Shown here piece by piece: positions 1-64,000 of a DNA stretch of 64,000 nucleotides. This DNA comes from Pseudomonadota bacterium (lineage in GTDB: Bacteria; Pseudomonadota; Alphaproteobacteria; Rhizobiales; MH13). The stretch's first letter is position 1. Each line of letters starts with the position of its first letter. The translations under genes and the position numbers were made by a program. The stretch spans positions 124,001-188,000 of the forward strand of contig JBCCPK010000005.1 of assembly GCA_039024915.1 (NCBI GenBank), read 5' to 3'. The notes beneath the pieces were generated by a model, which saw only the letters and a program-made list of their open reading frames with translations, was not told the origin of the DNA and ran no database searches.

Positions 1-911
1 CACATCGAGTACAGGAAGTACGCGATGAAGAAGAGCATCAGGAAAAACAGCACAACGGCGATCGCCGCACCGTAGCCCATTCGGAAGCCGAACTCAGACA
101 GCGACTCTTCAAACATGTAGAAGCTGAGAACTCGCGTGGAACCAAATGGCCCACCATTGGTCATCACCGAAATCAGGTCGAACGACCGCAGAGCGCCGAT
201 AATCGTTACCACAAAGGCAATGAAAGTCGCCGGTTTCAGCTGCGGCAGGATCACATACCACAGCATCTTCCAGCCCTTCGCGCCGTCGAGGCGCGCGGCT
301 TCCACCTGCTCGGGGTCCACGGCATTCAGACCGGTCAGATATAAGATCATGCAATAGGCGGTCTGAGGCCAGAGCCCCGCGGCGATAATGCCATAAGTCG
401 CAAGGTTGGGGTCGCCAAGAATGTTCACAGGCCCCATGCCAAACACGGCAAGCAGCGCGTTCAGCAGGCCCTCACGCGGGAGATAGAACCAAGAGAACAC
501 CAGGCCCACGACAACCTGGCTGATCACAAAGGGGAAGAAAAACAGTGATTTGTACAGCCGAATTCCGAACACTGTCTGATTGAGAAACAGAGCGATGAAC
601 AAGCCCGCTGGAATTGCCAGCAAATACAGGAACAGCCATCTGACATTGTTCCAGAAAGAAACATCAAACTTGCGGTCGTCGGTGAGCAGGCGCTCGTAGT
701 TGGCCGTGCCAACCCACTCCATCGTGCCCAAACCATCCCATTCGTGGAAAGAGATCCAGACCGACTGGAAGATCGGAATGATGACGTAAACGGCGAAAAA
801 CAAGATACCAGGGATCAGGAAGAGCCATGGTGTCAATGCGATTTCGTTGCGCTTGTACCAACCGCGCCGCGCGCCGGTAGCATCGCCCGAGCTTGCCGTG
901 ACAGTCGCCAT
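1..911 (-). CDS. Carbohydrate ABC transporter permease (MalF/UgpA type), 3' end outside window
   Basis: This is an inner-membrane permease of a CUT1 sugar ABC transporter. The reading frame runs from ATG at 911 to the left edge without a stop, about 303 residues, so only the last part of a roughly 300-320 residue family is missing. Hydrophobic segments are visible from about residue 28 (starting PWLFLIPGILFF) onwards, and an EAA-like loop (EQVEAARLDGAKGWKMLWYV) is typical of binding-protein-dependent permeases. GGGGAGGA precedes the ATG. It lies directly downstream of the sugar-binding protein gene, with a stem-loop between them. A second permease is expected beyond the window edge. The transported sugar cannot be read from the sequence; the nearby GH2 enzyme suggests a beta-linked oligosaccharide or glycoside (inference). 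Confidence 0.9.
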   Translation of the reverse strand, partial: MATVTASSGDATGARRGWYKRNEIALTPWLFLIPGILFFAVYVIIPIFQSVWISFHEWDGLGTMEWVGTANYERLLTDDRKFDVSFWNNVRWLFLYLLAIPAGLFIALFLNQTVFGIRLYKSLFFFPFVISQVVVGLVFSWFYLPREGLLNALLAVFGMGPVNILGDPNLATYGIIAAGLWPQTAYCMILYLTGLNAVDPEQVEAARLDGAKGWKMLWYVILPQLKPATFIAFVVTIIGALRSFDLISVMTNGGPFGSTRVLSFYMFEESLSEFGFRMGYGAAIAVVLFFLMLFFIAYFLYSM

Positions 912-1039
912 CTCATTCCTCCCCGACCCAGAATTTTTACGGGTCCCCACGCCGTTCTTATGGGGCGCTTTTTTGCGGGCTGCAGAATGCTCCGAAGACG
1001 ACTTTCGTGTCAGCTTGCGGGCATCCTGCCAGACGAAAA

Positions 1040-1066
1040 CCCCATCCCGGCTGAGCCGGGATGGGG
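1040..1066 (-). terminator. Intercistronic stem-loop between sugar-binding protein and permease genes
   Basis: A perfect 12-bp inverted repeat (CCCCATCCCGGC / GCCGGGATGGGG) with a 3-nt loop lies 12 bases after the stop of the binding-protein gene. Read on the minus strand it is followed by TTTT, so it can act as a leaky intrinsic terminator or as an mRNA 3' stabiliser. Such elements commonly give more binding protein than permease from one operon. Confidence 0.75.
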
Positions 1067-1078
1067 CAAAGTCTCTTC

Positions 1079-2329
1079 TTACTCGTAGATACGCTGGCGC
1101 GCGTCTTCCAGGCGCTCGAGGATGTCGTCCAGATTATCCGGAAACACCATGAACTCCTGTAAACCTTCCATGCCAACAGACGCCATTTCAGCGGGGAAGT
1201 CGCGGTCGAAGAATTGCATAATGCCGCCACCAGCATTGTTTGAGAGCATCTCAAAGCCCTGCTGAATGAACTCATCATCGGCAACCGACGAGTTGGCATT
1301 CACCGGCAGCTGACCGAGCGCGTCGCCGCCATTGATGCGGGTCTGCACGTCCGGTGAGGTGACAAAACGCAGGAACTCTTTCGCCGCTTCCACGTTCTGC
1401 GCGCCAGAGGCGATATGGAACGTATCGGTCGGCGCGTCTTCAGCGAAGTCGACATTCGGGTTGATCACAGGGAACTGGTAGAAGTCGAGCATGGAGTCGT
1501 CGAGACCACCGTCGCGCATCGCGGCAACGGCGAAGTTACCCATCAGATAGGCGGTTGCTTCGCCTTCCAGGATGAACGGCAGCGCTTCCTGCCAGGAGTA
1601 GGTCTGGTGATCGTCGATGAACGCACCCATATCGATGAGCTGACGCCAATTCTCGAAGGTCTGGCGGACACGCGGATCGGTCCATTCGACTTCACCGCGA
1701 GCCAGCGCGATATGGAAGTCATAACCGTTGGTGCGCGAGTTGATGTAATCAAACCAGCCACCGGCGGTCCAAAGGAACTTGGTGCCGATCGTGTAGCACT
1801 TGCGGCCTGAATCGAGGATCGCCTGGCAGTTGGCGAGCTCTTCTTCCCACGTGGCTGGCTCGGACAGACCCAACTCGTTGAAGATGTCCTCGCGGTAGTA
1901 AACGCCCCACTGATAGTAGGTGTACGGCACACCCCACTGCTTGCCGTCGATTGTCATCGCGCCCTCGGTGGAAGCGAGCGCAGCAAACTCCGGCTCATCC
2001 CACAGGTCGGACACATCCATGAACAGACCAGCATTGACGTAAGGCAGCATGCGGTTGGCGGCATACCAGTTGACAACATCCGGCGGGTTTGCGGACAGGG
2101 CATTACGGATTTGCGTTTTCCATGCCTCGCGGTCAACGATTTCGAGTTCCACCGTCAGATCAGGGTGCATCTCGTCAAACTCGGCTGCCAAGCCTTCCAT
2201 CACCGCGCGCGGCGCGGGGTTGGACATGTCAGAGATAATGCGAAGCGTGCCTTCCAGCGCCAGCGCTGAAGTCGACATCAGGCCGAGCGCGGCGACGCCC
2301 AACACGGATGCTTTGAGGGTGCGGTTCAT
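1079..2329 (-). CDS. Sugar ABC transporter substrate-binding protein (extracellular family 1)
   Basis: This is a periplasmic sugar-binding lipocalin-unrelated protein of the solute-binding family 1 (MalE-like), 416 residues. The start at 2329 is chosen because GGGAGGAACCAC precedes it and a clean Sec signal peptide follows (hydrophobic core VLGVAALGLMSTSALA, cleavage near residue 24); an upstream in-frame ATG at 2383 would place 18 non-signal residues in front. Family-like features include the stretch WGVPYTYYQWGVYYREDIF and the C-terminal LRFVTSPDVQTRI region. It is the first gene of the minus-strand operon, followed by the permease, and is divergent from the IclR gene. The ligand is unknown; a glycoside matching the GH2 enzyme is an inference. 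Confidence 0.92.
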   Translation of the reverse strand: MNRTLKASVLGVAALGLMSTSALALEGTLRIISDMSNPAPRAVMEGLAAEFDEMHPDLTVELEIVDREAWKTQIRNALSANPPDVVNWYAANRMLPYVNAGLFMDVSDLWDEPEFAALASTEGAMTIDGKQWGVPYTYYQWGVYYREDIFNELGLSEPATWEEELANCQAILDSGRKCYTIGTKFLWTAGGWFDYINSRTNGYDFHIALARGEVEWTDPRVRQTFENWRQLIDMGAFIDDHQTYSWQEALPFILEGEATAYLMGNFAVAAMRDGGLDDSMLDFYQFPVINPNVDFAEDAPTDTFHIASGAQNVEAAKEFLRFVTSPDVQTRINGGDALGQLPVNANSSVADDEFIQQGFEMLSNNAGGGIMQFFDRDFPAEMASVGMEGLQEFMVFPDNLDDILERLEDARQRIYE

Positions 2330-2501
2330 GTGGTTCCTCCCATGCGAACGTCCGGTGTGTGCACCACCGCTTTGATCGTCCACTGTGTTTCTCCCAAACG
2401 TTCACGCCTTTTCGGCTTGTCGCCTCGTCCATTTACAATGGGCCGGGCGCGAACGTCGTTGGTTGTACCGTTACAAAGAGCGCCAAATCAAACCGAGATT
2501 G

Positions 2502-2518
2502 GTTCCACTCAACGGAAC
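2502..2518. promoter_or_regulatory. Candidate IclR-family operator in the divergent promoter region
   Basis: GTTCC-N7-GGAAC is an inverted repeat lying between the divergent binding-protein gene (start 2329) and iclR-type gene (start 2622). IclR regulators often bind short palindromes in the divergent region they share with their targets. The assignment to this regulator is inference; the repeat is short and could be fortuitous. Apart from this repeat the 292-bp region 2330-2621 shows no gene. Confidence 0.35.
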
Positions 2519-2621
2519 TTTGTTTTGGTGGTTGAAATGATAGGCATCTTTGCATACCGTCTGTCAAGCGGATGGCGGTCCATCAAACGAGGCCGGCACT
2601 GCCGAACGGGAGGCGCAGACG

Positions 2622-3479
2622 ATGGCACGGCTAGGGTCGATCGCCGGGGAGAAAGGGCATGCGGGCAGCTCCGAAGCGCCAGCTGGCCCTACGCCAACGC
2701 CATTAGCGCCGGGTGATGGTCCTGTCACCAAGGCACTCATCCTGCTCGATGCGTTCGCGGAAGCTGAACAGCCCCTTCGCTTCTCGGACCTCAACGCGCG
2801 GCTGCCTTTCCCCAAAGCGACATTGCACCGGATGCTACGCAGCCTTGTTGACGAGCGCCTGTTGGTCGTTAACGCCCAAACGGGAGCGTACCAGTTGGGC
2901 CCGCGTCTCATGCGTCTTGCGCATGCCGCCTGGGCACATGGCTCACTGACCGAAGCGGCGCGTCCGGTACTGGACGCGCTCCACGCGGATCTCAAGACAA
3001 CCATCCATCTTGCGCAGCTCGATAACGGACAGGTGCTGTATCTCGACAAACGCATAGGCTCGCGGAGCCTCGCCATGTTCTCGCGCCCGGGCAAAGTTGG
3101 TCCGGCTTTTTGCACCGGGGTGGGCAAAGCGATGATGGCGCACCTGCCGCCCGAAATATTGGACGACGTGATCGGCGAACAGTCTTTCCGCCAGTACACG
3201 CCTCACACGCTCACCGACCCTCAAAGTTTGCGCGATGAACTTGAGAGTGTTCGCGCCCGCGGTCACGCCTACGACCGGGAAGAACATGAGCCGGGCATCA
3301 TCTGCATCGCCGTACCGGTCCTTTCCCAGGCCGGTGATCTTTACGGTGGGCTATCGGCGACCGGTCCGGGATCGATTGACGACCTGCCGGCACTCGAAGC
3401 GCTGGCCCCCACTCTCAAGCAAGCCGCCGAGACAATCGCTGCGGACGCGGCGATGCGCATGGCGCCCACGCTGATCTGA
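2622..3479 (+). CDS. IclR-family transcriptional regulator
   Basis: A one-component sugar-responsive regulator, 285 residues. The N-terminal winged helix-turn-helix spans about residues 35-95 (VTKALILLDAF, then KATLHRMLRSLVDERLL), and the C-terminal IclR effector domain follows, including GKVGPAFCTGVGKAMMAHLP. The start at 2622 follows GGGAGG with about 8 bases of spacing; a longer frame from 2550 lacks a ribosome site and adds residues unlike the family. The gene is divergent from the binding-protein operon and co-directional with the ATPase gene 19 bp downstream, so it most likely controls the whole sugar locus. The effector is unknown. Confidence 0.9.
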   Translation: MARLGSIAGEKGHAGSSEAPAGPTPTPLAPGDGPVTKALILLDAFAEAEQPLRFSDLNARLPFPKATLHRMLRSLVDERLLVVNAQTGAYQLGPRLMRLAHAAWAHGSLTEAARPVLDALHADLKTTIHLAQLDNGQVLYLDKRIGSRSLAMFSRPGKVGPAFCTGVGKAMMAHLPPEILDDVIGEQSFRQYTPHTLTDPQSLRDELESVRARGHAYDREEHEPGIICIAVPVLSQAGDLYGGLSATGPGSIDDLPALEALAPTLKQAAETIAADAAMRMAPTLI

Positions 3480-3498
3480 GCAAAGAAGGATACCAACA

Positions 3499-4581
3499 AT
3501 GGCCGGATTGACCTTACGCGGTGTGAAAAAGAGCTACGGGCCAGTGGACGTCATCCACGGTGTCGACCTCGATATCGACGAAGGCGAGTTCGTTGTGTTC
3601 GTCGGCCCTTCAGGCTGCGGGAAATCAACCCTGCTGCGAATGATCGCCGGTCTTGAGAAGATTACCGGTGGTAGCGTCGCGATCGGTACGCGAACGGTCA
3701 ATGATGTCGATCCAGCAGAACGGGGTGTCGCGATGGTTTTTCAGACCTACGCCCTGTATCCACACATGACGGTCGAAGAGAACATGTCCTTCGGCCTGCG
3801 CATGAACGGCCACCCCAAGGCCGAGATTGACAAGGCGGTGAACAACGCCGCCGAGATCCTGCAGCTTGATGCCCTTCTCAAGCGCAAGCCGGCTGCGCTG
3901 TCCGGCGGTCAGCGCCAGCGGGTGGCCATCGGCCGGGCCATCGTACGCAACCCCGATGTCTTCTTGTTCGATGAACCGCTATCGAACCTCGACGCCGAGT
4001 TGCGGGTTGCCATGCGGGTCGAGATCGCTCGCCTGCACAATGAGATGGAAGCGGCAACCATGATCTACGTGACCCACGATCAGACAGAGGCCATGACGCT
4101 CGCTGATAAGATTGTTGTGCTGCGCGGTGGCTACATTGAGCAGGTTGGTGCCCCGCTCCACCTGTATGATGATCCCGATAACGAATTCGTCGCTGGCTTT
4201 ATTGGCTCTCCGCGCATGAACTTCCTTGAAGGCGAAGTTGTCGGAACCGACGGGGGCATTACCGTGAAGCTTACAAAGCAAGGCGACCAACAGATCAAGC
4301 TTGATGTCGGCGGCCAGACCCTATCCAACGGAGATACATGCAAGGTCGGGATCCGCCCGGAGCATCTCAGTATGGAAGGCGGCACTGAACTCGAATTAAA
4401 GGTCGACGTCGCAGAGCATCTTGGAGGCGAGAGTTTTATCTACGCAGCGTCAGGCCAAGGTGAGAGTCTAACGATCGAGACCGCTTCGGGACGCAACGCG
4501 CAACATGGGGCGATTTTCTCGGTCGGCGTTCCGCCTGAGCGCGCGTTTTTGTTCTCTGCTGACGGCCAGCGCGTGCGCTAG
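3499..4581 (+). CDS. Sugar ABC transporter ATP-binding protein (MalK/UgpC type)
   Basis: The cytoplasmic ATPase of a CUT1 sugar importer, 360 residues, the usual length for MalK/UgpC. Walker A is GPSGCGKST (about residue 36), the Q-loop lies in MVFQTYALYPHMTV, the signature is LSGGQRQR, Walker B is DVFLFDEPLSNLD and the switch is VTHDQTEA. A C-terminal TOBE/MalK regulatory region follows from about residue 235 (FIGSPRMNFLEG, then VGIRPEHL). AAGGA precedes the ATG. This gene is on the plus strand while the permease and binding protein are on the minus strand, so the transporter is split between two divergent operons around the iclR-type gene. All catalytic motifs are intact. Confidence 0.93.
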   Translation: MAGLTLRGVKKSYGPVDVIHGVDLDIDEGEFVVFVGPSGCGKSTLLRMIAGLEKITGGSVAIGTRTVNDVDPAERGVAMVFQTYALYPHMTVEENMSFGLRMNGHPKAEIDKAVNNAAEILQLDALLKRKPAALSGGQRQRVAIGRAIVRNPDVFLFDEPLSNLDAELRVAMRVEIARLHNEMEAATMIYVTHDQTEAMTLADKIVVLRGGYIEQVGAPLHLYDDPDNEFVAGFIGSPRMNFLEGEVVGTDGGITVKLTKQGDQQIKLDVGGQTLSNGDTCKVGIRPEHLSMEGGTELELKVDVAEHLGGESFIYAASGQGESLTIETASGRNAQHGAIFSVGVPPERAFLFSADGQRVR

Positions 4582-4598
4582 CAAAAAGAGGCGACGCC

Positions 4599-5228
4599 AT
4601 GGTGATCGAGCCCACGACGCTCCTGACCTACTGCGCCATAGTGCTGGGTTTCGTGTTCATCCCCGGCCCGGCAACCATTTTGACTGTCGCTCGCGCAACG
4701 AGTTCAGGCACGCGCGTCGGGCTTGCGACCGCCTCCGGAATTGCAGTGGGAGATCTCATCCATACAGCGATGGCCGTTGTTGGCCTCTCGGCCATCATCA
4801 TGGCTTCGGCTTTTCTGTTCTCACTGATCAAGTATCTTGGCGCAGCGTATCTGGTCTATCTTGGCATCCGTGCCATTCTCGACCGCACAACACCTCAGCT
4901 TGCGACTGGCATGCCCTCTCTGACGGCTGGCACAGCGTTCAGACAGGCCATTTTGGCGGAGGTGCTAAACCCCAAAACGGCACTTTTCTTTCTCGCCTTC
5001 CTGCCTCAATTCGTCGAACCAGCGCATGGTTTTATCGCCTTTCAGCTGAGCGTCTTTGGCGTGCTTCTCGTTCTGCTCGGCCTCCTGAGCACGGTTATCT
5101 TTGCGTTGTCCGCCGGCTCGCTTGGGTCGTTCCTCCGGCGCAATCCGACCATTTCGAGATGGCAGGGCAAGGTTGTTGGCGGCATCTATTGTGCGCTGGG
5201 CGTTCGCCTGGCACTTCAGGAACGCTGA
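4599..5228 (+). CDS. LysE/RhtB-family exporter
   Basis: An inner-membrane exporter of the LysE/RhtB (amino acid efflux) superfamily, 209 residues with about six membrane segments. The family motif near the N-terminus is visible (FIPGPATILTVARATSSGTRVGL), as is the conserved EVLNPKTALFFLAFLPQF segment. It starts 17 bp after the ATPase gene and ends 4 bp before the GH2 gene, so it is co-transcribed with sugar genes. Family members export amino acids or homoserine lactones. In this context it could vent a by-product of the imported compound, or a sugar such as a liberated monosaccharide; that is inference. Confidence 0.88.
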   Translation: MVIEPTTLLTYCAIVLGFVFIPGPATILTVARATSSGTRVGLATASGIAVGDLIHTAMAVVGLSAIIMASAFLFSLIKYLGAAYLVYLGIRAILDRTTPQLATGMPSLTAGTAFRQAILAEVLNPKTALFFLAFLPQFVEPAHGFIAFQLSVFGVLLVLLGLLSTVIFALSAGSLGSFLRRNPTISRWQGKVVGGIYCALGVRLALQER

Positions 5229-5232
5229 CCGC

Positions 5233-7482
5233 ATGTACTCTCGAAAGCGCCTGACCGAAGGCTGGGTCTTTAAGCCCGGTTTTGAGGAGGCGTGGACCCG
5301 GTCATCGCTAAGCGGCACACCGGTTGCTCTTCCCCATACCGCGGTTGAGCTACCATGGAACTATGGCGATGAGACGCTCTACCAGCGTTCCTTCACCTAT
5401 CAGCGAACCGTCGAGCGGCCAGCTGATCTCGGCGCGGACCCGCTGTTCGTTGTTTTCGAAGCGGCTATGGCAGACACCCATGTCTGGCTCAACGGGCACT
5501 TGGTTGCAACGCACCGCGACGGCTATACGCCCTTCGAAGCCAATCTGACCCCACATCTCTCCGACGGCGACAATCTGCTGACCGTGCGTGTCAATGGCAC
5601 CGAAAACGGTGAAATCCCGCCCTTTGGCGGCCGCATTGATTATCTGACTTACGCCGGCCTCTATCGCGATGTCTGGCTCGATCGGCGCCCCAATACCTGG
5701 ATTGATACCGTTAAGGTGGAGGTCGACGACCCGTTGGGAGCAGCGCCCAAGCCGCGCTATTCTATCCAGCTGCGTGGATACGACCCGGAACGCGCCCGGC
5801 GAGGCGGGGCCCCAACGATCCGGGCGCGCCTCGAAGGGCCATCGGGTTATCTCATCTGCGAAACCGACGTTGGACCGCTCGACGACGCGCTCCCTGCGAT
5901 CACCGATCCACAGCGATGGTCCATCGATAGTCCGTGTCTCTATCGGCTTACGGTCTCACTTTCGAATGGGTACAGCTTCAGCACCCGTTTCGGCATCCGC
6001 GAGGCGCACTTCCGCCCTGATGGTTTCTTCCTCAATGGCGAGCGGCTTCAGATCGTAGGCCTCAACCGCCACCAGAGCTTCCCACATGTCGGCTACGCGC
6101 TCGGCCCTGAAGCGCAGGCGCGCGATGCGGACATCTTGAAGTTCGAGCTTGGCGTCAATCTCGTGCGCACCTCGCACTATCCGCAGTCGAAGGCCTTTCT
6201 CGACCGCTGCGACGAGATCGGTCTGCTCGTGTTCGAAGAGATACCCGGCTGGCAGCACATTGGCGGCGATGTCTTCAAGGCGCAGAGCATCGCCAATGTC
6301 GCAACCATGATCCGCCGCGACTGGAATCACCCCTCGATCATCCTGTGGGGGGTGCGCATCAACGAGTCGCCTGATGATGATGCGTTCTACACCGAGACCA
6401 ACGCCATGGCGCGGTCGCTCGATCCTACCCGCCAGACCGGCGGCGTCCGCTGCATCCCCGATTCCACGCTGCTTGAAGACGTCTACACGATGAACGACTT
6501 CGTGCTGGGCGAGGAGCACCTGCCGGGCTTCTTGCAAAGCCAGCAGGGCCGACCCCGCACACCGCTGCGCTCGCGCGAAGAGGTAACGGGGCTGTCCGAG
6601 CCGGTGCCTTATCTCGTCACCGAGTACAATGGGCACATGTACCCGACCAAAGTCTTCGACGGCGAAGAGCGGCAGGAGGAACATGTGCGCCGCCATTTGG
6701 AGGTGCTTAATGCGGCCTATGGCGACCCAGCGATCTCCGGATCCATCGGTTGGTGCATGACCGATTACAACACCCACGCCGATTTCGGATCCGGTGACCG
6801 CATCTGCTACCATGGCGTCATGACCATGGGCCGCGCGCCGAAGTTCGCCGCGCACGTCTATGCCAGCCAGGGCTTCGACCCGCGCGTGAAACCGATCCTC
6901 GAACCGGCCACCCACTGGTCCTTCGGAGACAGAAAAGTGGGCGGCATCTTCCCGCTGATCATCCTGACCAACTGCGATGCCATAACCTTCCACTATGGCG
7001 ATGACAGCCCTCTACGGTTTAAGCCGGCTCGCGAGACCTTCCCGCATCTGCCCTATCCGCCAGTGATCATTACAGATGAGGACCTCAACCCGGTCGACCG
7101 GATCGCTTGGGGCGACAGTTGGCGCGATGGCGTCATCTGCGGGAGCGTCGATGGCGAGGTGGTCATCGAGCGCCGCTATGTGGCGAGCCCCTTGCCCACC
7201 AAGCTCGATTCCGATGTCTCTGCGATCATCCGCGCCCAAGATGCATACCATGACAGGCTGATCCGCTTCACCCTGCGCGACCAAGTCGGAAACCGCCTGC
7301 CCTTCGCCATGGATCAACTTACTTTGATGGTGGACGGAGAGGCCCAAATCAACGGCCCATCGACGATCCCACTGATCGGCGGCGTCGCCGCAGTATATGT
7401 CCGCCAACAAGCAGGCGAAGCCGCCAAGCTGACCGTTGCCTCGGTATCGAGCAATGTTTCGGCGCAAACCATCGAGCTGTAG
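5233..7482 (+). CDS. Glycoside hydrolase family 2 protein (beta-galactosidase/beta-glucuronidase-like)
   Basis: A retaining exo-glycosidase of the GH2 clan, 749 residues, with no signal peptide, so probably cytoplasmic. Domain order: N-terminal jelly-roll sugar-binding domain (about 30-180, including VWLNGHLVATHRDGYTPFE), immunoglobulin-like domain (180-285), TIM barrel (about 290-580) and C-terminal beta domains. The acid/base is probably E378 in WGVRINESPDD and the nucleophile E464 in LVTEYNGHMYP. The motif GVRINES differs from the common GNE form but keeps the Asn-Glu pair. The ATG at 5233 lies 4 bp after the exporter stop. Substrate (galactoside, glucuronide, mannoside or fucoside) cannot be settled from sequence alone. 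Confidence 0.9.
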   Translation: MYSRKRLTEGWVFKPGFEEAWTRSSLSGTPVALPHTAVELPWNYGDETLYQRSFTYQRTVERPADLGADPLFVVFEAAMADTHVWLNGHLVATHRDGYTPFEANLTPHLSDGDNLLTVRVNGTENGEIPPFGGRIDYLTYAGLYRDVWLDRRPNTWIDTVKVEVDDPLGAAPKPRYSIQLRGYDPERARRGGAPTIRARLEGPSGYLICETDVGPLDDALPAITDPQRWSIDSPCLYRLTVSLSNGYSFSTRFGIREAHFRPDGFFLNGERLQIVGLNRHQSFPHVGYALGPEAQARDADILKFELGVNLVRTSHYPQSKAFLDRCDEIGLLVFEEIPGWQHIGGDVFKAQSIANVATMIRRDWNHPSIILWGVRINESPDDDAFYTETNAMARSLDPTRQTGGVRCIPDSTLLEDVYTMNDFVLGEEHLPGFLQSQQGRPRTPLRSREEVTGLSEPVPYLVTEYNGHMYPTKVFDGEERQEEHVRRHLEVLNAAYGDPAISGSIGWCMTDYNTHADFGSGDRICYHGVMTMGRAPKFAAHVYASQGFDPRVKPILEPATHWSFGDRKVGGIFPLIILTNCDAITFHYGDDSPLRFKPARETFPHLPYPPVIITDEDLNPVDRIAWGDSWRDGVICGSVDGEVVIERRYVASPLPTKLDSDVSAIIRAQDAYHDRLIRFTLRDQVGNRLPFAMDQLTLMVDGEAQINGPSTIPLIGGVAAVYVRQQAGEAAKLTVASVSSNVSAQTIEL

Positions 7483-7485
7483 AAC

Positions 7486-7986
7486 TTGGAAAGCCGCCTC
7501 GCCGAACTGCTGCATCGCTTTGCGCGACCGGGACGCGTTGCGTGGATCGGACTGCGCCCCGAACGCCGCGCGCCCATGGCCATTGTCGAGCAGGCCAGGC
7601 TAACAGAGGTAGGCCTCAAAGGGGACCATTCCAACGCCGGCAAGCGTGCTGTCACGCTGATTCAAGCGGAGCATCTTTCAGTGATCGGAGCTTTTTTGGG
7701 AGCACCACCAATCGCCCCAGAGCGTTTGCGCCGCAATCTGGTCATCGAGGGGATCAACCTCCTAGCACTGCGCGGCGAGGTGATATCGGTCGGCCCTGTC
7801 AGCCTCGAAATCACAGGACCGTGCGCACCGTGTAGCCGGATGGAACAGGAGCTCGGCCATGGTGGTTACGCTGCTATGCGCGGGCACGGCGGGATGACGG
7901 CGCGGGTGATTGAGGGTGGGACGGTCCAGTTGGGCGACGAGCTCGTGCATCGTTCACGCCCGCCGAACCACCACCCTACCGTTTAA
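7486..7986 (+). CDS. MOSC-domain protein
   Basis: A small MOSC-domain protein of up to 166 residues. MOSC domains, named from molybdenum-cofactor sulfurase, bind the cofactor or transfer sulfur through a conserved cysteine. Visible motifs are TEVGLKGDHSNAGKRAVTLIQ, RRNLVIEGINLLAL and the cysteine-bearing CAPCSRME. TTG at 7486, 3 bp after the GH2 stop, gives the longest frame; ATG at 7576 is a shorter alternative that would still leave the core. Single-domain MOSC proteins (YiiM-like) act on N-hydroxylated or molybdenum-related substrates in some species. Here the role is unknown, and co-transcription with glycosidase genes is probably incidental. Confidence 0.82.
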   Translation: MESRLAELLHRFARPGRVAWIGLRPERRAPMAIVEQARLTEVGLKGDHSNAGKRAVTLIQAEHLSVIGAFLGAPPIAPERLRRNLVIEGINLLALRGEVISVGPVSLEITGPCAPCSRMEQELGHGGYAAMRGHGGMTARVIEGGTVQLGDELVHRSRPPNHHPTV

Positions 7987-8011
7987 CGGCACTGTATGGC
8001 ATGATGTGGAA

Positions 8012-8602
8012 ATGGAACCGTCTGCTCCAACGCCTTCTGGAACCAACCCGCCGATAGGCAGTCATGATGTCGGCATGACGGCACGCACACTGCGTCTCGA
8101 TCTCGGCTTGACCCTTGACGACATAAGTTCTGCGGCCGGTCTGTCCAAAGGCCATCTTTCGCGCTTCGAACGCGGGGAGAAGTCGTTATCGCCCGCTGCG
8201 CTGGCGCGGCTCGCGGACGCCCTGGAGGTGCCGGCAACCCGGTTGACCGGCCACGAAGTTCCCAATGACTGGATTACGATCATCCGCAAAGACGAGCGCT
8301 CCCTTGACGCTGTGACGCAGAATGGGTCCGTTCGCTACCGCTACACTGGGCTGTCGAAGCTTGCGCAGACGGCAGACACCTTCTTCATCGAGCTGCCGCC
8401 AGATGATCAACCCACGCAAACCGAACCACGGGCTGGACATCAAGGCATGTTTGTCGTCGAGGGCTCGATCGATTTGGCATTGGCCGGGCGCACCATCGCG
8501 CTGCAAGCGGGCGACTGGATCGAGTTTCCCGCACATTTGCCCCACAGCCTGAAGGCGCACGGCGGTCCAGCACGCTTCCTGTTGACCATCGCCGCCTTAT
8601 GA
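8012..8602 (+). CDS. XRE-family regulator with C-terminal cupin domain
   Basis: A transcriptional regulator of 196 residues. The helix-turn-helix lies at about 20-75 (LRLDLGLTLDDISSAAGLSK, then LSRFERGEKSLSPAALARLA), and a cupin sensor domain at about 110-195 (HQGMFVVEGSIDLALAGR, then LQAGDWIEFPAHLPHSLKAHG). XRE-cupin proteins usually repress genes for amino acid, polyamine or organic acid metabolism and sense a small ligand in the cupin. ATG at 8012 is preceded only by a weak GTGGA; ATG at 8075 is a possible shorter start. It is the last gene of the sugar/MOSC block, directly before the nitrate cluster. Confidence 0.85.
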   Translation: MEPSAPTPSGTNPPIGSHDVGMTARTLRLDLGLTLDDISSAAGLSKGHLSRFERGEKSLSPAALARLADALEVPATRLTGHEVPNDWITIIRKDERSLDAVTQNGSVRYRYTGLSKLAQTADTFFIELPPDDQPTQTEPRAGHQGMFVVEGSIDLALAGRTIALQAGDWIEFPAHLPHSLKAHGGPARFLLTIAAL

Positions 8603-8665
8603 TCCCGCTACAGAGCTAGCAACGCTCGGGACCAGGAGGGGGAAGCGAGCGAGGCCGCATCCGAC

Positions 8666-8680
8666 TGGCGCATTTCTTGC
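8666..8680 (+). promoter_or_regulatory. Sigma-54 (RpoN) promoter upstream of nasTS
   Basis: The sequence TGGCGCATTTCTTGC has the -24 GG (8667-8668) and -12 GC (8679-8680) exactly ten bases apart and matches the TGGC-N7-TTGC consensus at all eight defining positions. It lies 37 bp before the nasT start, so transcription would begin near 8692. Nitrogen-controlled sigma-54 promoters of this kind require an enhancer-binding protein such as NtrC, which fits the nitrate assimilation genes that follow. No NtrC site was confirmed. Confidence 0.75.
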
Positions 8681-8717
8681 GACGGCTGCCGACATCGGGA
8701 AGGTGTTGTCGATCGCA

Positions 8718-9341
8718 ATGGATGAGCTGCGTATTCTGATCATTGATGAGAACGCCATTCGTGCGTCCATCCTGTCAGAAGGTCTTCGAGACGCCGGTTA
8801 TGGCAATGTCACGGTCATTGCAGACACCCGCAACCTGCTCAAACGCATCGTTGAGCTGGACCCGGACGCCATCTTTATTGATCTGGAAAACCCCAGCCGC
8901 GATGTCTTGGAACAAATGTTCGAGGTCTCACGCTTCGTTCAGCGACCGATCGCAATGTTTGTCGATCAATCCGACGACGATACGATCAATCAGGCAGTTG
9001 AGGCCGGGGTTTCCGCCTACATTGTCGATGGCCTCAAAAAGGAGCGCATGAAGCCGATCCTCAACATGACGATCGCACGCTTCAAAGCCTTCAACCGCCT
9101 ACAAGAAGAGCTTGCATCCACCAAAGCGGCACTAGAGGAACGCACAGTCATCGACCAGGCGAAACGTCACCTCATGAAGAACGCCGGACTTTCGGAAGAC
9201 GAAGCCTATGCTCGCCTTCGCAGCACCGCCATGGCTCAGGGCAAGCGCATCGCCCAAATCGCGCAGGCCCTCGTGACATCGATCGAGCTGCTGGAAGTCC
9301 CAGACACACCCAAAGGCGAACAAGGTGAGCGCCGACCATGA
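8718..9341 (+). CDS. nasT: NasT: ANTAR-domain RNA-binding antitermination regulator
   Basis: The positive regulator of nitrate assimilation. It binds two-hairpin leader RNA and prevents termination when not held by NasS. The protein has 207 residues: a receiver-like domain (about 4-120, LRILIIDENAIRASIL, DAIFIDLENP) and a C-terminal ANTAR domain (about 130-190, VIDQAKRHLMKNAGLSEDEA, ARLRSTAMAQGKRIAQIA). The ATG at 8718 puts the receiver in register; a TTG at 8703 adds five residues. Its stop overlaps the nasS start by 4 bp (ATGA), so the two are translationally coupled and the complex can form stoichiometrically. A matching target RNA lies at 10693-10804. Confidence 0.93.
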   Translation: MDELRILIIDENAIRASILSEGLRDAGYGNVTVIADTRNLLKRIVELDPDAIFIDLENPSRDVLEQMFEVSRFVQRPIAMFVDQSDDDTINQAVEAGVSAYIVDGLKKERMKPILNMTIARFKAFNRLQEELASTKAALEERTVIDQAKRHLMKNAGLSEDEAYARLRSTAMAQGKRIAQIAQALVTSIELLEVPDTPKGEQGERRP

Positions 9342-10555
9342 CCCAAGTAACCTTACGCGCTGGCTTTATTCCACTGGTCGACGCTGCTCCGCTTATCGTT
9401 GCGCGCGAAATCGGTGTCGCGCGGGCCCATGATATCGACCTGCAATTGAGCCGATCGACATCTTGGGCAGCAGTACGCGACCGCCTCAGCGTGGGCGATG
9501 TCGATTGCGCCCATATGCTATCGCCCATTGTAATCGCATCCCAGTTGGGCCTGGGCAACGCAAAGGCACCCATGATTGCGCCTGCCGGCCTTTCGATGAA
9601 CGGCAACGCCATCTCCGTTTCAACTGAGCTCTATCAGGAGATGCATGATGTCGGCTGGAGTGCGGACATGGTTCGCAACCCCGCAACGTCGGCAGTCGCC
9701 TTGGCGAAGATTATTCGCAAACGCGCCAGCGCAGGAGAACCCGCGCTTACCTTCGCAAGCGTCTACCCGTTTTCCACGCACAGCTATGAGCTGCGCTACT
9801 GGCTTGCATCAGCCGGAATCAACCCCGATACAGACGTCAACCTGACAATCGTACCGCCACCCCTGATGGTGGACGCCCTGGCCGACGGCCAGATCGACGG
9901 CTCCTGCGTAGGAGCGCCATGGAGCAGCATCAGCTTCGAAGTCGGCCATAGCCATATCGTCGCTTTGAAGGCTGACTTGTGGCGACAGGGACCGGAAAAG
10001 GTTCTCGCAGTGCGCGAGCATTGGGCAGATGAGAACCCACAAACGGTTTCTACACTCGTACAGATGCTCATTCATGCGGCGGCTTGGTGCAGCAATCCGG
10101 ACAACACGGACGAGCTTGCTCAATTATTGAGCGATGAGAAATACCTCGGTATTGACGCTGGAATTATTGGCCGAACGCTGCGCGGACTTATCCTCGGCGT
10201 CGGCGAAGCGCCGGTCGAGAACCACCTGCTTTTCGACCCCCATCGGGCCACCTATCCATGGCGCTCCCAAGCACTGTGGTTTTATGCACAAATGGTGAGG
10301 TGGAGGCAGATTGACCATTCAGAGGTGAACGCCCTCGCCGCGAAAAAAGCTTACAGACCAGACATCTATCGAAAAGCATTCGCGACAATTCCATTGTTGG
10401 GCAGCGCGCTGTTCGGTCCAGCTGAAAATGCTTTGGGAGCTCGGAGCCTGGAGGCTTTGGAGGCCGATACAACCTTGTTTGATCAACGACTTTTCGACCC
10501 AGATGATCTTCCAGGCTACTTCTCCGGCCTCGGTCTGAATGTTTCAGTGACGTGA
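9338..10555 (+). CDS. nasS: NasS: cytoplasmic nitrate/nitrite sensor that controls NasT
   Basis: A soluble relative of the NrtA/CmpA nitrate-binding proteins, 405 residues, with no signal peptide (MTQVTLRAGFIPLVDAAP), so it acts in the cytoplasm. In the NasTS systems of Azotobacter, Paracoccus and Bradyrhizobium, NasS sequesters NasT until nitrate binds. Shared features with NrtA downstream include [20 protein letters not shown] and the C-terminal YPWRSQALWFYAQMVRW / YRPDIYRKA blocks. It follows nasT with a 4-bp overlap and precedes the NasT-responsive leader, the arrangement expected for the sensor. It is clearly a paralogue of NrtA (10869-12284). Confidence 0.92.
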   Translation: MTQVTLRAGFIPLVDAAPLIVAREIGVARAHDIDLQLSRSTSWAAVRDRLSVGDVDCAHMLSPIVIASQLGLGNAKAPMIAPAGLSMNGNAISVSTELYQEMHDVGWSADMVRNPATSAVALAKIIRKRASAGEPALTFASVYPFSTHSYELRYWLASAGINPDTDVNLTIVPPPLMVDALADGQIDGSCVGAPWSSISFEVGHSHIVALKADLWRQGPEKVLAVREHWADENPQTVSTLVQMLIHAAAWCSNPDNTDELAQLLSDEKYLGIDAGIIGRTLRGLILGVGEAPVENHLLFDPHRATYPWRSQALWFYAQMVRWRQIDHSEVNALAAKKAYRPDIYRKAFATIPLLGSALFGPAENALGARSLEALEADTTLFDQRLFDPDDLPGYFSGLGLNVSVT

Positions 10556-10692
10556 TGTCTTTATTCGGCTCACCAGACGTAAGGGAAGTCCTCAGGTGGC
10601 GCATTGCAGCGCACACAAAAGGTGCACTGCGTTGCAGCAAATGATGAATATTTGATCTGTTATCATTCTAATCTAGCTGCCATCGTCTTTCT

Positions 10693-10754
10693 GTCAGCAA
10701 TGGCGCTGACAATCCCGGTCTTTGCAATCCGACCTCGTCGGCAACGTCGCCAAC
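10693..10754 (+). promoter_or_regulatory. NasT (ANTAR) binding leader RNA: two hexaloop hairpins
   Basis: The nrtA leader contains two hairpins whose six-base loops both have A at position 1 and G at position 4, the known hallmark of ANTAR targets. Hairpin P1 (10693-10710) has the stem GTCAGC/GCTGAC and loop AATGGC. Hairpin P2 (10737-10754) has the stem GTCGGC/GCCAAC with one C-A mismatch and loop AACGTC. The linker is 26 nt. P2 overlaps the 5' arm of the intrinsic terminator that starts at 10745, so P2 and the terminator cannot form together. NasT binding should therefore favour read-through into nrtABCD. Confidence 0.8.
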
Positions 10755-10804
10755 CCAACAAGCGCTTCTTTACAGAGCGTAAATGTTGGTTAGCGGCGTT
10801 TTTT
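10745..10804 (+). terminator. Leader terminator controlled by NasT
   Basis: A long stem pairs 10745-10760 with 10784-10798 (outer CGTCGC/GCGGCG with one G-U pair; inner AA/TT and CCAACA/TGTTGG, with a mismatch and a bulged C between). The large loop holds a small inner hairpin (CGCT/AGCG), and six T residues follow at 10799-10804. It lies 64 bp before the nrtA start and overlaps the second NasT hairpin, which fits regulated attenuation. The rest of the nasS-nrtA gap (10556-10692) must contain the promoter, but I found no convincing one. Confidence 0.82.
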
Positions 10805-10868
10805 GCTGTGCGGGATTGGAGTTGCAAGGGACGGATCGCCGGAACCAACTCCAAAAAGGAATTGCGAC

Positions 10869-12284
10869 ATGTCCCCCCTAAACCTTGCATGGCAGGCCAC
10901 GCGCTCGACGTCTCGGGCCGTCGCGTTTGCCAGCCTCATTGGTGCCAGCGCCATCGCTTTAACGGCGCCCGCGCAGGCTGAATTTCTTGATCTTGAAATT
11001 GAAGATCTAACGTTCGGCTTCATCAAGCTGACCGATATGGCGCCGCTCGCGGTGGCTTACGAGCTTGGCTATTTCGAGGACGAAGGTCTGTTCGTCACCT
11101 TGGAAGCGCAAGCCAACTGGAAAGTTTTGCTCGACGGTGTGATCGACGGTCGGCTTCAGGGAGCGCACATGCTCGCCGGGCAGCCACTCGCCGCGACCAT
11201 CGGTTACGGGACCGAGGCACACATTATCACCCCGTTTTCGATGGACTTGAACGGCAACGGGATCACCGTTTCCAACGAGGTATGGGACCTTATGCGTCCG
11301 CATATCCCATCCATGGATGATGGTCGCCCACAACACCCGATTTCAGCCGAAGCGCTCCTACCGGTGATTGAACAGTTCCGCGATGAGGGGCGTCCCTTCA
11401 ATATGGGCATGGTCTTCCCGGTTTCGACGCACAACTACGAGCTGCGTTACTGGCTCGCTGCTGGCGGTGTACACCCGGGTTACTATTCGCCGGAGGACGT
11501 AACCGGCCAAATACAGGCCGATGCCTTTCTTTCCGTGACGCCCCCACCGCAAATGCCCGCTACCCTCGAAGCTGGCACCATCTACGGGTACGCGGTGGGT
11601 GAACCGTGGAACCAGCAAGCCGTGTTCCGCGGCATCGGTGTTCCTGTGATTACCGATTATCAGCTGTGGAAAAACAATCCCGAGAAGGTTTTCGGCATCA
11701 CCGCCGAGTTCGCCGAGGAAAACCCGAACACAACGTTGGCTATCACAAAAGCGCTGATCCGTGCCGCGCAGTGGCTCGACGAAAACGACAATGCCAACCG
11801 TGAGGAAGCCGTCGCTATGCTGTCGATGCCGCAATATGTCGGCGCCGATGAGGAAGTGATCGCGGCCTCCATGACCGGCACCTTCGAGTTCGAAAAAGGC
11901 GATGTTCGGGAAATCCCGGACTTCAACGTCTTCTTCCGGTACTACGCGACCTACCCCTACTATTCGGATGCCGTCTGGTACCTCACGCAAATGCGTCGTT
12001 GGGGTCAGATCGCCGAACAAATGCCGGACAGCTGGTATGATGAGGTTGCTCGGTCGGTCTACCGTCCAGACATCTATCTCGAAGCCGCCCGTATGTTGGT
12101 CGATGAGGGTCTCGTCTCTGAAGAGGACTTCCCTTGGGACACGGACGGTTACCGTGAGCCGACGGACGAGTTCATCGACGGCATCACCTACGACGGACGC
12201 CAGCCCAACGCTTATCTCGAAGCTCTGCCCATCGGCTTGCGCGACGACGAGCGCGTGGTTGGCGCAGATGTTGTGACGAACTGA
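10869..12284 (+). CDS. nrtA: Nitrate ABC transporter substrate-binding protein NrtA
   Basis: The periplasmic nitrate/nitrite-binding component, 471 residues. The ATG at 10869 follows AAGGA and gives a long signal peptide with a hydrophobic core ([15 protein letters not shown]) and cleavage after AQA at about residue 37. The mature part has the NrtA/CmpA core: [48 protein letters not shown] and the C-terminal [23 protein letters not shown] and [13 protein letters not shown] blocks. It begins the transporter operon after the NasT-regulated leader. A short GC stem-loop at 12305-12317 lies between nrtA and nrtB and may protect the nrtA mRNA. Confidence 0.94.
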
Positions 12285-12385
12285 TCACGGCACCTTTCTT
12301 CGGTGGGGCGCGGCCCCGTTCGCGCTCCACACACTTTGATCCAAATCCCGCCACTCCCCCTTTCCCTTCCCGAGGACGTGAGACC

Positions 12386-13477
12386 ATGACCACCGCTTCA
12401 GAATTTGACGCTGCAACAGATGATGCGGCGGTCCGCGAGGCCAAAAAAGAGGCTCGCTTCGCTGCCATCACCAAAGCCGGTGGCTATCTCAATATTCTTG
12501 GTCTTGGCTGGCTTGTGCCGATCCTCAAGATCGCCGCTGGTGACAGCCCCAAATATCAGATGCGCGAGCTTTGGCAGCTGCTGGTTGTGCCACTTATCGG
12601 CATCGGCTTGTTCCTTGCCGCCTGGGCCACCCTTGCGCCGCAGGTCCAGACCTCACTTGGCGCCATCCCCGGTCCTGCGCAGGTCTGGGACGAGGCGGTC
12701 GGGCTGCACGAGAGCTATCTGGCCCAGAAAGAGCGCGCGGCAGCCTTTTACGAGCGCCAGGAAGCACGCAATGCCGAGCTGATCGCGGCCGGTCGCGAGG
12801 ACCGTGTCCGCGAGCGGCAGTACACCGGCCAAGCCACGTACTATGACCAGATTTTTACCTCCCTGTGGACCGTTACCGTAGGCTTCCTCTTAGCAACGGT
12901 GATCGCGGTGCCGTTGGGGATCGCGTCTGGCCTATCGCGTACCGTCAATGGCGCGATCAACCCGCTTATTCAGATTTTCAAACCAGTCTCACCGCTGGCT
13001 TGGTTGCCGATCGTAACCATGGTGGTCTCCGCAACCTACATCAATGTCGTTGAGCCGCTTCCAAAGTCACTGGTGATCTCCGCCATCACCGTGACGTTGT
13101 GCTCGCTCTGGCCGACACTCATCAACACCGCCCTAGGCGTTTCCTCGGTCGATAAGGACCTGATGAATGTTGGTCGCGTGCTCCAGCTACCGACGTGGAA
13201 AACCGTCACCAAACTGGTTCTGCCGTCCGCCCTGCCGCTCATATTCACCGGTCTGCGCCTGTCACTTGGTGTGGGCTGGATGGTGCTGATTGCCGCCGAG
13301 ATGCTCTCGCAGAACCCTGGCCTGGGCAAATTCGTCTGGGATGAGTTCCAGAACGGGTCCTCCTCCTCCCTCGCAAAGATCATCGTCGCGGTCCTCACCA
13401 TCGGCATCATCGGCTTCCTTCTGGACCGTGTGATGTATGCCCTTCAGGCCGCCTTCACCTTCTCCAGCCAACGCTAG
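12386..13477 (+). CDS. nrtB: Nitrate ABC transporter permease NrtB
   Basis: The inner-membrane permease for nitrate/nitrite, 363 residues. It is longer than SsuC/TauC-type relatives because of a hydrophilic N-terminal tail (about residues 1-65) and a charged insert (about 110-150, rich in Glu and Arg) before the permease core. The core contains GLRLSLGVGWMVLIAAEML and LGKFVWDEFQNGSSSSLAKI, and the EAA-type loop LMNVGRVLQLPTWKTVTKLVLPSA would contact the ATPase. The start follows a GAGG-type site. It sits between nrtA and the double-ATPase gene with short gaps, so one operon is likely. Confidence 0.93.
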   Translation: MTTASEFDAATDDAAVREAKKEARFAAITKAGGYLNILGLGWLVPILKIAAGDSPKYQMRELWQLLVVPLIGIGLFLAAWATLAPQVQTSLGAIPGPAQVWDEAVGLHESYLAQKERAAAFYERQEARNAELIAAGREDRVRERQYTGQATYYDQIFTSLWTVTVGFLLATVIAVPLGIASGLSRTVNGAINPLIQIFKPVSPLAWLPIVTMVVSATYINVVEPLPKSLVISAITVTLCSLWPTLINTALGVSSVDKDLMNVGRVLQLPTWKTVTKLVLPSALPLIFTGLRLSLGVGWMVLIAAEMLSQNPGLGKFVWDEFQNGSSSSLAKIIVAVLTIGIIGFLLDRVMYALQAAFTFSSQR

Positions 13478-13501
13478 TTTCGGCAGACAGGGATAAAGAA
13501 A

Positions 13502-15277
13502 ATGAGTTTTCTCAGTCTCAAGAACGTCTCCAAGACCTACCGCACGGCGGCGGAGACCACAGAGGTCCTCAGGGACATCAACCTGGAAGTTGAGGAGCGG
13601 GAATTCGTTGCCATCGTTGGCTTCTCCGGCTCCGGCAAGACCACACTGATCTCGCTGATCGCAGGTCTTGTCCAGGCCGATAGCGGTGAGATCACGCTCA
13701 AGGGCGCTCCGATTACCGGGCCGTCCCCCGATCGCGGCGTGGTGTTCCAGAACTACTCCCTGATGCCTTGGCTCACGGTCGAGGGCAACATTGCACTGGC
13801 CGTCGATGAGGTCTTCAAGGACGAGGACACCAAGACCCGGGCGATCCGCGTGTCGGACGCCATCGATATGGTTGGCCTGTCCCACGCGGTGGACCGCCGA
13901 CCGGCAGAATTGTCGGGCGGGATGCGTCAGCGCGTGGCAGTGGCCCGCGCCTTGGCCATGAGCCCGGATATGCTGCTACTCGATGAGCCGCTTTCCGCGC
14001 TTGACGCACTAACGCGCGCCAAGCTGCAGGATGAGATCGAAGCGATCTGGGAGAACGACCAGAAAACCGTCATTCTCATCACCAATGACGTCGATGAAGC
14101 CGTGCTTTTGGCCGATCGCATCATACCCCTTAACCCGGGACCGGGTGCCACGTTCGGCCCCGAGTTCAAAGTCGACATCCCCCGTCCGCGGGACAGGGTC
14201 GCGATGAACTCGGACGAGCGCGCGATCCATTTGCGTGCGGAGGTCACAAACTACCTGCTCGAAGTCGGCGCGGAGCGCGGTGCTGCGGTCGATGCAGACA
14301 TCAAACTACCCGACATTGTCCCGATCGATCTATTTAAAGGCAAAAAGCTGTCCGGAACGGACCCTGAACTGCCCAAAGCATACACGGACGCGGCGCAATC
14401 AAGCACCGACAAAAAGTACCTCGAGTTCGTCAACCTCAAAAAGATTTACCCGACGCCGAAGGGCCCGCTGACAGTTGTCGACGGATTTGAGACGCGTATC
14501 GATAAGGGTGAGTTCATCACCTTGATCGGTCACTCGGGCTGCGGGAAATCGACCGTTCTGTCGATGGTTGCCGGACTGAACGAGATCTCCGACGGTGGCA
14601 TCGTTCTTGACAATCGGGAGATCGATGTTGCCGGCCCGGATCGTGCCGTGGTGTTCCAGGCTCCATCCTTGATGCCTTGGATGACAGCCTACGAAAACGT
14701 CTCGCTAGGCGTAGATCGGGTCTACCCGAACGCATCCGACAGCGAGCGCCGGGACATCTGCGAATACTATCTTTCTCGCGTTGGCCTTGGTGACGCGATG
14801 AAGAAGATGGCCTCCGATCTCTCCAACGGCATGAAGCAGCGTGTCGGCATTGCGCGGGCATTCGCTCTATCGCCAAAACTCCTTCTGCTCGATGAGCCCT
14901 TTGGGATGCTGGATTCGCTGACCCGATGGGAGCTGCAGGAAGTCCTCATGGACGTCTGGAAGCGCACGCAGGTCACCGCCATCTGCGTGACCCACGACGT
15001 TGATGAGGCCATCCTGCTTGCCGACAAATGTGTGATGATGACCAACGGGCCGAACGCGCGCATCGGCAACATCATGGAAGTAGACTTGCCGCGTCCGCGC
15101 TCACGCAAGGCTTTGTTGGAGCATCCAGACTACTACCGCTACCGCCAGGAACTTCTCGACTTCCTCGAAGCCTATGAAGGCGGTGCGACCCCAGACCCAG
15201 CCGTTCTTGAAGCGATCAAAGCCAAGTCTGCTAAAACCGCTGAAAAGAACGCCGAAACGCTTCAGGCTGCGGAGTAG
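13502..15277 (+). CDS. Fused double ATP-binding protein of the nitrate transporter (NrtC-NrtD type)
   Basis: A cytoplasmic ATPase with two complete ABC domains in one 591-residue chain. Domain 1 is about residues 1-260 and domain 2 about 305-560. Domain 1: Walker [10 protein letters not shown], signature LSGGMRQR, Walker [13 protein letters not shown], but the switch reads ITNDVDEA, with Asn for the usual His. Domain 2: Walker [10 protein letters not shown], signature LSNGMKQR, Walker [13 protein letters not shown] and an intact switch VTHDVDEA. Each composite site uses the Walker/switch parts of one domain and the signature of the other. So site 1 (domain 1 plus LSNGM) is degenerate and site 2 (domain 2 plus LSGGM) is canonical. 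Cyanobacteria instead use separate NrtC (ATPase plus NrtA-like domain) and NrtD. Confidence 0.92.
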
Positions 15278-15282
15278 GATCG

Positions 15283-17748
15283 ATGAACAAGCAAAGACTT
15301 GTTGTCATCGGCAACGGAATGGCGCCCGGTCGTGCGCTTGAGCACGTGCTCGAACACGCCGCCGATGCATTCGACATCACGATCTTCAACGCCGAGCCGC
15401 GCGTCAATTACGATCGGATCATGCTTTCGCCCGTCCTCTCGGGCGAGAAGGCTTATGAAGATATCATCATTCATGGCGATGAATGGTACGCCGAGCACGG
15501 CGTCACTCTGCACAAGGGACAAAAGGTAACCAAGCTTGACCGGTCAACCAAAACGGTCACGTCGAATAAAGGTGTTTCTGCCAGCTATGACAAACTGATC
15601 ATTGCAACCGGCTCCAACCCCTTCATCATCCCTGTGCCCGGCCACGATCAGCCCGGCGTCATCACCTACCGCGATCTCGACGATGTCGACGCCATGTTGG
15701 CCGCTGCCGACAAGGGTGCGAGAGCTGTGGTCATTGGCGGCGGTCTCCTGGGGCTCGAAGCTGCCGCAGGGTTAAAGATGCGCGGCATAGACGTGTCGGT
15801 GGTACACCTCATGCCGACGCTTATGGAACGCCAACTCGACGCATCTGCGGGTTACCTCCTGCAAAGCGAGCTTGAGCGACGGGGCATCGCGATCCACTGC
15901 GGTGCCAACACCAAACGCATCCTTGGCGACGGCGCTGTGGAAGGGATCGAGCTGGAGAACGGCACGATTATTCCGTGCGAACTCGTCGTGATGGCTGTCG
16001 GTATACGGCCGAATGCGAGCCTCGCAAAAGAAGCTGGTCTTGAAACCAACCGCGGTATCTTGACCGATAGCCTCATGCGCACCTCAGACCCCGATATCTA
16101 TTCGGTCGGAGAATGCGCTGAGGTTGGCGGGATGTGTTACGGGCTCGTCGCGCCGCTTTACGATCAGGCCAGAGTAGCCGGGCTGCATATCGCCGGGCAG
16201 ATAACAGAGCCCTACAAACACTCCGATACCGCAACGAGGCTCAAGGTTACCGGCATCAACCTGTTTTCGGCCGGTGACTTTGCCGAGGGAGATGATCGCG
16301 AGGAGATTGTTCTGCGCGATGCACAAGCGGGCATCTACAAGCGGCTTGTTATCAAAGACAATGCCATCATCGGCGTCGTTTTGTATGGCGAAGTTGCCGA
16401 CGGCGCATGGTTCTTTCAGATGATGAAGGACGCAACCGACATATCGGAGATGCGCGAAACCCTTATATTCGGTCAGGCCTATCAGGGGGGCGAACCCCTG
16501 GACCCTATGGCGGCCGTTGCAGCCTTGCCAGATGATGCGGAAATCTGCGGCTGCAACGGCGTTTGCAAGGGCACCATCACTGGCGCCATCACCGACAAGG
16601 GCCTGACTTCGCTCGATGAGGTGCGCGCCCACACCAAGGCGTCTGCATCGTGCGGCACCTGCACGGGTCTCGTTGAAAGCCTGATGGCTCACACACTGGG
16701 AGACGCGTACAACCCAGCAGCCGTCCAACCAATGTGCGGCTGCACCGATCTTGGCCACGCTGATGTCCGGCGCCTCATCAAGGCAAAAGGTCTCAAAACC
16801 ATTCCCGCAGTTATGCAGGAACTGGAGTGGAAGACGTCCTGCGGCTGCGCGAAATGCCGACCTGCACTCAACTACTACCTCGTGTGCGACTGGCCCGATG
16901 AGTATGCCGACGATTACCAGTCGCGCTTCATCAACGAACGGGCCCACGCCAATATTCAGAAGGACGGCACCTATTCCGTTGTTCCCAGAATGTGGGGGGG
17001 ACAGACGTCCTCCAAAGAGCTGCGCGCCATCGCCGATGTGGTCGACAAGTTCGACATCCCGACCGTCAAGGTGACCGGTGGTCAGCGCATCGACATGCTG
17101 GGCATCAAGAAGGAAGACCTCCCGGCAGTCTGGTCCGATCTGGGCAAGGCTGGCTTCGTTTCCGGGCACGCCTACGCCAAGGGCCTGCGCACCGTAAAGA
17201 CCTGTGTGGGCACCGACTGGTGTCGCTTCGGCACGCAGGATTCCACGGGTCTGGGCGTCCGTATCGAGAAATTCATGTGGGGTTCCTGGACGCCGGCGAA
17301 GGTCAAGATGGCGGTCTCAGGCTGCCCCCGAAATTGCGCGGAAGCCACTTGCAAGGATGTTGGGGTGGTCTGCGTCGACTCCGGCTATGAAATCCACTTC
17401 GCGGGGGCGGCAGGCCTCGACATTAAGGGTACCGAGGTTCTGGGACTCGTCAAAACCGAAGACGAAGCCCTCGAACATATTGTTGCGGTCACGCAGATGT
17501 ACCGTGAACAGGGCCACTATCTTGAGCGGATCTACAAATGGGCCAAACGCATCGGCTATGACGAGGTGCGCCGCCAGATTATGGACGATCCGGACAAGCG
17601 GAAAGCCTATTACGATCGCTTCGTCTTCTCGCAGCGGTTCGCGCAGGTCGATCCATGGAAGGAACGGGTCGATGCCGAGCCTCAGGCGGACATCTTCGCC
17701 GAGTACAGACCGATGGCGGACCTTACACTTCTGGAGGCAGCGCAATGA
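15283..17748 (+). CDS. nirB: Assimilatory NAD(P)H nitrite reductase, large subunit
   Basis: Reduces nitrite to ammonium in the cytoplasm, 821 residues. Order of parts: FAD fold (GNGMAPG near residue 7), NAD fold (VVIGGGLLGLEAAAG near 149), BFD-type [2Fe-2S] region (CGCNGVCKGTI near 421, with a second Cys cluster CGCTDLGHADV and CGCAKCRP near 486-530), nitrite/sulfite reductase ferredoxin-like half-domain, then the siroheme/[4Fe-4S] motif (TCVGTDWC near 638 and GCPRNCAEATC near 679). All cluster cysteines are present. It starts 5 bp after nrtCD and overlaps nirD by 4 bp. In Paracoccus the equivalent NasB also feeds electrons to the nitrate reductase; the same is likely here. Confidence 0.95.
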   Translation: MNKQRLVVIGNGMAPGRALEHVLEHAADAFDITIFNAEPRVNYDRIMLSPVLSGEKAYEDIIIHGDEWYAEHGVTLHKGQKVTKLDRSTKTVTSNKGVSASYDKLIIATGSNPFIIPVPGHDQPGVITYRDLDDVDAMLAAADKGARAVVIGGGLLGLEAAAGLKMRGIDVSVVHLMPTLMERQLDASAGYLLQSELERRGIAIHCGANTKRILGDGAVEGIELENGTIIPCELVVMAVGIRPNASLAKEAGLETNRGILTDSLMRTSDPDIYSVGECAEVGGMCYGLVAPLYDQARVAGLHIAGQITEPYKHSDTATRLKVTGINLFSAGDFAEGDDREEIVLRDAQAGIYKRLVIKDNAIIGVVLYGEVADGAWFFQMMKDATDISEMRETLIFGQAYQGGEPLDPMAAVAALPDDAEICGCNGVCKGTITGAITDKGLTSLDEVRAHTKASASCGTCTGLVESLMAHTLGDAYNPAAVQPMCGCTDLGHADVRRLIKAKGLKTIPAVMQELEWKTSCGCAKCRPALNYYLVCDWPDEYADDYQSRFINERAHANIQKDGTYSVVPRMWGGQTSSKELRAIADVVDKFDIPTVKVTGGQRIDMLGIKKEDLPAVWSDLGKAGFVSGHAYAKGLRTVKTCVGTDWCRFGTQDSTGLGVRIEKFMWGSWTPAKVKMAVSGCPRNCAEATCKDVGVVCVDSGYEIHFAGAAGLDIKGTEVLGLVKTEDEALEHIVAVTQMYREQGHYLERIYKWAKRIGYDEVRRQIMDDPDKRKAYYDRFVFSQRFAQVDPWKERVDAEPQADIFAEYRPMADLTLLEAAQ

Positions 17749-18107
17749 ACGTTCACGTCTCATCGGTTCAATGGATCGCAATCGGTAACCTATCAGACAT
17801 TCCGGTACGCGGTGCCCGCTGCGTGGTCACGCCGTTGGGCAAGATTGGTATTTTTCGCACCGCCAGCGACACGGTTTTTGCGATCGAAGATCATTGCCCT
17901 CACAAGGGCGGCCCCCTGACCCAGGGCATCGTTCATGGGCGATCGGTTACCTGCCCGCTGCATAACTGGGTCATCGACCTCGAAACCGGTCAGGCGCAAG
18001 GCGCAGATGAAGGGTCGGTCGAGACACTACCGATCCGCGTCACCGATGGCGACGTGATCGAACTGGGCCTTGAACCCGCAACGCTTGCTGCGGTGGCGGA
18101 CGGGTAA
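17745..18107 (+). CDS. nirD: Nitrite reductase small subunit, Rieske-type (NirD/NasG)
   Basis: A 120-residue Rieske [2Fe-2S] protein. The ligands are C51 and H53 in DHCPHKGGPL and C70 and H73 in TCPLHNW, so the cluster should be functional; some NirD proteins lack these residues. The ATG at 17745 overlaps the nirB stop (ATGA). By analogy to Paracoccus NasG it probably shuttles electrons from NirB to both the nitrite and the nitrate reductase. Gene order nirB-nirD-nasA matches nasB-nasG-nasC if the Paracoccus transporter gene is left out. Confidence 0.92.
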   Translation: MNVHVSSVQWIAIGNLSDIPVRGARCVVTPLGKIGIFRTASDTVFAIEDHCPHKGGPLTQGIVHGRSVTCPLHNWVIDLETGQAQGADEGSVETLPIRVTDGDVIELGLEPATLAAVADG

Positions 18108-18112
18108 CCCCG

Positions 18113-20809
18113 ATGGATGCCGGGCCTGCCAAAACGATACGCACCACCTGCCCTTATTGCGGGGTGGGTTGCGGCATACAAGCAACCCAGTCAGCGGCTG
18201 GTGTGACCGTCAACGGAGATAAGGCGCATCCTGCCAATTTCGGCCGCCTGTGCTCCAAGGGAACCCAGCTTGCCGAGACCATCGGGCTCGAAGACCGGCT
18301 GCTGTACCCGGAGATCGCAGGGACCCGGTCAAGCTGGACCGATGCGATCAACACCGTTGCCGACGCATTCACGAACGCGATTGCCGAGCACGGACCCGAG
18401 TCTGTTGCATTCTATGTTTCGGGCCAGCTTCTGACCGAGGATTATTACGTTACCAATAAGCTGATGAAAGGCTTTATCGGCTCGGCCAACATCGATACCA
18501 ATTCGCGGCTGTGCATGGCTTCCTCCGTTGCTGGCCACAAGCGTGCCTTCGGTGCCGATACCGTTCCCGGCACCTATGAGGATCTCGAGCTTGCCGATCT
18601 GGTAGTCCTGACTGGCTCCAACCTCGCCTGGTGCCACCCGGTCCTCTACCAGCGCATCGCCGCCGCGAAGAAGGAGCGCGCCGGCGGGTCCAACCCGATG
18701 CGCGTGGTGGTCATCGATCCACGCCGCACCGCCACCTGCGCTATCGCAGATCTCCACCTACCATTGGCACCAGACACCGACGTCGCTCTGTTTACCGGTC
18801 TTTTGCGGCACCTTGCGCGCGTTTCGGTTGCACACGAGCACTATGTCGATGCGCACACCGTCGGCATTGATGAAGCTCTGTCCGATGCACAGAGCTGGAC
18901 CATCGAGCGCGTGTCGGAGACCTGCAGGCTTCGGCCTTCCGAGGTGGCGCGCTTCTACGATTGGGTAACGTCGACAACGAAAACGGTCACCGTCTATTCG
19001 CAAGGCGTCAATCAATCGACGAGCGGCACCGATAAGGTTGGCTCCATCATCAATACCCATCTTCTAACCGGTCGCATTGGCAAGCCTGGGATGGGTCCCT
19101 TTTCGGTCACCGGTCAACCAAACGCCATGGGTGGCAGAGAGGTTGGCGGCCTCGCCAACATGCTCGCGGCCCACATGGAGCTTGCCAACCCCGACCACAG
19201 GCAAACAGTCCAGGCCTTTTGGGGCAGCCCGACGATAGCCGATAAGCCGGGCCTTAAGGCCGTCGATCTGTTTGAGGCGATCCATGATGGCCGGATCAAG
19301 GCACTTTGGGTCATGGCGACAAACCCAGCCGTTTCACTGCCAGACGCGGACCGTGTCGATGACGCGCTCGCAAAGGTGCCATTTCTTGCGGTCTCCGATG
19401 TCGTCTCGAGCACGGATACACTGCGCCACACGCGTCGGCCGGGTGGTGTTGCGCTCCCAGCCAGCGCCTGGGCCGAGAAAGACGGCACGGTCACAAACTC
19501 CGAGCGCGTCATCTCCCGCCAGAAAGGGTTTCTGCCGCTTCCTGGTGAAGCGCGGCACGACTGGCGGATCATATGCGATGTGGCAGATGCCATGGGCTTC
19601 GGACATGGATTTGACTTTGCATCGCCCCATGAAGTCTTCGATGAACATGCCCGCCTGTCCGGTGCAGGCAAACCGTTGACCCGCGACTTCGACATATCCG
19701 GCCTCGCTGGACTGTCCAAGGCAGCTTACGATGCCCTGAACCCTGTCCGCTGGCCGCTCCGCGCAGATGGTGCACGAACGGAGCGCTTCTTTGCCCAAGG
19801 CGGTTTCTATCACCCTGACGGCAAGGCCCGCTTCATCGTCCCGAAGCACACGACGGCACAAAAGCACGAGCCGAAGTACCCGTTCACATTGAACACCGGC
19901 CGCGTTCGGGACCACTGGCACACCATGACGCGGACCGGACGAAGCCCGCGATTGTCCGGCCATATGGCCGAGCCATACTGCGAACTTCACACCCATGACG
20001 CCAAGCGTTTGGGCATCACGCCAGCCTCTCTTGTGCGCCTGTCGTCTCCGCATGGTTCAGCAGTCTTGCGTGCGCTGGTCACCGATGATCAGCAGGTTGG
20101 AAGCGTCTTCGCTCCAATGCATTGGAACGCACAAACGTCAAACGGCGGGCGCATCGACGCCCTCGTCGCACCTGAAACCGATCCGTTTTCCGGTCAACCG
20201 GCTTTGAAGTTTTCCCGCGTGAGGGTGAAACCGGCGGGGATGGCCTGGCACGGCTTCGCCGTTCTGGCTGAGCGCCCGTCGACCCTGCCTTTTGCCTACT
20301 GGTCGATTGCAACATGTGAAGGCGGCTTTGCGCTGGAATTCGCCGACACCGAACCTTCTGAAAGCCTCGCAGCCATTGCAAGCGAGCTGATCGGCGGGAA
20401 ACCTGATCTTGGCTATGAAGACCGCGTCGCGGGCAGCGCCCGGTTCGTCTCCCATCAAGGGCGAAAACTAAGCGCTGCCGTCTTCATCGCCCGTGAACCG
20501 GTAGCCGTATCCAGGCGCTGGGCAATCGGCATGCTGACCGAACCGCTAGGTGACGCCCGCAGCCGATTGGCGCTGCTCGCCGGTCGCCCTGCGGCTAGCC
20601 AGGCCGATCATGGACCTATTGTTTGTTCCTGCTTCTCGGTCGGACGCAACACCATCAACACTGCAATTGCAGGTGGAGCCAGTACCGTCGAAGAGGTTGG
20701 CACGCGCTGCAAGGCCGGCACCAATTGCGGCTCCTGCCGGTCCGAAATCTCAGGCCTTCTCGAGCGCGCGGGCACAGCGCCCCCCGCCTTGCTGGAGTCC
20801 GCCGAATGA
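18113..20809 (+). CDS. nasA: Assimilatory nitrate reductase catalytic subunit
   Basis: A cytoplasmic molybdenum enzyme that reduces nitrate to nitrite, 898 residues. An N-terminal [4Fe-4S] site is formed by C13, C16, C20 and C47 (CPYCGVGC, GRLCSKG). Molybdopterin-guanine-dinucleotide domains follow (DTNSRLCMASSV holds the likely Mo-ligand Cys; TGQPNAMGGREVGG; NTGRVRDHWHTMTRTGRSP). A C-terminal BFD-like [2Fe-2S] domain holds VCSCFSVGRNTI and CKAGTNCGSC at about 835-885. No signal peptide is present, which separates it from periplasmic NapA. No FAD-type reductase partner is encoded in the cluster, so electrons probably come through NirB/NirD. The stop overlaps cysG by 4 bp. Confidence 0.95.
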   Translation: MDAGPAKTIRTTCPYCGVGCGIQATQSAAGVTVNGDKAHPANFGRLCSKGTQLAETIGLEDRLLYPEIAGTRSSWTDAINTVADAFTNAIAEHGPESVAFYVSGQLLTEDYYVTNKLMKGFIGSANIDTNSRLCMASSVAGHKRAFGADTVPGTYEDLELADLVVLTGSNLAWCHPVLYQRIAAAKKERAGGSNPMRVVVIDPRRTATCAIADLHLPLAPDTDVALFTGLLRHLARVSVAHEHYVDAHTVGIDEALSDAQSWTIERVSETCRLRPSEVARFYDWVTSTTKTVTVYSQGVNQSTSGTDKVGSIINTHLLTGRIGKPGMGPFSVTGQPNAMGGREVGGLANMLAAHMELANPDHRQTVQAFWGSPTIADKPGLKAVDLFEAIHDGRIKALWVMATNPAVSLPDADRVDDALAKVPFLAVSDVVSSTDTLRHTRRPGGVALPASAWAEKDGTVTNSERVISRQKGFLPLPGEARHDWRIICDVADAMGFGHGFDFASPHEVFDEHARLSGAGKPLTRDFDISGLAGLSKAAYDALNPVRWPLRADGARTERFFAQGGFYHPDGKARFIVPKHTTAQKHEPKYPFTLNTGRVRDHWHTMTRTGRSPRLSGHMAEPYCELHTHDAKRLGITPASLVRLSSPHGSAVLRALVTDDQQVGSVFAPMHWNAQTSNGGRIDALVAPETDPFSGQPALKFSRVRVKPAGMAWHGFAVLAERPSTLPFAYWSIATCEGGFALEFADTEPSESLAAIASELIGGKPDLGYEDRVAGSARFVSHQGRKLSAAVFIAREPVAVSRRWAIGMLTEPLGDARSRLALLAGRPAASQADHGPIVCSCFSVGRNTINTAIAGGASTVEEVGTRCKAGTNCGSCRSEISGLLERAGTAPPALLESAE

Positions 20810-22308
20810 GGACCGCCACATTTTCGCGCCGCAAGCCGTCCAATGCTGCACCCACCCGCATGGATCCACTCTCCGTGCTGCCGGTGTTCCTGAACCTCCA
20901 AAACAAACGTGCCGTCCTTATCGGCGGAAGCGAAGCGGCGGCATGGAAAGCGGAACTTCTCGCATCCGCTGGCGCGCGTGTGGACATCTATGCGACCACG
21001 ATTGACGACGAGATGGCCGATTTGCTGCGCAATGGTGCGTCGTCAGGGACACTGACCCACCATAAGCGCCCTTGGGGTCTGGACTGCCTCGCTCCGGCCT
21101 CCTGCATCATTGCTGACGCTGAAACCGATGACGAAGCGCGTGCACTGGTGTGCGCGGCGCGCGGCGCCGGCGTCCCGATCAACATCATAGACAAGCCAGC
21201 CTTCTGCCAATTCCAGTTCGGTTCGATCGTCAATCGCTCCCCGGCCGTCATCTCCATCTCGACCGCCGGTGCGGCGCCCATCATGGGACAGGCGATCCGC
21301 CGGAAGATCGAGACGTTGCTGCCACAGGGCTTAAAGGGCTGGGCAGCGGCTGCCCAAGCGGTCCGCGCAACAGTCATGGAACGATTGTCTCCGGGTCCCG
21401 AGCGCCGGGCATTCTGGGAACGGTTTGTCGATCGGGCGTTTTCCGGCGAGCGTCCGCCCGAAACTGCATCGGATGACCTCTACCGATCGATCCACCAGCC
21501 GGGAAAAACATCAGGCCGCGTAACCTTGGTTGGCGCAGGGCCCGGCGACCCCGAGCTTTTGACGATGAAAGCTATTCGGGCACTGCAGGCAGCCGACGTG
21601 ATCCTTTTTGACGATCTGGTATCAGACGCCATTCTTGAACTGGCGCGCCGGGAAGCCAAACGCATGATGGTTGGAAAGCGCGGCGGGCGCGACAGCTGCA
21701 AACAGGACGACATCAACGCTTTGATGATCAAGCTCGCCGGTCAAGGTAAACATGTTGTCCGATTGAAGTCCGGCGACCCCATGGTCTTCGGACGTGCAGG
21801 CGAAGAGATCGACGCCTTGAGGGCTCATGACATCCCAGTCAGCATCGTACCTGGAATCACATCGGCAAGTGCGCTTGCAAGCCAAGCTGGCGTCTCCTTG
21901 ACCCATCGCGACCACGCGCAAGCTGTGAGTTTCGTAACGGGGCATTCGAAGAAGGGCGCGTTGCCCACAACGCTTGACCTTGCTGCGATGGCAAAACCGG
22001 GTACGAGCCACATCATTTATATGGGTGGCCGCACTGCGCCAGATTTGACCTCCGCCCTGCTCGCCCATGGGGGAGACGGCAGCCGGCCCGTTCTTGTCGC
22101 GCGGTCAGTGAGCCGTCCAGACGAACAGATCGTTTGCGGGCAGCTTAAAAAACTGCCTGAACTCGTTGCTGAAACCCACGGTGATGGCCCCTTGTTAATC
22201 GGTATTGGCGACGCGTTCGGGCGTGCCAACATCAACGCGCCACTGGAAGGACCGGCGCACAACCGGGCAGATGATTTTCAAACAACGGCTGTCGCTGCTG
22301 CGGGCTGA
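20806..22308 (+). CDS. cysG: Siroheme synthase (precorrin-2 dehydrogenase/ferrochelatase fused to uroporphyrinogen-III methyltransferase)
   Basis: Makes siroheme for NirB from uroporphyrinogen III, 500 residues. The N-terminal CysG(B) part (about 20-220) has a NAD fold (RAVLIGGSEAAAWKAELLAS) and FGSIVNRSPAVISISTAGAAP. The C-terminal SAM-dependent methyltransferase begins near residue 237 (TLVGAGPGDPELLTMKAI), with KRGGRDSCKQDDIN, VRLKSGDPMVFGRAGEE and PGITSASALASQAGVSLTHR. The ATG at 20806 overlaps the nasA stop (ATGA); a frame extending upstream to 20623 lies inside nasA. Translational coupling with nasA shows that cofactor supply and reductases are made together. It ends the nitrate cluster. 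Confidence 0.94.
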   Translation: MRTATFSRRKPSNAAPTRMDPLSVLPVFLNLQNKRAVLIGGSEAAAWKAELLASAGARVDIYATTIDDEMADLLRNGASSGTLTHHKRPWGLDCLAPASCIIADAETDDEARALVCAARGAGVPINIIDKPAFCQFQFGSIVNRSPAVISISTAGAAPIMGQAIRRKIETLLPQGLKGWAAAAQAVRATVMERLSPGPERRAFWERFVDRAFSGERPPETASDDLYRSIHQPGKTSGRVTLVGAGPGDPELLTMKAIRALQAADVILFDDLVSDAILELARREAKRMMVGKRGGRDSCKQDDINALMIKLAGQGKHVVRLKSGDPMVFGRAGEEIDALRAHDIPVSIVPGITSASALASQAGVSLTHRDHAQAVSFVTGHSKKGALPTTLDLAAMAKPGTSHIIYMGGRTAPDLTSALLAHGGDGSRPVLVARSVSRPDEQIVCGQLKKLPELVAETHGDGPLLIGIGDAFGRANINAPLEGPAHNRADDFQTTAVAAAG

Positions 22309-22593
22309 TTCCCGGGCAACAGCTCCAAGCACTTCAAGCCGATCCATGAGACTGCTGCCCAAAAAATGTTCAGCAATCATACTGCTGATTTTTCCTTGGT
22401 AGATCAGCCGGTTAAACGCCAGCGGCCTGTTGTTTGGACTGACGAACGGTCTGATCTCGACCCGAGGGGCTAGCCATCTGCCCAATCCCACTGATTATAT
22501 AAAGGCGAAGCGATCCGCATAAGCGGACATGCATCGGAGCAACGTTCGCTCTGAGGCGATAACGGCGGGGACAACGCCGCTTGGAGGGTGCGT
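22309..22593. other. Intergenic region upstream of the glycerol transporter operon
   Basis: 285 bp without a convincing gene. It must carry the end of the nitrate transcript and the glp promoter. A TATATAA box at about 22496-22502 is a possible -10 element, without a clear -35. I see no good intrinsic terminator after cysG and no clear GlpR-type operator. GGAGGG at 22583-22588 is the ribosome site for glpS. Confidence 0.5.
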
Positions 22594-23697
22594 ATGGCAT
22601 TGGTGCTCGAAGGGGTATCCAAATCCGTTGCGGGGCAGCCGCACATTCATCCGACCGATCTGGAGCTTGCACCTGGCACGATGAACGTTCTGCTGGGTCC
22701 GACGCTTGCGGGCAAAACAACCCTCATGCGCCTCATGGCGGGCCTCGATACGCCAAACACCGGCAAGGTCTTGTGGCAAGGCGACGACGTTACAGGTGTG
22801 CGTGTACAGGACCGTGGCGTTGCGATGGTCTACCAGCAGTTCATCAACTACCCGTCGATGACCGTCTTCGATAACATCGCTTCGCCGCTCAAGCTGCGGA
22901 ACCTGGCTGCCGCCGAGATCCGTCAGCAGGTCGAGGAAGTGGCGGAACTGATGAAGCTCACGCCCATGCTCGCGCGCAAACCGCTTGAACTGTCCGGCGG
23001 GCAACAGCAACGCTGTGCTCTGGCGCGCGCACTGGTCAAGAACGCCGGCCTTGTGCTGCTCGACGAGCCGCTGGCAAACCTCGATTACAAACTGCGCGAG
23101 GAACTCCGCGTGGAGATCCCTAAGATTTTTGAGCGCTCTGGCGCGATTTTTGTCTACGCCACCACGGAGCCGGAAGAAGCGCTCCTTTTAGGCGGGAACA
23201 CGGCAACGCTCTGGGAGGGCAAGGTCACGCAGTTTGGACCAACGCCAGAGGTCTACCGCAATCCGCAAACAGCGACCACTGCCCGGGTCTTCTCAGACCC
23301 GCCAATGAACTTTCTTAAAGTGACCAAGGCGGGCGGGAAGCTGCATTTTGGCGATGGCAACTCCGCGCCTGCCATCAACCAGCTGCGCGAGGTGGACGAT
23401 GGTAACTACCTTGCTGGTTTCAGGCCAAACCATGTTGAACTGCACCGGCACGTGGAGGACGCGATGGAGTTTGAGACCACCCTGTCGGTAACCGAGATCA
23501 CCGGATCGGAAACCTTCGTGCATCTGGACCATCATGGCGAGCCCTGGGTCGGTCTGTTGCATGGTGTCCATGAGCTGGAGCTCGGCATGAAGCTGCCGGT
23601 CTACCTCGACACCCAGCACGCCTATATCTTCTCTGAAGGCGGCGCGCTGGTCGCGCCCGCACCCTACGCGCAAACTCCGCCGGCCGAGGCGGCCTGA
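22594..23697 (+). CDS. glpS: Glycerol ABC transporter ATP-binding protein GlpS
   Basis: One of two different ATPases of the GlpSTPQV glycerol importer described in Rhizobium leguminosarum, 367 residues. Walker A is GPTLAGKTT, the Q-loop lies in MVYQQFINYPSMTVFDN, the signature is the consensus LSGGQQQRCALARAL and Walker B is LVLLDEPLANLD. The switch region reads VYATTEPEEALLLGG, with Thr where the catalytic His normally stands. A C-terminal TOBE-like region follows. ATG at 22594 is chosen over the in-frame GTG at 22588 because GGAGGG lies at 22583-22588. It starts the operon; glpT follows after 3 bp. Confidence 0.9.
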   Translation: MALVLEGVSKSVAGQPHIHPTDLELAPGTMNVLLGPTLAGKTTLMRLMAGLDTPNTGKVLWQGDDVTGVRVQDRGVAMVYQQFINYPSMTVFDNIASPLKLRNLAAAEIRQQVEEVAELMKLTPMLARKPLELSGGQQQRCALARALVKNAGLVLLDEPLANLDYKLREELRVEIPKIFERSGAIFVYATTEPEEALLLGGNTATLWEGKVTQFGPTPEVYRNPQTATTARVFSDPPMNFLKVTKAGGKLHFGDGNSAPAINQLREVDDGNYLAGFRPNHVELHRHVEDAMEFETTLSVTEITGSETFVHLDHHGEPWVGLLHGVHELELGMKLPVYLDTQHAYIFSEGGALVAPAPYAQTPPAEAA

Positions 23698-23700
23698 TCC

Positions 23701-24798
23701 ATGGCGCAGATCACCTTTGACAACCTTGCGCATTCCTACTTGCCCGCGCCTCAGGCGGAAGCCGATTACGCGCTCAAAGAGATCAACCACACCTGGGCCG
23801 ACGGCGAAGCGTATGCGCTCCTAGGATCATCCGGTTGCGGCAAGACCACGCTTCTGAACATCATTTCAGGGCTTCTGACACCGAGCCGCGGCAAGATCTT
23901 CTTCGGTGACACGGACGTTACCGACGCGCCAACGGCAGCACGCAACATCGCCCAGGTGTTTCAGTTTCCAGTCGTCTACGACACCATGACCGTTCGCGAC
24001 AACCTGGCATTTCCTTTGCGCAATCGCGGCGCTGAGGCGGCCTATATCGCGAGCCGCGTTCAGACGATTGCCAAGATGATCGGCATGGAAGACGAACTGA
24101 ACCATAAGGCGCGCGGCCTGACCGCCGACGCCAAGCAGAAGATTTCCCTTGGCCGAGGCATGGTTCGGGAAGATGTGAATGCGCTTTTGTTCGATGAACC
24201 GCTAACGGTGATCGACCCGCATCTGAAATGGGAACTGCGCACGCAGCTCAAGTCATTGCACCACGAATTCGGTCACACCATGATCTACGTGACCCACGAT
24301 CAGACCGAAGCGCTGACCTTCGCCGACAAGGTCGTGGTGATGTATGATGGGCGCGTCGTGCAGATCGGGACACCCGAAGAGTTGTTTGAGACGCCCGGTC
24401 ACACGTTCGTGGGCTACTTTATCGGCTCGCCGGGCATGAACTTGCTCGGCGCTCATGTCGAAGGAGCATCCGCCCGCTTGCCGGTTGGCGACGTTGCGCT
24501 TGGTCATGCCTACGGACCTGTTTCGGGGGCCGTGCAGATCGGCATTCGGCCGGAGTATGTACAGATCGGCCCAGCAGGTGAGGGTTTGGCCGGGCATGTG
24601 ACGCGGGTGGAGGATGTCGGTCGCCACAAAATTGTTCGGCTGAGGATCGGCGACAACGCCTTGAATGCCGTCATCGGCGAAGAGCGGCCGGTGCCATCTG
24701 GCGACGTCGGAGTAAGTTTCGACCGGGCCAAGATTAACGTCTATGCCGATGACTGGCGTGTCGCACCGCTCGAGACAGTGCGCGAAGAGGCAGCCTGA
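23701..24798 (+). CDS. glpT: Glycerol ABC transporter ATP-binding protein GlpT (ABC type)
   Basis: The second ATPase of the glycerol importer, 365 residues; not related to the GlpT glycerol-3-phosphate antiporter. Walker A is GSSGCGKTT, Q-loop region VFQFPVVYDTMTVRDN, Walker B NALLFDEPLTVIDPH and switch VTHDQTEA are intact, but the signature is LTADAKQK in place of LSGGQ. With GlpS (good signature, no switch His) this predicts one canonical and one degenerate ATP site in the heterodimer. The MalK-like C-terminus begins around FIGSPGMNLLGA. Its stop overlaps the glpP start by one base. Confidence 0.9.
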   Translation: MAQITFDNLAHSYLPAPQAEADYALKEINHTWADGEAYALLGSSGCGKTTLLNIISGLLTPSRGKIFFGDTDVTDAPTAARNIAQVFQFPVVYDTMTVRDNLAFPLRNRGAEAAYIASRVQTIAKMIGMEDELNHKARGLTADAKQKISLGRGMVREDVNALLFDEPLTVIDPHLKWELRTQLKSLHHEFGHTMIYVTHDQTEALTFADKVVVMYDGRVVQIGTPEELFETPGHTFVGYFIGSPGMNLLGAHVEGASARLPVGDVALGHAYGPVSGAVQIGIRPEYVQIGPAGEGLAGHVTRVEDVGRHKIVRLRIGDNALNAVIGEERPVPSGDVGVSFDRAKINVYADDWRVAPLETVREEAA

Positions 24799-25670
24799 TG
24801 AACAAGACCGACAACCAAAAGGCCTGGTTCCTCGTCCTGCCGGTGCTGGTCCTGGTTGCCTTCTCGGCGATCATTCCGCTGATGACGGTGGTCAACTACT
24901 CCGTCCAGGACACCTTCGGAAACAATGTGTTTTTCCCTGCTGGCCTCGACTGGTTCCGCGAGACGCTTCAATCGGAGCGTATGTGGGCGTCGTTCTGGCG
25001 CCAGCTGGCCTTCTCGGCGATCATCCTCGCCATCCAGATACCGCTGGGCGTCTACATCGCGCTCAACATGCCAAAGAAAGGCTTTTGGGTCTCGTTTTGC
25101 CTTGTCTTGATGAGCCTGCCGCTGCTGATTCCGTGGAACGTTGTCGGAACGATCTGGCAGATCTTCGGGCGCGTCGACATCGGCCTTCTGGGCTACACGC
25201 TCGCCAGCATCGGCATCGACTACAACTACACCCAAGACGCGGTGGATGCTTGGGTAACCCTCGTCGTGATGGATGTATGGCACTGGACATCGCTGGTGGC
25301 CCTGCTGGCCTATGCAGGCCTGCAGTCTATTCCCGACGCCTACTACCAGGCCGCAAAAATCGATCAGGCGAGCCGCTGGAGCGTCTTTCGCTACATTGAG
25401 CTTCCCAAGATCAAGGGCGTTCTCATGATCGCCATTCTGCTGCGCTTCATGGACAGTTTCATGATCTACACCGAACCGTTCGTCGTTACAGGCGGCGGGC
25501 CCGGTTCGTCGACCAACTTCCTGTCCATTGACCTGGTCAAGATCGCGCTTGGCCAGCTCGATCTCGGGCCAGCGGCCGCCTATTCGATCATGTACTTCCT
25601 GGTGATCCTTCTGATCTCCTGGGTGTTTTTCACTGTGATGACCAATCTCGACCGGGAGGACCAGCGCTAA
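24798..25670 (+). CDS. glpP: Glycerol ABC transporter permease GlpP
   Basis: An inner-membrane permease, 290 residues with about six membrane segments, of the MalF-like sugar permease family. The EAA loop is DAYYQAAKIDQASRWSVFRY, followed by ELPKIKGVLMIAILLRFMDS. The N-terminus (QKAWFLVLPVLVLVAFSAII) is the first membrane segment. The ATG shares its A with the stop of glpT (TGATG), and the gene likewise overlaps glpQ by one base, giving tight translational coupling through glpT-glpP-glpQ. It pairs with GlpQ to form the glycerol channel. Confidence 0.92.
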   Translation: MNKTDNQKAWFLVLPVLVLVAFSAIIPLMTVVNYSVQDTFGNNVFFPAGLDWFRETLQSERMWASFWRQLAFSAIILAIQIPLGVYIALNMPKKGFWVSFCLVLMSLPLLIPWNVVGTIWQIFGRVDIGLLGYTLASIGIDYNYTQDAVDAWVTLVVMDVWHWTSLVALLAYAGLQSIPDAYYQAAKIDQASRWSVFRYIELPKIKGVLMIAILLRFMDSFMIYTEPFVVTGGGPGSSTNFLSIDLVKIALGQLDLGPAAAYSIMYFLVILLISWVFFTVMTNLDREDQR

Positions 25671-26542
25671 TGGCTGTCACCACCTCGGGCGCGCCTGCCA
25701 CCACATCGGCAACCAAAACCAAAGCCAGCGGGACGGGCTTGCGGATCAACCGCAAGGCCATCGTGATGGGTCTTTATCTGCTGTTCCTGTTCCTACCGAT
25801 CTATTGGCTCATCAATATGAGCCTCAAGACCAACGCGGAAATCCTTGGCGGACTGACCATTTTTCCGCAGAACCTGACGTTCGAAAACTACGTCACGATC
25901 CTGACCGATCCGGCCTGGTATTCGGGCTATATCAACTCGATGATCTACGTGTCGCTGAACACGATCATCTCGCTCGCCGTTGCGCTACCGGCTGCCTACG
26001 CATTCAGCCGCTACAATTTTCTCGGCGACAAGCACCTGTTCTTCTGGCTTCTGACGAACCGGATGGCCCCGCCGGCGGTGTTCGCCCTGCCCTTCTTCCA
26101 GCTTTATGGCTCGGTTGGCCTGTTCGACACCCACATCGCGGTCGCCCTCGCCCACACGCTGTTCAACGTGCCGCTCGCGGTGTGGATCCTTGAAGGGTTC
26201 ATGCGGGGGGTCCCGAAAGAGATCGACGAAACGGCCTACATCGATGGCTACTCGTTCCCTAAATTCTTCGTCAAAATCTTCATGCCGCTGATCGCGTCGG
26301 GTATCGGCGTCGCGGCGTTCTTTTGCTTCATGTTCTCCTGGGTAGAACTGCTTCTATCGCGCACGCTGACCGCCACCGAGGCCAAACCCATCGCCGCCAC
26401 CATGACCCGCACCATCGGGGCGTCAGGGATTGATTGGGGCGTGCTCGCTGCAGCCGGCGTCCTCACCATCGTGCCCGGCGCGCTCGTGATCTATTTCGTC
26501 CGCAACTACATCGCCAAGGGCTTTGCCCTGGGGAGGGTGTGA
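25670..26542 (+). CDS. glpQ: Glycerol ABC transporter permease GlpQ (ABC type)
   Basis: The second inner-membrane permease, 290 residues, MalG-like. A Thr/Ala-rich cytoplasmic tail (about 1-25) precedes the first membrane segment (AIVMGLYLLFLFLPIYWLI). The EAA loop is VPKEIDETAYIDGYSFPKFF, and the C-terminus VIYFVRNYIAKGFALGRV is the family's typical end. It overlaps the preceding permease and the following SH3-like gene by one base each. In rhizobia the next gene is glpU; here two exported SH3-like genes intervene. Confidence 0.92.
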   Translation: MAVTTSGAPATTSATKTKASGTGLRINRKAIVMGLYLLFLFLPIYWLINMSLKTNAEILGGLTIFPQNLTFENYVTILTDPAWYSGYINSMIYVSLNTIISLAVALPAAYAFSRYNFLGDKHLFFWLLTNRMAPPAVFALPFFQLYGSVGLFDTHIAVALAHTLFNVPLAVWILEGFMRGVPKEIDETAYIDGYSFPKFFVKIFMPLIASGIGVAAFFCFMFSWVELLLSRTLTATEAKPIAATMTRTIGASGIDWGVLAAAGVLTIVPGALVIYFVRNYIAKGFALGRV

Positions 26543-26868
26543 TGCGGACAAACGCCAAGATCGTCGTGACGACTGCTCTCATCTGCATAGGCTTGGGGCA
26601 CCAAGCGGTGGCGCAGCAAGCCGCAGAGTTTGAGGCCGGTTGTTTGGTGACCCACCTCAACCCCAGCGGCGAGGGCTTCCTTTCGATCCGTCGCGGTCCT
26701 GGGACACAGCATCAAGAAATCGCGCGCGTCCACAATGGCGACGCGCTCTTCATCGATACACGCAGGTGTCAAGGCGACTGGTGCTACGCCGAAGGCGGCT
26801 CTGTGAACGACCAACGCGTCAAACTCACCGGCTGGTTTCACACCGGCTGGTGCGAAATGTACCCGTAG
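26542..26868 (+). CDS. Exported SH3-like small protein, copy 1
   Basis: A secreted or periplasmic protein of 108 residues, not a known transporter part. A signal peptide occupies about residues 1-25 (IVVTTALICIGLG, cleavage near AVAQQ). One bacterial SH3-like domain follows, with GCLVTHLNPSGEGFLSIRRG, IARVHNGDALFID and the ending GWFHTGWCEMYP. Four cysteines (in GCL, RRC, DWC and GWC) are conserved in copy 2 and probably form disulfides. The ATG overlaps the glpQ stop by one base, so it belongs to the glycerol operon. Function is unknown; SH3-like domains often bind peptidoglycan or peptides. Confidence 0.82.
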   Translation: MRTNAKIVVTTALICIGLGHQAVAQQAAEFEAGCLVTHLNPSGEGFLSIRRGPGTQHQEIARVHNGDALFIDTRRCQGDWCYAEGGSVNDQRVKLTGWFHTGWCEMYP

Positions 26869-26882
26869 GAAAGACCTGAACA

Positions 26883-27227
26883 ATGGCTTTCTCATCGGCG
26901 AAACCTACCCGCAACTCGACAACCCTATCTGTCGCAATGACCTTGCTTTTCACCGGCACATCTTTTGCCATCGCTCACCCCGGTCATTCGCACCGTGGTG
27001 GGTGCCTCGTGACTCACCTGGACGGGGGCAGCGACGCGTTTCTGTCGGTTCGCTCTGGCCCCAGCACCCAGCATGCAGAAGTTGCACGGGTGCGAAGTGG
27101 TGACGTGCTGTTCATCAACACACACAACTGTCAGAACGGATGGTGCCGCGCGGATGCCGCGACCATCAATGGCAGGGCCAACGATATCGACGGGTGGTTT
27201 CCCACCGCACCATGCGACATGTTTTGA
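26883..27227 (+). CDS. Exported SH3-like small protein, copy 2
   Basis: A 114-residue paralogue of the preceding gene, 14 bp downstream. A hydrophobic signal segment (VAMTLLFTGTSFAIA) is followed by a His-containing stretch (HPGHSHRGG) and the same domain: GCLVTHLDGGSDAFLSVRSG, VARVRSGDVLFIN, then CQNGWC and the ending GWFPTAPCDMF. The four cysteines line up with copy 1. The His-rich mature N-terminus is absent from copy 1 and could bind a metal (inference). The tandem arrangement indicates duplication within the operon followed by divergence. Confidence 0.82.
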   Translation: MAFSSAKPTRNSTTLSVAMTLLFTGTSFAIAHPGHSHRGGCLVTHLDGGSDAFLSVRSGPSTQHAEVARVRSGDVLFINTHNCQNGWCRADAATINGRANDIDGWFPTAPCDMF

Positions 27228-27244
27228 CAGGGAGGCACTGAAGG

Positions 27245-27523
27245 ATGGATCTTTCCTGGATGGCATGGACGCGCGAAACGGCGATTTTCTTCGGCGTCAT
27301 TGCATCGCTTCTCATCATCTTCACCATCCTTGCCATTCGCTTCCCGGAGACCCCGCGCGTCGGGGTTCTTCGGATCGAAACCACGCGTGGCGACCGTCTG
27401 TTCATCACGCTCTTGGGCTCAGCCTTCATCAATTTGGCCTGGCTGGGCCTCGAGGTCGGGCCGCAGCCCTATGCGCTGCTGGTCTGCCTCGTCTACGCCG
27501 CAGCGGTTTTCCGCTGGGTCTGA
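27245..27523 (+). CDS. glpU: GlpU-like small membrane protein of the glycerol transporter (DUF2160)
   Basis: A 92-residue inner-membrane protein with two or three hydrophobic helices (IFFGVIASLLIIFTILAI, then LLGSAFINLAWLGLEV and the C-terminal segment). DUF2160 members sit between the permease and binding-protein genes of rhizobial glycerol ABC operons; their exact role is not established. A good site (GGGAGG) precedes the ATG. Its position between the SH3-like genes and glpV confirms that the insertion lies inside the standard glp order. Confidence 0.88.
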   Translation: MDLSWMAWTRETAIFFGVIASLLIIFTILAIRFPETPRVGVLRIETTRGDRLFITLLGSAFINLAWLGLEVGPQPYALLVCLVYAAAVFRWV

Positions 27524-27602
27524 GGCCTTCATCACCCCCGATGGCGATCAACATTGCCATCGTAACGACAACAAGAGGCAATCCCCGGGAGGGAAGAAAC
27601 CT

Positions 27603-29330
27603 ATGAAGACTATTCTTAGAACAAGCTCGATGGTTGCGCTGGCCGCCGGTATGGCGCTCCCAGCGGTGCCAGCGTTCGCAGACATGGACGCAGCACGCGC
27701 ATTCCTTGACGCTGAAATCGAGCGCTCGGTACTCAGCCGCGAGGAGCAGGAAGCGGAGATGCAATGGTTCATCGACGCCGCCACGCCCTATGCTGGCATG
27801 GAAATCCAAGTCGTTTCCGAAACGATCACGACGCACGAATACGAAGCCAACGTGCTGGCGCCCGCCTTTTCGGCCATCACCGGCATTCAGGTCACCCACG
27901 ATCTGATTGGCGAGGGTGATGTGGTCGAGCGTCTGCAGACACAGATGCAGACCGGCGAGAACATCTACGACGCCTACATCAATGATTCCGACCTGATCGG
28001 CACCCACTGGCGTTATCAGCAGGTGCGCAACCTGACCGATTGGATGGCCGGCGAAGGGGCGGACGTTACCAACCCCAACCTCAACCTCGATGACTTCATC
28101 GGGCTCGATTTCACCACCGGCCCTGACGGTAAGCTCTATCAGCTGCCCGACCAGCAGTTCGCGAACCTCTATTGGTTCCGTTATGATTGGTTCACCGACG
28201 AGAAGAACATGGCGGACTTCGAAGCCGAATATGGCTATCCGCTCGGCGTTCCGGTGAACTGGACAGCCTACGAGCAGATCGCCGAATTCTTCACCGGACG
28301 TGACCTCAGCCATATGGGCGTTGACGGCGAAGTCTATGGCCACATGGATTATGGTCGCCGCGACCCGTCGCTCGGCTGGCGCTTCACGGACGCGTGGATG
28401 TCCATGGCGGGTATGGGCGATGTGGGTGAGCCGAACGGTCTGCCCGTCGATGAGTGGGGCATTCGCGTCAACGACGCATCCCAGCCCGTTGGCTCATGCG
28501 TCGCCCGGGGCGGCGCCACCAATGGCCCAGCCGCCGTGTACGCGATTGAGAAGTACACCAAATGGCTCAACGAGTACGCCCCGCCCTCCGCGCCGGGCAT
28601 GAACTTCTCAGAAGCTGGTCCCATCCCCTCGCAAGGCGGGATCGCCCAACAGATGTTCTGGTACACCGCCTTTACCGCCGATATGGTCGGTGAAGGTGCG
28701 GCTGCAGTCCTGAATGAAGATGGCTCGCCGCGCTGGCGCATGGCTCCCAGCCCGCACGGCGTTTACTGGGAAGACGGCATGAAGATCGGTTACCAAGACG
28801 CCGGCTCCTGGACGTTGATGCAGTCAACCCCCGTGGACCGTGCGCAGGCCGCGTGGCTGTACGCACAGTTCGTCACCTCCATGACGGTCGACCTGCAGAA
28901 GTCTCACACCGGCCTGACGTTCATCCGTGAATCGTCGATCAACCATGAGAGCTTCACAGAGCGGGCACCGCTTCTGGGTGGTCTCGTCGAGTTCTACCGC
29001 TCGCCGGCACGCCTGCAATGGTCGCCGACGGGAACCAACGTGCCGGACTATCCGCGTCTCGCGCAGTTGTGGTGGCAGAACATTGGGGACGCGTCCTCCG
29101 GCGCTTTGTCCGCGCAGGAAGCGCTCGACAATCTGTGCACCGAGCAAGAGCGTGTGCTTGAGCGCCTTGAGCGTTCCGGTGTTCAGGGTGAGCTTGGCCC
29201 GGTCCTCAACGAAGAGATGGACGCCAGCTTCTGGCTCGATCAGCCTGGCGCTCCGAAGGCAAGGCTCGACACTGAGGAAGAAGAGCCGATGACGGTCAGC
29301 TATGACGAGCTGATCCAGTCCTGGCAGTAG
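27603..29330 (+). CDS. glpV: Glycerol ABC transporter substrate-binding protein GlpV
   Basis: A periplasmic binding protein, 575 residues, longer than typical sugar-binding proteins (about 420), as is usual for GlpV. Signal peptide: SSMVALAAGMALPAVPAFA, cleavage before DMDAAR. Type-1 binding-protein features include PVNWTAYEQIAEFFTGRDLS, YEANVLAPAFSAITGI and the C-terminal ARLDTEEEEPMTVSYDE tail. GGGAGG precedes the ATG at 27603. A frame open upstream to 27300 overlaps glpU and is not used. It is the last gene before a strong terminator. No glpD or glpR is present here, unlike in rhizobial glp operons, so glycerol catabolism must be encoded elsewhere. Confidence 0.92.
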   Translation: MKTILRTSSMVALAAGMALPAVPAFADMDAARAFLDAEIERSVLSREEQEAEMQWFIDAATPYAGMEIQVVSETITTHEYEANVLAPAFSAITGIQVTHDLIGEGDVVERLQTQMQTGENIYDAYINDSDLIGTHWRYQQVRNLTDWMAGEGADVTNPNLNLDDFIGLDFTTGPDGKLYQLPDQQFANLYWFRYDWFTDEKNMADFEAEYGYPLGVPVNWTAYEQIAEFFTGRDLSHMGVDGEVYGHMDYGRRDPSLGWRFTDAWMSMAGMGDVGEPNGLPVDEWGIRVNDASQPVGSCVARGGATNGPAAVYAIEKYTKWLNEYAPPSAPGMNFSEAGPIPSQGGIAQQMFWYTAFTADMVGEGAAAVLNEDGSPRWRMAPSPHGVYWEDGMKIGYQDAGSWTLMQSTPVDRAQAAWLYAQFVTSMTVDLQKSHTGLTFIRESSINHESFTERAPLLGGLVEFYRSPARLQWSPTGTNVPDYPRLAQLWWQNIGDASSGALSAQEALDNLCTEQERVLERLERSGVQGELGPVLNEEMDASFWLDQPGAPKARLDTEEEEPMTVSYDELIQSWQ

Positions 29331-29368
29331 GGTTCCGGCCAACGCCTTAACCTTCTGCGCGACATCTG

Positions 29369-29400
29369 AAAGCCCGGCATCGTAAGGTGCCGGGCTTTTT
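29369..29400 (+). terminator. Intrinsic terminator of the glycerol operon
   Basis: The stem AAAGCCCGGCA / TGCCGGGCTTT (11 bp, 8-nt loop) runs into five T residues. It lies 39 bp after the glpV stop and ends the glpS-glpV transcript. Confidence 0.92.
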
Positions 29401-29446
29401 GCTATCCAGCCTGTCTCGTGCCGACGCTTGAGAACGGGCAAATCGG

Positions 29447-29671
29447 ATGAAAGCGCTAGCCATCATTGGCTTCAGCATAGTGTTCGCGGCCTTCGGTTTT
29501 GCTCTTTGGTGGGCGAACCTTGAGTTCGGCGGAGACGGCGGCAACCTGATCAAGAGAAACCTCGCGCTTGTCGGCATGCTGCTGGCGCTGCTCAGCCCGC
29601 TATGGGCTTGGCTAACCGTGCGCGCGATCGCCAAAAGCGACGAGCGCACCCGCCAGGCTCAAAGCGATTGA
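29447..29671 (+). CDS. Small two-helix membrane protein, unknown function
   Basis: A hypothetical protein of 74 residues with two predicted membrane helices (IIGFSIVFAAFGFALWW and LALVGMLLALLSPLWAWL) and a charged C-terminal tail. It lies just after the glycerol operon terminator and converges on the TIR gene. The ribosome site is weak. It is accepted because its composition and topology are gene-like and no other frame in this stretch is better. I do not recognise a family. Confidence 0.5.
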   Translation: MKALAIIGFSIVFAAFGFALWWANLEFGGDGGNLIKRNLALVGMLLALLSPLWAWLTVRAIAKSDERTRQAQSD

Positions 29672-29751
29672 TCGCGTTCGGCGCCGAAGCGAGAGCGGCG
29701 CTTGCCGCCTATTAGAATGACATCAATCGATCGCCTTGAGCGTCGCGGATC

Positions 29752-30630
29752 CTACCAACCGAGCCAGATCGGTTCTGTAGCAACGATCAGGACGATGAAG
29801 CCGATAATCAAAGCCCAAACCCAGCGCTTTTGACGCTGCTGCGTCGTCAGTTCCTTCGCCGGTTTGGTGAACGTACGCAGCGTGTTGATGTTGTTCTGCA
29901 TGTGGTCGAGATACGCGTTGGCCGCCCGTGACATCGGGCCCGCGACCGTTCCAGCCGTCTCGCCATTTGATGGATCGTGCGGTTCGGGGTCCGCCGGTGC
30001 GGGTGGCAGTTTGGGCGGCTCCCGCCGGATCGCCTCGCCGGCTTCAAGGCGCTTGATCCGGCTTTCAGCGAGCTCCTTGAACTGCGCGTCCGATCCAAAG
30101 CGGGCGAGATAGGCACGGTATTCATCAGCCGACTGCGGCTCGGCAGTGGACACTGCCTGCCAGAAATCCGCCTCAGCCTGATAGGCTCTCAGCCCATGGT
30201 CGACATCTGACGAAGAGATCTCAGCGGGCTCCTTGAGCGCCTTGCCGGTAATCCGCGAAACGCTGCGCAGCAGCGGCTCAAGCATCGCCGAACCCTGCCG
30301 GCCATCCCACTCGATCAAGTCGCAGGCTTGCACCGTCCGCATGAACAACGGCTGCTGGACGTCCTCAAGAAGCACGGGAATGATGATATTCCGCCCGTTC
30401 GCATCATGCGCTTCCGCCCGAACATAGGGCGACTTCACGGATGCTTCCGACCACAAGACCACGACCGACTTCGCTTCTGCGATAACCTGCTCGATCTCGA
30501 GCGCAAAGCGATCGCCTGGCATCAGCTCGATGTCCCACCATACTGTGAAGCCGTACGCCACGAGCGCTTCGGCAATCGCCTTCGCTTTCGGGCGCTCTTC
30601 GCGCTTATAGGAGATAAAGACGTCGACCAT
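29752..30630 (-). CDS. Membrane-anchored TIR-domain protein
   Basis: A TIR protein of 292 residues. The TIR domain occupies about 1-130 (VDVFISYKREERPKAKAIAE, FTVWWDIELMPGDRF, VVVLWSEASVKSPYVRAEAHDA). E73 in VRAEAHDA is placed like the catalytic glutamate of NAD-cleaving bacterial TIR domains. A charged linker of about 130-225 contains an EYRAYLARFG-like repeat also seen in other TIR and caspase-like proteins. A C-terminal membrane helix (about 270-290, VWALIIGFIVLIVA) leaves TIR in the cytoplasm. It is a single gene with no obvious defence partner beside it, so signalling, anti-phage defence and housekeeping remain open. Confidence 0.85.
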   Translation of the reverse strand: MVDVFISYKREERPKAKAIAEALVAYGFTVWWDIELMPGDRFALEIEQVIAEAKSVVVLWSEASVKSPYVRAEAHDANGRNIIIPVLLEDVQQPLFMRTVQACDLIEWDGRQGSAMLEPLLRSVSRITGKALKEPAEISSSDVDHGLRAYQAEADFWQAVSTAEPQSADEYRAYLARFGSDAQFKELAESRIKRLEAGEAIRREPPKLPPAPADPEPHDPSNGETAGTVAGPMSRAANAYLDHMQNNINTLRTFTKPAKELTTQQRQKRWVWALIIGFIVLIVATEPIWLGW

Positions 30631-30909
30631 GAACGCTAGACATCACGGATGAACACGATGCCCATGCTTACCCGGACTGAAGCAAAAAACAACGCCAGGT
30701 CCGCACCGTGGGACGGCTCAGTGGACGAACAGGGGTGGGACCGATCCGCGGGGCCTTTGCTGGGCGCTGCCTCCCATACAGCTTTTCGGGGCATTGGATT
30801 TGTGATGCGTTGCGCCGTAAGACTGTTTGATGTGCGTTTGTTTTGACCAAACAAGTTGGCGCGACACGTGTCCGCCTCACCTTCTGATCACTCGCTTCGA
30901 GCCAAGGCC

Positions 30910-31230
30910 ATGTATGCTGCTACCAAGATCGTCGTTATAACCGAACGCTCGATCCTCGACGGGATCGCCGAGTTGCTCGAGGAACACCAGGCGACCGGCT
31001 ACACCTACACAACCGCCGGCGGCAAAGGCAGTCGTGGCAAGCGACGCATAGATCGCTCACCCCAGGTGGCAGGGGTCCTTGAGAACGTCAAAATAGAAGC
31101 CATTGTACCCGATCACGAGGTTGCTGAGCGCATCACCGAGGCAATCGCTGAGGCCTATTTCGATAACTACTCCGGCATCACTTATGTCGAGCCCGTTGAG
31201 ATCCTGCGCCCGGCAAAGTTCAAGGTCTGA
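30910..31230 (+). CDS. PII-like regulatory protein, SbtB type
   Basis: A small PII-superfamily protein of 106 residues. Visible features are TKIVVITERSILDGIAELLE, GYTYTTAGGKGSRG (the T-loop base and conserved GGKGSR), VKIEAIVPDHEVAERI and YFDNYSGITYVEPVEILRP. These match SbtB, the cAMP/adenylate-sensing PII-like partner of the bicarbonate transporter SbtA. It lacks the C-terminal Cys-Gly-Pro-Glu-Gly-Cys extension of cyanobacterial SbtB. ATG at 30910 is preceded by AAGG; an in-frame TTG at 30856 is less likely. It faces the SbtA gene tail to tail, 29 bp apart. The upstream 279 bp (30631-30909) show no gene. Confidence 0.85.
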   Translation: MYAATKIVVITERSILDGIAELLEEHQATGYTYTTAGGKGSRGKRRIDRSPQVAGVLENVKIEAIVPDHEVAERITEAIAEAYFDNYSGITYVEPVEILRPAKFKV

Positions 31231-31259
31231 TGATCGGTATGCGCTGCGTATCCGGAAGG

Positions 31260-32267
31260 TCAGAAGACAACCTCGGCCAGCGCAATAAAGAACGGAATAC
31301 CGACACCGATAGCGATTGGTGTTCCAACGCTCGTCGATGATCCGATATAGCTAGAGGGATTCGCGCTTGGGATACCCGCACGCAAGGTTGGGGGTCCTGA
31401 AATGTCGGACGATGAGCTCGCCAAAACAGCCAGCAGGATGACCCCACCGGGGCTGAACCCTGTCACCAAATGGATGGCGTAACCCAATCCAAAGGCGATC
31501 AATCCGTGCACCAGAGGCATCACCGCAGCGTAGACCGCGTACCACTGGGCAACGCGCCGCAACTCGTTGAGGCGCTGCCACGCTTCCATACCCATGATGA
31601 GCATCAGCACGGATAGGAGCCCGCGAAAAAGCGGATCGTAGAAGGTGTCGAACACGCGCCCAGGGTTTGTCAAAAGGCCAAGAAGGAGGCCCAGGATCAG
31701 TGCGGACAGGGCAGAGCCCTGAAGGCTGTCTTTGACAATCGACCAAACGGTGAGCCGCTTGCCCTTCGATTTGCCTTGCTTCTCAGTATGCAGCCGCGCC
31801 AGCACGATCGCGAGAACGAGGGCCGGAATGTCCATGAACGGGTAGAGGGCTGGAACCCACGCCTCGTAGACAATCCCGTCCTGCTCCAACAGCACCATGG
31901 CGGCGCCCAGGGTCGAGGCGCTGACCGCGCCGAAGAGCCCAGCAGTGGCAATCGCATCGTCGCGGCGAATGCCTGGCAACCGGGCAAGCGTCACCAGCCC
32001 GAGCAAGACCGTTCCACCCCCTACGACTGTGGCCGCAAGCGCCGGCAGGATCATGTCGGCGAGGTCCGCCTCCCGGATCTCCATGCCTCCATTGAGGCCG
32101 ATCCGCATCAGCAGCATGAAGACCGCAAACTTGTAGATCGCGTCGGGGATAACGAGTTTCGAGCCAGAGGCGGCTAGAAGCACACCACCGATCAGGAAAG
32201 CCAGGGTCGGCGATTGGAACTGGGCGACAACACGCAGGCCGAAATCAGCAAAAACGTCCACGGCCAC
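31260..32267 (-). CDS. SbtA-type sodium-dependent bicarbonate transporter
   Basis: An inner-membrane transporter of the SbtA (DUF897) family, 335 residues and about ten membrane helices in two inverted halves. Recognisable parts are SPTLAFLIGGVLLAASGSKL, FMLLMRIGLNGGMEI, GLFGAVSASTLGAAMVLLEQ, FMDIPALVLAIVLARLH and the C-terminal TSVGTPIAIGVGIPFFIAL. The GTG start at 32267 is used because the frame has no ATG before it. The pairing with the adjacent SbtB-like gene supports bicarbonate as the substrate, although family members in heterotrophs are little studied. No carboxysome or RuBisCO gene lies in the window, so bicarbonate may serve carboxylases or pH balance (inference). Confidence 0.85.
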   Translation of the reverse strand: MAVDVFADFGLRVVAQFQSPTLAFLIGGVLLAASGSKLVIPDAIYKFAVFMLLMRIGLNGGMEIREADLADMILPALAATVVGGGTVLLGLVTLARLPGIRRDDAIATAGLFGAVSASTLGAAMVLLEQDGIVYEAWVPALYPFMDIPALVLAIVLARLHTEKQGKSKGKRLTVWSIVKDSLQGSALSALILGLLLGLLTNPGRVFDTFYDPLFRGLLSVLMLIMGMEAWQRLNELRRVAQWYAVYAAVMPLVHGLIAFGLGYAIHLVTGFSPGGVILLAVLASSSSDISGPPTLRAGIPSANPSSYIGSSTSVGTPIAIGVGIPFFIALAEVVF

Positions 32268-32414
32268 CCCATGCGTCGTCGTCTATAATCAATCGCTAGG
32301 TAACGCCGTTGATCTGTGTTGGCAAAGGGTTGCTTCGTTGAGAAACGATAGCGTGCCGAAATATCGGGATTAGTGACGCGACGTCTTACAACTGGCAGCA
32401 GGACGTTTGGCGGC

Positions 32415-32660
32415 ATGGGGCGGTCTCAGCTGTCAAAGATGAAGAGCTTGGACAAAGAGAACGTACGACTGAAGACGATCGTCGCGGAGCTCGGACTGGG
32501 CAAGCTCATTCTCAAGGGAAGCCTCAACCAGCTAAAGCCCAAGGCCTGACCACACAGGAAGTCCGTCAGGCCGTCCCTCATACACGCACGAAGCTGGCCA
32601 CGTCGGAGTGCAGGACATCTCGGGTGATCGGCCTGTCGCGGCCGTCAGCATGGATCGCGC
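32415..32660 (+). pseudogene. IS3-family transposase remnant (end of orfA, start of orfB)
   Basis: From 32415 to 32549 one frame encodes MKSLDKENVRLKTIVAELGL followed by GKLILKGSLNQL and a stop, like the leucine-zipper end of IS3-group OrfA. In the -1 frame from 32549, VRQAVPHTRTKLATSECRTS followed by RVIGLSRPSA resembles the start of OrfB (helix-turn-helix, then a conserved QPRST-like stretch). The -1 register between the two is the arrangement used by IS3 elements for programmed frameshifting. The catalytic DDE part is missing and no terminal repeats were found, so this is an old fragment. The remainder of 32268-32850 is non-coding as far as I can see. Confidence 0.7.
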
Positions 32661-32850
32661 CCTGTCAGACGATTTACCTCTTAGCAAATGCGCTCAGATG
32701 GCCAGATATTTCCACAGGGCGGACATCGCGTCTGCTAACGCTCGGCTGTTTACCGTTACGGCTCCGGACCGCCCTCGGGACAATTTTTTTCCCGCTTGAT
32801 TTCTCTTTCTCATCTGCCACCTTTGCCCACCATCTCACACCGGGGGCAAT

Positions 32851-34914
32851 GTGGCGGACGAACTAATCTCCAGCGATGAGAAAGAGGCACAGACAGAGGA
32901 GCAAACGGCTCATTTTTGGGTTGGTCTTGGGGCGTCAGCGGGCGGACTGGAAGCCCTGCGCGCGTTTGCTCGGCAACTGCCTGACAAGCTGTCGGTCACT
33001 TACATAGTTGCACAACACCTATCGCCGCATCACCGCAGCATGCTTCCGGAGATTATCGGCCGTGAAACCTCGCTGGAGGTGCTCAGCGCTGAAGATGATG
33101 TCGCTCCCCTTCCCAACAAGATTTACATCACACCCCAGAACAAAGACATCGAAATTAGGGACGGTCGGATACGCATCGTGCCATCCAGCCGTGATTCCGG
33201 CACGCCAACGCCGTCGGTAGACCGCTTCTTGAAGTCGCTAGCCTTCGACAAAGGGGAGAACGCGGTTGGCATTATTTTGTCCGGTACCGGTTCTGATGGC
33301 TCGCGGGGGCTGCGAGATGTTCAAGCCGCCGGTGGCATTACGATTGCGCAGGATGAGCACTCGGCAAAGTACACCGGCATGCCCGTGGCAGCGGTCGAGG
33401 CGGGTGTGGTGGACCTGGTCATGTCACCGGAGGAAATCGGTGCACAGTTCCCAACGATTCTTGAGCGTCGCGCTAACCTCAGCTCGCTGAAGGCGTCGCC
33501 AGTTCATCTCGACAGTGTGTCTGAGCTTATCCACCTGGTGCACAATCGCTGCCGCGTGAACTTCCGGCACTATAAGGCGGCAACACTCCAAAGGCGGATC
33601 GAGCGCCGCATGGCGGCAATCGGCGTCAGTGAGATCGAAGACTATGTCTCGATTGCGCGTACGTCCGACAAGGAAATCGACGCGCTTTTCAAAGACTTCC
33701 TGATTTCAGTGACTTCATTCTTCCGTGACCCGGTTGAGTTCGAAATGCTGCGGTCAAACCTCAAGGACATTATTGCAAGCAAGGATGGCAGTGACCCCAT
33801 TCGAGTTTGGATCCCCGGCTGTGCGACCGGCGAGGAGGTCTACACAATCTGCATGATCTTTGCAGACCTCATCGGTGGCCTGCAGGCCTTCGTACGAAAG
33901 AAGGTGCAGTTCTTCGCAACAGATATTGACCAGGACGCTATCGAAATCGCTCGGCGAGGCGTCTACCCGGAAACGTCTCTTGAAGAGGTGCCCAGAGATT
34001 TCATTGATGAGTATTTTGAGAAAGTACCAACCGGTTACGTCTTGAAGAAAGAAATCCGCGAGCGGATCGTCTTCTCCATTCACAATGTGATCCAAGACCC
34101 GCCATTTTTGAACGTCGACTTCATTTCGTGCCGGAACCTGCTGATCTATTTTCAATCATCGTTGCAATCGCAGGTGCTCTCGCGGTTCCACTACTCACTG
34201 GTACCCAATGGAATTTTGTTTCTCGGAAAGTCTGAGACAACGGCTGCCAATGACACGCTTTTTCGGGCGTCCGAGCACGGCAAGCACCTGTATTTCCAAC
34301 GCCCCACCAAGTCCCGCCCTGTTTTCGATGACTACAATGACCTCAGACGCGCCTATGGGCCCCGCAGGCAGGCACAAGACCGAAACGCTGATCAACGGGA
34401 CGTCACCTCGGCAAACGCTCGATTTGACTCACTGATCAAAGCTTTTGGGCCTGACGGCTTTCTCGTAAGCGCCGATCTTCAACTCAGGAAAGCCTACGGA
34501 AACGTCGATCCCTATGTCAGCCTGACCACCGAGGGAAACCTGTCGCTCGGTGTATCCACCTTTATTCGCGAGCCGTTCGCGCAAGACATTCGCATGTCTG
34601 TTCCCATGGCGATCCGAAAGAAAGAGGTACGACGAGGGGTTGCGCATCCCCCGACCCCAGTAACCCGCAAAAGAAAGCTCGAGTTACGGTCTATCCGATC
34701 GAAGGGGGCCCCGACGAAGAAGTGCTGGCGCTCGCCCTCATCTCATCGTGGGAAGACACCAGCCCGGACATCCCGAAAGATGCGCTGCAGACCACCGACA
34801 GGGAGTTGGCGCGCCACAATGATGAGCTTCGCCGTGAACTCGATATCGCGCAGTCCAACTTGCAACAGACCGCAGAGGAACTCGAGACTTCAAACGAGGA
34901 ACTGCAGGCACTGA
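32851..34914 (+). pseudogene. CheB-CheR-PAS histidine kinase hybrid, 5' part before a frameshift
   Basis: The first half of a giant chemotaxis-type hybrid gene that continues in another frame (34722-37247 entry). The CheB methylesterase domain is about residues 20-200: Ser in GASAGGLEAL, His in VAQHLSPHH, Asp in GTGSDGSRGL. The CheR methyltransferase domain is about 215-490: IERRMAAIGV, SVTSFFRDP and the SAM-binding IWIPGCATGEE-like WIPGCATGEEVYT. GTG at 32851 follows GGGGG. Meaningful sequence ends near residue 599; after the C5 run at 34648-34652 this frame encodes unrelated residues up to the stop at 34914. No phospho-acceptor receiver is attached to the CheB part, as is normal for these fusions. 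Confidence 0.8.
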
Positions 34915-37247
34915 ACGAAGAGCTGCAGTCAAGTAATGAGGAACTGCAATCGACCAATGAGGAGCTGGAGACCTCGAACGAGGAACTGCAGTCCACCAAC
35001 GAAGAACTCGCGACTGTGAACGAACAGCTTCAAGTCAGCAGCAACGAGTTGCGCGTGGTCAATCAGAGCCTCAATAGCATCCTCAAGAATGTTGGCTCGC
35101 CCCTTATTGTCGTTGATCAGGCCCTCAACATTTTACAGGTCAGCAATGCGACGGAAGAGCTTTTCGGCATCAACATGGATTCCGACCGGCCGCATTTAAG
35201 CCTCTTGAAACAGGTTGACGGGTTCCCCGACATCGTCGAACTCGTGACGGCATCGATCGCTTCCCAGACGCAGACTGACGTCCAAATCAAAGATGAAGCG
35301 CTTCAAGCGGTGGTATCCATCGTGCCTCAGATACAGGCAAATGGTGATGTCACCGGCGCGGTTATACTGATTGTCGACAACACCGCCGAACTTGTTCGGA
35401 CACGCCGCGAACTCCAGCTGATCTTTGACAACATCCCGCAAGCGATCTTCGTTCGCGAAGTCGATGGAACGATCCTGAAAGCGAACCCGGCCGCGAGCGC
35501 TATCGTTGACGCTGGAGAGCGGGAGCTGACCGGGCGCAACTATTTCGAGTTTCTGTCGTCGGGCTCAGCGCACACGTCAAAGCAAAAAGATGAGTCTTTT
35601 TTCAAAAGCGACGAAGAGCTGTCAGATTCGGTCGGCGAGATCGAAAACAAGTCTGGCCGAAAGCTCTGGAAGCGCGTCACGCGCATTCGCTCAGAGGATG
35701 TCGAGACCGGAGAACCTCTGCTTTACACGATGGGCGAGGATGTCACCCAGGAATATGAGTCCGCGGCAGCACTTAAACTGAGTGAGACCCGCCTCGACAT
35801 GGCGGTTCGCGCCGCGGCTGTGGGCCTGTGGGACTTCGCGGTCTCAACCGGCGGGCTTTGGTGGTCCGACCGCTTCAAAGAAATTGTTGGGGTCAATGAC
35901 GAAACGTTCAAAGGTCGTTTGGAGGACTTCAGTGAGCGTCTGCACCCCGATGACAAAGAGCGAATTATGACGGCCGTTCAGAGGCATCTCACAGACAAGG
36001 AGCCTTATGACGTTCGGTATCGACTGCGTCACGAGAGCGGCCACTATGTCACGATAGATGCCAAAGGTCAGGCGATATGGGATGATGATGGCGAGGCAGT
36101 GTCCATGATCGGCACCGTCGAGGACGTCACCGAACGCGACCGACAATTTACTGCGCTGGCGGAGTCGAAGGCTCAGCTCGATTCAGCCGCTAAACTGTCC
36201 GGCATGGGGTATTGGCGCATTGATCTCATCAACAACACCCTCTTCTGGTCGGACCATATCTATGTAATCCACGGCGTCGATCCCAAAGAGTACACCCCCG
36301 AACTGCAAGCCGGGATCAACTTTTACCATCCCGATGATCGGAAAGAGGTGACGGAGCATGTCAATCGCGCAATTGAAGCGGGCGACGGCTTTGACTTCGA
36401 AGCGCGGCTGGTACGCCCCGACGGTGACGTTCGCGTTGTGAAATCCATAGGTCGTACGAGCACCAATGAGGACGGCCAATCCGATGCTGTGTTTGGTGTG
36501 TTTGTCGACGTCACTGACGACCGCCACCGCGAATTGGAACTTCGGGAGACAATGCAGGAGTTGTCGAAATCAAACGAGGAATTGAACCGTTTCTCCTACG
36601 TTTGCTCGCACGACATGAAAGAACCCGTACGGCTCATTCAGTCGCTTTGCGAGTTGTTGTTGGTCCCCGACGTAAGCGCGGATAACGCCAAGCGCGACGA
36701 CTTGATCAATCGCATAGCTGTAAACACCGACCGGTTGGCCGCGATCATCAGCAGTTTGCTCGCCTACTCACGAATTGATGAGCGCGTGGAACACACCGAT
36801 GTCGACCTCAATAAGGTCGCTGCGGATGTCACAGAGGGCCTCGCCTTAGCAATTGAGGAGGCGAATGCGACGGTGGAGCTAAGCGCGTTACCCACCGTAA
36901 CGGGCGCAACTGTTCACTTCAGTCAGCTCTTACAGAACCTGATCGCCAATGCGCTGAAATTTAACGACAAACCCGAGCCGATCATCCGTATCTCCGCAAC
37001 ACAAAGCGACACGACGAGCGTCGAAATTCGGGTGGAGGATAACGGGCCAGGGATTAAACCGGCAGACAGAGAAGCGGTGTTCGGTGTTTTTCAGCGTCTC
37101 CAGCGGCGTGATGAAATCGAAGGGACTGGGCTTGGACTATCCATCTGTCAACGGATCGTTGCGCAGTACGGGGGGAGTTTAGAAATAGCTGACAGCCTTG
37201 ACCTTGGTGGAGCTTGTTTCATTTTACGGCTAAGTACTGATCGCTGA
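34722..37247 (+). pseudogene. CheB-CheR-PAS histidine kinase hybrid, 3' part after a frameshift
   Basis: Continuation of the preceding gene in the -1 frame; sensible sequence can be followed back to about 34650 (SPDPSNPQKKARVTVYPIEG). From residue 51 of the listed frame a long coiled coil of seven-residue NEELQ repeats follows, then about four PAS/PAC domains (including LWDFAVSTGGLWWSDRFKEIVG and GYWRIDLINNTLFWSDHIY). The kinase has an H box FSYVCSHDMKEPVRLIQSL and an HATPase with NLIANALKFND, VEDNGPGI and GTGLGLSICQRI. The kinase type (HisKA, HWE-unlike) matches the adjacent receiver. If a single base is restored near 34650 the whole protein would be about 1,465 residues. Confidence 0.8.
34872..35033 (+). 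repeat. 21-bp coding repeat: NEELQ coiled coil
   Basis: Seven to eight near-identical 21-bp units encode the heptads xSNEELQ / xTNEELE. They form the dimeric coiled coil between the CheR and PAS parts, a known feature of CheB-CheR-kinase fusions. The DNA is repetitive enough (repeated AACGAGGAACTGCAG forms) to allow unit gain or loss by slippage. Confidence 0.8.
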
Positions 37248-37267
37248 CCGAGGGAGCACAGCGGCAA

Positions 37268-37723
37268 ATGGTTTACGAAAGCCAGGTCAAAGAGCTTCAC
37301 TTTGTGGACGACTCAGATACCGAGATCCTCATCACAAAGATGATTCTCAAGAAGGATGATGTGTCTGTCGACCTGCACAGCTACGTCAAAGCATCCGACT
37401 TCTTTGAACACCTGGAACGCGATGCGGAGCAGCATCGTGACACCTCGCTTGTGGTCTTTGACCTTAACTTGGGCATCGGAACCGGAATTGAAGCTATTCG
37501 GTCTCTGCGATCCGATCGCCGGTTTGACGACTTGATCGTAGGCATATGCTCGGGCTCGGACGATCCCAAGGATGAACGCGACGCTCTAAACGCGGGCGCC
37601 GATTTCTTCGTCACAAAACCCCTTCGTGGGGCGAGCCTTGAAAAAATCTGTAGCGCAGTTGCTTCACTGACCTACGACGCTTCTCCAGGCCAGCCAGCGC
37701 GTATCTTTCGATCATCGGCTTGA
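37268..37723 (+). CDS. Single-domain response regulator
   Basis: A receiver-only protein of 151 residues. The acidic pair is in FVDDSDTEI, the phospho-acceptor is D65 in VVFDLNLG, the conserved Ser/Thr lies in GICSGSDD and the Lys in FVTKPL. No output domain is present. It starts 20 bp after the hybrid kinase gene, with which it most likely pairs. Receivers of this kind beside CheB-CheR-kinase fusions often relay phosphate or feed back on the kinase. Confidence 0.88.
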   Translation: MVYESQVKELHFVDDSDTEILITKMILKKDDVSVDLHSYVKASDFFEHLERDAEQHRDTSLVVFDLNLGIGTGIEAIRSLRSDRRFDDLIVGICSGSDDPKDERDALNAGADFFVTKPLRGASLEKICSAVASLTYDASPGQPARIFRSSA

Positions 37724-38035
37724 ACCTAAAACGACAAGCAAGGGCGCGGTCGCTGAGATCGCAGCCGAATGAAAGCACGTCGATCACGCCTGTCCGAGTG
37801 CCTCGAACCGATCGCCGCAAACCATTTGCGGACGTTCGCGAAACCTAGGCATGGTGCCGGGAGGCTACGTTCAGCAGCGGGACCATCGTTATGACCACTG
37901 AGGTTGATCGTCCGACCTTCCAAGGGTTTCGAAGTATCGGAATGCACGCTACCACCGACAGGGGATGCACCCAACATTCGAACTCGTCCAATAAAGGGTC
38001 GGCCAACCTGAGTTGAGCGTCGATTGCTGCAGAGG
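37724..38035. other. Gene-poor intergenic segment
   Basis: 312 bp in which I see no supported gene. Short open frames on both strands lack ribosome sites and family resemblance. No insertion sequence ends or clear terminator were found. With 38225-38405 it forms the least coding part of the window, between the hybrid kinase locus and tRNA-Thr. Confidence 0.5.
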
Positions 38036-38224
38036 TCAGCCAGGGGTCGGCATTTCTCGCTCTTGTCTACGTTGCTGTGCGAGCTTGCGGAGCTCTGCGG
38101 CCTCCATCCGCATCCTGGCGGATAGCGCTCGTAGTTGAATCGCTTCTTCTATGACCTTAGAGGTGCGCGTACGAACCGCTTCGATATCATAAGCGACTGA
38201 ATTCACGACATTTTCGGTATACAT
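38036..38224 (-). CDS. Small helical protein, unknown function
   Basis: A possible 62-residue protein, charged and almost entirely helix-forming (SKVIEEAIQLRALSARMRME followed by AAELRKLAQQRRQEREM), suggesting a coiled coil. Codon use fits coding DNA, but the ATG at 38224 has no strong ribosome site and I know no family. It lies alone in the gene-poor segment. Confidence 0.4.
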   Translation of the reverse strand: MYTENVVNSVAYDIEAVRTRTSKVIEEAIQLRALSARMRMEAAELRKLAQQRRQEREMPTPG

Positions 38225-38405
38225 TTTCGGGGATTTGCGACTGTTGTGTTTCGTTAAAGGTGTTCATGCCCGCGTAGAAACACCTATTCACATTTTTATG
38301 GTTAGCAAAGTGTAAAGAGCCGCCATTAAGCGCCACATCTGCCGCTAAACAGTTCGCCGACAGAGCCAAATCAATCTTGCCAGTTTCTGGAAGGTGTCAA
38401 TAAAG

Positions 38406-38546
38406 GTGCCGATCGAGCGGTTGCCGCGCCTACGTCAATCTCGCAACTATCAAGCAACGGTTGAAATACTGATCGACGCGCGAAAGCACACGAACCCTAA
38501 CCAACGAGAAGCCGCGGATTGGTTGAGCAAACTGCAATGCTGTAAA
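38406..38546 (+). pseudogene. Truncated XRE helix-turn-helix gene abutting tRNA-Thr
   Basis: A GTG-started frame encodes RNYQATVEILIDARKHTNPN followed by QREAADWLSKLQ. This resembles the N-terminal half of XRE-type regulators (typically YxALxxLLxxARKxxGLTQREVAxxLGKPQSFVSK). The resemblance stops within the recognition helix, and the frame runs straight into the 3' end of the tRNA gene on the other strand, ending at 38558. It looks like a gene cut at the tRNA 3' end, the usual integration point of mobile elements. Confidence 0.5.
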
Positions 38547-38622
38547 TGGTGCTGCTGAAGGGACTCGAACCCCCGACCCCATCATTACGAATGACGTGCT
38601 CTACCAACTGAGCTACAGCAGC
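38547..38622 (-). tRNA. tRNA-Thr (anticodon CGT)
   Basis: 76 nt on the minus strand fold into a full cloverleaf: acceptor GCTGCTG/CAGCAGC, D-arm with AGTTGGTAGA, anticodon stem CGTCA/TGATG with loop TTCGTAA (anticodon CGT, reading ACG), T-arm GGGGGTTCGAGTCCC and an encoded ACCA end. It is transcribed away from the XRE fragment that abuts its 3' end. Confidence 0.95.
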
Positions 38623-38805
38623 ATAACCAATGTGCCAAGGCGAGCCACACCGGTCTCATCGGCTCGCGGAGCGGTACCGGACTAACCCAGCATTTGCAAG
38701 CACCTTAGACGGCCTCGGCGAACGTTGAGGTAAGCCCTGCTAGTTGCCGCAACTGGGCGCGGGATAAAAGCAGCCTGTCAGCTGGTACCGACGCGCAAGC
38801 ACCGT

Positions 38806-40794
38806 TCAAAACAGACGAAAGCGGCGTCGCGGGTTGCCATCATACTCATCGCTGGCGTTATCACCCGGATCATCGGGAGCATGCCCGTCCGGTAAGCCAG
38901 AATAGCTTTCAGAGGCTTGTTTATCGGCTTTCTCACTGCCAGAGGCCTTCTTCATCCCGGAGGCTGGCGGAGATGTCGGAGCGCTCTTGGGCTCCATTTC
39001 CGCTTCGGGGGATGCGGGATCAACGCCAGCTTGGGGATGCTCGTTTGGGGTAACCTCAGCAGCTGTCTGCGCCGCATCGTCAGCACCGGCTTTAGGTGCC
39101 TCTGACGTTCCCGGTTGGGCGTCATCATTCGCCGGCGCCATCGGTCTGGCAGTGCTCTCTATCGACGTTGCCGGCTCGGGCGCAGATTCTTGGTCCGGTC
39201 CGGCTTCATCAGCGTCATCGTCAGATGCCTCACCGTCTAGCTCAACCTTTTCTACCTCGGCAACGTTCTCCTTGGTGCCATCGCCGGCACTTTTCTCGTC
39301 AGTGTTTGCTTTGGCGGACGATCCATCTGAGACAGCGGCTTTCATATCCGCATCTGATACGATAGCTGGCTCAGCCTCCACCGTCTCCACTGTGTCCCCG
39401 CCGTCGGTTGACGTGGGTACGTCCACAACATCGGGGAGGCGCGCAGGCAACATCACCTGGCCATCGGCACCCAGGGACTCCGCCGGGATCGCGATGGGCT
39501 CATGGGCCGCATAGCGCTCAACCGGAACCTTCCAAACAAACGCATCAACCCTGCCGGACAGTGGCGAAACCGGCTCCCAGGTCGACGAGACATAGCCATC
39601 AGCCACCCACGCGGGGTCGCGTTTGGCACGAAGGGCCCGCGCCATCCAACTGCGCGCCGCCACCGTGTCTCCGGTATCTTTTTCTTCGATCTCCGCCATC
39701 AGAAGGCACACGCGTTGCGTGGCATCGTCGCCCACATGGTCGGACAGCGTCTCACGCGCTTCTTCAAGCCGCCCAGCTTCCATCAGCGCCCGAGCCAGTG
39801 CCAAATCGCCCTCGGTTGTGTGGGAACATAATTGGCGCAAACGCCTTGCACGCTTGAGCCGGTCCGCCACGGCGTCACCAGGCCGTACGTAAAGATAAAC
39901 CTCCGCCAACTCCGGGTGGGGGCTGTTCTTCCAGGCCGTTTCCAGAACCTTGCTGGCCTGGGTCATCTTTGACGTGCGGATCAGCAAGCGGCCAGCCACC
40001 GCCGCTGCCGGGACGAGGTCAGGCGCTAATTTGTGCGCTTCAAGCGCCATGGCTTTGGCCGCGTCGGGCTCGCCCGCTTCCCGGTCGATTGCCTCGGCGG
40101 TCAAAAGCACGGCACGCAGGCGATTGCGTTCGGTTTTCGAGACGATCCGCGCTTCGAGATTACGGTCCAGAACCGCACGCGCCGCCGGCCAATCGCCGCG
40201 TTGAACCTGATCTTCAAACTGCGCCTCACCGGCCCATTTGAGCGCGGGCGCCAACGCTGCCGCTTGGTCGGCATAGTGGCGGGCCGCTTCTTCATCCTCG
40301 TCGGCAACGGCATCGAGATAAAGCCCGCGAAGACCAAGTAACTGGCACTTGGGATCATCCAGCATCTTGCGATAGGCGAGCCGCTTGGCATCACCATCGT
40401 CCATCAAGTCGGCGCTAGACGCGGCCAAAACCTGGGTTAGCGGAGCGGCTGGCAACATCTTGCGCGCCTGTTTCGCATATCGCTGCGCCGCTTTCGCATC
40501 GCCGGAGCCCGCTGCGACGAGACCGCTAGACAGGGCCTCATAGCCCTTGTCGCGCTTGCGCGAGGAAAAATACCCGCCGACCATCTGCGGCGAGCGTACA
40601 ATCATCTTCAGGACCCATGCCACGATCATGATTGCGACGATCAGCGCGACAAGCCCGATCATCGCCACCATCGCACTAAGCTCGATCTGGTAGCCCATCC
40701 AATCGATCGCCACGGTCCCGGGCCGATCGGCCAGCCAGGCAAACCCGAACGCAAGGCCCAAGACGGCAGCGAAGAAGACCAATACCCGCAACAC
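38806..40794 (-). CDS. hemY: HemY-family TPR membrane protein
   Basis: An inner-membrane protein of 662 residues linked by position to heme synthesis; its biochemical role is unsettled. This is the proteobacterial HemY, not the Bacillus protoporphyrinogen oxidase. Two membrane helices lie at about 3-22 and 40-65 (AMVAMIGLVALIVAIMIVAW). The HemY_N motif is VGGYFSSRKRDKGYEALSSG, and TPR-like repeats occupy 95-400 (RYAKQARKMLPAAPL, TQASKVLETAWKNSPHPELA). A long acidic, low-complexity tail (about 470-655) ends in RRRFRLF. GTG start with AGGAG upstream. It lies 34 bp after mic60 in the hemC-hemD-mic60-hemY operon. Confidence 0.92.
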   Translation of the reverse strand: MLRVLVFFAAVLGLAFGFAWLADRPGTVAIDWMGYQIELSAMVAMIGLVALIVAIMIVAWVLKMIVRSPQMVGGYFSSRKRDKGYEALSSGLVAAGSGDAKAAQRYAKQARKMLPAAPLTQVLAASSADLMDDGDAKRLAYRKMLDDPKCQLLGLRGLYLDAVADEDEEAARHYADQAAALAPALKWAGEAQFEDQVQRGDWPAARAVLDRNLEARIVSKTERNRLRAVLLTAEAIDREAGEPDAAKAMALEAHKLAPDLVPAAAVAGRLLIRTSKMTQASKVLETAWKNSPHPELAEVYLYVRPGDAVADRLKRARRLRQLCSHTTEGDLALARALMEAGRLEEARETLSDHVGDDATQRVCLLMAEIEEKDTGDTVAARSWMARALRAKRDPAWVADGYVSSTWEPVSPLSGRVDAFVWKVPVERYAAHEPIAIPAESLGADGQVMLPARLPDVVDVPTSTDGGDTVETVEAEPAIVSDADMKAAVSDGSSAKANTDEKSAGDGTKENVAEVEKVELDGEASDDDADEAGPDQESAPEPATSIESTARPMAPANDDAQPGTSEAPKAGADDAAQTAAEVTPNEHPQAGVDPASPEAEMEPKSAPTSPPASGMKKASGSEKADKQASESYSGLPDGHAPDDPGDNASDEYDGNPRRRFRLF

Positions 40795-40828
40795 GGTTAT
40801 GCTCCTGGTTGGGTGAAGGTTGTTAGCG

Positions 40829-42871
40829 TCATGATGCTCCAGCCAATGCTTGGATCAGCCTGTCGCGAGCCATGGCGATCGCGGAATCGAGCGCGACACG
40901 TGCCTGCAGGTCCGCACGCAGGTTCTCGGCGGCGGCGGCAACCGGTTCGGGCAAACCGCTCACCGCATCTAAGGCCCCACCATAATCACCAGCAGCAAGC
41001 AAGCTACCGAGCTGATCGATCTGCCCGGTCACGGTCGAGGCCTCGCCGACAGGTCCGTCCGGCGATTGGATGGACACCAATTGACGCGCTCGCTCGCCAA
41101 GGGCACCCAGCATCCCCCCCGCTCCACCCTCGGTTGGGATCGCCGCAATCATTGCATCACGGCTGGCGGCAAAGCCTGCCATGAGTGCCGATTGGTTCAA
41201 GGCTCCGGGCAAGTCCAGCGCGCTAAGTGGTTCGAATGCTGCGAACAGCGCATCGTCAAAGCCAGCGGCGCTGGTAGCAGCCGTAATCGGCGCTGCGAGA
41301 TCATCGCCGCGGTCGCGCGCGTCGACCACTGCATCCAACGCAACACCGAGGCGTGCCAACCGATCGGGCGGGTCGCTCGCAACCGCAGCGGCCATTTCGG
41401 CCACCGTAGCACCAAGCGCTCCCAAGTCGCCTGCCATCGACTCACCGAGCGAACTGACACTGCCATCAAGATTTGCCAGGCCGCCGTCGAGGGTTGCGAT
41501 CTGCTCTTCGACGTCGCTGAACGCGCCTTCCAACGATCCCAGCCTTCCATCGATGGCCTCAATCTGCGTTGAGGCAGCTTCGAACAAACCTTCCAGCGCA
41601 TCAATGCGCTCAACACTTTGCGCCGCCTCATTTGCGAGACCAACGGCCCCTGCCTCGCCAGTACCCTCGGCTGTGATCTCGGGCTGAGCGGCCGCCCCCA
41701 AAAGCTCAGTAAGCGCATCGACTTCGGCACGAAGTGCCATAAGGTCGTTGCTGATCTCAGGGGCAAGCTGCCCCGGCTCACCCGCAGGCACACCCTCCCC
41801 GATCAAAGCTTCCAACGGCTCCAACCGCGCGGCCAAAGGCGCTACCGCGCCTTGAACGCTCTGAGATATCTGACCTTCGAGACGGCCGGTCAGCGCCCCA
41901 AGATCAAGTCCCGACGCATCGGAAACCGACAATCCCTCGACCTGCAAGGCCAGCCCGTCGAGATCTTCGCGCAAAAGCTCGAGCGCGGATCCGACATCTG
42001 ATGTCGAGACTTCGGCGAGCGAGGCTTCAACGGCAGCAATCCGCGTCGAAAGCCGCTCTTCGGTCTCGACCAGAGCGAGACGTTGCGCATCGATCCGTCC
42101 ATCTGGGAGACTAAAAATCCCTAAAAGTTGGGCCAGAAAAAGCAGGACCAGCGCGATCAAACCACCAACGAGCCCAGCGGCGAAAAGATAAAACGCCGAA
42201 GGTCCACCTGCAGGTGTGCCTCCACCAAGGTTGACAGCCGCTTGGGTCGCGGCGGCCAACGCCGGTTTCTGCGCGTCTGGTGTCTTTGCGTTCCCGCCTG
42301 AGCCGTGCGATGCAGGGTCGCGCGCCTTATCGGCAGCCTTGGCTGCAGAGCCCGCACTCTTGGCATCCGTGGTTGGTTGTTCCGCTTTTTTTGAGCCAGC
42401 AGTTCCGCTTGCCGTCGCTGTGGACGCGGTTTGTCCAGCGCTAGGCGATGCTGAACTCGTTGTCTGGGCTGACCGCTGTTTGTCTTTTCCCGTGGTCTGC
42501 TCGGACGGCGTGGCGGCACGCGACGTCGTTTCAGCACTCGTCTGTGGCGAGGCGGGAGACTTGGAAGCGCTTTTCTCAGTTGTCACCGTCACAGACGCGG
42601 GACGTGTGGACGAAGCACCCGCGGACGCGCTGGCACCTGTTTTACTGGCACTTTGCGTGTCGCCCGACCCGCTTATTTCAGGCGCAGCTGAACCCGTAGG
42701 CGATGGTGCGAGCTTAGAGGGCGTCGGATCGACCGCGCCGCCAGGACTCGATGGAGGCTTGGCAGCGGCACCCTCCGAAGCGGCTTCAACGTCGATAATG
42801 AGCGGCTTTGACGGCGCACGACGTCCTGATCGACCGCCCTGGCGCCGCTGACCTTTGGAAGCTTTCGCCAT
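40829..42871 (-). CDS. Mic60/mitofilin-domain membrane protein
   Basis: The alphaproteobacterial relative of mitochondrial Mic60, 680 residues. It has a basic N-terminus (KGQRRQGGRSGRRAPSKP), a long Ala/Ser/Thr/Pro-rich disordered region to about 225, one membrane helix (AAGLVGGLIALVLLFLAQLL), a coiled-coil region (about 250-520, many LEA/ALE heptads) and a C-terminal mitofilin signature region (about 530-680, ARQLVSIQSPDGPVGEASTV, AMARDRLIQALAGAS). Mic60 shapes cristae junctions in mitochondria and intracytoplasmic membranes in purple alphaproteobacteria. Its location between hemD and hemY is conserved in this class and supports the assignment. GGAGGA precedes the ATG. The 198 bp to hemD show no gene. 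Confidence 0.88.
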   Translation of the reverse strand: MAKASKGQRRQGGRSGRRAPSKPLIIDVEAASEGAAAKPPSSPGGAVDPTPSKLAPSPTGSAAPEISGSGDTQSASKTGASASAGASSTRPASVTVTTEKSASKSPASPQTSAETTSRAATPSEQTTGKDKQRSAQTTSSASPSAGQTASTATASGTAGSKKAEQPTTDAKSAGSAAKAADKARDPASHGSGGNAKTPDAQKPALAAATQAAVNLGGGTPAGGPSAFYLFAAGLVGGLIALVLLFLAQLLGIFSLPDGRIDAQRLALVETEERLSTRIAAVEASLAEVSTSDVGSALELLREDLDGLALQVEGLSVSDASGLDLGALTGRLEGQISQSVQGAVAPLAARLEPLEALIGEGVPAGEPGQLAPEISNDLMALRAEVDALTELLGAAAQPEITAEGTGEAGAVGLANEAAQSVERIDALEGLFEAASTQIEAIDGRLGSLEGAFSDVEEQIATLDGGLANLDGSVSSLGESMAGDLGALGATVAEMAAAVASDPPDRLARLGVALDAVVDARDRGDDLAAPITAATSAAGFDDALFAAFEPLSALDLPGALNQSALMAGFAASRDAMIAAIPTEGGAGGMLGALGERARQLVSIQSPDGPVGEASTVTGQIDQLGSLLAAGDYGGALDAVSGLPEPVAAAAENLRADLQARVALDSAIAMARDRLIQALAGAS

Positions 42872-43069
42872 CCCGTCCTCCGCAATTCATACTCGCCCGA
42901 CCGCGCTTGCGTGAAGCGGGACCAAGCCAACAACCCGGCACGTGCCCACCAGCGCAATCCGAATACCCCACTTAAGCATGTGGTTTGATCCCCGTCGCCC
43001 CCTTTTTTGGCCGTATGTCAGCGCAGCTGGCGTCACGGTTAAAGACGTCCAAAGCGCGCTTGGAGCGAG

Positions 43070-43849
43070 CTAAAACTCGTCAATAGCATTCAGAAGACTG
43101 TTTTCATTGGGTTTCTCTGACGTCCTTGTGTAACCAGCGCTAACGCCGTCCGCACGTAACTCGGCTTCAACCGCTGGCGATAAGCAGACCCAACGCAGAT
43201 TGGACAACAGGGTGTCCAGCCCTGCCTTTCGAAGCGCATCAAGTGCGAGGCGAGCGGACCGGGCAGAATAAGCGAGCGCCGTGTCGACAGGTTCACGGCG
43301 TAGAAGCCGCACCACGTCGTCATCTAGGCCAGATCGCGCAATTGCTTCGTACACTTCGATGGCCCTCAAAGCCGGATAGGCACGCTCGAGGCTGGCCGTT
43401 CGATCACGAGCGCACGCGTAAAGAGCCTTATGCCACTGATCAGCGGACAGCGGCGCGAGCGTCGCAATCAAAGCGTCAACGGTCTCTGCCGGCGGGACCA
43501 GAAGTCTGAAGCCGTTCGCCTCGCACAAGCTTGCCGCGCGGCCTCCCACGACACCATAACGCCGCTTGGTGAGCGAAGCGAAGGGCAGCACCTCGCGCTG
43601 CGCTGCCGCAAGGACCGCTTCAAGCGCGGCCGCGCTCGTCACTGCGATCAAGCCCCGCGGTGACGCTTCAAGAGCCCGACCCAGCTTCAGCAACCCATCG
43701 TGCAAGGCTTGAATGTCCGTCAGCGGCGCCACGACCGCTGTATGACCGCGTTCGGCGAGCAACGAAGCCGTTCGGCGCGCCGATGCTTCTTCGCGCGTAA
43801 CCAGAACCCGTCTGGACCGACTATCGGCTGACCGATCAGGGGCGCTCAT
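43070..43849 (-). CDS. hemD: Uroporphyrinogen-III synthase
   Basis: Closes hydroxymethylbilane into uroporphyrinogen III, 259 residues, a family with very low sequence conservation. Visible cues are the N-terminal RRVLVTREEASARRTASLLA, IAVTSAAALEAVLAA, VGGRAASLCEANGFRLL and the C-terminal VCLSPAVEAELRADGV. ATG at 43849 begins the domain; a longer frame to 43963 overlaps hemC and is rejected. It starts 10 bp after hemC, which makes the substrate, and supplies uroporphyrinogen III to the heme pathway and to the siroheme enzyme CysG encoded at 20806-22308. Confidence 0.9.
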   Translation of the reverse strand: MSAPDRSADSRSRRVLVTREEASARRTASLLAERGHTAVVAPLTDIQALHDGLLKLGRALEASPRGLIAVTSAAALEAVLAAAQREVLPFASLTKRRYGVVGGRAASLCEANGFRLLVPPAETVDALIATLAPLSADQWHKALYACARDRTASLERAYPALRAIEVYEAIARSGLDDDVVRLLRREPVDTALAYSARSARLALDALRKAGLDTLLSNLRWVCLSPAVEAELRADGVSAGYTRTSEKPNENSLLNAIDEF

Positions 43850-43859
43850 ATCACGTGGC

Positions 43860-44792
43860 TTAGCTCGACCAATGCGGCAGGAAGCCCGGCCCGGCCTTCG
43901 CTTTAAGCGCGACACCTGTTTCTGATCCGAAACGAACCGGCTGAGTTCGAGGCCCATTGGCAATGATTGTATGCGCCTGCGATCCGTCCTCTTTCAACAC
44001 AATACCCGACAGATGCAGCTGATCCCCGTCCACCGTCGCAAGTCCGGCAATCGGTGTCCGGCATGAACCATCGAGCGCCTTCAGGAACGCGCGCTCGCAC
44101 GCTACAGCGGTCCCGGTATCCTCATCATCGATTGGCGCCAACAGATCGCGTGTACGCGCATCGCCGCTTCGCGTTTCGATCCCAATGGCGCCTTGCGCCA
44201 ACGCGGGCGGAAAACGCTCTGGGTCGAGGATCGTCATATGTTCCGGCTCGAGGTCCAGCCGCCGCAGTCCCGCAAGCGCCAGCAACGTTGCATCAACCTG
44301 CCCGTCGGCAAGCTTCTTGAGGCGCGTCTGAACGTTGCCCCGAAAAACCTCTGTTTTGAGGTCTGGGCGGACACGTTTCAACAGCGCCGCCCGGCGCAAG
44401 GAGGCGGTGCCAACCGTTGCCCCATCGGCGATCGTTTCAACCGTTGTACCATCCCTGCTGATGAAGACATCACGGACATCTTCGCGCGGCAGAAACACCG
44501 AGAGTTCAAGGCCTGCGGGTAAATCGGTCGGCATGTCCTTTGATGAGTGCACCGCCAAGTCAATGCGCCCACCATGCAGGGCCTGCTCCAACTCTTCGGT
44601 GAATAAGCCCTTGCCCCCTATTTCTGTCAGCGCCTTGTTGAGTATTTCGTCGCCCTTGGTCGAAAAAATCTCTATGGCCACCGCGTCTAACGGCCATCCG
44701 TGCGCCTGGGCCAGGCGTTTCCGGGTCTCATAAGCTTGAGCCAGGGCCAGAGCGCTGCCGCGCGTGCCAAGGGTTAACTGGATATCGGGCAA
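43860..44792 (-). CDS. hemC: Porphobilinogen deaminase (hydroxymethylbilane synthase)
   Basis: Condenses four porphobilinogens, 310 residues. Motifs: LGTRGSALALAQA, EIFSTKGDEILNKAL, AVHSSKDMPTDLP, VGTASLRRAALLK, FRGNVQTRLKKL and the dipyrromethane-cofactor cysteine in LDGSCRTPIAG (about residue 242). The start is a TTG at 44792 preceded by AGGAG; no in-frame ATG lies closer to the family start. It is divergent from tsaD across 124 bp, an arrangement common in alphaproteobacteria, and heads the hemC-hemD-mic60-hemY operon. Confidence 0.95.
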   Translation of the reverse strand: MPDIQLTLGTRGSALALAQAYETRKRLAQAHGWPLDAVAIEIFSTKGDEILNKALTEIGGKGLFTEELEQALHGGRIDLAVHSSKDMPTDLPAGLELSVFLPREDVRDVFISRDGTTVETIADGATVGTASLRRAALLKRVRPDLKTEVFRGNVQTRLKKLADGQVDATLLALAGLRRLDLEPEHMTILDPERFPPALAQGAIGIETRSGDARTRDLLAPIDDEDTGTAVACERAFLKALDGSCRTPIAGLATVDGDQLHLSGIVLKEDGSQAHTIIANGPRTQPVRFGSETGVALKAKAGPGFLPHWSS

Positions 44793-44916
44793 GGGGTAAC
44801 TCCTAAGACTGCGCCGGCCTTAATCCTGGCGTTCAAGGCGCGCGTGATGCTATGGCCTGCGCCGCCGAACGGACAAGCGCGTCAATAGGCGGACGCACCG
44901 AGCGAAGGCAAACCTC

Positions 44917-45987
44917 ATGCTGGCCCTGGGCCTTGAAACAAGTTGCGATGAAACCGCGGTCGCACTCGTCCGTCGTGAGGCAGACGGGCGGGCGATCATT
45001 GAGGCCGAACGGGTCCTCAGCCAACTTGACGAACACGCGCCCTACGGCGGCGTGGTACCCGAGATCGCGGCGCGGGCGCACATCGACCATCTCGATGGGC
45101 TCGTCGCCCAGTGCATGGGCGAAGCGGCTCGATCCTTTGCTGACCTTGATCTTGTGGCGGCGACCACCGGCCCGGGCCTCATAGGTGGCGTGCTTGTTGG
45201 CGCCGTCACCGGACAAGCCATAGCAAGCGCATCAGGTGCATCGTTTCGGTCCGTAAACCATTTGGAGGGTCACGCGCTTTCTCCGCGCTTAAGCGCCGAT
45301 CTCACCTTTCCCTATTTGTTGCTGCTGGTGTCAGGCGGCCATACCCAAATTGTGCTGGTTGAGGGCGTCGGCGCCTATGTCAGATGGGGTTCAACCCTGG
45401 ACGACGCCCTGGGTGAAGCGTTCGACAAGACCGCCAAATTGCTCGAACTTGGCGTCCCTGGAGGACCAGCGGTTGAGCGGATGGCCCTGCAGGGCGACAG
45501 CGGCGCAATTCGCCTGCCCAGGCCGCTCAAGGGCAAATCAGGATGCGATTTCTCCTTCGCCGGGCTCAAGACTGCGCTTCGACTGGCGGCAGAGGCAAAA
45601 GCACCCTTGAGCGATCAGGATGTCAGCGATTTATGTGCCGGATTCCAGTCTGCCGTGACGGGCATTCTTGCCGACCGTTTGCAGAACGCGCTTGCCCGAT
45701 GGGCGGAAACCTTCGATCGGCCGCCCACGCTGGTGGCTGCCGGCGGCGTCGCGGCGAACGCTGCGATCCGGCGAACCCTCGACCAGCTGATGGCCGCGCA
45801 TCAAGGCGTCCTCATCGTGCCGCCCATCCGCCATTGTAGCGATAACGCCGCCATGATCGCATGGGCAGCGCTTGAGCGCGAATCCGTCGGCCTACCCCCT
45901 CATTCGACCACCGCAAGGCCGCGCTGGCCCCTTGATGAAACCGCCACTCCCGTTCTGGGCCACGGAAAGAAAGGGGCTCGTGCTTAG
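44917..45987 (+). CDS. tsaD: tRNA threonylcarbamoyladenosine (t6A) transferase TsaD
   Basis: Transfers the threonylcarbamoyl group to A37 of ANN-decoding tRNAs together with TsaB and TsaE; 356 residues. Motifs: GLETSCDETAVALV, HAPYGGVVPEIAARAH, TTGPGLIGGVLVG, the metal-binding His pair in VNHLEGHALS, LLLVSGGHTQIVL, DDALGEAFDKTAKLL and AAGGVAANAAIRRTL. Full length and intact. Divergent from hemC. In many relatives gpsA comes next; here it does not. Confidence 0.95.
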   Translation: MLALGLETSCDETAVALVRREADGRAIIEAERVLSQLDEHAPYGGVVPEIAARAHIDHLDGLVAQCMGEAARSFADLDLVAATTGPGLIGGVLVGAVTGQAIASASGASFRSVNHLEGHALSPRLSADLTFPYLLLLVSGGHTQIVLVEGVGAYVRWGSTLDDALGEAFDKTAKLLELGVPGGPAVERMALQGDSGAIRLPRPLKGKSGCDFSFAGLKTALRLAAEAKAPLSDQDVSDLCAGFQSAVTGILADRLQNALARWAETFDRPPTLVAAGGVAANAAIRRTLDQLMAAHQGVLIVPPIRHCSDNAAMIAWAALERESVGLPPHSTTARPRWPLDETATPVLGHGKKGARA

Positions 45988-46411
45988 GGATACAGGCATT
46001 TTGAAGCCCTGAAATGACAATTTTTCAAGGACTTGCCAGGTTTAATCATTCCATCTTCGACGGACCCGCGTGCGCGTTTCGTGTAAAGCGATCTGTATTG
46101 CGTGGACACTTTCAGCGGCGCTTTGCCGGGCAGGCGACAGACGCGCGCGGCCCAGTCGCAAGACCGGGCAGCCATCGTCGGCAATCGCGAGCAGCTGTAC
46201 ACTGATGGTTGCCGCCCGCGCGGAACATGATAGGACGAGCGGCAGGCGGGTTGCACCAGATTAAGCTCCCTGCCGCCCCCCGTGGGCCGGTAACGGGATT
46301 GGGCAAACTGTCCCGCCCATATGGCCGAGCCATACGCCATTGTTGTCGCGACAAACCCCGTTTGTCGTGGTCCACCCCAGCGTCCCGCCGGATGCAGAGG
46401 AGAGTTCCACC
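45988..46411. other. Intergenic region after tsaD, with a hairpin upstream of the YciI gene
   Basis: 424 bp without a convincing gene on either strand; open frames here are shadows or lack ribosome sites. I looked for gpsA, which often follows tsaD, and found none of its motifs. The clearest structure is a perfect 8-bp inverted repeat CGACAAAC-CCC-GTTTGTCG at 46349-46367, 45 bp before the YciI start. It could be an operator or a leader hairpin. Confidence 0.5.
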
Positions 46412-46705
46412 ATGCTGTTCGCCCTGATGTGCACCGATAAGCCGAACCATCTGCACGTTCGCCAGGAGACGCGCGCCGAGCATCTGGCGTTCCTCGAGGC
46501 ACTGGGAGACCATTTGAAAGCGGCGGGGCCGTTTCTCGATGAAAACGGCACGCCAAACGGCTCCCTGATCGTCGTGGAAGCCGACGACCGGGCAGCCATC
46601 GAGCGGATCGCGGCGAACGATCCCTATGCCGAGGCCGGTCTTTTCGAGAGCGTCGACATCCGACCCTGGAATTGGATCATCAAACCGCCCTCTTCGGTGG
46701 TCTGA
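46412..46705 (+). CDS. YciI-family protein
   Basis: A small ferredoxin-fold protein of 97 residues in the YCII family. Features are MLFALMCTDKPNHLHVRQET, the conserved HLAFLEALGDHLKAAGPFL, and the C-terminal NDPYAEAGLFESVDIRPWNW. YciI proteins have a conserved His-Asp pair (here in REH and NDP contexts) thought to be catalytic, but no general function is known. GAGGAG precedes the ATG at 46412. It lies 10 bp upstream of the EVE gene; the pair is common in alphaproteobacteria. Confidence 0.9.
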   Translation: MLFALMCTDKPNHLHVRQETRAEHLAFLEALGDHLKAAGPFLDENGTPNGSLIVVEADDRAAIERIAANDPYAEAGLFESVDIRPWNWIIKPPSSVV

Positions 46706-46715
46706 GGAGGTATCC

Positions 46716-47153
46716 ATGCGCTACTGGCTGTTCAAATCCGAACCGTTCAAATGGTCCTGGGACCAGCAGAAAGCCAAAGGCGACGCTGGCGAGGAATGGG
46801 ATGGCGTCCGCAACTACCAGGCGCGTAATTTCATGCGCGAAATGAAACAGGGTGATCGGGGCTTTTTCTACCATTCCAACGAAGGGTTGGAGATCGTCGG
46901 CATCGTCGAGGTGTGCGCCGAAATACACCCCGATTCGACGACCGATGACGAACGGTGGGAGTGCGTCGATATCCGCGCGCTGGCCGATGTGCCCAAGCCG
47001 ATCTCGCTGAAGGAGATCAAAGCGACCGAAAGCCTGTCGGACATGAGCCTTGTCACCTCCATGCGCCTGTCGGTTCAGCCGGTGCGCGACGAAGAATGGG
47101 CAATTGTCTGTAAGATGGGCGGAATCGACCCGGAGACGTTGAAGCCCACTTGA
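46716..47153 (+). CDS. EVE-domain protein
   Basis: A single EVE domain, 145 residues: YWLFKSEPFKWSWDQQ, WDGVRNYQARNFMREM, GDRGFFYHSNEGLEIVGIVE and the C-terminal VQPVRDEEWAIVCKMGGIDP. EVE domains are PUA-like folds that bind modified bases in DNA or RNA. Stand-alone EVE genes in proteobacteria are usually housekeeping, next to tsaD/YciI as here. GAGGAGG precedes the ATG. Length and motifs are normal. Confidence 0.92.
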   Translation: MRYWLFKSEPFKWSWDQQKAKGDAGEEWDGVRNYQARNFMREMKQGDRGFFYHSNEGLEIVGIVEVCAEIHPDSTTDDERWECVDIRALADVPKPISLKEIKATESLSDMSLVTSMRLSVQPVRDEEWAIVCKMGGIDPETLKPT

Positions 47154-47261
47154 TCGACCATAGCCAAGGCACCACTTGCCCCACCATGCCAGCGCCGCTA
47201 CGCCAGTTACGACCGGCTCATGATCGCGCGAATCGCACCAGAAACTCCCGAAGGACTTCCC

Positions 47262-47873
47262 ATGGCTCCTCTTGCCCCTTTCACCGCAAAAGATGATGAC
47301 AAAGACGACAAGGACAAGCGCGCCGGAATGGGCGGAAAGCTCGAGGAAGCGCTCAACGATTCCCGCTTCGTCCTGATCACCGGTGAGATCAACGACAAGG
47401 TTGCGCGTGAAGCCACATCACGCCTTCTGGCCCTCGCTCAGCTCAGCGATGATCCGATCAATCTGATGATCTCTTCGCCCGGAGGCCATGTTGAATCCGG
47501 CGACATGATCCACGACGTCATTCGTTTCATCCGCCCGAAGGTGAACGCGATCGGGTCGGGCTGGGTCGCTTCGGCAGGGGCACTGATCTATGTCGCTGTG
47601 CCCATTGAGCGGCGGTTCTGCCTGCCCAAGACACGCTTCCTGTTGCACGAGCCACGCGGCGGGGTTGGCGGCCAGGCTTCGGACATTGAAATTCAGGCTA
47701 CGGAAATTCGGAAGATGCGCGAGCGCTTCTACGAGATCTTTTCCGAAGCCACTGGCCAGAGCGTCGAGAAACTGCAAGCGGACATGGACCGCGACTTCTG
47801 GCTCACCACCGATGAGGCCAAGGATTACGGTCTTCTCGGCAAGGTCATCACATCGGTCAACGACTTGGGATAG
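47262..47873 (+). CDS. ClpP-like serine protease (non-canonical ClpP)
   Basis: A ClpP-fold peptidase of 203 residues. The triad is kept: Ser in GWVASAGALIYVAVP, His in FLLHEPRGG and Asp in MDRDFWLTTDEAKDYGL. The nucleophile context (ASAGA) differs from canonical ClpP (ASMGA), and the N-terminus is replaced by a Lys/Asp-rich stretch (KDDDKDDKDKRAG), which may alter docking to ClpX/ClpA. ATG at 47262 follows AAGGA; an in-frame ATG at 47220 would add 14 residues without a good site. It is not next to clpX or lon. Alphaproteobacteria commonly carry such second ClpP-like copies of unknown substrate. Confidence 0.88.
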   Translation: MAPLAPFTAKDDDKDDKDKRAGMGGKLEEALNDSRFVLITGEINDKVAREATSRLLALAQLSDDPINLMISSPGGHVESGDMIHDVIRFIRPKVNAIGSGWVASAGALIYVAVPIERRFCLPKTRFLLHEPRGGVGGQASDIEIQATEIRKMRERFYEIFSEATGQSVEKLQADMDRDFWLTTDEAKDYGLLGKVITSVNDLG

Positions 47874-48023
47874 TACGGAGCCTCACGGCTCATCTAAGCT
47901 GTGTTTCTGTGAGGCGGTTGTCAGAGCCTAGCAAGGCTTGGAAGCCGGCATTCTGCATAATCCGTGCGCAACCGGGATGTGACTGTTGACATGAGGACCG
48001 CCGCAACGCGTGGTCTGTAAACG

Positions 48024-48881
48024 ATGCCGCATGCTTCTCCACCTTCCATTCTGGTCTTTTCCGACCTCGACGGTACGGTGCTCGATCACCAGACGTATGA
48101 TTGGGCGGCGGCACGCCCCGGCCTCGATCATCTGCGTGCGATAGGTGCGGGTCTGGTGCTGGCATCAAGCAAGACTGCAGCGGAAATGGAGCCGATCAGA
48201 CTGGCCATGGGGTGGTCCGATTGGCCAGCAATTGTGGAAAACGGTTCCGGAACAATTCCGCCAGACACGGCATCAGATGCGCTTGCTACCGGAGAGAGCC
48301 GCGGATCTGTGTATGCTGACCTGCTCAGCCGCCTCAAGCAGGCGCCGCGCGGCTTTATCGGCTTCTCGGATATGTCTGTGCAAGAGGTCGCCGACGCGAC
48401 AGGCCTGGCACTAGGCGAGGCAGCGCTGGCCCGGCAACGCCAGTTCAGCGAGCCTGGCCTGTGGACCGGCCCAGCCGCTGGCCTGACAGAATTTTTGGCA
48501 GCTCTTAAGCCTTTGGGACTGACAGCGAGGCGCGGCGGGCGCTTTCTGACCATTTCCGTTGTTGGCGCGCATGGTGGGACAAAAGCCGACGCGATGGCGA
48601 AGATTGTCGCGCACTACGGACCCAAGATGACGATCGCGCTCGGGGATGCCCCCAATGACATCGAGATGCTTGAAGCGGCGGATTATGGCATCATCATCAC
48701 CAACCCCCACGGTCCGACCATCAAGCCGCTGGAAGGCGAACGTTCCGGCCGGATCCGCCGGAGCCTCAAGCCCGGGCCGGCGGGCTGGTCGGAGGCCATC
48801 ATCAAGCTGACATCGGTCGCATCGCAAACACAATTGCCGGAGCATGGCAAAGGCGGCGTCAACTTGGCTGGCCGCGCCTGA
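48024..48881 (+). CDS. Glucosyl/mannosyl-3-phosphoglycerate phosphatase (HAD family, MpgP type)
   Basis: A HAD-superfamily phosphatase, 285 residues. Motif I VFSDLDGTVLDHQT holds the nucleophile Asp; motif II is VLASSKTAAEM; motifs III/IV lie in KADAMAKIV and ALGDAPNDIEMLEAADYG. The small capping domain between about 85 and 190 fits MpgP (Cof-type). It would remove phosphate from glucosyl-3-phosphoglycerate made by the next gene (34 bp downstream), giving glucosylglycerate, a compatible solute. Substrate choice between glucosyl and mannosyl forms rests on the partner gene. The start has no strong ribosome site; the ATG at 48024 is the only sensible one. Confidence 0.87.
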   Translation: MPHASPPSILVFSDLDGTVLDHQTYDWAAARPGLDHLRAIGAGLVLASSKTAAEMEPIRLAMGWSDWPAIVENGSGTIPPDTASDALATGESRGSVYADLLSRLKQAPRGFIGFSDMSVQEVADATGLALGEAALARQRQFSEPGLWTGPAAGLTEFLAALKPLGLTARRGGRFLTISVVGAHGGTKADAMAKIVAHYGPKMTIALGDAPNDIEMLEAADYGIIITNPHGPTIKPLEGERSGRIRRSLKPGPAGWSEAIIKLTSVASQTQLPEHGKGGVNLAGRA

Positions 48882-48915
48882 TACGCCCAAGCGAAGATCG
48901 GAGAGACACACACCC

Positions 48916-50142
48916 ATGGCCGATTTTCACCAGAACGGGAATATCACCACCCTGCACGATCTTCGCGCGCGGAGACCCGAGATATTGGCGCACGAAGTGT
49001 CCGTGCTGGCCGCCTCACGCAAAGTGTCGCTGATTTTGCCGTGCTTGTATTCCGAACTGGAGGGCCCCGCCCTTCCCGGCATTCTCGCGCAGCTTTCAAA
49101 AATCACTTACCTGCACCGCATCATCATCGGTCTGGATGCTGCCGACGAACAGCAGTTTCGGACGGCACGGTCGTTTTTCAAGGTGCTGCCGCAGGATCAT
49201 ACTGTGATCTGGAATGACGGCCCCAGGATGACGGCGATCCTCGATCAGCTGGACGCGTTGCGCCTCGCCCCAACCGAGCGGGGCAAAGGAAAAAATGTTT
49301 GGACCTGCATGGGCTATCTCATTGCCTGTGCCGATTCCTCGGTCATGGCCATCCACGACTGCGATATCATTACCTATGATCGCTCGCTTCTCGACCGGCT
49401 GATCTATCCGGTGGTCAACCCATCATTTCCCTATCAGATGGCCAAAGGCTTCTATCCGCGCATCGGCGACGGCAAGCTCAATGGCCGCGTGACCCGACTT
49501 CTGGTCAGCCCACTTCTGATCGCACTCAAACGGGTTATCGGCGATCGGGACTACATCGATTACCTGCGCAGCTTCCGCTATCCGCTGTCGGGAGAGTTTG
49601 CGATCCGCACGCCAATCCTGCCCGATCTTCGCATTCCGTCGGACTGGGGCCTTGAGATCGGGATCCTCTCGGAAGCCTGGCGCAATCTGGCGCCCAAATC
49701 CGTGTGCCAGGTCGAAATCGCCGACAATTATGACCACAAGCACCAAAACCTGTCTGAGGACGATGCGCGCACCGGTCTGTCAAAGATGTCCATCGACATT
49801 TGCAAGGCGTTGTTTCGAAAGCTGGCCGCAGATGGCACCATCTTCACCCACAACACATTCCGGACGCTCAAGGCCACCTACTACCGGTCTGCGCTCGACC
49901 TGCTTGAGAGCTATTACACCGACGCGAAAATGAATGGCCTGGCGCTTGATCGCCATTCTGAGGAACGCTCCATCGAGCTGTTCGCGGAGAATATCCTGGT
50001 TGCGGGCCAGGCGTTCCTCGACAACCCCAATGAGACGCCGTTCATTCCGACCTGGAACAGGGTTCACGCCGCCGACCCCGAGATACTGACGCAAATGCAC
50101 GCTGCGGTCGCTGCCGATCTGGACGACTATCCGGCCACCTAG
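48916..50142 (+). CDS. Glucosyl-3-phosphoglycerate synthase (GpgS-type glycosyltransferase, GT81)
   Basis: A GT-A glycosyltransferase of 408 residues that joins a sugar nucleotide to 3-phosphoglycerate. Visible features: VSLILPCLYSELEGPAL (N-terminal nucleotide-binding strand), GKGKNVWTCMGYLIA, the metal-binding DCDIITYDRSLLDRL, YQMAKGFYPRIGDGKLNGRV, FRYPLSGEFAIRTPIL, and the catalytic-region SDWGLEIGILSEAW and DHKHQNLSEDDA. These match GpgS of organisms making glucosylglycerate for salt or nitrogen stress. GGAGAG precedes ATG 48916; a frame from 48844 overlaps the phosphatase. Together the two genes form a complete two-step pathway. Confidence 0.87.
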   Translation: MADFHQNGNITTLHDLRARRPEILAHEVSVLAASRKVSLILPCLYSELEGPALPGILAQLSKITYLHRIIIGLDAADEQQFRTARSFFKVLPQDHTVIWNDGPRMTAILDQLDALRLAPTERGKGKNVWTCMGYLIACADSSVMAIHDCDIITYDRSLLDRLIYPVVNPSFPYQMAKGFYPRIGDGKLNGRVTRLLVSPLLIALKRVIGDRDYIDYLRSFRYPLSGEFAIRTPILPDLRIPSDWGLEIGILSEAWRNLAPKSVCQVEIADNYDHKHQNLSEDDARTGLSKMSIDICKALFRKLAADGTIFTHNTFRTLKATYYRSALDLLESYYTDAKMNGLALDRHSEERSIELFAENILVAGQAFLDNPNETPFIPTWNRVHAADPEILTQMHAAVAADLDDYPAT

Positions 50143-50538
50143 ATTTCGTGTGATCCGCGAAAGTGGTCAAGCTTTGCGCGAAAGACAAAAGGCAATGGAT
50201 CGTGGGTCTCATCGATGCGCAGGCACCGAAGCCCGACCGTCCGAAGAGCTGACGCAAAACAGATAAGTCAAACTGAGACAGTACCCGAAACCGCTTCAAC
50301 TTGACGGCTAAGCTTTCCCGGCGCACTGATAGGCGACTATGTGTAATGGCGGCATCTCTTCGCCCAGACCGTTCGGCTGCCAGCGCTCCTCGTGTGCGCT
50401 CTGTTTTGCAGACGTGCCCAGCGCCGTCGCGCGGGCCGTTGCCGTGCGCGGCGCGCAACGATATGGCGGCACCAAGGTCATTCCAGACCGCGTGCGAAAA
50501 CACGCCGGCGCGATGGAATGTGTGTCGGTGGTCGATCG
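50143..50538. other. Intergenic region upstream of the first cyclic-nucleotide-binding gene
   Basis: 396 bp with no supported gene. A frame open from 50392 reads into the next gene but encodes Arg/Ala-rich sequence with no family resemblance and is not part of the protein. No strong promoter or terminator was recognised. Confidence 0.45.
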
Positions 50539-51420
50539 ATGAACATCTTGGCAGACACAATCAGTCTTACGGGCTGGACAAGCTGGGCTGGGCTTGCGGG
50601 CATTGGCCTGTACATTATCGCCTATGCAATGCTTCAGTTGGGCTTCCTGCGCGCCGACACCTACACCTTCTGCGCGATGAATGCTCTTGCAGGCGTTGGA
50701 GTTCTGTTCGGCCTGACCGGCGCGTTCAACGTCTGGACGGCCTTGATCCAGCTTCTATGGATCGGCTTGTCATTGATCGGCGCGGTGCGCCTTTGGCTCG
50801 ACCGGCGCACGGTGGCGTTTGACACCGAGGAAGCCGCTTACCTCAAACGCGCGCTGCCGAAACTTCCCAAACCGCTGGCGCGCGATCTGATGGATCTGGC
50901 GCATGTCATGTCCATCGATGCAGGCACCGAGCTGACCACGCAAGGCGAGGAGATCACCCATCTCGCCTACATGTTGGAGGGCGATGCCGAGGTCATTGTT
51001 CAAGGCCATCCGGTAGCGTCACTCGGACCCGGCGCCTACATTGGCGAGGTGACCTATGCCGACGCCCAACCGGCCAGCGCAACCGTGATCCTGTCGAGCC
51101 CTGCGGTGATCGTCTCCTTTGAGATCGATACGTTGCGCAGTTTTCTGGATGAGAATCCCGGCGTACAGCCGCACCTCGAACACAGCGCAGCGAACAATTT
51201 GCGCGCCAAGCTGCGGGCTGCAAATGCCCGCATCGTCGAAAACGAAATGAACCGCGCGTTGGCCGCGCCTGAGAGCGAGGCCGACGTGCCGCAAAGCTCC
51301 CCGGCTGAAGGGAGGCGTTCGGCCGATCAAGGTAGCGATCCGTTTTTCGGCTCCCGGACCCCACCAACCGCGCCGCAAAGCCCCTCCGGACGACCCCCAA
51401 AAATCAAAGAAGTGGTTTAA
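50539..51420 (+). CDS. Membrane protein with cytoplasmic cyclic-nucleotide-binding domain (Popeye-like), copy 1
   Basis: A 293-residue protein. Three membrane helices occupy about 10-90 (WAGLAGIGLYIIAYAMLQLG, TYTFCAMNALAGVGVLFGL, LIQLLWIGLSLIGAVRLWL). A cNMP-binding beta-roll follows at about 110-215 (GTELTTQGEEITHLAYMLEG, VASLGPGAYIGEVTYA, PASATVILSSPAVIVSFE), then a Ser/Pro-rich tail. Three helices plus a C-terminal cyclic-nucleotide fold is the architecture of Popeye-domain proteins. The cNMP phosphate-binding cassette is atypical (GAYIGEVTYADAQPASATV, no Arg after Ala-Ser-Ala), so ligand binding is uncertain. A related gene lies 110 bp downstream. Confidence 0.82.
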   Translation: MNILADTISLTGWTSWAGLAGIGLYIIAYAMLQLGFLRADTYTFCAMNALAGVGVLFGLTGAFNVWTALIQLLWIGLSLIGAVRLWLDRRTVAFDTEEAAYLKRALPKLPKPLARDLMDLAHVMSIDAGTELTTQGEEITHLAYMLEGDAEVIVQGHPVASLGPGAYIGEVTYADAQPASATVILSSPAVIVSFEIDTLRSFLDENPGVQPHLEHSAANNLRAKLRAANARIVENEMNRALAAPESEADVPQSSPAEGRRSADQGSDPFFGSRTPPTAPQSPSGRPPKIKEVV

Positions 51421-51530
51421 GCCTCCGCCTTTCAGCCGCGACAGCTGGTTTGCCGCGGTACACGGTTGGCTAAACGACAAAGTGCCGTATAGCGCGTAGC
51501 CTGAAGCTTCGATGATCAGGGACAGTTTGA

Positions 51531-52262
51531 GTGCTGCAGCTCTCTTCTTATGGCTGGCATGAAGCCATCGGCGCGCTGGGCGTGGTGCTTTACCTGTCCG
51601 CCTATCTCCTGCTGCAGATGGGGCGCCTGCAGGGCGATGGCTACTGGTATGCCGGGCTCAACCTTCTGGCTTCGTCCTGTGTGCTGATCAGCCTGATCAA
51701 CGCCTTCAACCTGTCGTCGGCGCTCATCAACAGCCTGTGGGTCGCGATCTCGCTTGGCGGGCTCATCCGCATCTACCGGCTCAACCGCGCCGTCCGCTTT
51801 GGCGCCGAAGAGCAGCGCTTCCTCACTGCCACGATGCCCACGCTTTCCCGCACCGACGCGCGGGCATTGCTCGATCGAGCCATGATCACGCAGACGAAGC
51901 CTGGCAGCGAACTGACGCGGCAGGGCGCACCCATCGACCATCTGGTCTACCTGCTCGACGGAGTGGCGGATGTGCGCATCGACGGACGCAGCGTCGCGGC
52001 GCTGGGCCCCGATGCTTATGTCGGCGATGTCACCTACCGCACGGGCGAGCCGGCGACCGCAACCGTGACGGTATCGGAACCGGGAACGTGCGTGTTCTTC
52101 GAGATTGGCGCGCTGCGCCGGTTTCTCGCCAAAAACCCCCGGGCCCGGACCGCCCTCGACGCCAGCACCGCTGAGCATCTGGGCCGCAAGCTCCGCGCCG
52201 CCAACGCCCGCAGCGGGCAGGGGGTTGAGGGTGCGGAGGTACAGCCGGAAGCGGCGGGCTAG
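51531..52262 (+). CDS. Membrane protein with cytoplasmic cyclic-nucleotide-binding domain (Popeye-like), copy 2
   Basis: A 243-residue paralogue of the preceding gene with the same plan. Helices are AIGALGVVLYLSAYLLLQMG, NLLASSCVLISLINAF and SALINSLWVAISLGGLIRIY; the beta-roll holds GSELTRQGAPIDHLVYLLDG, VAALGPDAYVGDVTYRTGEP and ATATVTVSEPGTCVFFEIGA. The segment after the beta-roll (AEHLGRKLRAANAR) matches copy 1 (ANNLRAKLRAANAR). It lacks the long tail of copy 1. The start is GTG at 51531. Two diverged copies could form a heteromer. Function unknown. Confidence 0.82.
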   Translation: MLQLSSYGWHEAIGALGVVLYLSAYLLLQMGRLQGDGYWYAGLNLLASSCVLISLINAFNLSSALINSLWVAISLGGLIRIYRLNRAVRFGAEEQRFLTATMPTLSRTDARALLDRAMITQTKPGSELTRQGAPIDHLVYLLDGVADVRIDGRSVAALGPDAYVGDVTYRTGEPATATVTVSEPGTCVFFEIGALRRFLAKNPRARTALDASTAEHLGRKLRAANARSGQGVEGAEVQPEAAG

Positions 52263-52394
52263 GGCGACTACTCCCCGACCCAACCAATGGTCGCCGACTG
52301 GGCCAGTGCTTAGGACAACCTTGTCAGCATCCCGTCGCTAACGCGGCCAATCTCCCTTGACTGATCACCCATTCGGGCGCACGGGCTCCGCGCT

Positions 52395-53744
52395 ATGGCG
52401 ACCCCCGACGACCCCGACAGTCCGACCGCTCCCCCTGCCCGACCGGCAGGGAACGGGCCATCTGCGCCCGACGCATCCACTGACGCACAGGACAACACAT
52501 TGTCCAAAGCGGCGCGGCGCAAGGCCCTCACCTTCATCCTGCTGACGGTTGGTATCGATGTCGTCGGCATCGGCATCATCATCCCGGTCCTGCCCGAACT
52601 GATCCGCGATGTGGATGGCACCGGCATCTCGCTGGGCGACGCGGCCTTTGTCGGCGGGTGGCTGATGTTCGCCTACGCCTTCATGCAATTCCTTTCCGCC
52701 CCGGTCCTGGGCGGCCTTTCGGACCGCTATGGCCGCCGCCCCGTCCTCCTGTTGTCGCTTGCCGTCCTTGCCTTCGACTATGTGATCATGGCGCTGGCGC
52801 CGACGCTGCTATGGCTGTTCATCGGGCGCATCCTGTCGGGCCTCGCAGGCGCGAGCTTCGTCACCGCTTACGCCTATATCGCGGACGTCTCGCCGAAGGA
52901 GGATCGCGCCGCGAATTTCGGCCTGATCGGCATGGCGTTCGGCGTCGGCTTCGTCATCGGCCCGGCAATCGGCGGGCTCCTGGGCACCATCGATCCGCGC
53001 CTGCCCTTCTGGGCGGCGGCGGCCTTCTGCGTCGGCGGCGTCGTGTTCGGCTGGTTCGCGCTGCCCGAAAGCCTGCCGCCGGAAAAACGCCGGGCGTTTG
53101 AGATCCGCCGTGCCAATCCCGTCGGGACCCTAAAGCGCTTTTGGGGCATCAAACCGGTCCTGATGCTTATTGTGGCCGGCGCCATCCTCGAATTCGCCAT
53201 GCAGGTCTACCCCGCCGTCTGGGCCTATTACACGCCCGTGCAGTTTGGTTGGTCCACCGCCGATGTGGGCGTGTCGCTTGCGGTCTTCGGCGTTCTGATC
53301 GCCGTTGGCGAAGGCTTCATCCTGCGGGTGGTCCTCAAACGGTATGGCGAACACCGGGTGATCATCTGGTCGACGATCCTCGCCATCGCCTGTTTCGCGG
53401 CCTACGCCGTCGCGCCCAACGGCATGTGGGGCTATATCATCCTGGTCTTTTCAGCGATGTCCGGGTTTGGCTCATCGGGCCTGCAGGGGCTTGCGTCGAA
53501 CGCCACCAGCGAAAGCGAACAGGGCGAACTCAACGGCGCGGTCATGAGCGCGACCGCTATCGTCGCCTTCATTGCGCCGCCCATCGTGACCGGCCTGTTC
53601 GCATGGTTCACCGACGGAGAGGGGCTTTACCTGCCCGGCGCGCCGTTTGTTTTCGCGGCCGTCATCTGCTGCGCGATGTACATCCCGTATGCCCGCGCGC
53701 GCGCGCTCGGCATCCGCGACAGCGCCGGTGGCGGGCAAGGGTAG
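52395..53744 (+). CDS. MFS transporter, TCR/TetA-like
   Basis: A 12-helix major facilitator exporter, 449 residues, with a disordered Pro/Asp-rich tail (about 1-38). Helix 1 is ALTFILLTVGIDVVGIGIII. Motif A is GGLSDRYGRRPVLLLSLAVL, and motif C-like VGFVIGPAIGGLLG marks the antiporter subgroup. TetA-like members without linked TetR are usually uncharacterised drug or metabolite exporters, so resistance should not be assumed. It converges with the next gene (23 bp gap). Confidence 0.88.
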   Translation: MATPDDPDSPTAPPARPAGNGPSAPDASTDAQDNTLSKAARRKALTFILLTVGIDVVGIGIIIPVLPELIRDVDGTGISLGDAAFVGGWLMFAYAFMQFLSAPVLGGLSDRYGRRPVLLLSLAVLAFDYVIMALAPTLLWLFIGRILSGLAGASFVTAYAYIADVSPKEDRAANFGLIGMAFGVGFVIGPAIGGLLGTIDPRLPFWAAAAFCVGGVVFGWFALPESLPPEKRRAFEIRRANPVGTLKRFWGIKPVLMLIVAGAILEFAMQVYPAVWAYYTPVQFGWSTADVGVSLAVFGVLIAVGEGFILRVVLKRYGEHRVIIWSTILAIACFAAYAVAPNGMWGYIILVFSAMSGFGSSGLQGLASNATSESEQGELNGAVMSATAIVAFIAPPIVTGLFAWFTDGEGLYLPGAPFVFAAVICCAMYIPYARARALGIRDSAGGGQG

Positions 53745-53767
53745 GGGCAGGGCAGGGATCGCGCGGG

Positions 53768-54886
53768 TCAGCTGAAGGCGTTGAGCGCCCATCCGATCGC
53801 GACGACCTGCGGAACGGTCAGAAGCGGCAGGAGCAGCGCCGCCCGCAAACGCCCCGTGACTTCCTTGAGGACAAGAATTTCGGTGTAGTCGGTCGCGGCC
53901 CCCGCCATCAGGAAGGTGAAGGCATTGCCCGGCGCTGCGGCCCGGCCCATCAGATCGGCGGCAATCGGCACCGAGCCTTCCGAACAGACCTCGATGACCG
54001 TCGCCGCAACCAGCGTTGTGAACAGACCCAGCAAGGTCGGCCCGAACCATGCCGCGAACACCTCCGTCGGCACCGTCACCTGGATCAGCGCGGCCAGGAC
54101 GACGCCGAACAGCAGCCAACGCAGCACCGTGCGGCTTGCGGTGACCGACCGGCGGGCGGTGTCTGTGACGAATGCCCAGTCGAAGCGGGTTCGTTTGAGC
54201 CCGGCGCGCGCCTCCCGCCAGACATTGAAGTTCTCGGGCAGATCGACGCGGTTGGGGTTCGGCGCCACGCGCCCTGCCCGCTCCAGCGCTTCGACGGCGA
54301 GGCCGGCAACACCGGCGATGACGAGCGAGCACGCGATGAATACGACCATCCAACCCCAACCCATCATGATCCCGATGATAATCGTCAGCGATAGGGAGTT
54401 CCACGGCGAGGCGATCAGAAACGCGAAAACCTGTCCGAGCGAGGCACCGCGCTCGTAGAGCTTCGCGCCGACCATCAGCACGCCGTGGTTGCACAAATCG
54501 AGAAACACGCCCGCGAGCATTGCACGGCCGATACCGGCGGCGCCCTGATCGCGCCCGATCATGCCGATGACAAACGCGCGCGGGACCCTGTCGATGAGGC
54601 CCACAGCGATCATGCCGACCGCGATACCCCACCACATCAGGTTGATCATGTCCTGAATGGCATGGGCAAAGTGGCCCAAGCCCCAAAGATCGGAATGGTC
54701 GAGGACGAAACCCGCGAGATAGGCGACGAGGATAGTCGCGCCCGAGCCCAGCAGCAGCCAGTCCCGCGGGCGGCGGGCAATCGGCGCTTCTTCGCCGCTT
54801 GTGGCGTGCGCACCGCAGCAAGAGCCGGGTGCCCGCGCGTCTGCGGCGGCTTGTCCTTCATTTGATCGAACGGCTGTCTCCATCAT
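53768..54886 (-). CDS. Predicted permease (DUF318/ArsP-like)
   Basis: An inner-membrane permease of 372 residues in the PF03773-type permease family, with about eight helices. Features: LFLDLCNHGV-like VFLDLCNHGVLMVGAKLYER, IASPWNSLSLTIIIGIMMGW, SEGSVPIAADLMGRAAAPG and AFTFLMAGAATDYTEILVLK. The N-terminal tail has a Cys pair (GSCCGAH). Relatives include ArsP, which exports organoarsenicals, but ArsP's defining residues cannot be confirmed here and no ars gene is adjacent. Two ATGs (54886 and 54883) are adjacent; the first is used. Confidence 0.82.
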   Translation of the reverse strand: MMETAVRSNEGQAAADARAPGSCCGAHATSGEEAPIARRPRDWLLLGSGATILVAYLAGFVLDHSDLWGLGHFAHAIQDMINLMWWGIAVGMIAVGLIDRVPRAFVIGMIGRDQGAAGIGRAMLAGVFLDLCNHGVLMVGAKLYERGASLGQVFAFLIASPWNSLSLTIIIGIMMGWGWMVVFIACSLVIAGVAGLAVEALERAGRVAPNPNRVDLPENFNVWREARAGLKRTRFDWAFVTDTARRSVTASRTVLRWLLFGVVLAALIQVTVPTEVFAAWFGPTLLGLFTTLVAATVIEVCSEGSVPIAADLMGRAAAPGNAFTFLMAGAATDYTEILVLKEVTGRLRAALLLPLLTVPQVVAIGWALNAFS

Positions 54887-55280
54887 CCCTCATGTGCGCC
54901 CGGGCCTATCCGCGGTCAAGTGAAGTGACCAGGGGCCAGCGCGCTTTGACACGCATCAAGGCACGGGCCCCAGCCATCGCGGATTGTCTTGCAGCTTGCC
55001 GTTGGCAGTGCTTTCGGCTCCACTTTGGCTTCAATGGGCAGCATTTTCTCCAAAATGTGCGACCAATGGGCGAGATCGACCACCTTGTTGAACAGGTCCG
55101 CTTGGCCGAAAGTGTATTCGGCTCAAAAACCGGTTTTAGGATCAAACGCCTCCGCAAGACGAGGCGAAGAAACCGGGCTAATCAAAACGCATGCGCGGGC
55201 GATCCGCGCACCGATAGTGGGGCAATCGGGAAGCGCAGCACGGCGCTTTCGGGAAACGTGAGAAAGAGGGAACACTACCC
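54887..55280. other. Upstream region of acs, with a palindrome
   Basis: 394 bp without a supported gene. A perfect 12-bp palindrome AAAACCGGTTTT at 55126-55137 lies 144 bp before acs and may be an operator. Short frames such as 54989-55261 have no ribosome site or family resemblance. The region presumably contains the acs promoter. Confidence 0.45.
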
Positions 55281-57215
55281 ATGAGTGAAATCTATCCGGT
55301 GCCGGATGCGGTGGCCTCGGCCTCGCTTATCGACGACGCCAAATATCGAGCAATGTACGACAGATCGGTGTCCGACCCAGAGGGTTTCTGGGGCGAGCAC
55401 GGCAAACGGCTCGATTGGATCAAGCCTTACACCAAGGTCAAGAACACCTCATTCGATCCACACAATGTCGATATCCGCTGGTTCGAAGACGGAACGCTGA
55501 ACGTTTCGGCGAACTGCGTGGATCGGCACATTGCGACGCGCGGCGATCAAGTTGCCATCATCTGGGAAGGCGATGATCCCGGCGATAGCCTTGAGATCAC
55601 CTACCGTGAACTCGGCCAGCACGTGAACACAATGGCTGGTGTGCTGAAGAATGCGGGCGTCAAGAAGGGCGACCGCGTCACGCTGTACCTGCCTATGATC
55701 CCCGAAGCGGCGTACGCCATGCTCGCCTGCGCCCGGCTGGGCGCGGTGCATTCCATTGTCTTTGGCGGCTTCTCGCCGGATTCGCTGGCCCAGCGCATCG
55801 AAGGTTGCCAATCGAAAGTGGTTGTCACAGCCGATGAGGGTTTGCGCGGTGGCCGGAGAGTTGCGCTCAAGGCCAACGTGGACAAAGCGGCCGAGACCGC
55901 ACCAGTTGAGACCGTGGTTGTGGTCAAGCGCACCGGTGGTGACATCGCCATGCAGGACGGTCGGGACGTCTGGTATCACGAAGCGGCCGAAAGTGCGCCA
56001 GACTTCGTTGAACCGGAGGAAATGAACGCCGAAGACCCGCTGTTCATCCTGTACACGTCAGGTTCGACCGGTCAGCCCAAGGGCGTCCTGCACACCACGG
56101 GCGGCTACCTCACCTATGCGTCGATGACCCATCAATACGTCTTCGACTACCAGGACGGCGACATCTACTGGTGCACCGCCGATGTCGGTTGGGTCACCGG
56201 CCACAGCTACATCGTGTACGGACCGCTGGCGAACGGTGCGACGACCTTGATGTTCGAAGGCGTGCCGACCTACCCCTCGCCTTCGCGCTTCTGGGATGTG
56301 GTCGACAAGCACAAGGTCAACATCTTCTACACCGCCCCAACTGCCATCCGCTCATTGATGGGCGCAGGCGAAGAGCATGTGAAGAAGACAGACCGCTCGA
56401 CACTCCGTGTGCTGGGCTCGGTCGGTGAACCCATCAACCCCGAAGCCTGGAACTGGTACTATTCGGTCGTGGGCGAAGCTCGCTGCCCGATCGTTGACAC
56501 CTGGTGGCAGACTGAGACCGGCGGCATCCTGATCACGCCATTGCCGGGGGCGACCGCGCTCAAGCCCGGTTCGGCGACGCGGCCCTTCTTCGGGGTGCAA
56601 CCGGCGCTGGTGGATGCCGAAGGGGTGATCCTCGAAGGCGCGACCGAGGGTAACCTCGTAATCACAGACTCATGGCCCGGCCAGATGCGCACGGTCTATG
56701 GCGACCATGAGCGCTTCGTGCAAACCTACTTCTCCACCTATAAGGGGATGTATTTCACGGGTGATGGCTGCCGCCGCGATGAGGATGGCTATTACTGGAT
56801 CACCGGCCGGGTGGACGACGTCATCAACGTCTCAGGCCACCGTATGGGCACCGCAGAGGTGGAAAGCGCTCTCGTTGCCCACCCGAAAGTGTCGGAAGCC
56901 GCGGTCGTGGGCTATCCGCACGATCTGAAGGGTCAGGGCATCTATGTCTATGTGACCTTGATGGAAGGCGAGGACCCCACCGACGACCTGCGCAAGGAGC
57001 TCGTCAAATGGGTCCGCTCCGAGATCGGCCCCATCGCGTCTCCGGACCTGATCCAGTTCGCTCCGGGTCTGCCGAAGACCCGCTCAGGCAAGATCATGCG
57101 GCGTATTCTGCGGAAGATTGCCGAGGATTCGTTCGACAATCTTGGAGATACGTCGACACTCGCCGATCCGGCCGTTGTCGATGATCTGATCGAGAACCGG
57201 CAGAACAAGAGCTAG
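55281..57215 (+). CDS. acs: Acetyl-CoA synthetase (AMP-forming)
   Basis: Activates acetate to acetyl-CoA through acetyl-AMP, 644 residues, the normal length. The phosphate loop is [18 protein letters not shown] (near 257). Other motifs: the acetate-pocket region [42 protein letters not shown] and [12 protein letters not shown]. The C-terminal regulatory lysine K604 lies in RSGKIMRR, the site acetylated by Pat-type enzymes. GAGGGAAC precedes the ATG. It is monocistronic in this context: a complex hairpin repeat and then a terminator follow. Confidence 0.96.
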
Positions 57216-57330
57216 CGCCAAAAGCTGGCGCACGTAGAAGGGGCGCGCTTCAGCGCCCCTGACGCGAAAGCTAGCGACCAAAAAGTGGCGCACGGTGTGC
57301 GCGGGCAACCAGCCCGCGCGACGCGCAAGA
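57211..57330 (+). repeat. Tandem duplicated hairpin unit downstream of acs
   Basis: Two units of about 60 bp follow the acs stop. Each begins with a similar 24-25 bp element (57211-57234 GCTAGCGCCAAAAGCTGGCG..., 57270-57294 GCTAGCGACCAAAAAGTGGC...), which itself folds (GCGCCA/TGGCGC). Each is then followed by a GC-rich hairpin (unit 1: GGGGCGC/GCGCCCC, 57240-57259; unit 2: GCGCGGGC/GCCCGCGC, 57299-57319) and a GACGCG tail. The hairpin stems differ in sequence but keep pairing. The last bases of acs fall within unit 1. Confidence 0.75.
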
Positions 57331-57398
57331 TTTGCGCCAGCAAATATGTAGCCGGGCCCAGGTAGCACTGGCACTCGGATTAAAGGCCAAGGAAGAAG

Positions 57399-57420
57399 GC
57401 GGGCTTCGGCCCGCTTTTTT
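57399..57420 (+). terminator. Intrinsic terminator after acs
   Basis: GCGGGC-TTCG-GCCCGC followed by six T residues: a stable stem with a UUCG tetraloop and a U-tract. It lies after the tandem hairpin unit and 31 bp before the next gene. Confidence 0.92.
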
Positions 57421-57451
57421 GTGCCCGACCGCAACATGGAAGGAACGCCCG

Positions 57452-57856
57452 ATGCGCTTGCTTATTGCCCTTTTTATCCTCGTCACTTCGGCTTGTGTGG
57501 CGTCTTCGGATGAGGTGTGGGAGACACCAGACGGGCAAGTTGTCTACCTGTCAGAGACCAAAGGCGTGGCCGTCTGGGAGATCGATCAGCTGGAGGGCCC
57601 AAGGCGGATATACATCCAGGAGCTTGCTGGCAATTACGATAACCGTTCGATCCATGAGGGCTTCTGGATTCAAACCATTGGCGAAGGCTGCGGGGCGACA
57701 ATGACGGGGCCCGATGGTTTCAGCGGGACGGCTTGGGGTCGCGTCACGGTGATCTTTCACAGCAATGGCTTTCCCACAAACTGGACGCTCCTGAGCGGAA
57801 CCTGTTTCGGCGAGCCAGACACGCCGTTGCAGGGACAATCGCCATTGTTACAATGA
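57452..57856 (+). CDS. Putative lipoprotein, unknown function
   Basis: An exported 134-residue protein. It starts at ATG 57452, preceded by AAGGA, with a hydrophobic signal segment LLIALFILVTSAC whose C is a lipobox cysteine (residue 15). The mature part has no recognised family (VWETPDGQVVYLSETKGVAV; three further Cys). It is translationally coupled (ATGA overlap) to the I78-type inhibitor gene, so the two probably act in the same compartment. Role unknown. Confidence 0.8.
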   Translation: MRLLIALFILVTSACVASSDEVWETPDGQVVYLSETKGVAVWEIDQLEGPRRIYIQELAGNYDNRSIHEGFWIQTIGEGCGATMTGPDGFSGTAWGRVTVIFHSNGFPTNWTLLSGTCFGEPDTPLQGQSPLLQ

Positions 57857-58206
57857 GCAGCGCTGGATACGTCGTGCCAAACGCCAGGAAGCATTTGTCT
57901 GAACCCGCTACACTGCGCCTCAAGTCCTTTGACCGCCCGTTTGTCTTCTCATTGCTCGCTGTGCTTCTGGTCGCTTGTCAGCCAGCACCCTCCGACCCGC
58001 CCAGCGCAGATGTTGCTGATCCGTGCGGTGCCGAAACACTACAAAGCCTTGTCGGCCAGCCGTTTGCGGACGTATCCCTGCCGGACTATGAGCCGCAACG
58101 CATTTTTCGGATCGGCGATGCCGTGACGATGGATTTCATCGAGACGCGTCGGAACGTTCAACTGTCGGAAGATGGGGTGACGATCCTCGCCATCAGCTGT
58201 GGCTGA
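57853..58206 (+). CDS. Lipoprotein with peptidase inhibitor I78 domain
   Basis: A 117-residue lipoprotein. A cytoplasmic N-terminal stretch precedes the hydrophobic segment PFVFSLLAVLLVAC (lipobox LVAC). The mature domain matches the I78 inhibitor family: DPCGAETLQSLVGQPFADV, RIFRIGDAVTMDFIETRRNV, QLSEDGVTILAISCG, with the paired cysteines at both ends. I78 members inhibit serine proteases. The ATG overlaps the previous stop. A shorter start close to the signal segment is possible. It converges with the SLC13 gene (15 bp gap). Confidence 0.82.
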   Translation: MSSAGYVVPNARKHLSEPATLRLKSFDRPFVFSLLAVLLVACQPAPSDPPSADVADPCGAETLQSLVGQPFADVSLPDYEPQRIFRIGDAVTMDFIETRRNVQLSEDGVTILAISCG

Positions 58207-58221
58207 AAGGCGGTTCGCGCC

Positions 58222-59988
58222 TCACAACGGCCAAACCACCAAAATTGTCGGTACCGCGACTGCGATGACCAGCACCTCCAGGATCAGACCCATCCGCCAA
58301 TAATCGCCAAACTGATAGCCGCCGGGGCCCATGATGATCGTGTTGTTCTTGTGACCGATGGGCGTGAGGAACGCGCAGGACGCGGCCACCGCAACGCCCA
58401 TCAGGAACGGATCCGGATTGGCGTTGATGGACTGGGCAACGGAGACCGCAATCGGCGCAGCAATCAGCGTTGTGGCCACATTGTTGAGAAAGTCGCTCAG
58501 CGTCATGGTCACCACCATCAACACGGCAAGGATGGCCCAAACCGGCAGACCCGATGTGCCGCTGACGATGCCATCGGCGATGAGCTGCGTCCCACCAGAT
58601 GCTTCGAGCGCGCTTGAAAGGGGTATGAGGGAGGCAAGTAGGACAATCACCTTCCATTCGATGTGCGCGTAGAAATCTTCGCCGCCCAACAATCCCATTG
58701 CCACATAGGCCACCACGCACAATCCAAGGCCGATCGTCAGCGTCGTCACGCCCAACACGGCGAGCGCGATGGCAACAGCGAACGCCCCAATCGCAGCAAC
58801 CGCTTTGCGGCGCTGAATGACATCGGTCTTGCGGTCGGCAATGGGATAAACCCCAAGCCATGCCGTCACCTGATCCATCCGGTCGTCGGGCCCCAACAGC
58901 AGCAGCACATCGCCGGCCTTGATGGTCAGCCGTCGCACTCGGTCACGGAAACGCGTGCCCTCCCGCGAGACCCCCAGAAGCGTCACCCCATGCCGGTAGA
59001 GAAGCCGCACGTCGCTTTCCGAGCGCCCGGCGATGCGCGCCCCGTCCGGCACAATCGCTTCAATCAGGGTCAGATTGGTCCCGCGTAGCCCGCCATGTTT
59101 TTCGGAACCCGCGAAATCCAGTTCGGCCTTACCCATGAACGTTTCGATGGCTTTCGGGTCGCCTTCAAGCACCAGAAAATCGCCCTTGCGCAGCGTCTGC
59201 GTGCGCGAAAAGCCCGGCAGGCGCACGCCGCGACGCACCAAGCCAAGAATCTGAATGTCGGCATCCACCGCCTGCGGGTAGAGATCGCGGACCAGCTTTC
59301 CGATCGCAGCTGACTCATCGCCAACGCGGGCTTCGGCAACGTAAAGCCCCGCATCATCCGCCAGTCCATCCGCGCCCTTGCGTTTCGGTATCAAGCGCCA
59401 GCCGATGGTGGCGATGAAGGCAATGCCCACACTCGCAACCACCAATCCTACCGGCGCAAAATCGAACATTGAAAAGGGTGCGCCGAGCGCGTCCTGCCGA
59501 TACTGCGCAATGACGATATTAGGCGGCGTCCCGATGAGGGTGATCATGCCGCCCAAGATGGTCGCAAAAGATAGTGGCATCAGCGTCAGCGCCACAGCGC
59601 GCTTCGCCTTCTTGGCAACATCGATATCGAGGTTCATCAGGAGCGCCAGCGCGGCGACATTGTTGATCACCGCGGACAGAGCGGCGCCTGCGACGGCCAT
59701 GACCGAGATATGGACAGGGAGCTTGCGATCGGGATCGACCACAAAGCGCGCAATCAGCTCGACAGCGCCCGAATTCACCAAGCCGCGGGACACGATCAGG
59801 ACCAGCGCGATGATCACCACCGCGGGGTGACCGAAGCCCATGAAGGCGTCATCCGCCTGGACGTAACCGCCGAGGACAGCGATCAGAAGCGCGGAAAACG
59901 CCACCAAATCGTAGCGAATGCGGCCCCAGACCAGCAGCACAAACACCGCTCCGAAGAGCCCGAAAAGCACAAGTTGATCTTGAGTCAT
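58222..59988 (-). CDS. SLC13/DASS-family transporter with two RCK_C (TrkA-C) domains
   Basis: An inner-membrane ion-coupled transporter, 588 residues. The N-terminal membrane half (about 1-190) has GHPAVVIIALVLIVSRGLVN, INNVAALALLMNL and the signature TLIGTPPNIVIAQYR. A cytoplasmic insert (about 200-390) contains two RCK_C domains (LGLVRRGVRLPGFSRTQTLR, LLGVSREGTRFRDRVRRLTI). The C-terminal half holds VTMTLSDFLNNVATTLIAAP and FLTPIGHKNNTIIMGPGGYQ. Members take up sulfate, citrate or silicate. The substrate here is unknown; RCK_C domains suggest ligand gating. ATG at 59988 follows AAGG. Confidence 0.88.
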   Translation of the reverse strand: MTQDQLVLFGLFGAVFVLLVWGRIRYDLVAFSALLIAVLGGYVQADDAFMGFGHPAVVIIALVLIVSRGLVNSGAVELIARFVVDPDRKLPVHISVMAVAGAALSAVINNVAALALLMNLDIDVAKKAKRAVALTLMPLSFATILGGMITLIGTPPNIVIAQYRQDALGAPFSMFDFAPVGLVVASVGIAFIATIGWRLIPKRKGADGLADDAGLYVAEARVGDESAAIGKLVRDLYPQAVDADIQILGLVRRGVRLPGFSRTQTLRKGDFLVLEGDPKAIETFMGKAELDFAGSEKHGGLRGTNLTLIEAIVPDGARIAGRSESDVRLLYRHGVTLLGVSREGTRFRDRVRRLTIKAGDVLLLLGPDDRMDQVTAWLGVYPIADRKTDVIQRRKAVAAIGAFAVAIALAVLGVTTLTIGLGLCVVAYVAMGLLGGEDFYAHIEWKVIVLLASLIPLSSALEASGGTQLIADGIVSGTSGLPVWAILAVLMVVTMTLSDFLNNVATTLIAAPIAVSVAQSINANPDPFLMGVAVAASCAFLTPIGHKNNTIIMGPGGYQFGDYWRMGLILEVLVIAVAVPTILVVWPL

Positions 59989-60239
59989 GAAGGCCTTTGG
60001 CCAAGGGAAGCGTCTACCTGTCGCACGGACACCAAGCGGCTTAGCACAGTTTGGGACCGAAGACGGCACGCGAGCCTTTGGCGCCTTTTGCAAACCGGGT
60101 TTTGCGCCTCCATGCGCATCCCCCTGCAGACGCGCCGCATTGACCGCCGCATTGACCGCCGCAAGCCGGACAATATGTCAGGAAGTCCGGGAAGCGGTTA
60201 TCCACGTACCTTTATGGGGCGGCAGACACAGGCTCTTTT

Positions 60240-60758
60240 ATGCAAACGTCAGCAACCACGTTCACAACCATGGCACTGCGGGCCATGTTCCGCGACTGGT
60301 ACCATGGCCAGATCAAACCAGTGCCGTTTGCGCTGCTGTTTCCGATCGCCATGGCTGCAACCTATCTGACCTATTCCGCCCTGCTGGACGCATTAAGCAA
60401 CCCAGCCTATTTTGACCGTCGTGCGGTCGCGAGCGCGAGCCAGAATTTGGGTCTGCTGCCGTGGGGTCAGACGACCGTCTGGATGTCAGCACTGGCTCTG
60501 ATCGGCTCCGTCGCAGCGGGCGCAAACCTGATGGCGAAACGCATCCGCGACATGGGGCTACCTGGGGGTCTGGCCGTCTGCATGCTCGCCATCATCATCC
60601 ACGTGCTGATCAGCGGCGGCACAACGCTGATTTGGCTGCTCAATGCGGTCATATTTGCTAGCTTCGTCGCACTTCTGGCCATCCCGACCGACCACCTCGA
60701 AGCCGGCTCAGGCCGCCCGCGACCGCGACCCGACCGGAAAGGCGATCAACAGCGCTGA
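60240..60758 (+). CDS. Four-helix membrane protein, DUF805-like
   Basis: A 172-residue membrane protein with about four helices (FALLFPIAMAATYLTYSALL, VWMSALALIGSVAAGANLMA, LAVCMLAIIIHVLIS, IWLLNAVIFASFVALLAIPT) and an Arg/Pro-rich cytoplasmic tail. The segment MAKRIRDMGLPGG resembles the conserved (A)RRLHDxGxSG of DUF805 proteins, but the rest is divergent, so family placement is tentative. It converges with the response-regulator gene with a 5-bp gap. Confidence 0.75.
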   Translation: MQTSATTFTTMALRAMFRDWYHGQIKPVPFALLFPIAMAATYLTYSALLDALSNPAYFDRRAVASASQNLGLLPWGQTTVWMSALALIGSVAAGANLMAKRIRDMGLPGGLAVCMLAIIIHVLISGGTTLIWLLNAVIFASFVALLAIPTDHLEAGSGRPRPRPDRKGDQQR

Positions 60759-60763
60759 CCCGA

Positions 60764-61153
60764 TTAGTGCAACAGGGCCTGCTTGATCGCCGTTTCTGCC
60801 AAAGGCTTCGTCAGGAAACCGATGGAAGGGTCCAGTCTGTGCAATGCTTGTTCTTCGCGCGGGAGCAGCGGAACTGTCAGCATCATCGAGGCGTGACGAA
60901 CCGTTTGTTGCAGTTCAGCAGCGTAAAGCTTGGAGAAAAATTCTAAGCCATTTAAATAAGGCATCCGGAAGTCAGATAAAAGTAAATCAACCTGTTGCCT
61001 CTGATATCGACACTCAGCGAGGAAGTTTAAGACCTGCCGAGGATCGAGAAATTGTTCGATATCGTCAAACCATCCAGTCTTTTGAAGTGTTTGTGTTGCA
61101 AAATACTGATCAATATCGCAGTCGTCCAAAACAATTGCGTGCAGCTTGCCCAT
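60764..61153 (-). CDS. Single-domain response regulator (phytochrome-linked)
   Basis: A receiver-only protein of 129 residues. The acidic pair is in AIVLDDCDID, the phospho-acceptor in LLLSDFRMPYLNG and the Lys in FLTKPLAE. GGGGG precedes the ATG at 61153. It is divergent from the bacteriophytochrome kinase across 163 bp, and another receiver gene begins 103 bp after the kinase. It may take phosphate from the kinase or set its output. No DNA-binding domain. Confidence 0.88.
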   Translation of the reverse strand: MGKLHAIVLDDCDIDQYFATQTLQKTGWFDDIEQFLDPRQVLNFLAECRYQRQQVDLLLSDFRMPYLNGLEFFSKLYAAELQQTVRHASMMLTVPLLPREEQALHRLDPSIGFLTKPLAETAIKQALLH

Positions 61154-61265
61154 TTCAAACCCCCTTGGTCACAGGCGTAACATCACGATTTTTCATGGAG
61201 TTACGTCTTGACACATAGAGCGCCTGTGCGAGTTTCAAGCACCCGGGCTGTGTACGGGTTGCCCT

Positions 61266-61289
61266 GCGTTACTTACCTTAGCGTTACTT
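61266..61289. repeat. 9-bp direct repeat upstream of the phytochrome gene
   Basis: GCGTTACTT occurs twice, at 61266-61274 and 61281-61289, with starts 15 bp apart, 27 bp before the ATG used for the kinase. Such spaced repeats can be regulator half-sites. A TTGACA at 61208-61213 is a possible -35 element, without a good -10 at 17 bp. The evidence is weak. Confidence 0.35.
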
Positions 61290-61316
61290 GCCAATGTGGG
61301 GAATCACCAACCGGCC

Positions 61317-63650
61317 ATGACCCAGCGCAGCCTTCAAACCTTCTTCGATACGGTCCAAACCGTTGATCTGAACACCTGTGACACAGAAGCGGTTCACCGG
61401 TCCGGCGCGGTTCAAAACGGATTGGTCATCGCATGCATTGATCCCGGCACCCTGAGCCTGGTGGCATGGAGCGAGAACGCGGCATCGGCCGGCTTCGCGG
61501 TTCCGGAAAGCCTTACGTCGGTCGCTTCCAATCGCGCTTCCCTTGAGGGCCTTGCTGATACCAGCCCGACGCTCAAGGAGCTTTTTCCAGAGGTCGAGGA
61601 AGAGATCAGCGAGTTGTACGCGGACCCCACCATCTCCTATCAGAACATCGCCTTGAGCGATGATCTAGAGCGCAACGGCAAGCGGTACGACCCGATCGTG
61701 TGCATCACCGACGATTGCATCTTTTTGGAGCTTGTACCCCACGTCGAGATCACCCCGCGCGACCTACGCATCAAATTGCGCGCCTCCAACAAGGCTTCGC
61801 AAAGCATCTTGGCGGCTCCCGATTTCGATGTTGCGGCCCAACTGGCCAGTGAAGCGGTCTTCGAACTCACCGGCTATGACCGGGTGAAAATCTACCAGTT
61901 TCTTCCAGACGGCTCAGGCTGGGTGCGCACCGAAAGCGCACGACCAGGGATGCCCAGCTACCTTGGCCTTCATTTTCCCGAAACCGATATTCCCAAGCAA
62001 GCGCGGCACCTGATGCAGATCCTGCCATACCGCTGCGTGTTCGAAGCGAACGACGATATCTCACCAATCGTTTCCGCCGACGGCCCCGTCATGGATCGAA
62101 TGGATCTGACATGGTGTCTGGGTCGCTCGGTCTCGACGATGCACACGCAATACCTGCGCAATATGGGCGTTTCGTGTTCGTTCAGCGTGGGGTTGCGTGC
62201 AGGCGACACCCTGTGGGGAATGATTGCCTGCCACGGCAAAGAGCGTATCGACGTCCCCTATGATGTGTGGGGGATGGTCCGCGACATTGGCGACGCGCTT
62301 ATGGCGAAATTCGACGCGGTCCAACGCGACGAACGGGCCCGTAAGATCCGCGACATGCGCGATCTCGAGGCCGAAGTCGCCGCGCATCTGCGCCAGCGTG
62401 AGAGCATTGAAGAGGTACTCCTTCACTACTCGCCGAAACTTCAGGAGTTCCTCGATGCTGAGGGCTTTGCCTTCCAGTTCGACGGAGAAATCTACAGCGT
62501 CGGCAGGGCACCACCGCCCGACTTCACGCGACGCCTGATCCATTGGGTTTCCCGGCAAAGCAACGACACCGACCATTTCCGCTCGAACGCGCTGCATCAG
62601 CTGTGGCCCGACGCGCGCGAACACATGGATACAGCCTGTGGCGTCCTCATCCAGCCCGTAATCATTCACCGCGTCTGTCAACTTGTGTGGTTTCGCGGCC
62701 CAATAACGCAGACGGTTCGGTGGGCAGGGGCGCCAAACGGGAAACGGGAAACGACCGATGCAACCGGCCTGGCGGCCCTCAGCCCGCGAAACTCGTTCGA
62801 TCAGTGGGTCACTGAACACCGCGAAGAAGCGCTTGAGTGGACAGATGCCGAAATCAGTGCCGCGCGCGAGATCTTCAAGGACGTCCTCGATATCATCGCC
62901 TCGCAGGCGCAGAATCTCAAACGCATGAATGCGGAGTTGCAACTCTCCCAGGAAGAGACACGCGAAGAGCTTGCGCAGTTCGCCTACGCCGCCGCCCACG
63001 ATATCCAAAACCCGATCAACACCATAACCAGCGCCCTTGAGATGATCCGCTCCGTGCAAGGGGAAGTGGATGATCCGATGGTTCAGAAATCGATGGATTT
63101 TGCCATCCGCTCTTCGGACCGGCTGCGCAATCTCGCCGATCAGATGGCCAAATTCGTGGCGCTTGGCCGCAAGGAAATCGAGCCAGAAATGGTCTCGCTG
63201 TCCGACGTCCTAGACGATACGCGCAGGATGCTCGCCCAATTGATCGACGATAGCGGTGCACACATGGAGTTTGAGGAGCTTCCTGAAGTCGCGGGGAACC
63301 GTGATCTGCTGACCATCTTGTTCATGAACCTTCTGTCGAACGCGATCAAATATCGGCATGCCGACAGGCCGCCGCACATTGTGATCGACGCAGCCCGCCG
63401 CAATCGCTTCATTCATGTTTCGGTCACCGACAATGGCCAGGGCATTCCGCAAGATCGCGAACAGGAGGTTTTCAAGCCATTCACACGGCTGCACCGCAAC
63501 GACACCGTCTCGGGCAGCGGGCTGGGCCTTGCCACGTGCCAGCGCATCGCCGAGCTGCACAAGACACGTGTGGTGATTGATCCCAACTACAGGAACGGCA
63601 CCCGCCTTGAAATGAATTTCACGACCGAGCTTTGGGGCCGAACAATCTAA
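61317..63650 (+). CDS. Bacteriophytochrome histidine kinase
   Basis: A red/far-red light sensor kinase, 777 residues. Domain order: PAS (about 10-110), GAF (about 155-315), PHY (about 330-510), HisKA and HATPase. Biliverdin would attach to C21 in LNTCDTEAVHRSG, the bacteriophytochrome position. The GAF motif is HFPETDIPKQARHLM (commonly PASDIP), and RSVSTMHTQYLRNMGV holds the chromophore-pocket His. The PHY tongue keeps SPRNSF. The phospho-acceptor is H561 in YAAAHDIQNPINTI; the ATPase has NLLSNAIKYR, VTDNGQGI and GSGLGLATCQRI. ATG at 61317 is chosen; an in-frame GTG at 61296 adds seven residues. Confidence 0.93.
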   Translation: MTQRSLQTFFDTVQTVDLNTCDTEAVHRSGAVQNGLVIACIDPGTLSLVAWSENAASAGFAVPESLTSVASNRASLEGLADTSPTLKELFPEVEEEISELYADPTISYQNIALSDDLERNGKRYDPIVCITDDCIFLELVPHVEITPRDLRIKLRASNKASQSILAAPDFDVAAQLASEAVFELTGYDRVKIYQFLPDGSGWVRTESARPGMPSYLGLHFPETDIPKQARHLMQILPYRCVFEANDDISPIVSADGPVMDRMDLTWCLGRSVSTMHTQYLRNMGVSCSFSVGLRAGDTLWGMIACHGKERIDVPYDVWGMVRDIGDALMAKFDAVQRDERARKIRDMRDLEAEVAAHLRQRESIEEVLLHYSPKLQEFLDAEGFAFQFDGEIYSVGRAPPPDFTRRLIHWVSRQSNDTDHFRSNALHQLWPDAREHMDTACGVLIQPVIIHRVCQLVWFRGPITQTVRWAGAPNGKRETTDATGLAALSPRNSFDQWVTEHREEALEWTDAEISAAREIFKDVLDIIASQAQNLKRMNAELQLSQEETREELAQFAYAAAHDIQNPINTITSALEMIRSVQGEVDDPMVQKSMDFAIRSSDRLRNLADQMAKFVALGRKEIEPEMVSLSDVLDDTRRMLAQLIDDSGAHMEFEELPEVAGNRDLLTILFMNLLSNAIKYRHADRPPHIVIDAARRNRFIHVSVTDNGQGIPQDREQEVFKPFTRLHRNDTVSGSGLGLATCQRIAELHKTRVVIDPNYRNGTRLEMNFTTELWGRTI

Positions 63651-63753
63651 GCTGTACCGATAACGTCAGATGGAGTACGCATCAGTAATTGCTTAAATTA
63701 GCACTTTTGGCATAAGCATAAGCTGATTTATTCCAAACTTGATTGGGTCCCCA

Positions 63754-64000
63754 ATGGCGGATAGTCTGTTGAATGTACGCTTTGCATTGGTCGACGATAA
63801 CGAAGCGGACATTTTCTTTGCGGAAATCCTGCTTAAGAGAGAAGGGGCGTCCGCAATCCAATCCTTTCCTGGGGGACAGGAGTTCATCGACGCCGTCCAT
63901 GGCGGCCTGGAATGCGACATCATCTTTATGGACATCAGAATGCCGATCATGGATGGCTTTGAGACCATCGATACACTCTCCGCTGAAGGCGCCTTCGAGC
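63754..64000 (+). CDS. Response regulator receiver protein, 3' end outside window
   Basis: The first 82 residues of a receiver domain. The acidic pair is in FALVDDNEADIFF, and the phospho-acceptor lies in DIIFMDIRMPIMDGFE. The frame is open to the right edge. It starts 103 bp after the phytochrome kinase on the same strand and is the best candidate for its cognate regulator. The output domain, if any, lies beyond the window. Confidence 0.88.
   Translation, partial: MADSLLNVRFALVDDNEADIFFAEILLKREGASAIQSFPGGQEFIDAVHGGLECDIIFMDIRMPIMDGFETIDTLSAEGAFE

Follow-up and report, generated by a model that had tools for sequence, protein, structure and literature searches.

The window, by which we mean the whole 64,000-nucleotide stretch of DNA analysed here, contains a nitrate assimilation locus with a putative leader RNA in front of its transporter gene. 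The gene nasT (8718-9341, plus strand; Pfam Response_reg 6.7e-11, ANTAR 4.3e-17) is followed by a gene for a nitrate sensor of the NrtA fold family (9338-10555, plus strand; Pfam NMT1_2 3.4e-73), which we take to be nasS on the basis of its position beside nasT and of established NasS-NasT systems. Both genes lie directly upstream of the leader, as the first-pass annotation had placed them, and their Pfam domains agree with this. Downstream of the leader, nrtA (10869-12284, plus strand; Pfam NMT1_2 6.7e-88) encodes the substrate-binding protein of a nitrate-type ABC transporter; its ATG at 10869 is preceded by AAGGA, and it is the candidate first regulated gene. The following genes on the same strand (12386-20809) encode a permease, a double ATPase, a NirB-type nitrite reductase, a small ORF with a Rieske-like motif, and a molybdopterin oxidoreductase, which judging from its context would be the nitrate reductase. 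Together with nrtA they presumably form one transcript. As in NasS-NasT systems, the nasT-nasS pair adjoins nitrate assimilation genes.

NasT consists of a receiver-like domain and an ANTAR RNA-binding domain, and resembles Rv1626 (PDB 1s8n) and EutV (PDB 6wsh). It is the single ANTAR match in its genome (3.9 Mb, 35 contigs, 97.6% complete). The usual lysine of receiver domains has a role in phosphate-based control. This lysine is missing in NasT (IVDGL, compared with LVKPL in EutV), which fits control by NasS and not by phosphate. The ANTAR helix of the window NasT reads LEERTVIDQAKRHLM, with T and Q where its relatives have K and R/K, respectively. All 12 NasT sequences of relatives caught by a search pattern (copies of the window excluded) have K and R/K at these sites, as do the congener L003 (ERKLVDRAKLFLM) and G001 (L250). 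By our own alignment the two sites correspond to K143 and K147 of EutV, given as RNA-contacting in the EutV paper; the T and Q could weaken RNA binding.

The most upstream of the two hexaloop hairpins of the leader is hairpin 1, the distal one, TGTCAGC(AATGGC)GCTGACA (10692-10711, plus strand; 7 pairs, loop 10699-10704). Hairpin 2, the antiterminator hexaloop hairpin GGC(AACGTC)GCC (10740-10751, plus strand; loop 10743-10748), has 3 pairs, or 5 if one C.A mismatch is allowed. Both loops, which the first-pass annotation had named as AATGGC and AACGTC, carry A at position 1 and G at position 4 (A1/G4) on stems of at least 3 bp. An intrinsic terminator follows (10743-10804, plus strand; stem 10743-10800, T6 at 10799-10804). 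Its folding energy, computed for 10738-10804, is -26.3 kcal/mol (z -4.64), a value equalled by 0 of 200 dinucleotide shuffles. The overlap of hairpin 2 with a long U6 terminator, likewise proposed at first pass, is found as well: the 5' arm of the terminator is made up of the loop and the 3' arm of hairpin 2, with bases 10743-10750 in common, and the two structures are therefore mutually exclusive. A simple terminator scan of 10500-10900 does not return this terminator because its stem is long and imperfect. The fold of 10690-10804 offers an alternative hairpin, CCGAC(CTC)GTCGG (10729-10741, plus strand), which is a competitor of both hairpin 2 and the spacer hairpin described below and is absent, by eye, from the congeneric leaders L002 and L003. 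It would hold the 5' arm of hairpin 2, by which termination would be favoured.

The distance between hairpins 1 and 2 is 28 nt, or 25 nt with the mismatch-extended form of hairpin 2, and ranges from 25 to 31 nt in the window and both congeners with nasS (L002, L003). In a third congener (G002, 98% complete) no NasS match was obtained at E 1e-60. As far as the accessible text of these studies goes, the linker of Enterococcus eut leaders is 5-12 nt long and a linker of 14 nt drastically impaired induction (PMC3369931), a 20-nt extension of the linker abolished antitermination by EutV in vitro (PMC8934654), and a curated set of actinobacterial ANTAR targets used linkers of 2-25 nt (PMC8164766). 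The linker in the window is outside the eut range, and its 25-nt count is at the edge of the actinobacterial one. A layout with loops pushed apart like this would not be predicted to function by the published spacing rule. The description of the locus as a NasT/ANTAR antitermination leader is upheld as to its kind, by the adjoining nasTS and the covarying relatives, but with loops 25-28 nt apart it is not the clean example that it had been called.

In the minimum-energy fold of 10680-10756 the gap contains a spacer hairpin without A1/G4 hexaloop, GGTC(TTTGCAATCC)GACC (10717-10734, plus strand), with 4 bp and a 10-nt loop. Taken alone, the window spacer has a z of -0.85, and 20% of dinucleotide shuffles fold equally well, compared with 11% for L002 and 2.3% for L003. 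The arms GGTC and GACC are retained in both congeners, and the loop varies in length and letters. Since the arms are invariant in the three congeneric sequences, they provide no covariation test within the genus, and the case for a spacer hairpin in the window rests on position and congeners. Hairpin 1 is likewise retained in L002 and L003 with regard to position and loop type (AAYGGN), on a stem of 6-7 bp. Distal, spacer and terminator-overlapping hairpins can all form in the window, L002 and L003.

To place this layout among its relatives, we surveyed regions downstream of nasS. NasS matches were obtained in at least 180 of 397 genomes of the order and in 53 of 385 genomes of the class, and 145 downstream sites including the window were examined, mostly the best matches of those lists. 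Excluded before this count were L012-L023, then L001 and L024-L026, which are copies of the window, of L002 and of L003, and the duplicates L108, L126 and L157; the count of 145 may still hold further near-duplicates. An A1/G4 hairpin overlapping a terminator was detected by rule at 79 of the 145 sites, and L003, whose T run is TTTT, was included manually, which brings the set to 80 leaders. By rule, 66 regions (65 once L003 is added) have no such leader. These 80 leaders were selected by the terminator-overlapping hexaloop only, blind to any first hairpin. A second A1/G4 hairpin lies at most 12 nt upstream in 48 of the 80 (0.4 expected from dinucleotide shuffles), the hairpins being 1-9 nt apart, and a more distal one is present in 32 (1.9 expected, same shuffles). 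This divides the leaders into 36 with an adjacent hairpin only, 20 with a distal one only, 12 with both and 12 with neither; as related sites depend on each other, these counts exceed the number of events. In the typical adjacent form, GGCGTCC(AATGGC)GGGCGCC is followed after 3-4 nt by GGC(AAAGCT)GCC. The window, L002 and L003 are of the distal-only kind. A distal loop of the form AAYGRC is found in 16 of the 80 leaders, against an expected 0.07.

Several variants were observed in this set. The 12 leaders with three A1/G4 hexaloops (distal, adjacent and terminator-overlapping) include L044, L088, L091, L085, L112, L117, L120 and L139. In L047, L099, L115, L124, L133, L134 and L136 the second hexaloop hairpin is GAC(AYCGAC)GTC. 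Measured by eye against the shared terminator arm CGTCGC, it stands 3 nt earlier than in the genus of the window, so that the register of the antiterminator is shifted. Four leaders (L070, L095, L159, L160) have, by eye, G for A at position 1 of the loop beside the antiterminator, for example GATGAC; the A1 rule may be relaxed in them.

An Rfam search of the window leader gave no family match at the gathering score, a level reached only by a tRNA, and below-threshold matches over the leader were taken as chance. For covariance analysis, alignments mixing the genus of the window with the Rhizobium type misplaced hairpins and were dropped, and two models were therefore built. The adjacent layout (alignment A2, 21 leaders) gave model R1. 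In A2, 7 of the 11 pairs of the P1 and P2 stems have changed on both sides, a signal that is lost when the partners are slid against each other. Model R1 matches the window at 12.7 bits (E 0.16 in 64 kb) and places its first hairpin on the spacer hairpin. In the whole genome R1 has 17 matches up to E 5, the best at E 0.25, and the leader is not among them. When the genome was searched with the leader DNA, 15 short matches were obtained in addition to the leader, the best of them at E 0.009. The sensitivity of both searches is low, and further targets may exist.

The spaced layout (alignment A4, 27 leaders, 25 of family f23 and 2 of f41) gave model R2. A4 contains 26 of the 33 spaced loci described below, together with L115. 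The seven left out for a different spacer shape (L181, L182, L204, L207, L209, L210, L214) all match R2, at 32-58 bits. The distal loop reads AANGGC in 27 of 27 rows, and the spacer loop is not conserved. Changes on both sides are seen in 3 of 6 pairs of the distal stem and in 6 of 7 pairs of the spacer stem, where 78% of cells are paired; the three hairpin-2 pairs are invariant and hence uninformative on covariation. Unguided folding of A4 by RNAalifold places three hairpins at the same positions, including 4 of the 7 spacer pairs. Covariation of both stems, which the first-pass annotation had proposed to look for, is supported among relatives by the adjacent-type alignment, and for the distal stem by the spaced-type one as well. 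For 22 of 37 leaders, the spacer stretch equals or beats 95% of its dinucleotide shuffles; over all 37 the mean z is -2.04. With mononucleotide shuffles, which also cover L133 and L134 (39 leaders), the mean z is -2.12.

Families outside the training set are matched by R2 as well (L133 and L134 at 34.6 bits, L056 at 24.5 bits). The window leader scores a weak 9.8 bits, in register on all three hairpins (10693-10751; 301-nt search, no filters). A search of 118 kb does not report the leader and gives three other places in the window at 14.9, 11.6 and 10.4 bits, of which the first (18738-18784) is inside the nitrate reductase gene; the three are regarded as chance matches. At a cut-off of E 0.001, R2 has no match anywhere in the genome. 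Across the class, 40 of 385 genomes have a match at E <= 0.001. Among 30 loci inspected (L230 and L242 at a guessed offset), three have a run of five T, and two of these were judged real, namely L234 (identical to L056) and L244, just downstream of a NasS match; the third is L233. The other 27, without such a run, were taken as noise, which makes the whole-genome E-values of R2 unusable.

The spaced layout recurs in family f23. We regard this family as Rhizobiaceae, since its leader DNA also occurs in plasmids of Rhizobium, Sinorhizobium, Ciceribacter and Pararhizobium. Leader DNA matches 250 plasmid records (Rhizobium 133, Sinorhizobium 115, the rest Ciceribacter and Pararhizobium), and the layout was checked in two of them. 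Within f23, 39 of 247 genomes match one spaced leader by DNA at E 0.01, some of them partially. A distal hexaloop, a spacer and a second hexaloop with T run were found at 33 of 36 loci, which is not a prevalence, the loci having been drawn from DNA matches to two spaced leaders with a rule that required AA at the start of the loop. The rule does not find the layout at L183, L184 and L213, of which L213 still matches R2 at 32.4 bits. The two plasmids checked are pSymA of Sinorhizobium meliloti 2011 (L254), where the spaced leader stands before an nrtA-type gene, and pSym of strain B399 (L255), where it precedes nirB (TIGR02374, 900.6 bits, above cut-off). Directly downstream of the NasS match on pSymB of S. 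meliloti 1021 (L256), no leader was found by rule.

Genes after six spaced leaders were searched in NCBIfam. L198 is followed by a NirB match and L204 by a NarK-type match, both below the curated cut-offs and the former truncated at the end of the locus. Three more genes match the SsuA family weakly, and two of them, after L189 and L179, match NMT1_2 in Pfam; the gene after L194 has no NCBIfam match.

Genomes with a single ANTAR match link this layout to NasT. In G117, G299, G294 and G490, each with one ANTAR match, a spaced leader lies directly after nasS. G280 has exactly one ANTAR match and both layouts. An adjacent-type leader lies after its NasS and in front of a NarK-type transporter (TIGR00886, 205 bits, against a cut-off of 311.7; gene truncated at the end of the locus), and at another site a spaced leader stands before a gene of the nrtA type (Pfam NMT1_2). 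This combination suggests that the single NasT of G280 probably reads adjacent and spaced leaders alike. Hence, the spaced form is very probably read by NasT.

Concerning transcription, a sigma-54 element (at least 10 of 12 consensus letters, within 130 bases upstream) is present in 49 of 78 leaders, against 0.43 expected. Transcription usually starts about 12 nt after such an element. By this distance, transcription of the spaced leaders L047, L056 and L124 would begin at the foot of the distal hairpin or slightly upstream of it. In L254 and L255 a -24/-12 element starts 36 nt before the loop in each. The window leader has no recognisable sigma-54 element, although the genome has rpoN, and that of L002 is poor (8/12); a block at about 10648-10687 is partly common to the window, L002 and L003. 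A promoter scan of 10500-10900 gave only a sigma-70 site and a terminator-like site, both on the minus strand. In the window as a whole, the sigma-54 pattern is about as frequent as expected by chance (36 copies, 35.35 expected), so that its copy before nasT (8666-8681) is no evidence.

Based on the hairpins and their overlap with the terminator, the gene neighbours, the single ANTAR match, the spaced relatives and the spacer covariation in Rhizobium/Sinorhizobium, all of them read from DNA, we consider it very likely that the leader is a transcription attenuator controlled by NasS and NasT, in which a spacer hairpin probably folds the gap between the hexaloops. In Paracoccus, nitrate frees NasT from NasS, according to the accessible part of PMC3795266. 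By analogy, in the absence of nitrate NasS would hold NasT, hairpin 2 would not persist, and the terminator (10743-10800) would form and stop RNA polymerase at the U tract. With nitrate present, NasT would be freed and would bind the distal hexaloop once transcribed, capturing and stabilising hairpin 2 so that the operon is read through. The spacer hairpin, at the usual position of the first hexaloop, probably folds the gap such that NasT still reaches hairpin 2, and would leave about 10 unpaired bases and one helix end to be spanned from loop to loop. We infer this bridging, as well as NasT binding and the response to nitrate. Forcing hairpin 2 costs 7.4 kcal/mol in the window, compared with a median of 10.0 over the 80 leaders (ViennaRNA), a cost which the bound protein could pay.

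The spacing would be irrelevant if hairpin 2 alone sufficed for NasT and the distal and spacer hairpins served pausing, stability or the 5' end. EutV dimers, as far as the accessible text of PMC8934654 goes, contact one hexaloop at a time with similar affinities for single loops, which is consistent with this idea. However, the 16 leaders with a distal AAYGRC loop, where 0.07 are expected, argue against it, as does the in vivo requirement of EutV for both hairpins given in part of PMC3369931, and we regard it as unlikely.

Somewhat less probable still is that the distal hairpin is a relic and that NasT pairs the spacer hairpin, with a relaxed loop, with hairpin 2 at an ordinary distance. The gap between these two hairpins is 5 nt, like in ordinary leaders, and the placement of the first R1 hairpin on the spacer points the same way. 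Yet A1/G4 is absent from the spacer loop, whose length and letters differ in all three congeneric sequences, whereas in the congeners the distal loop stays AAYGGN on a 6-7 bp stem; the AANGGC distal loop of all 27 aligned spaced leaders, beside an unconserved spacer loop, likewise speaks against a relic.

A lone hexaloop hairpin is weak evidence, as 116 A1/G4 hexaloops on 3 or more pairs, and 11 on 7 or more, lie on the plus strand of the window, but a constitutive terminator between nasTS and nrtA with hexaloops by chance, to which this abundance would lend itself, is very improbable given a leader conserved in congeners and across the order.

Returning to the attenuator with a folded gap, we tentatively hypothesize a three-hairpin plan for alphaproteobacterial NasT leaders, a generalisation that may well hold without being the outcome we would expect outright. 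The terminator hexaloop would work with an adjacent hexaloop, a distal one or both, and one NasT would accept both distances, reach and not linker length being decisive. Equally tentatively, where only the distal hexaloop is used, as in the genus of the window and in many Rhizobium/Sinorhizobium, the middle hairpin would be reduced to a structural spacer. If this plan is true, it is three-dimensional reach, rather than the length of the linker, that governs hexaloop recruitment.

The way in which a single ANTAR dimer makes use of two hexaloops is not yet settled. The EutV structure of 2022 argues against both being bound at once, and the model drawn from it relies on a strict linker length, according to the accessible part of PMC8934654. 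Natural leaders whose loops are separated by 25-40 nt and a hairpin, and G280, where one NasT seems to meet both layouts, put this linker model directly to the test. Search models with short linkers can miss spaced leaders, as R1 does in the window. In addition, nrtA- and nirB-type genes emerge as probable NasT targets in Sinorhizobium meliloti, where regulation is stated to be as yet unknown in the accessible part of a 2019 paper (PMC6616083).

A NasT attenuator as such is of a known kind; the spaced hexaloops with a hairpin in the gap appear to be new. Within the open-access literature, no ANTAR leader with a hairpin between its hexaloops was found. The layout may already be in print, for example in subscription literature. 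A study of the Bradyrhizobium nosR leader reportedly appeared in 2017.

Among the systems close to the window are the Sinorhizobium leaders L254 and L255, which share the distal AAYGGC hexaloop and the A1/G4 hairpin overlapping the terminator, and have a spacer hairpin like the possible one of the window. The terminator of L254 and L255 ends in GCGGCG-T7. They differ in their strong spacer stem (6-7 bp) and good sigma-54 element, and their second hexaloop lies, by eye, 3 nt earlier on the terminator arm. The known systems are compared as far as the accessible text of the cited papers allows. The nasF leader of Klebsiella, read by NasR, is alike in that an ANTAR protein antiterminates a nitrate assimilation operon in response to nitrate, and in A1/G4, which are essential there, but has a one-protein sensor, and P1, P2 and terminator are described for it without a spacer hairpin (PMC3369936). 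The nasA leader of Paracoccus denitrificans has nasT-nasS directly upstream, a NasT released by nitrate, leader hairpins and premature termination, all like the arrangement proposed here, and its hairpin HI is required for growth on nitrate; in the same portions of text neither loop letters nor a spacer hairpin are described (PMC3795266, PMC5424462). The first regulated gene is nasA there and nrtA in the window. The EutV leaders of Enterococcus faecalis have two A1/G4 hexaloops, the second on the terminator, and a REC-ANTAR protein, as in the window, but their linker of 5-12 nt is length-sensitive and EutV is activated by phosphorylation (PMC3369931, PMC8934654). The window, by contrast, has 25-28 nt between its loops, where a spacer hairpin may form, and sensing would be performed by NasS.
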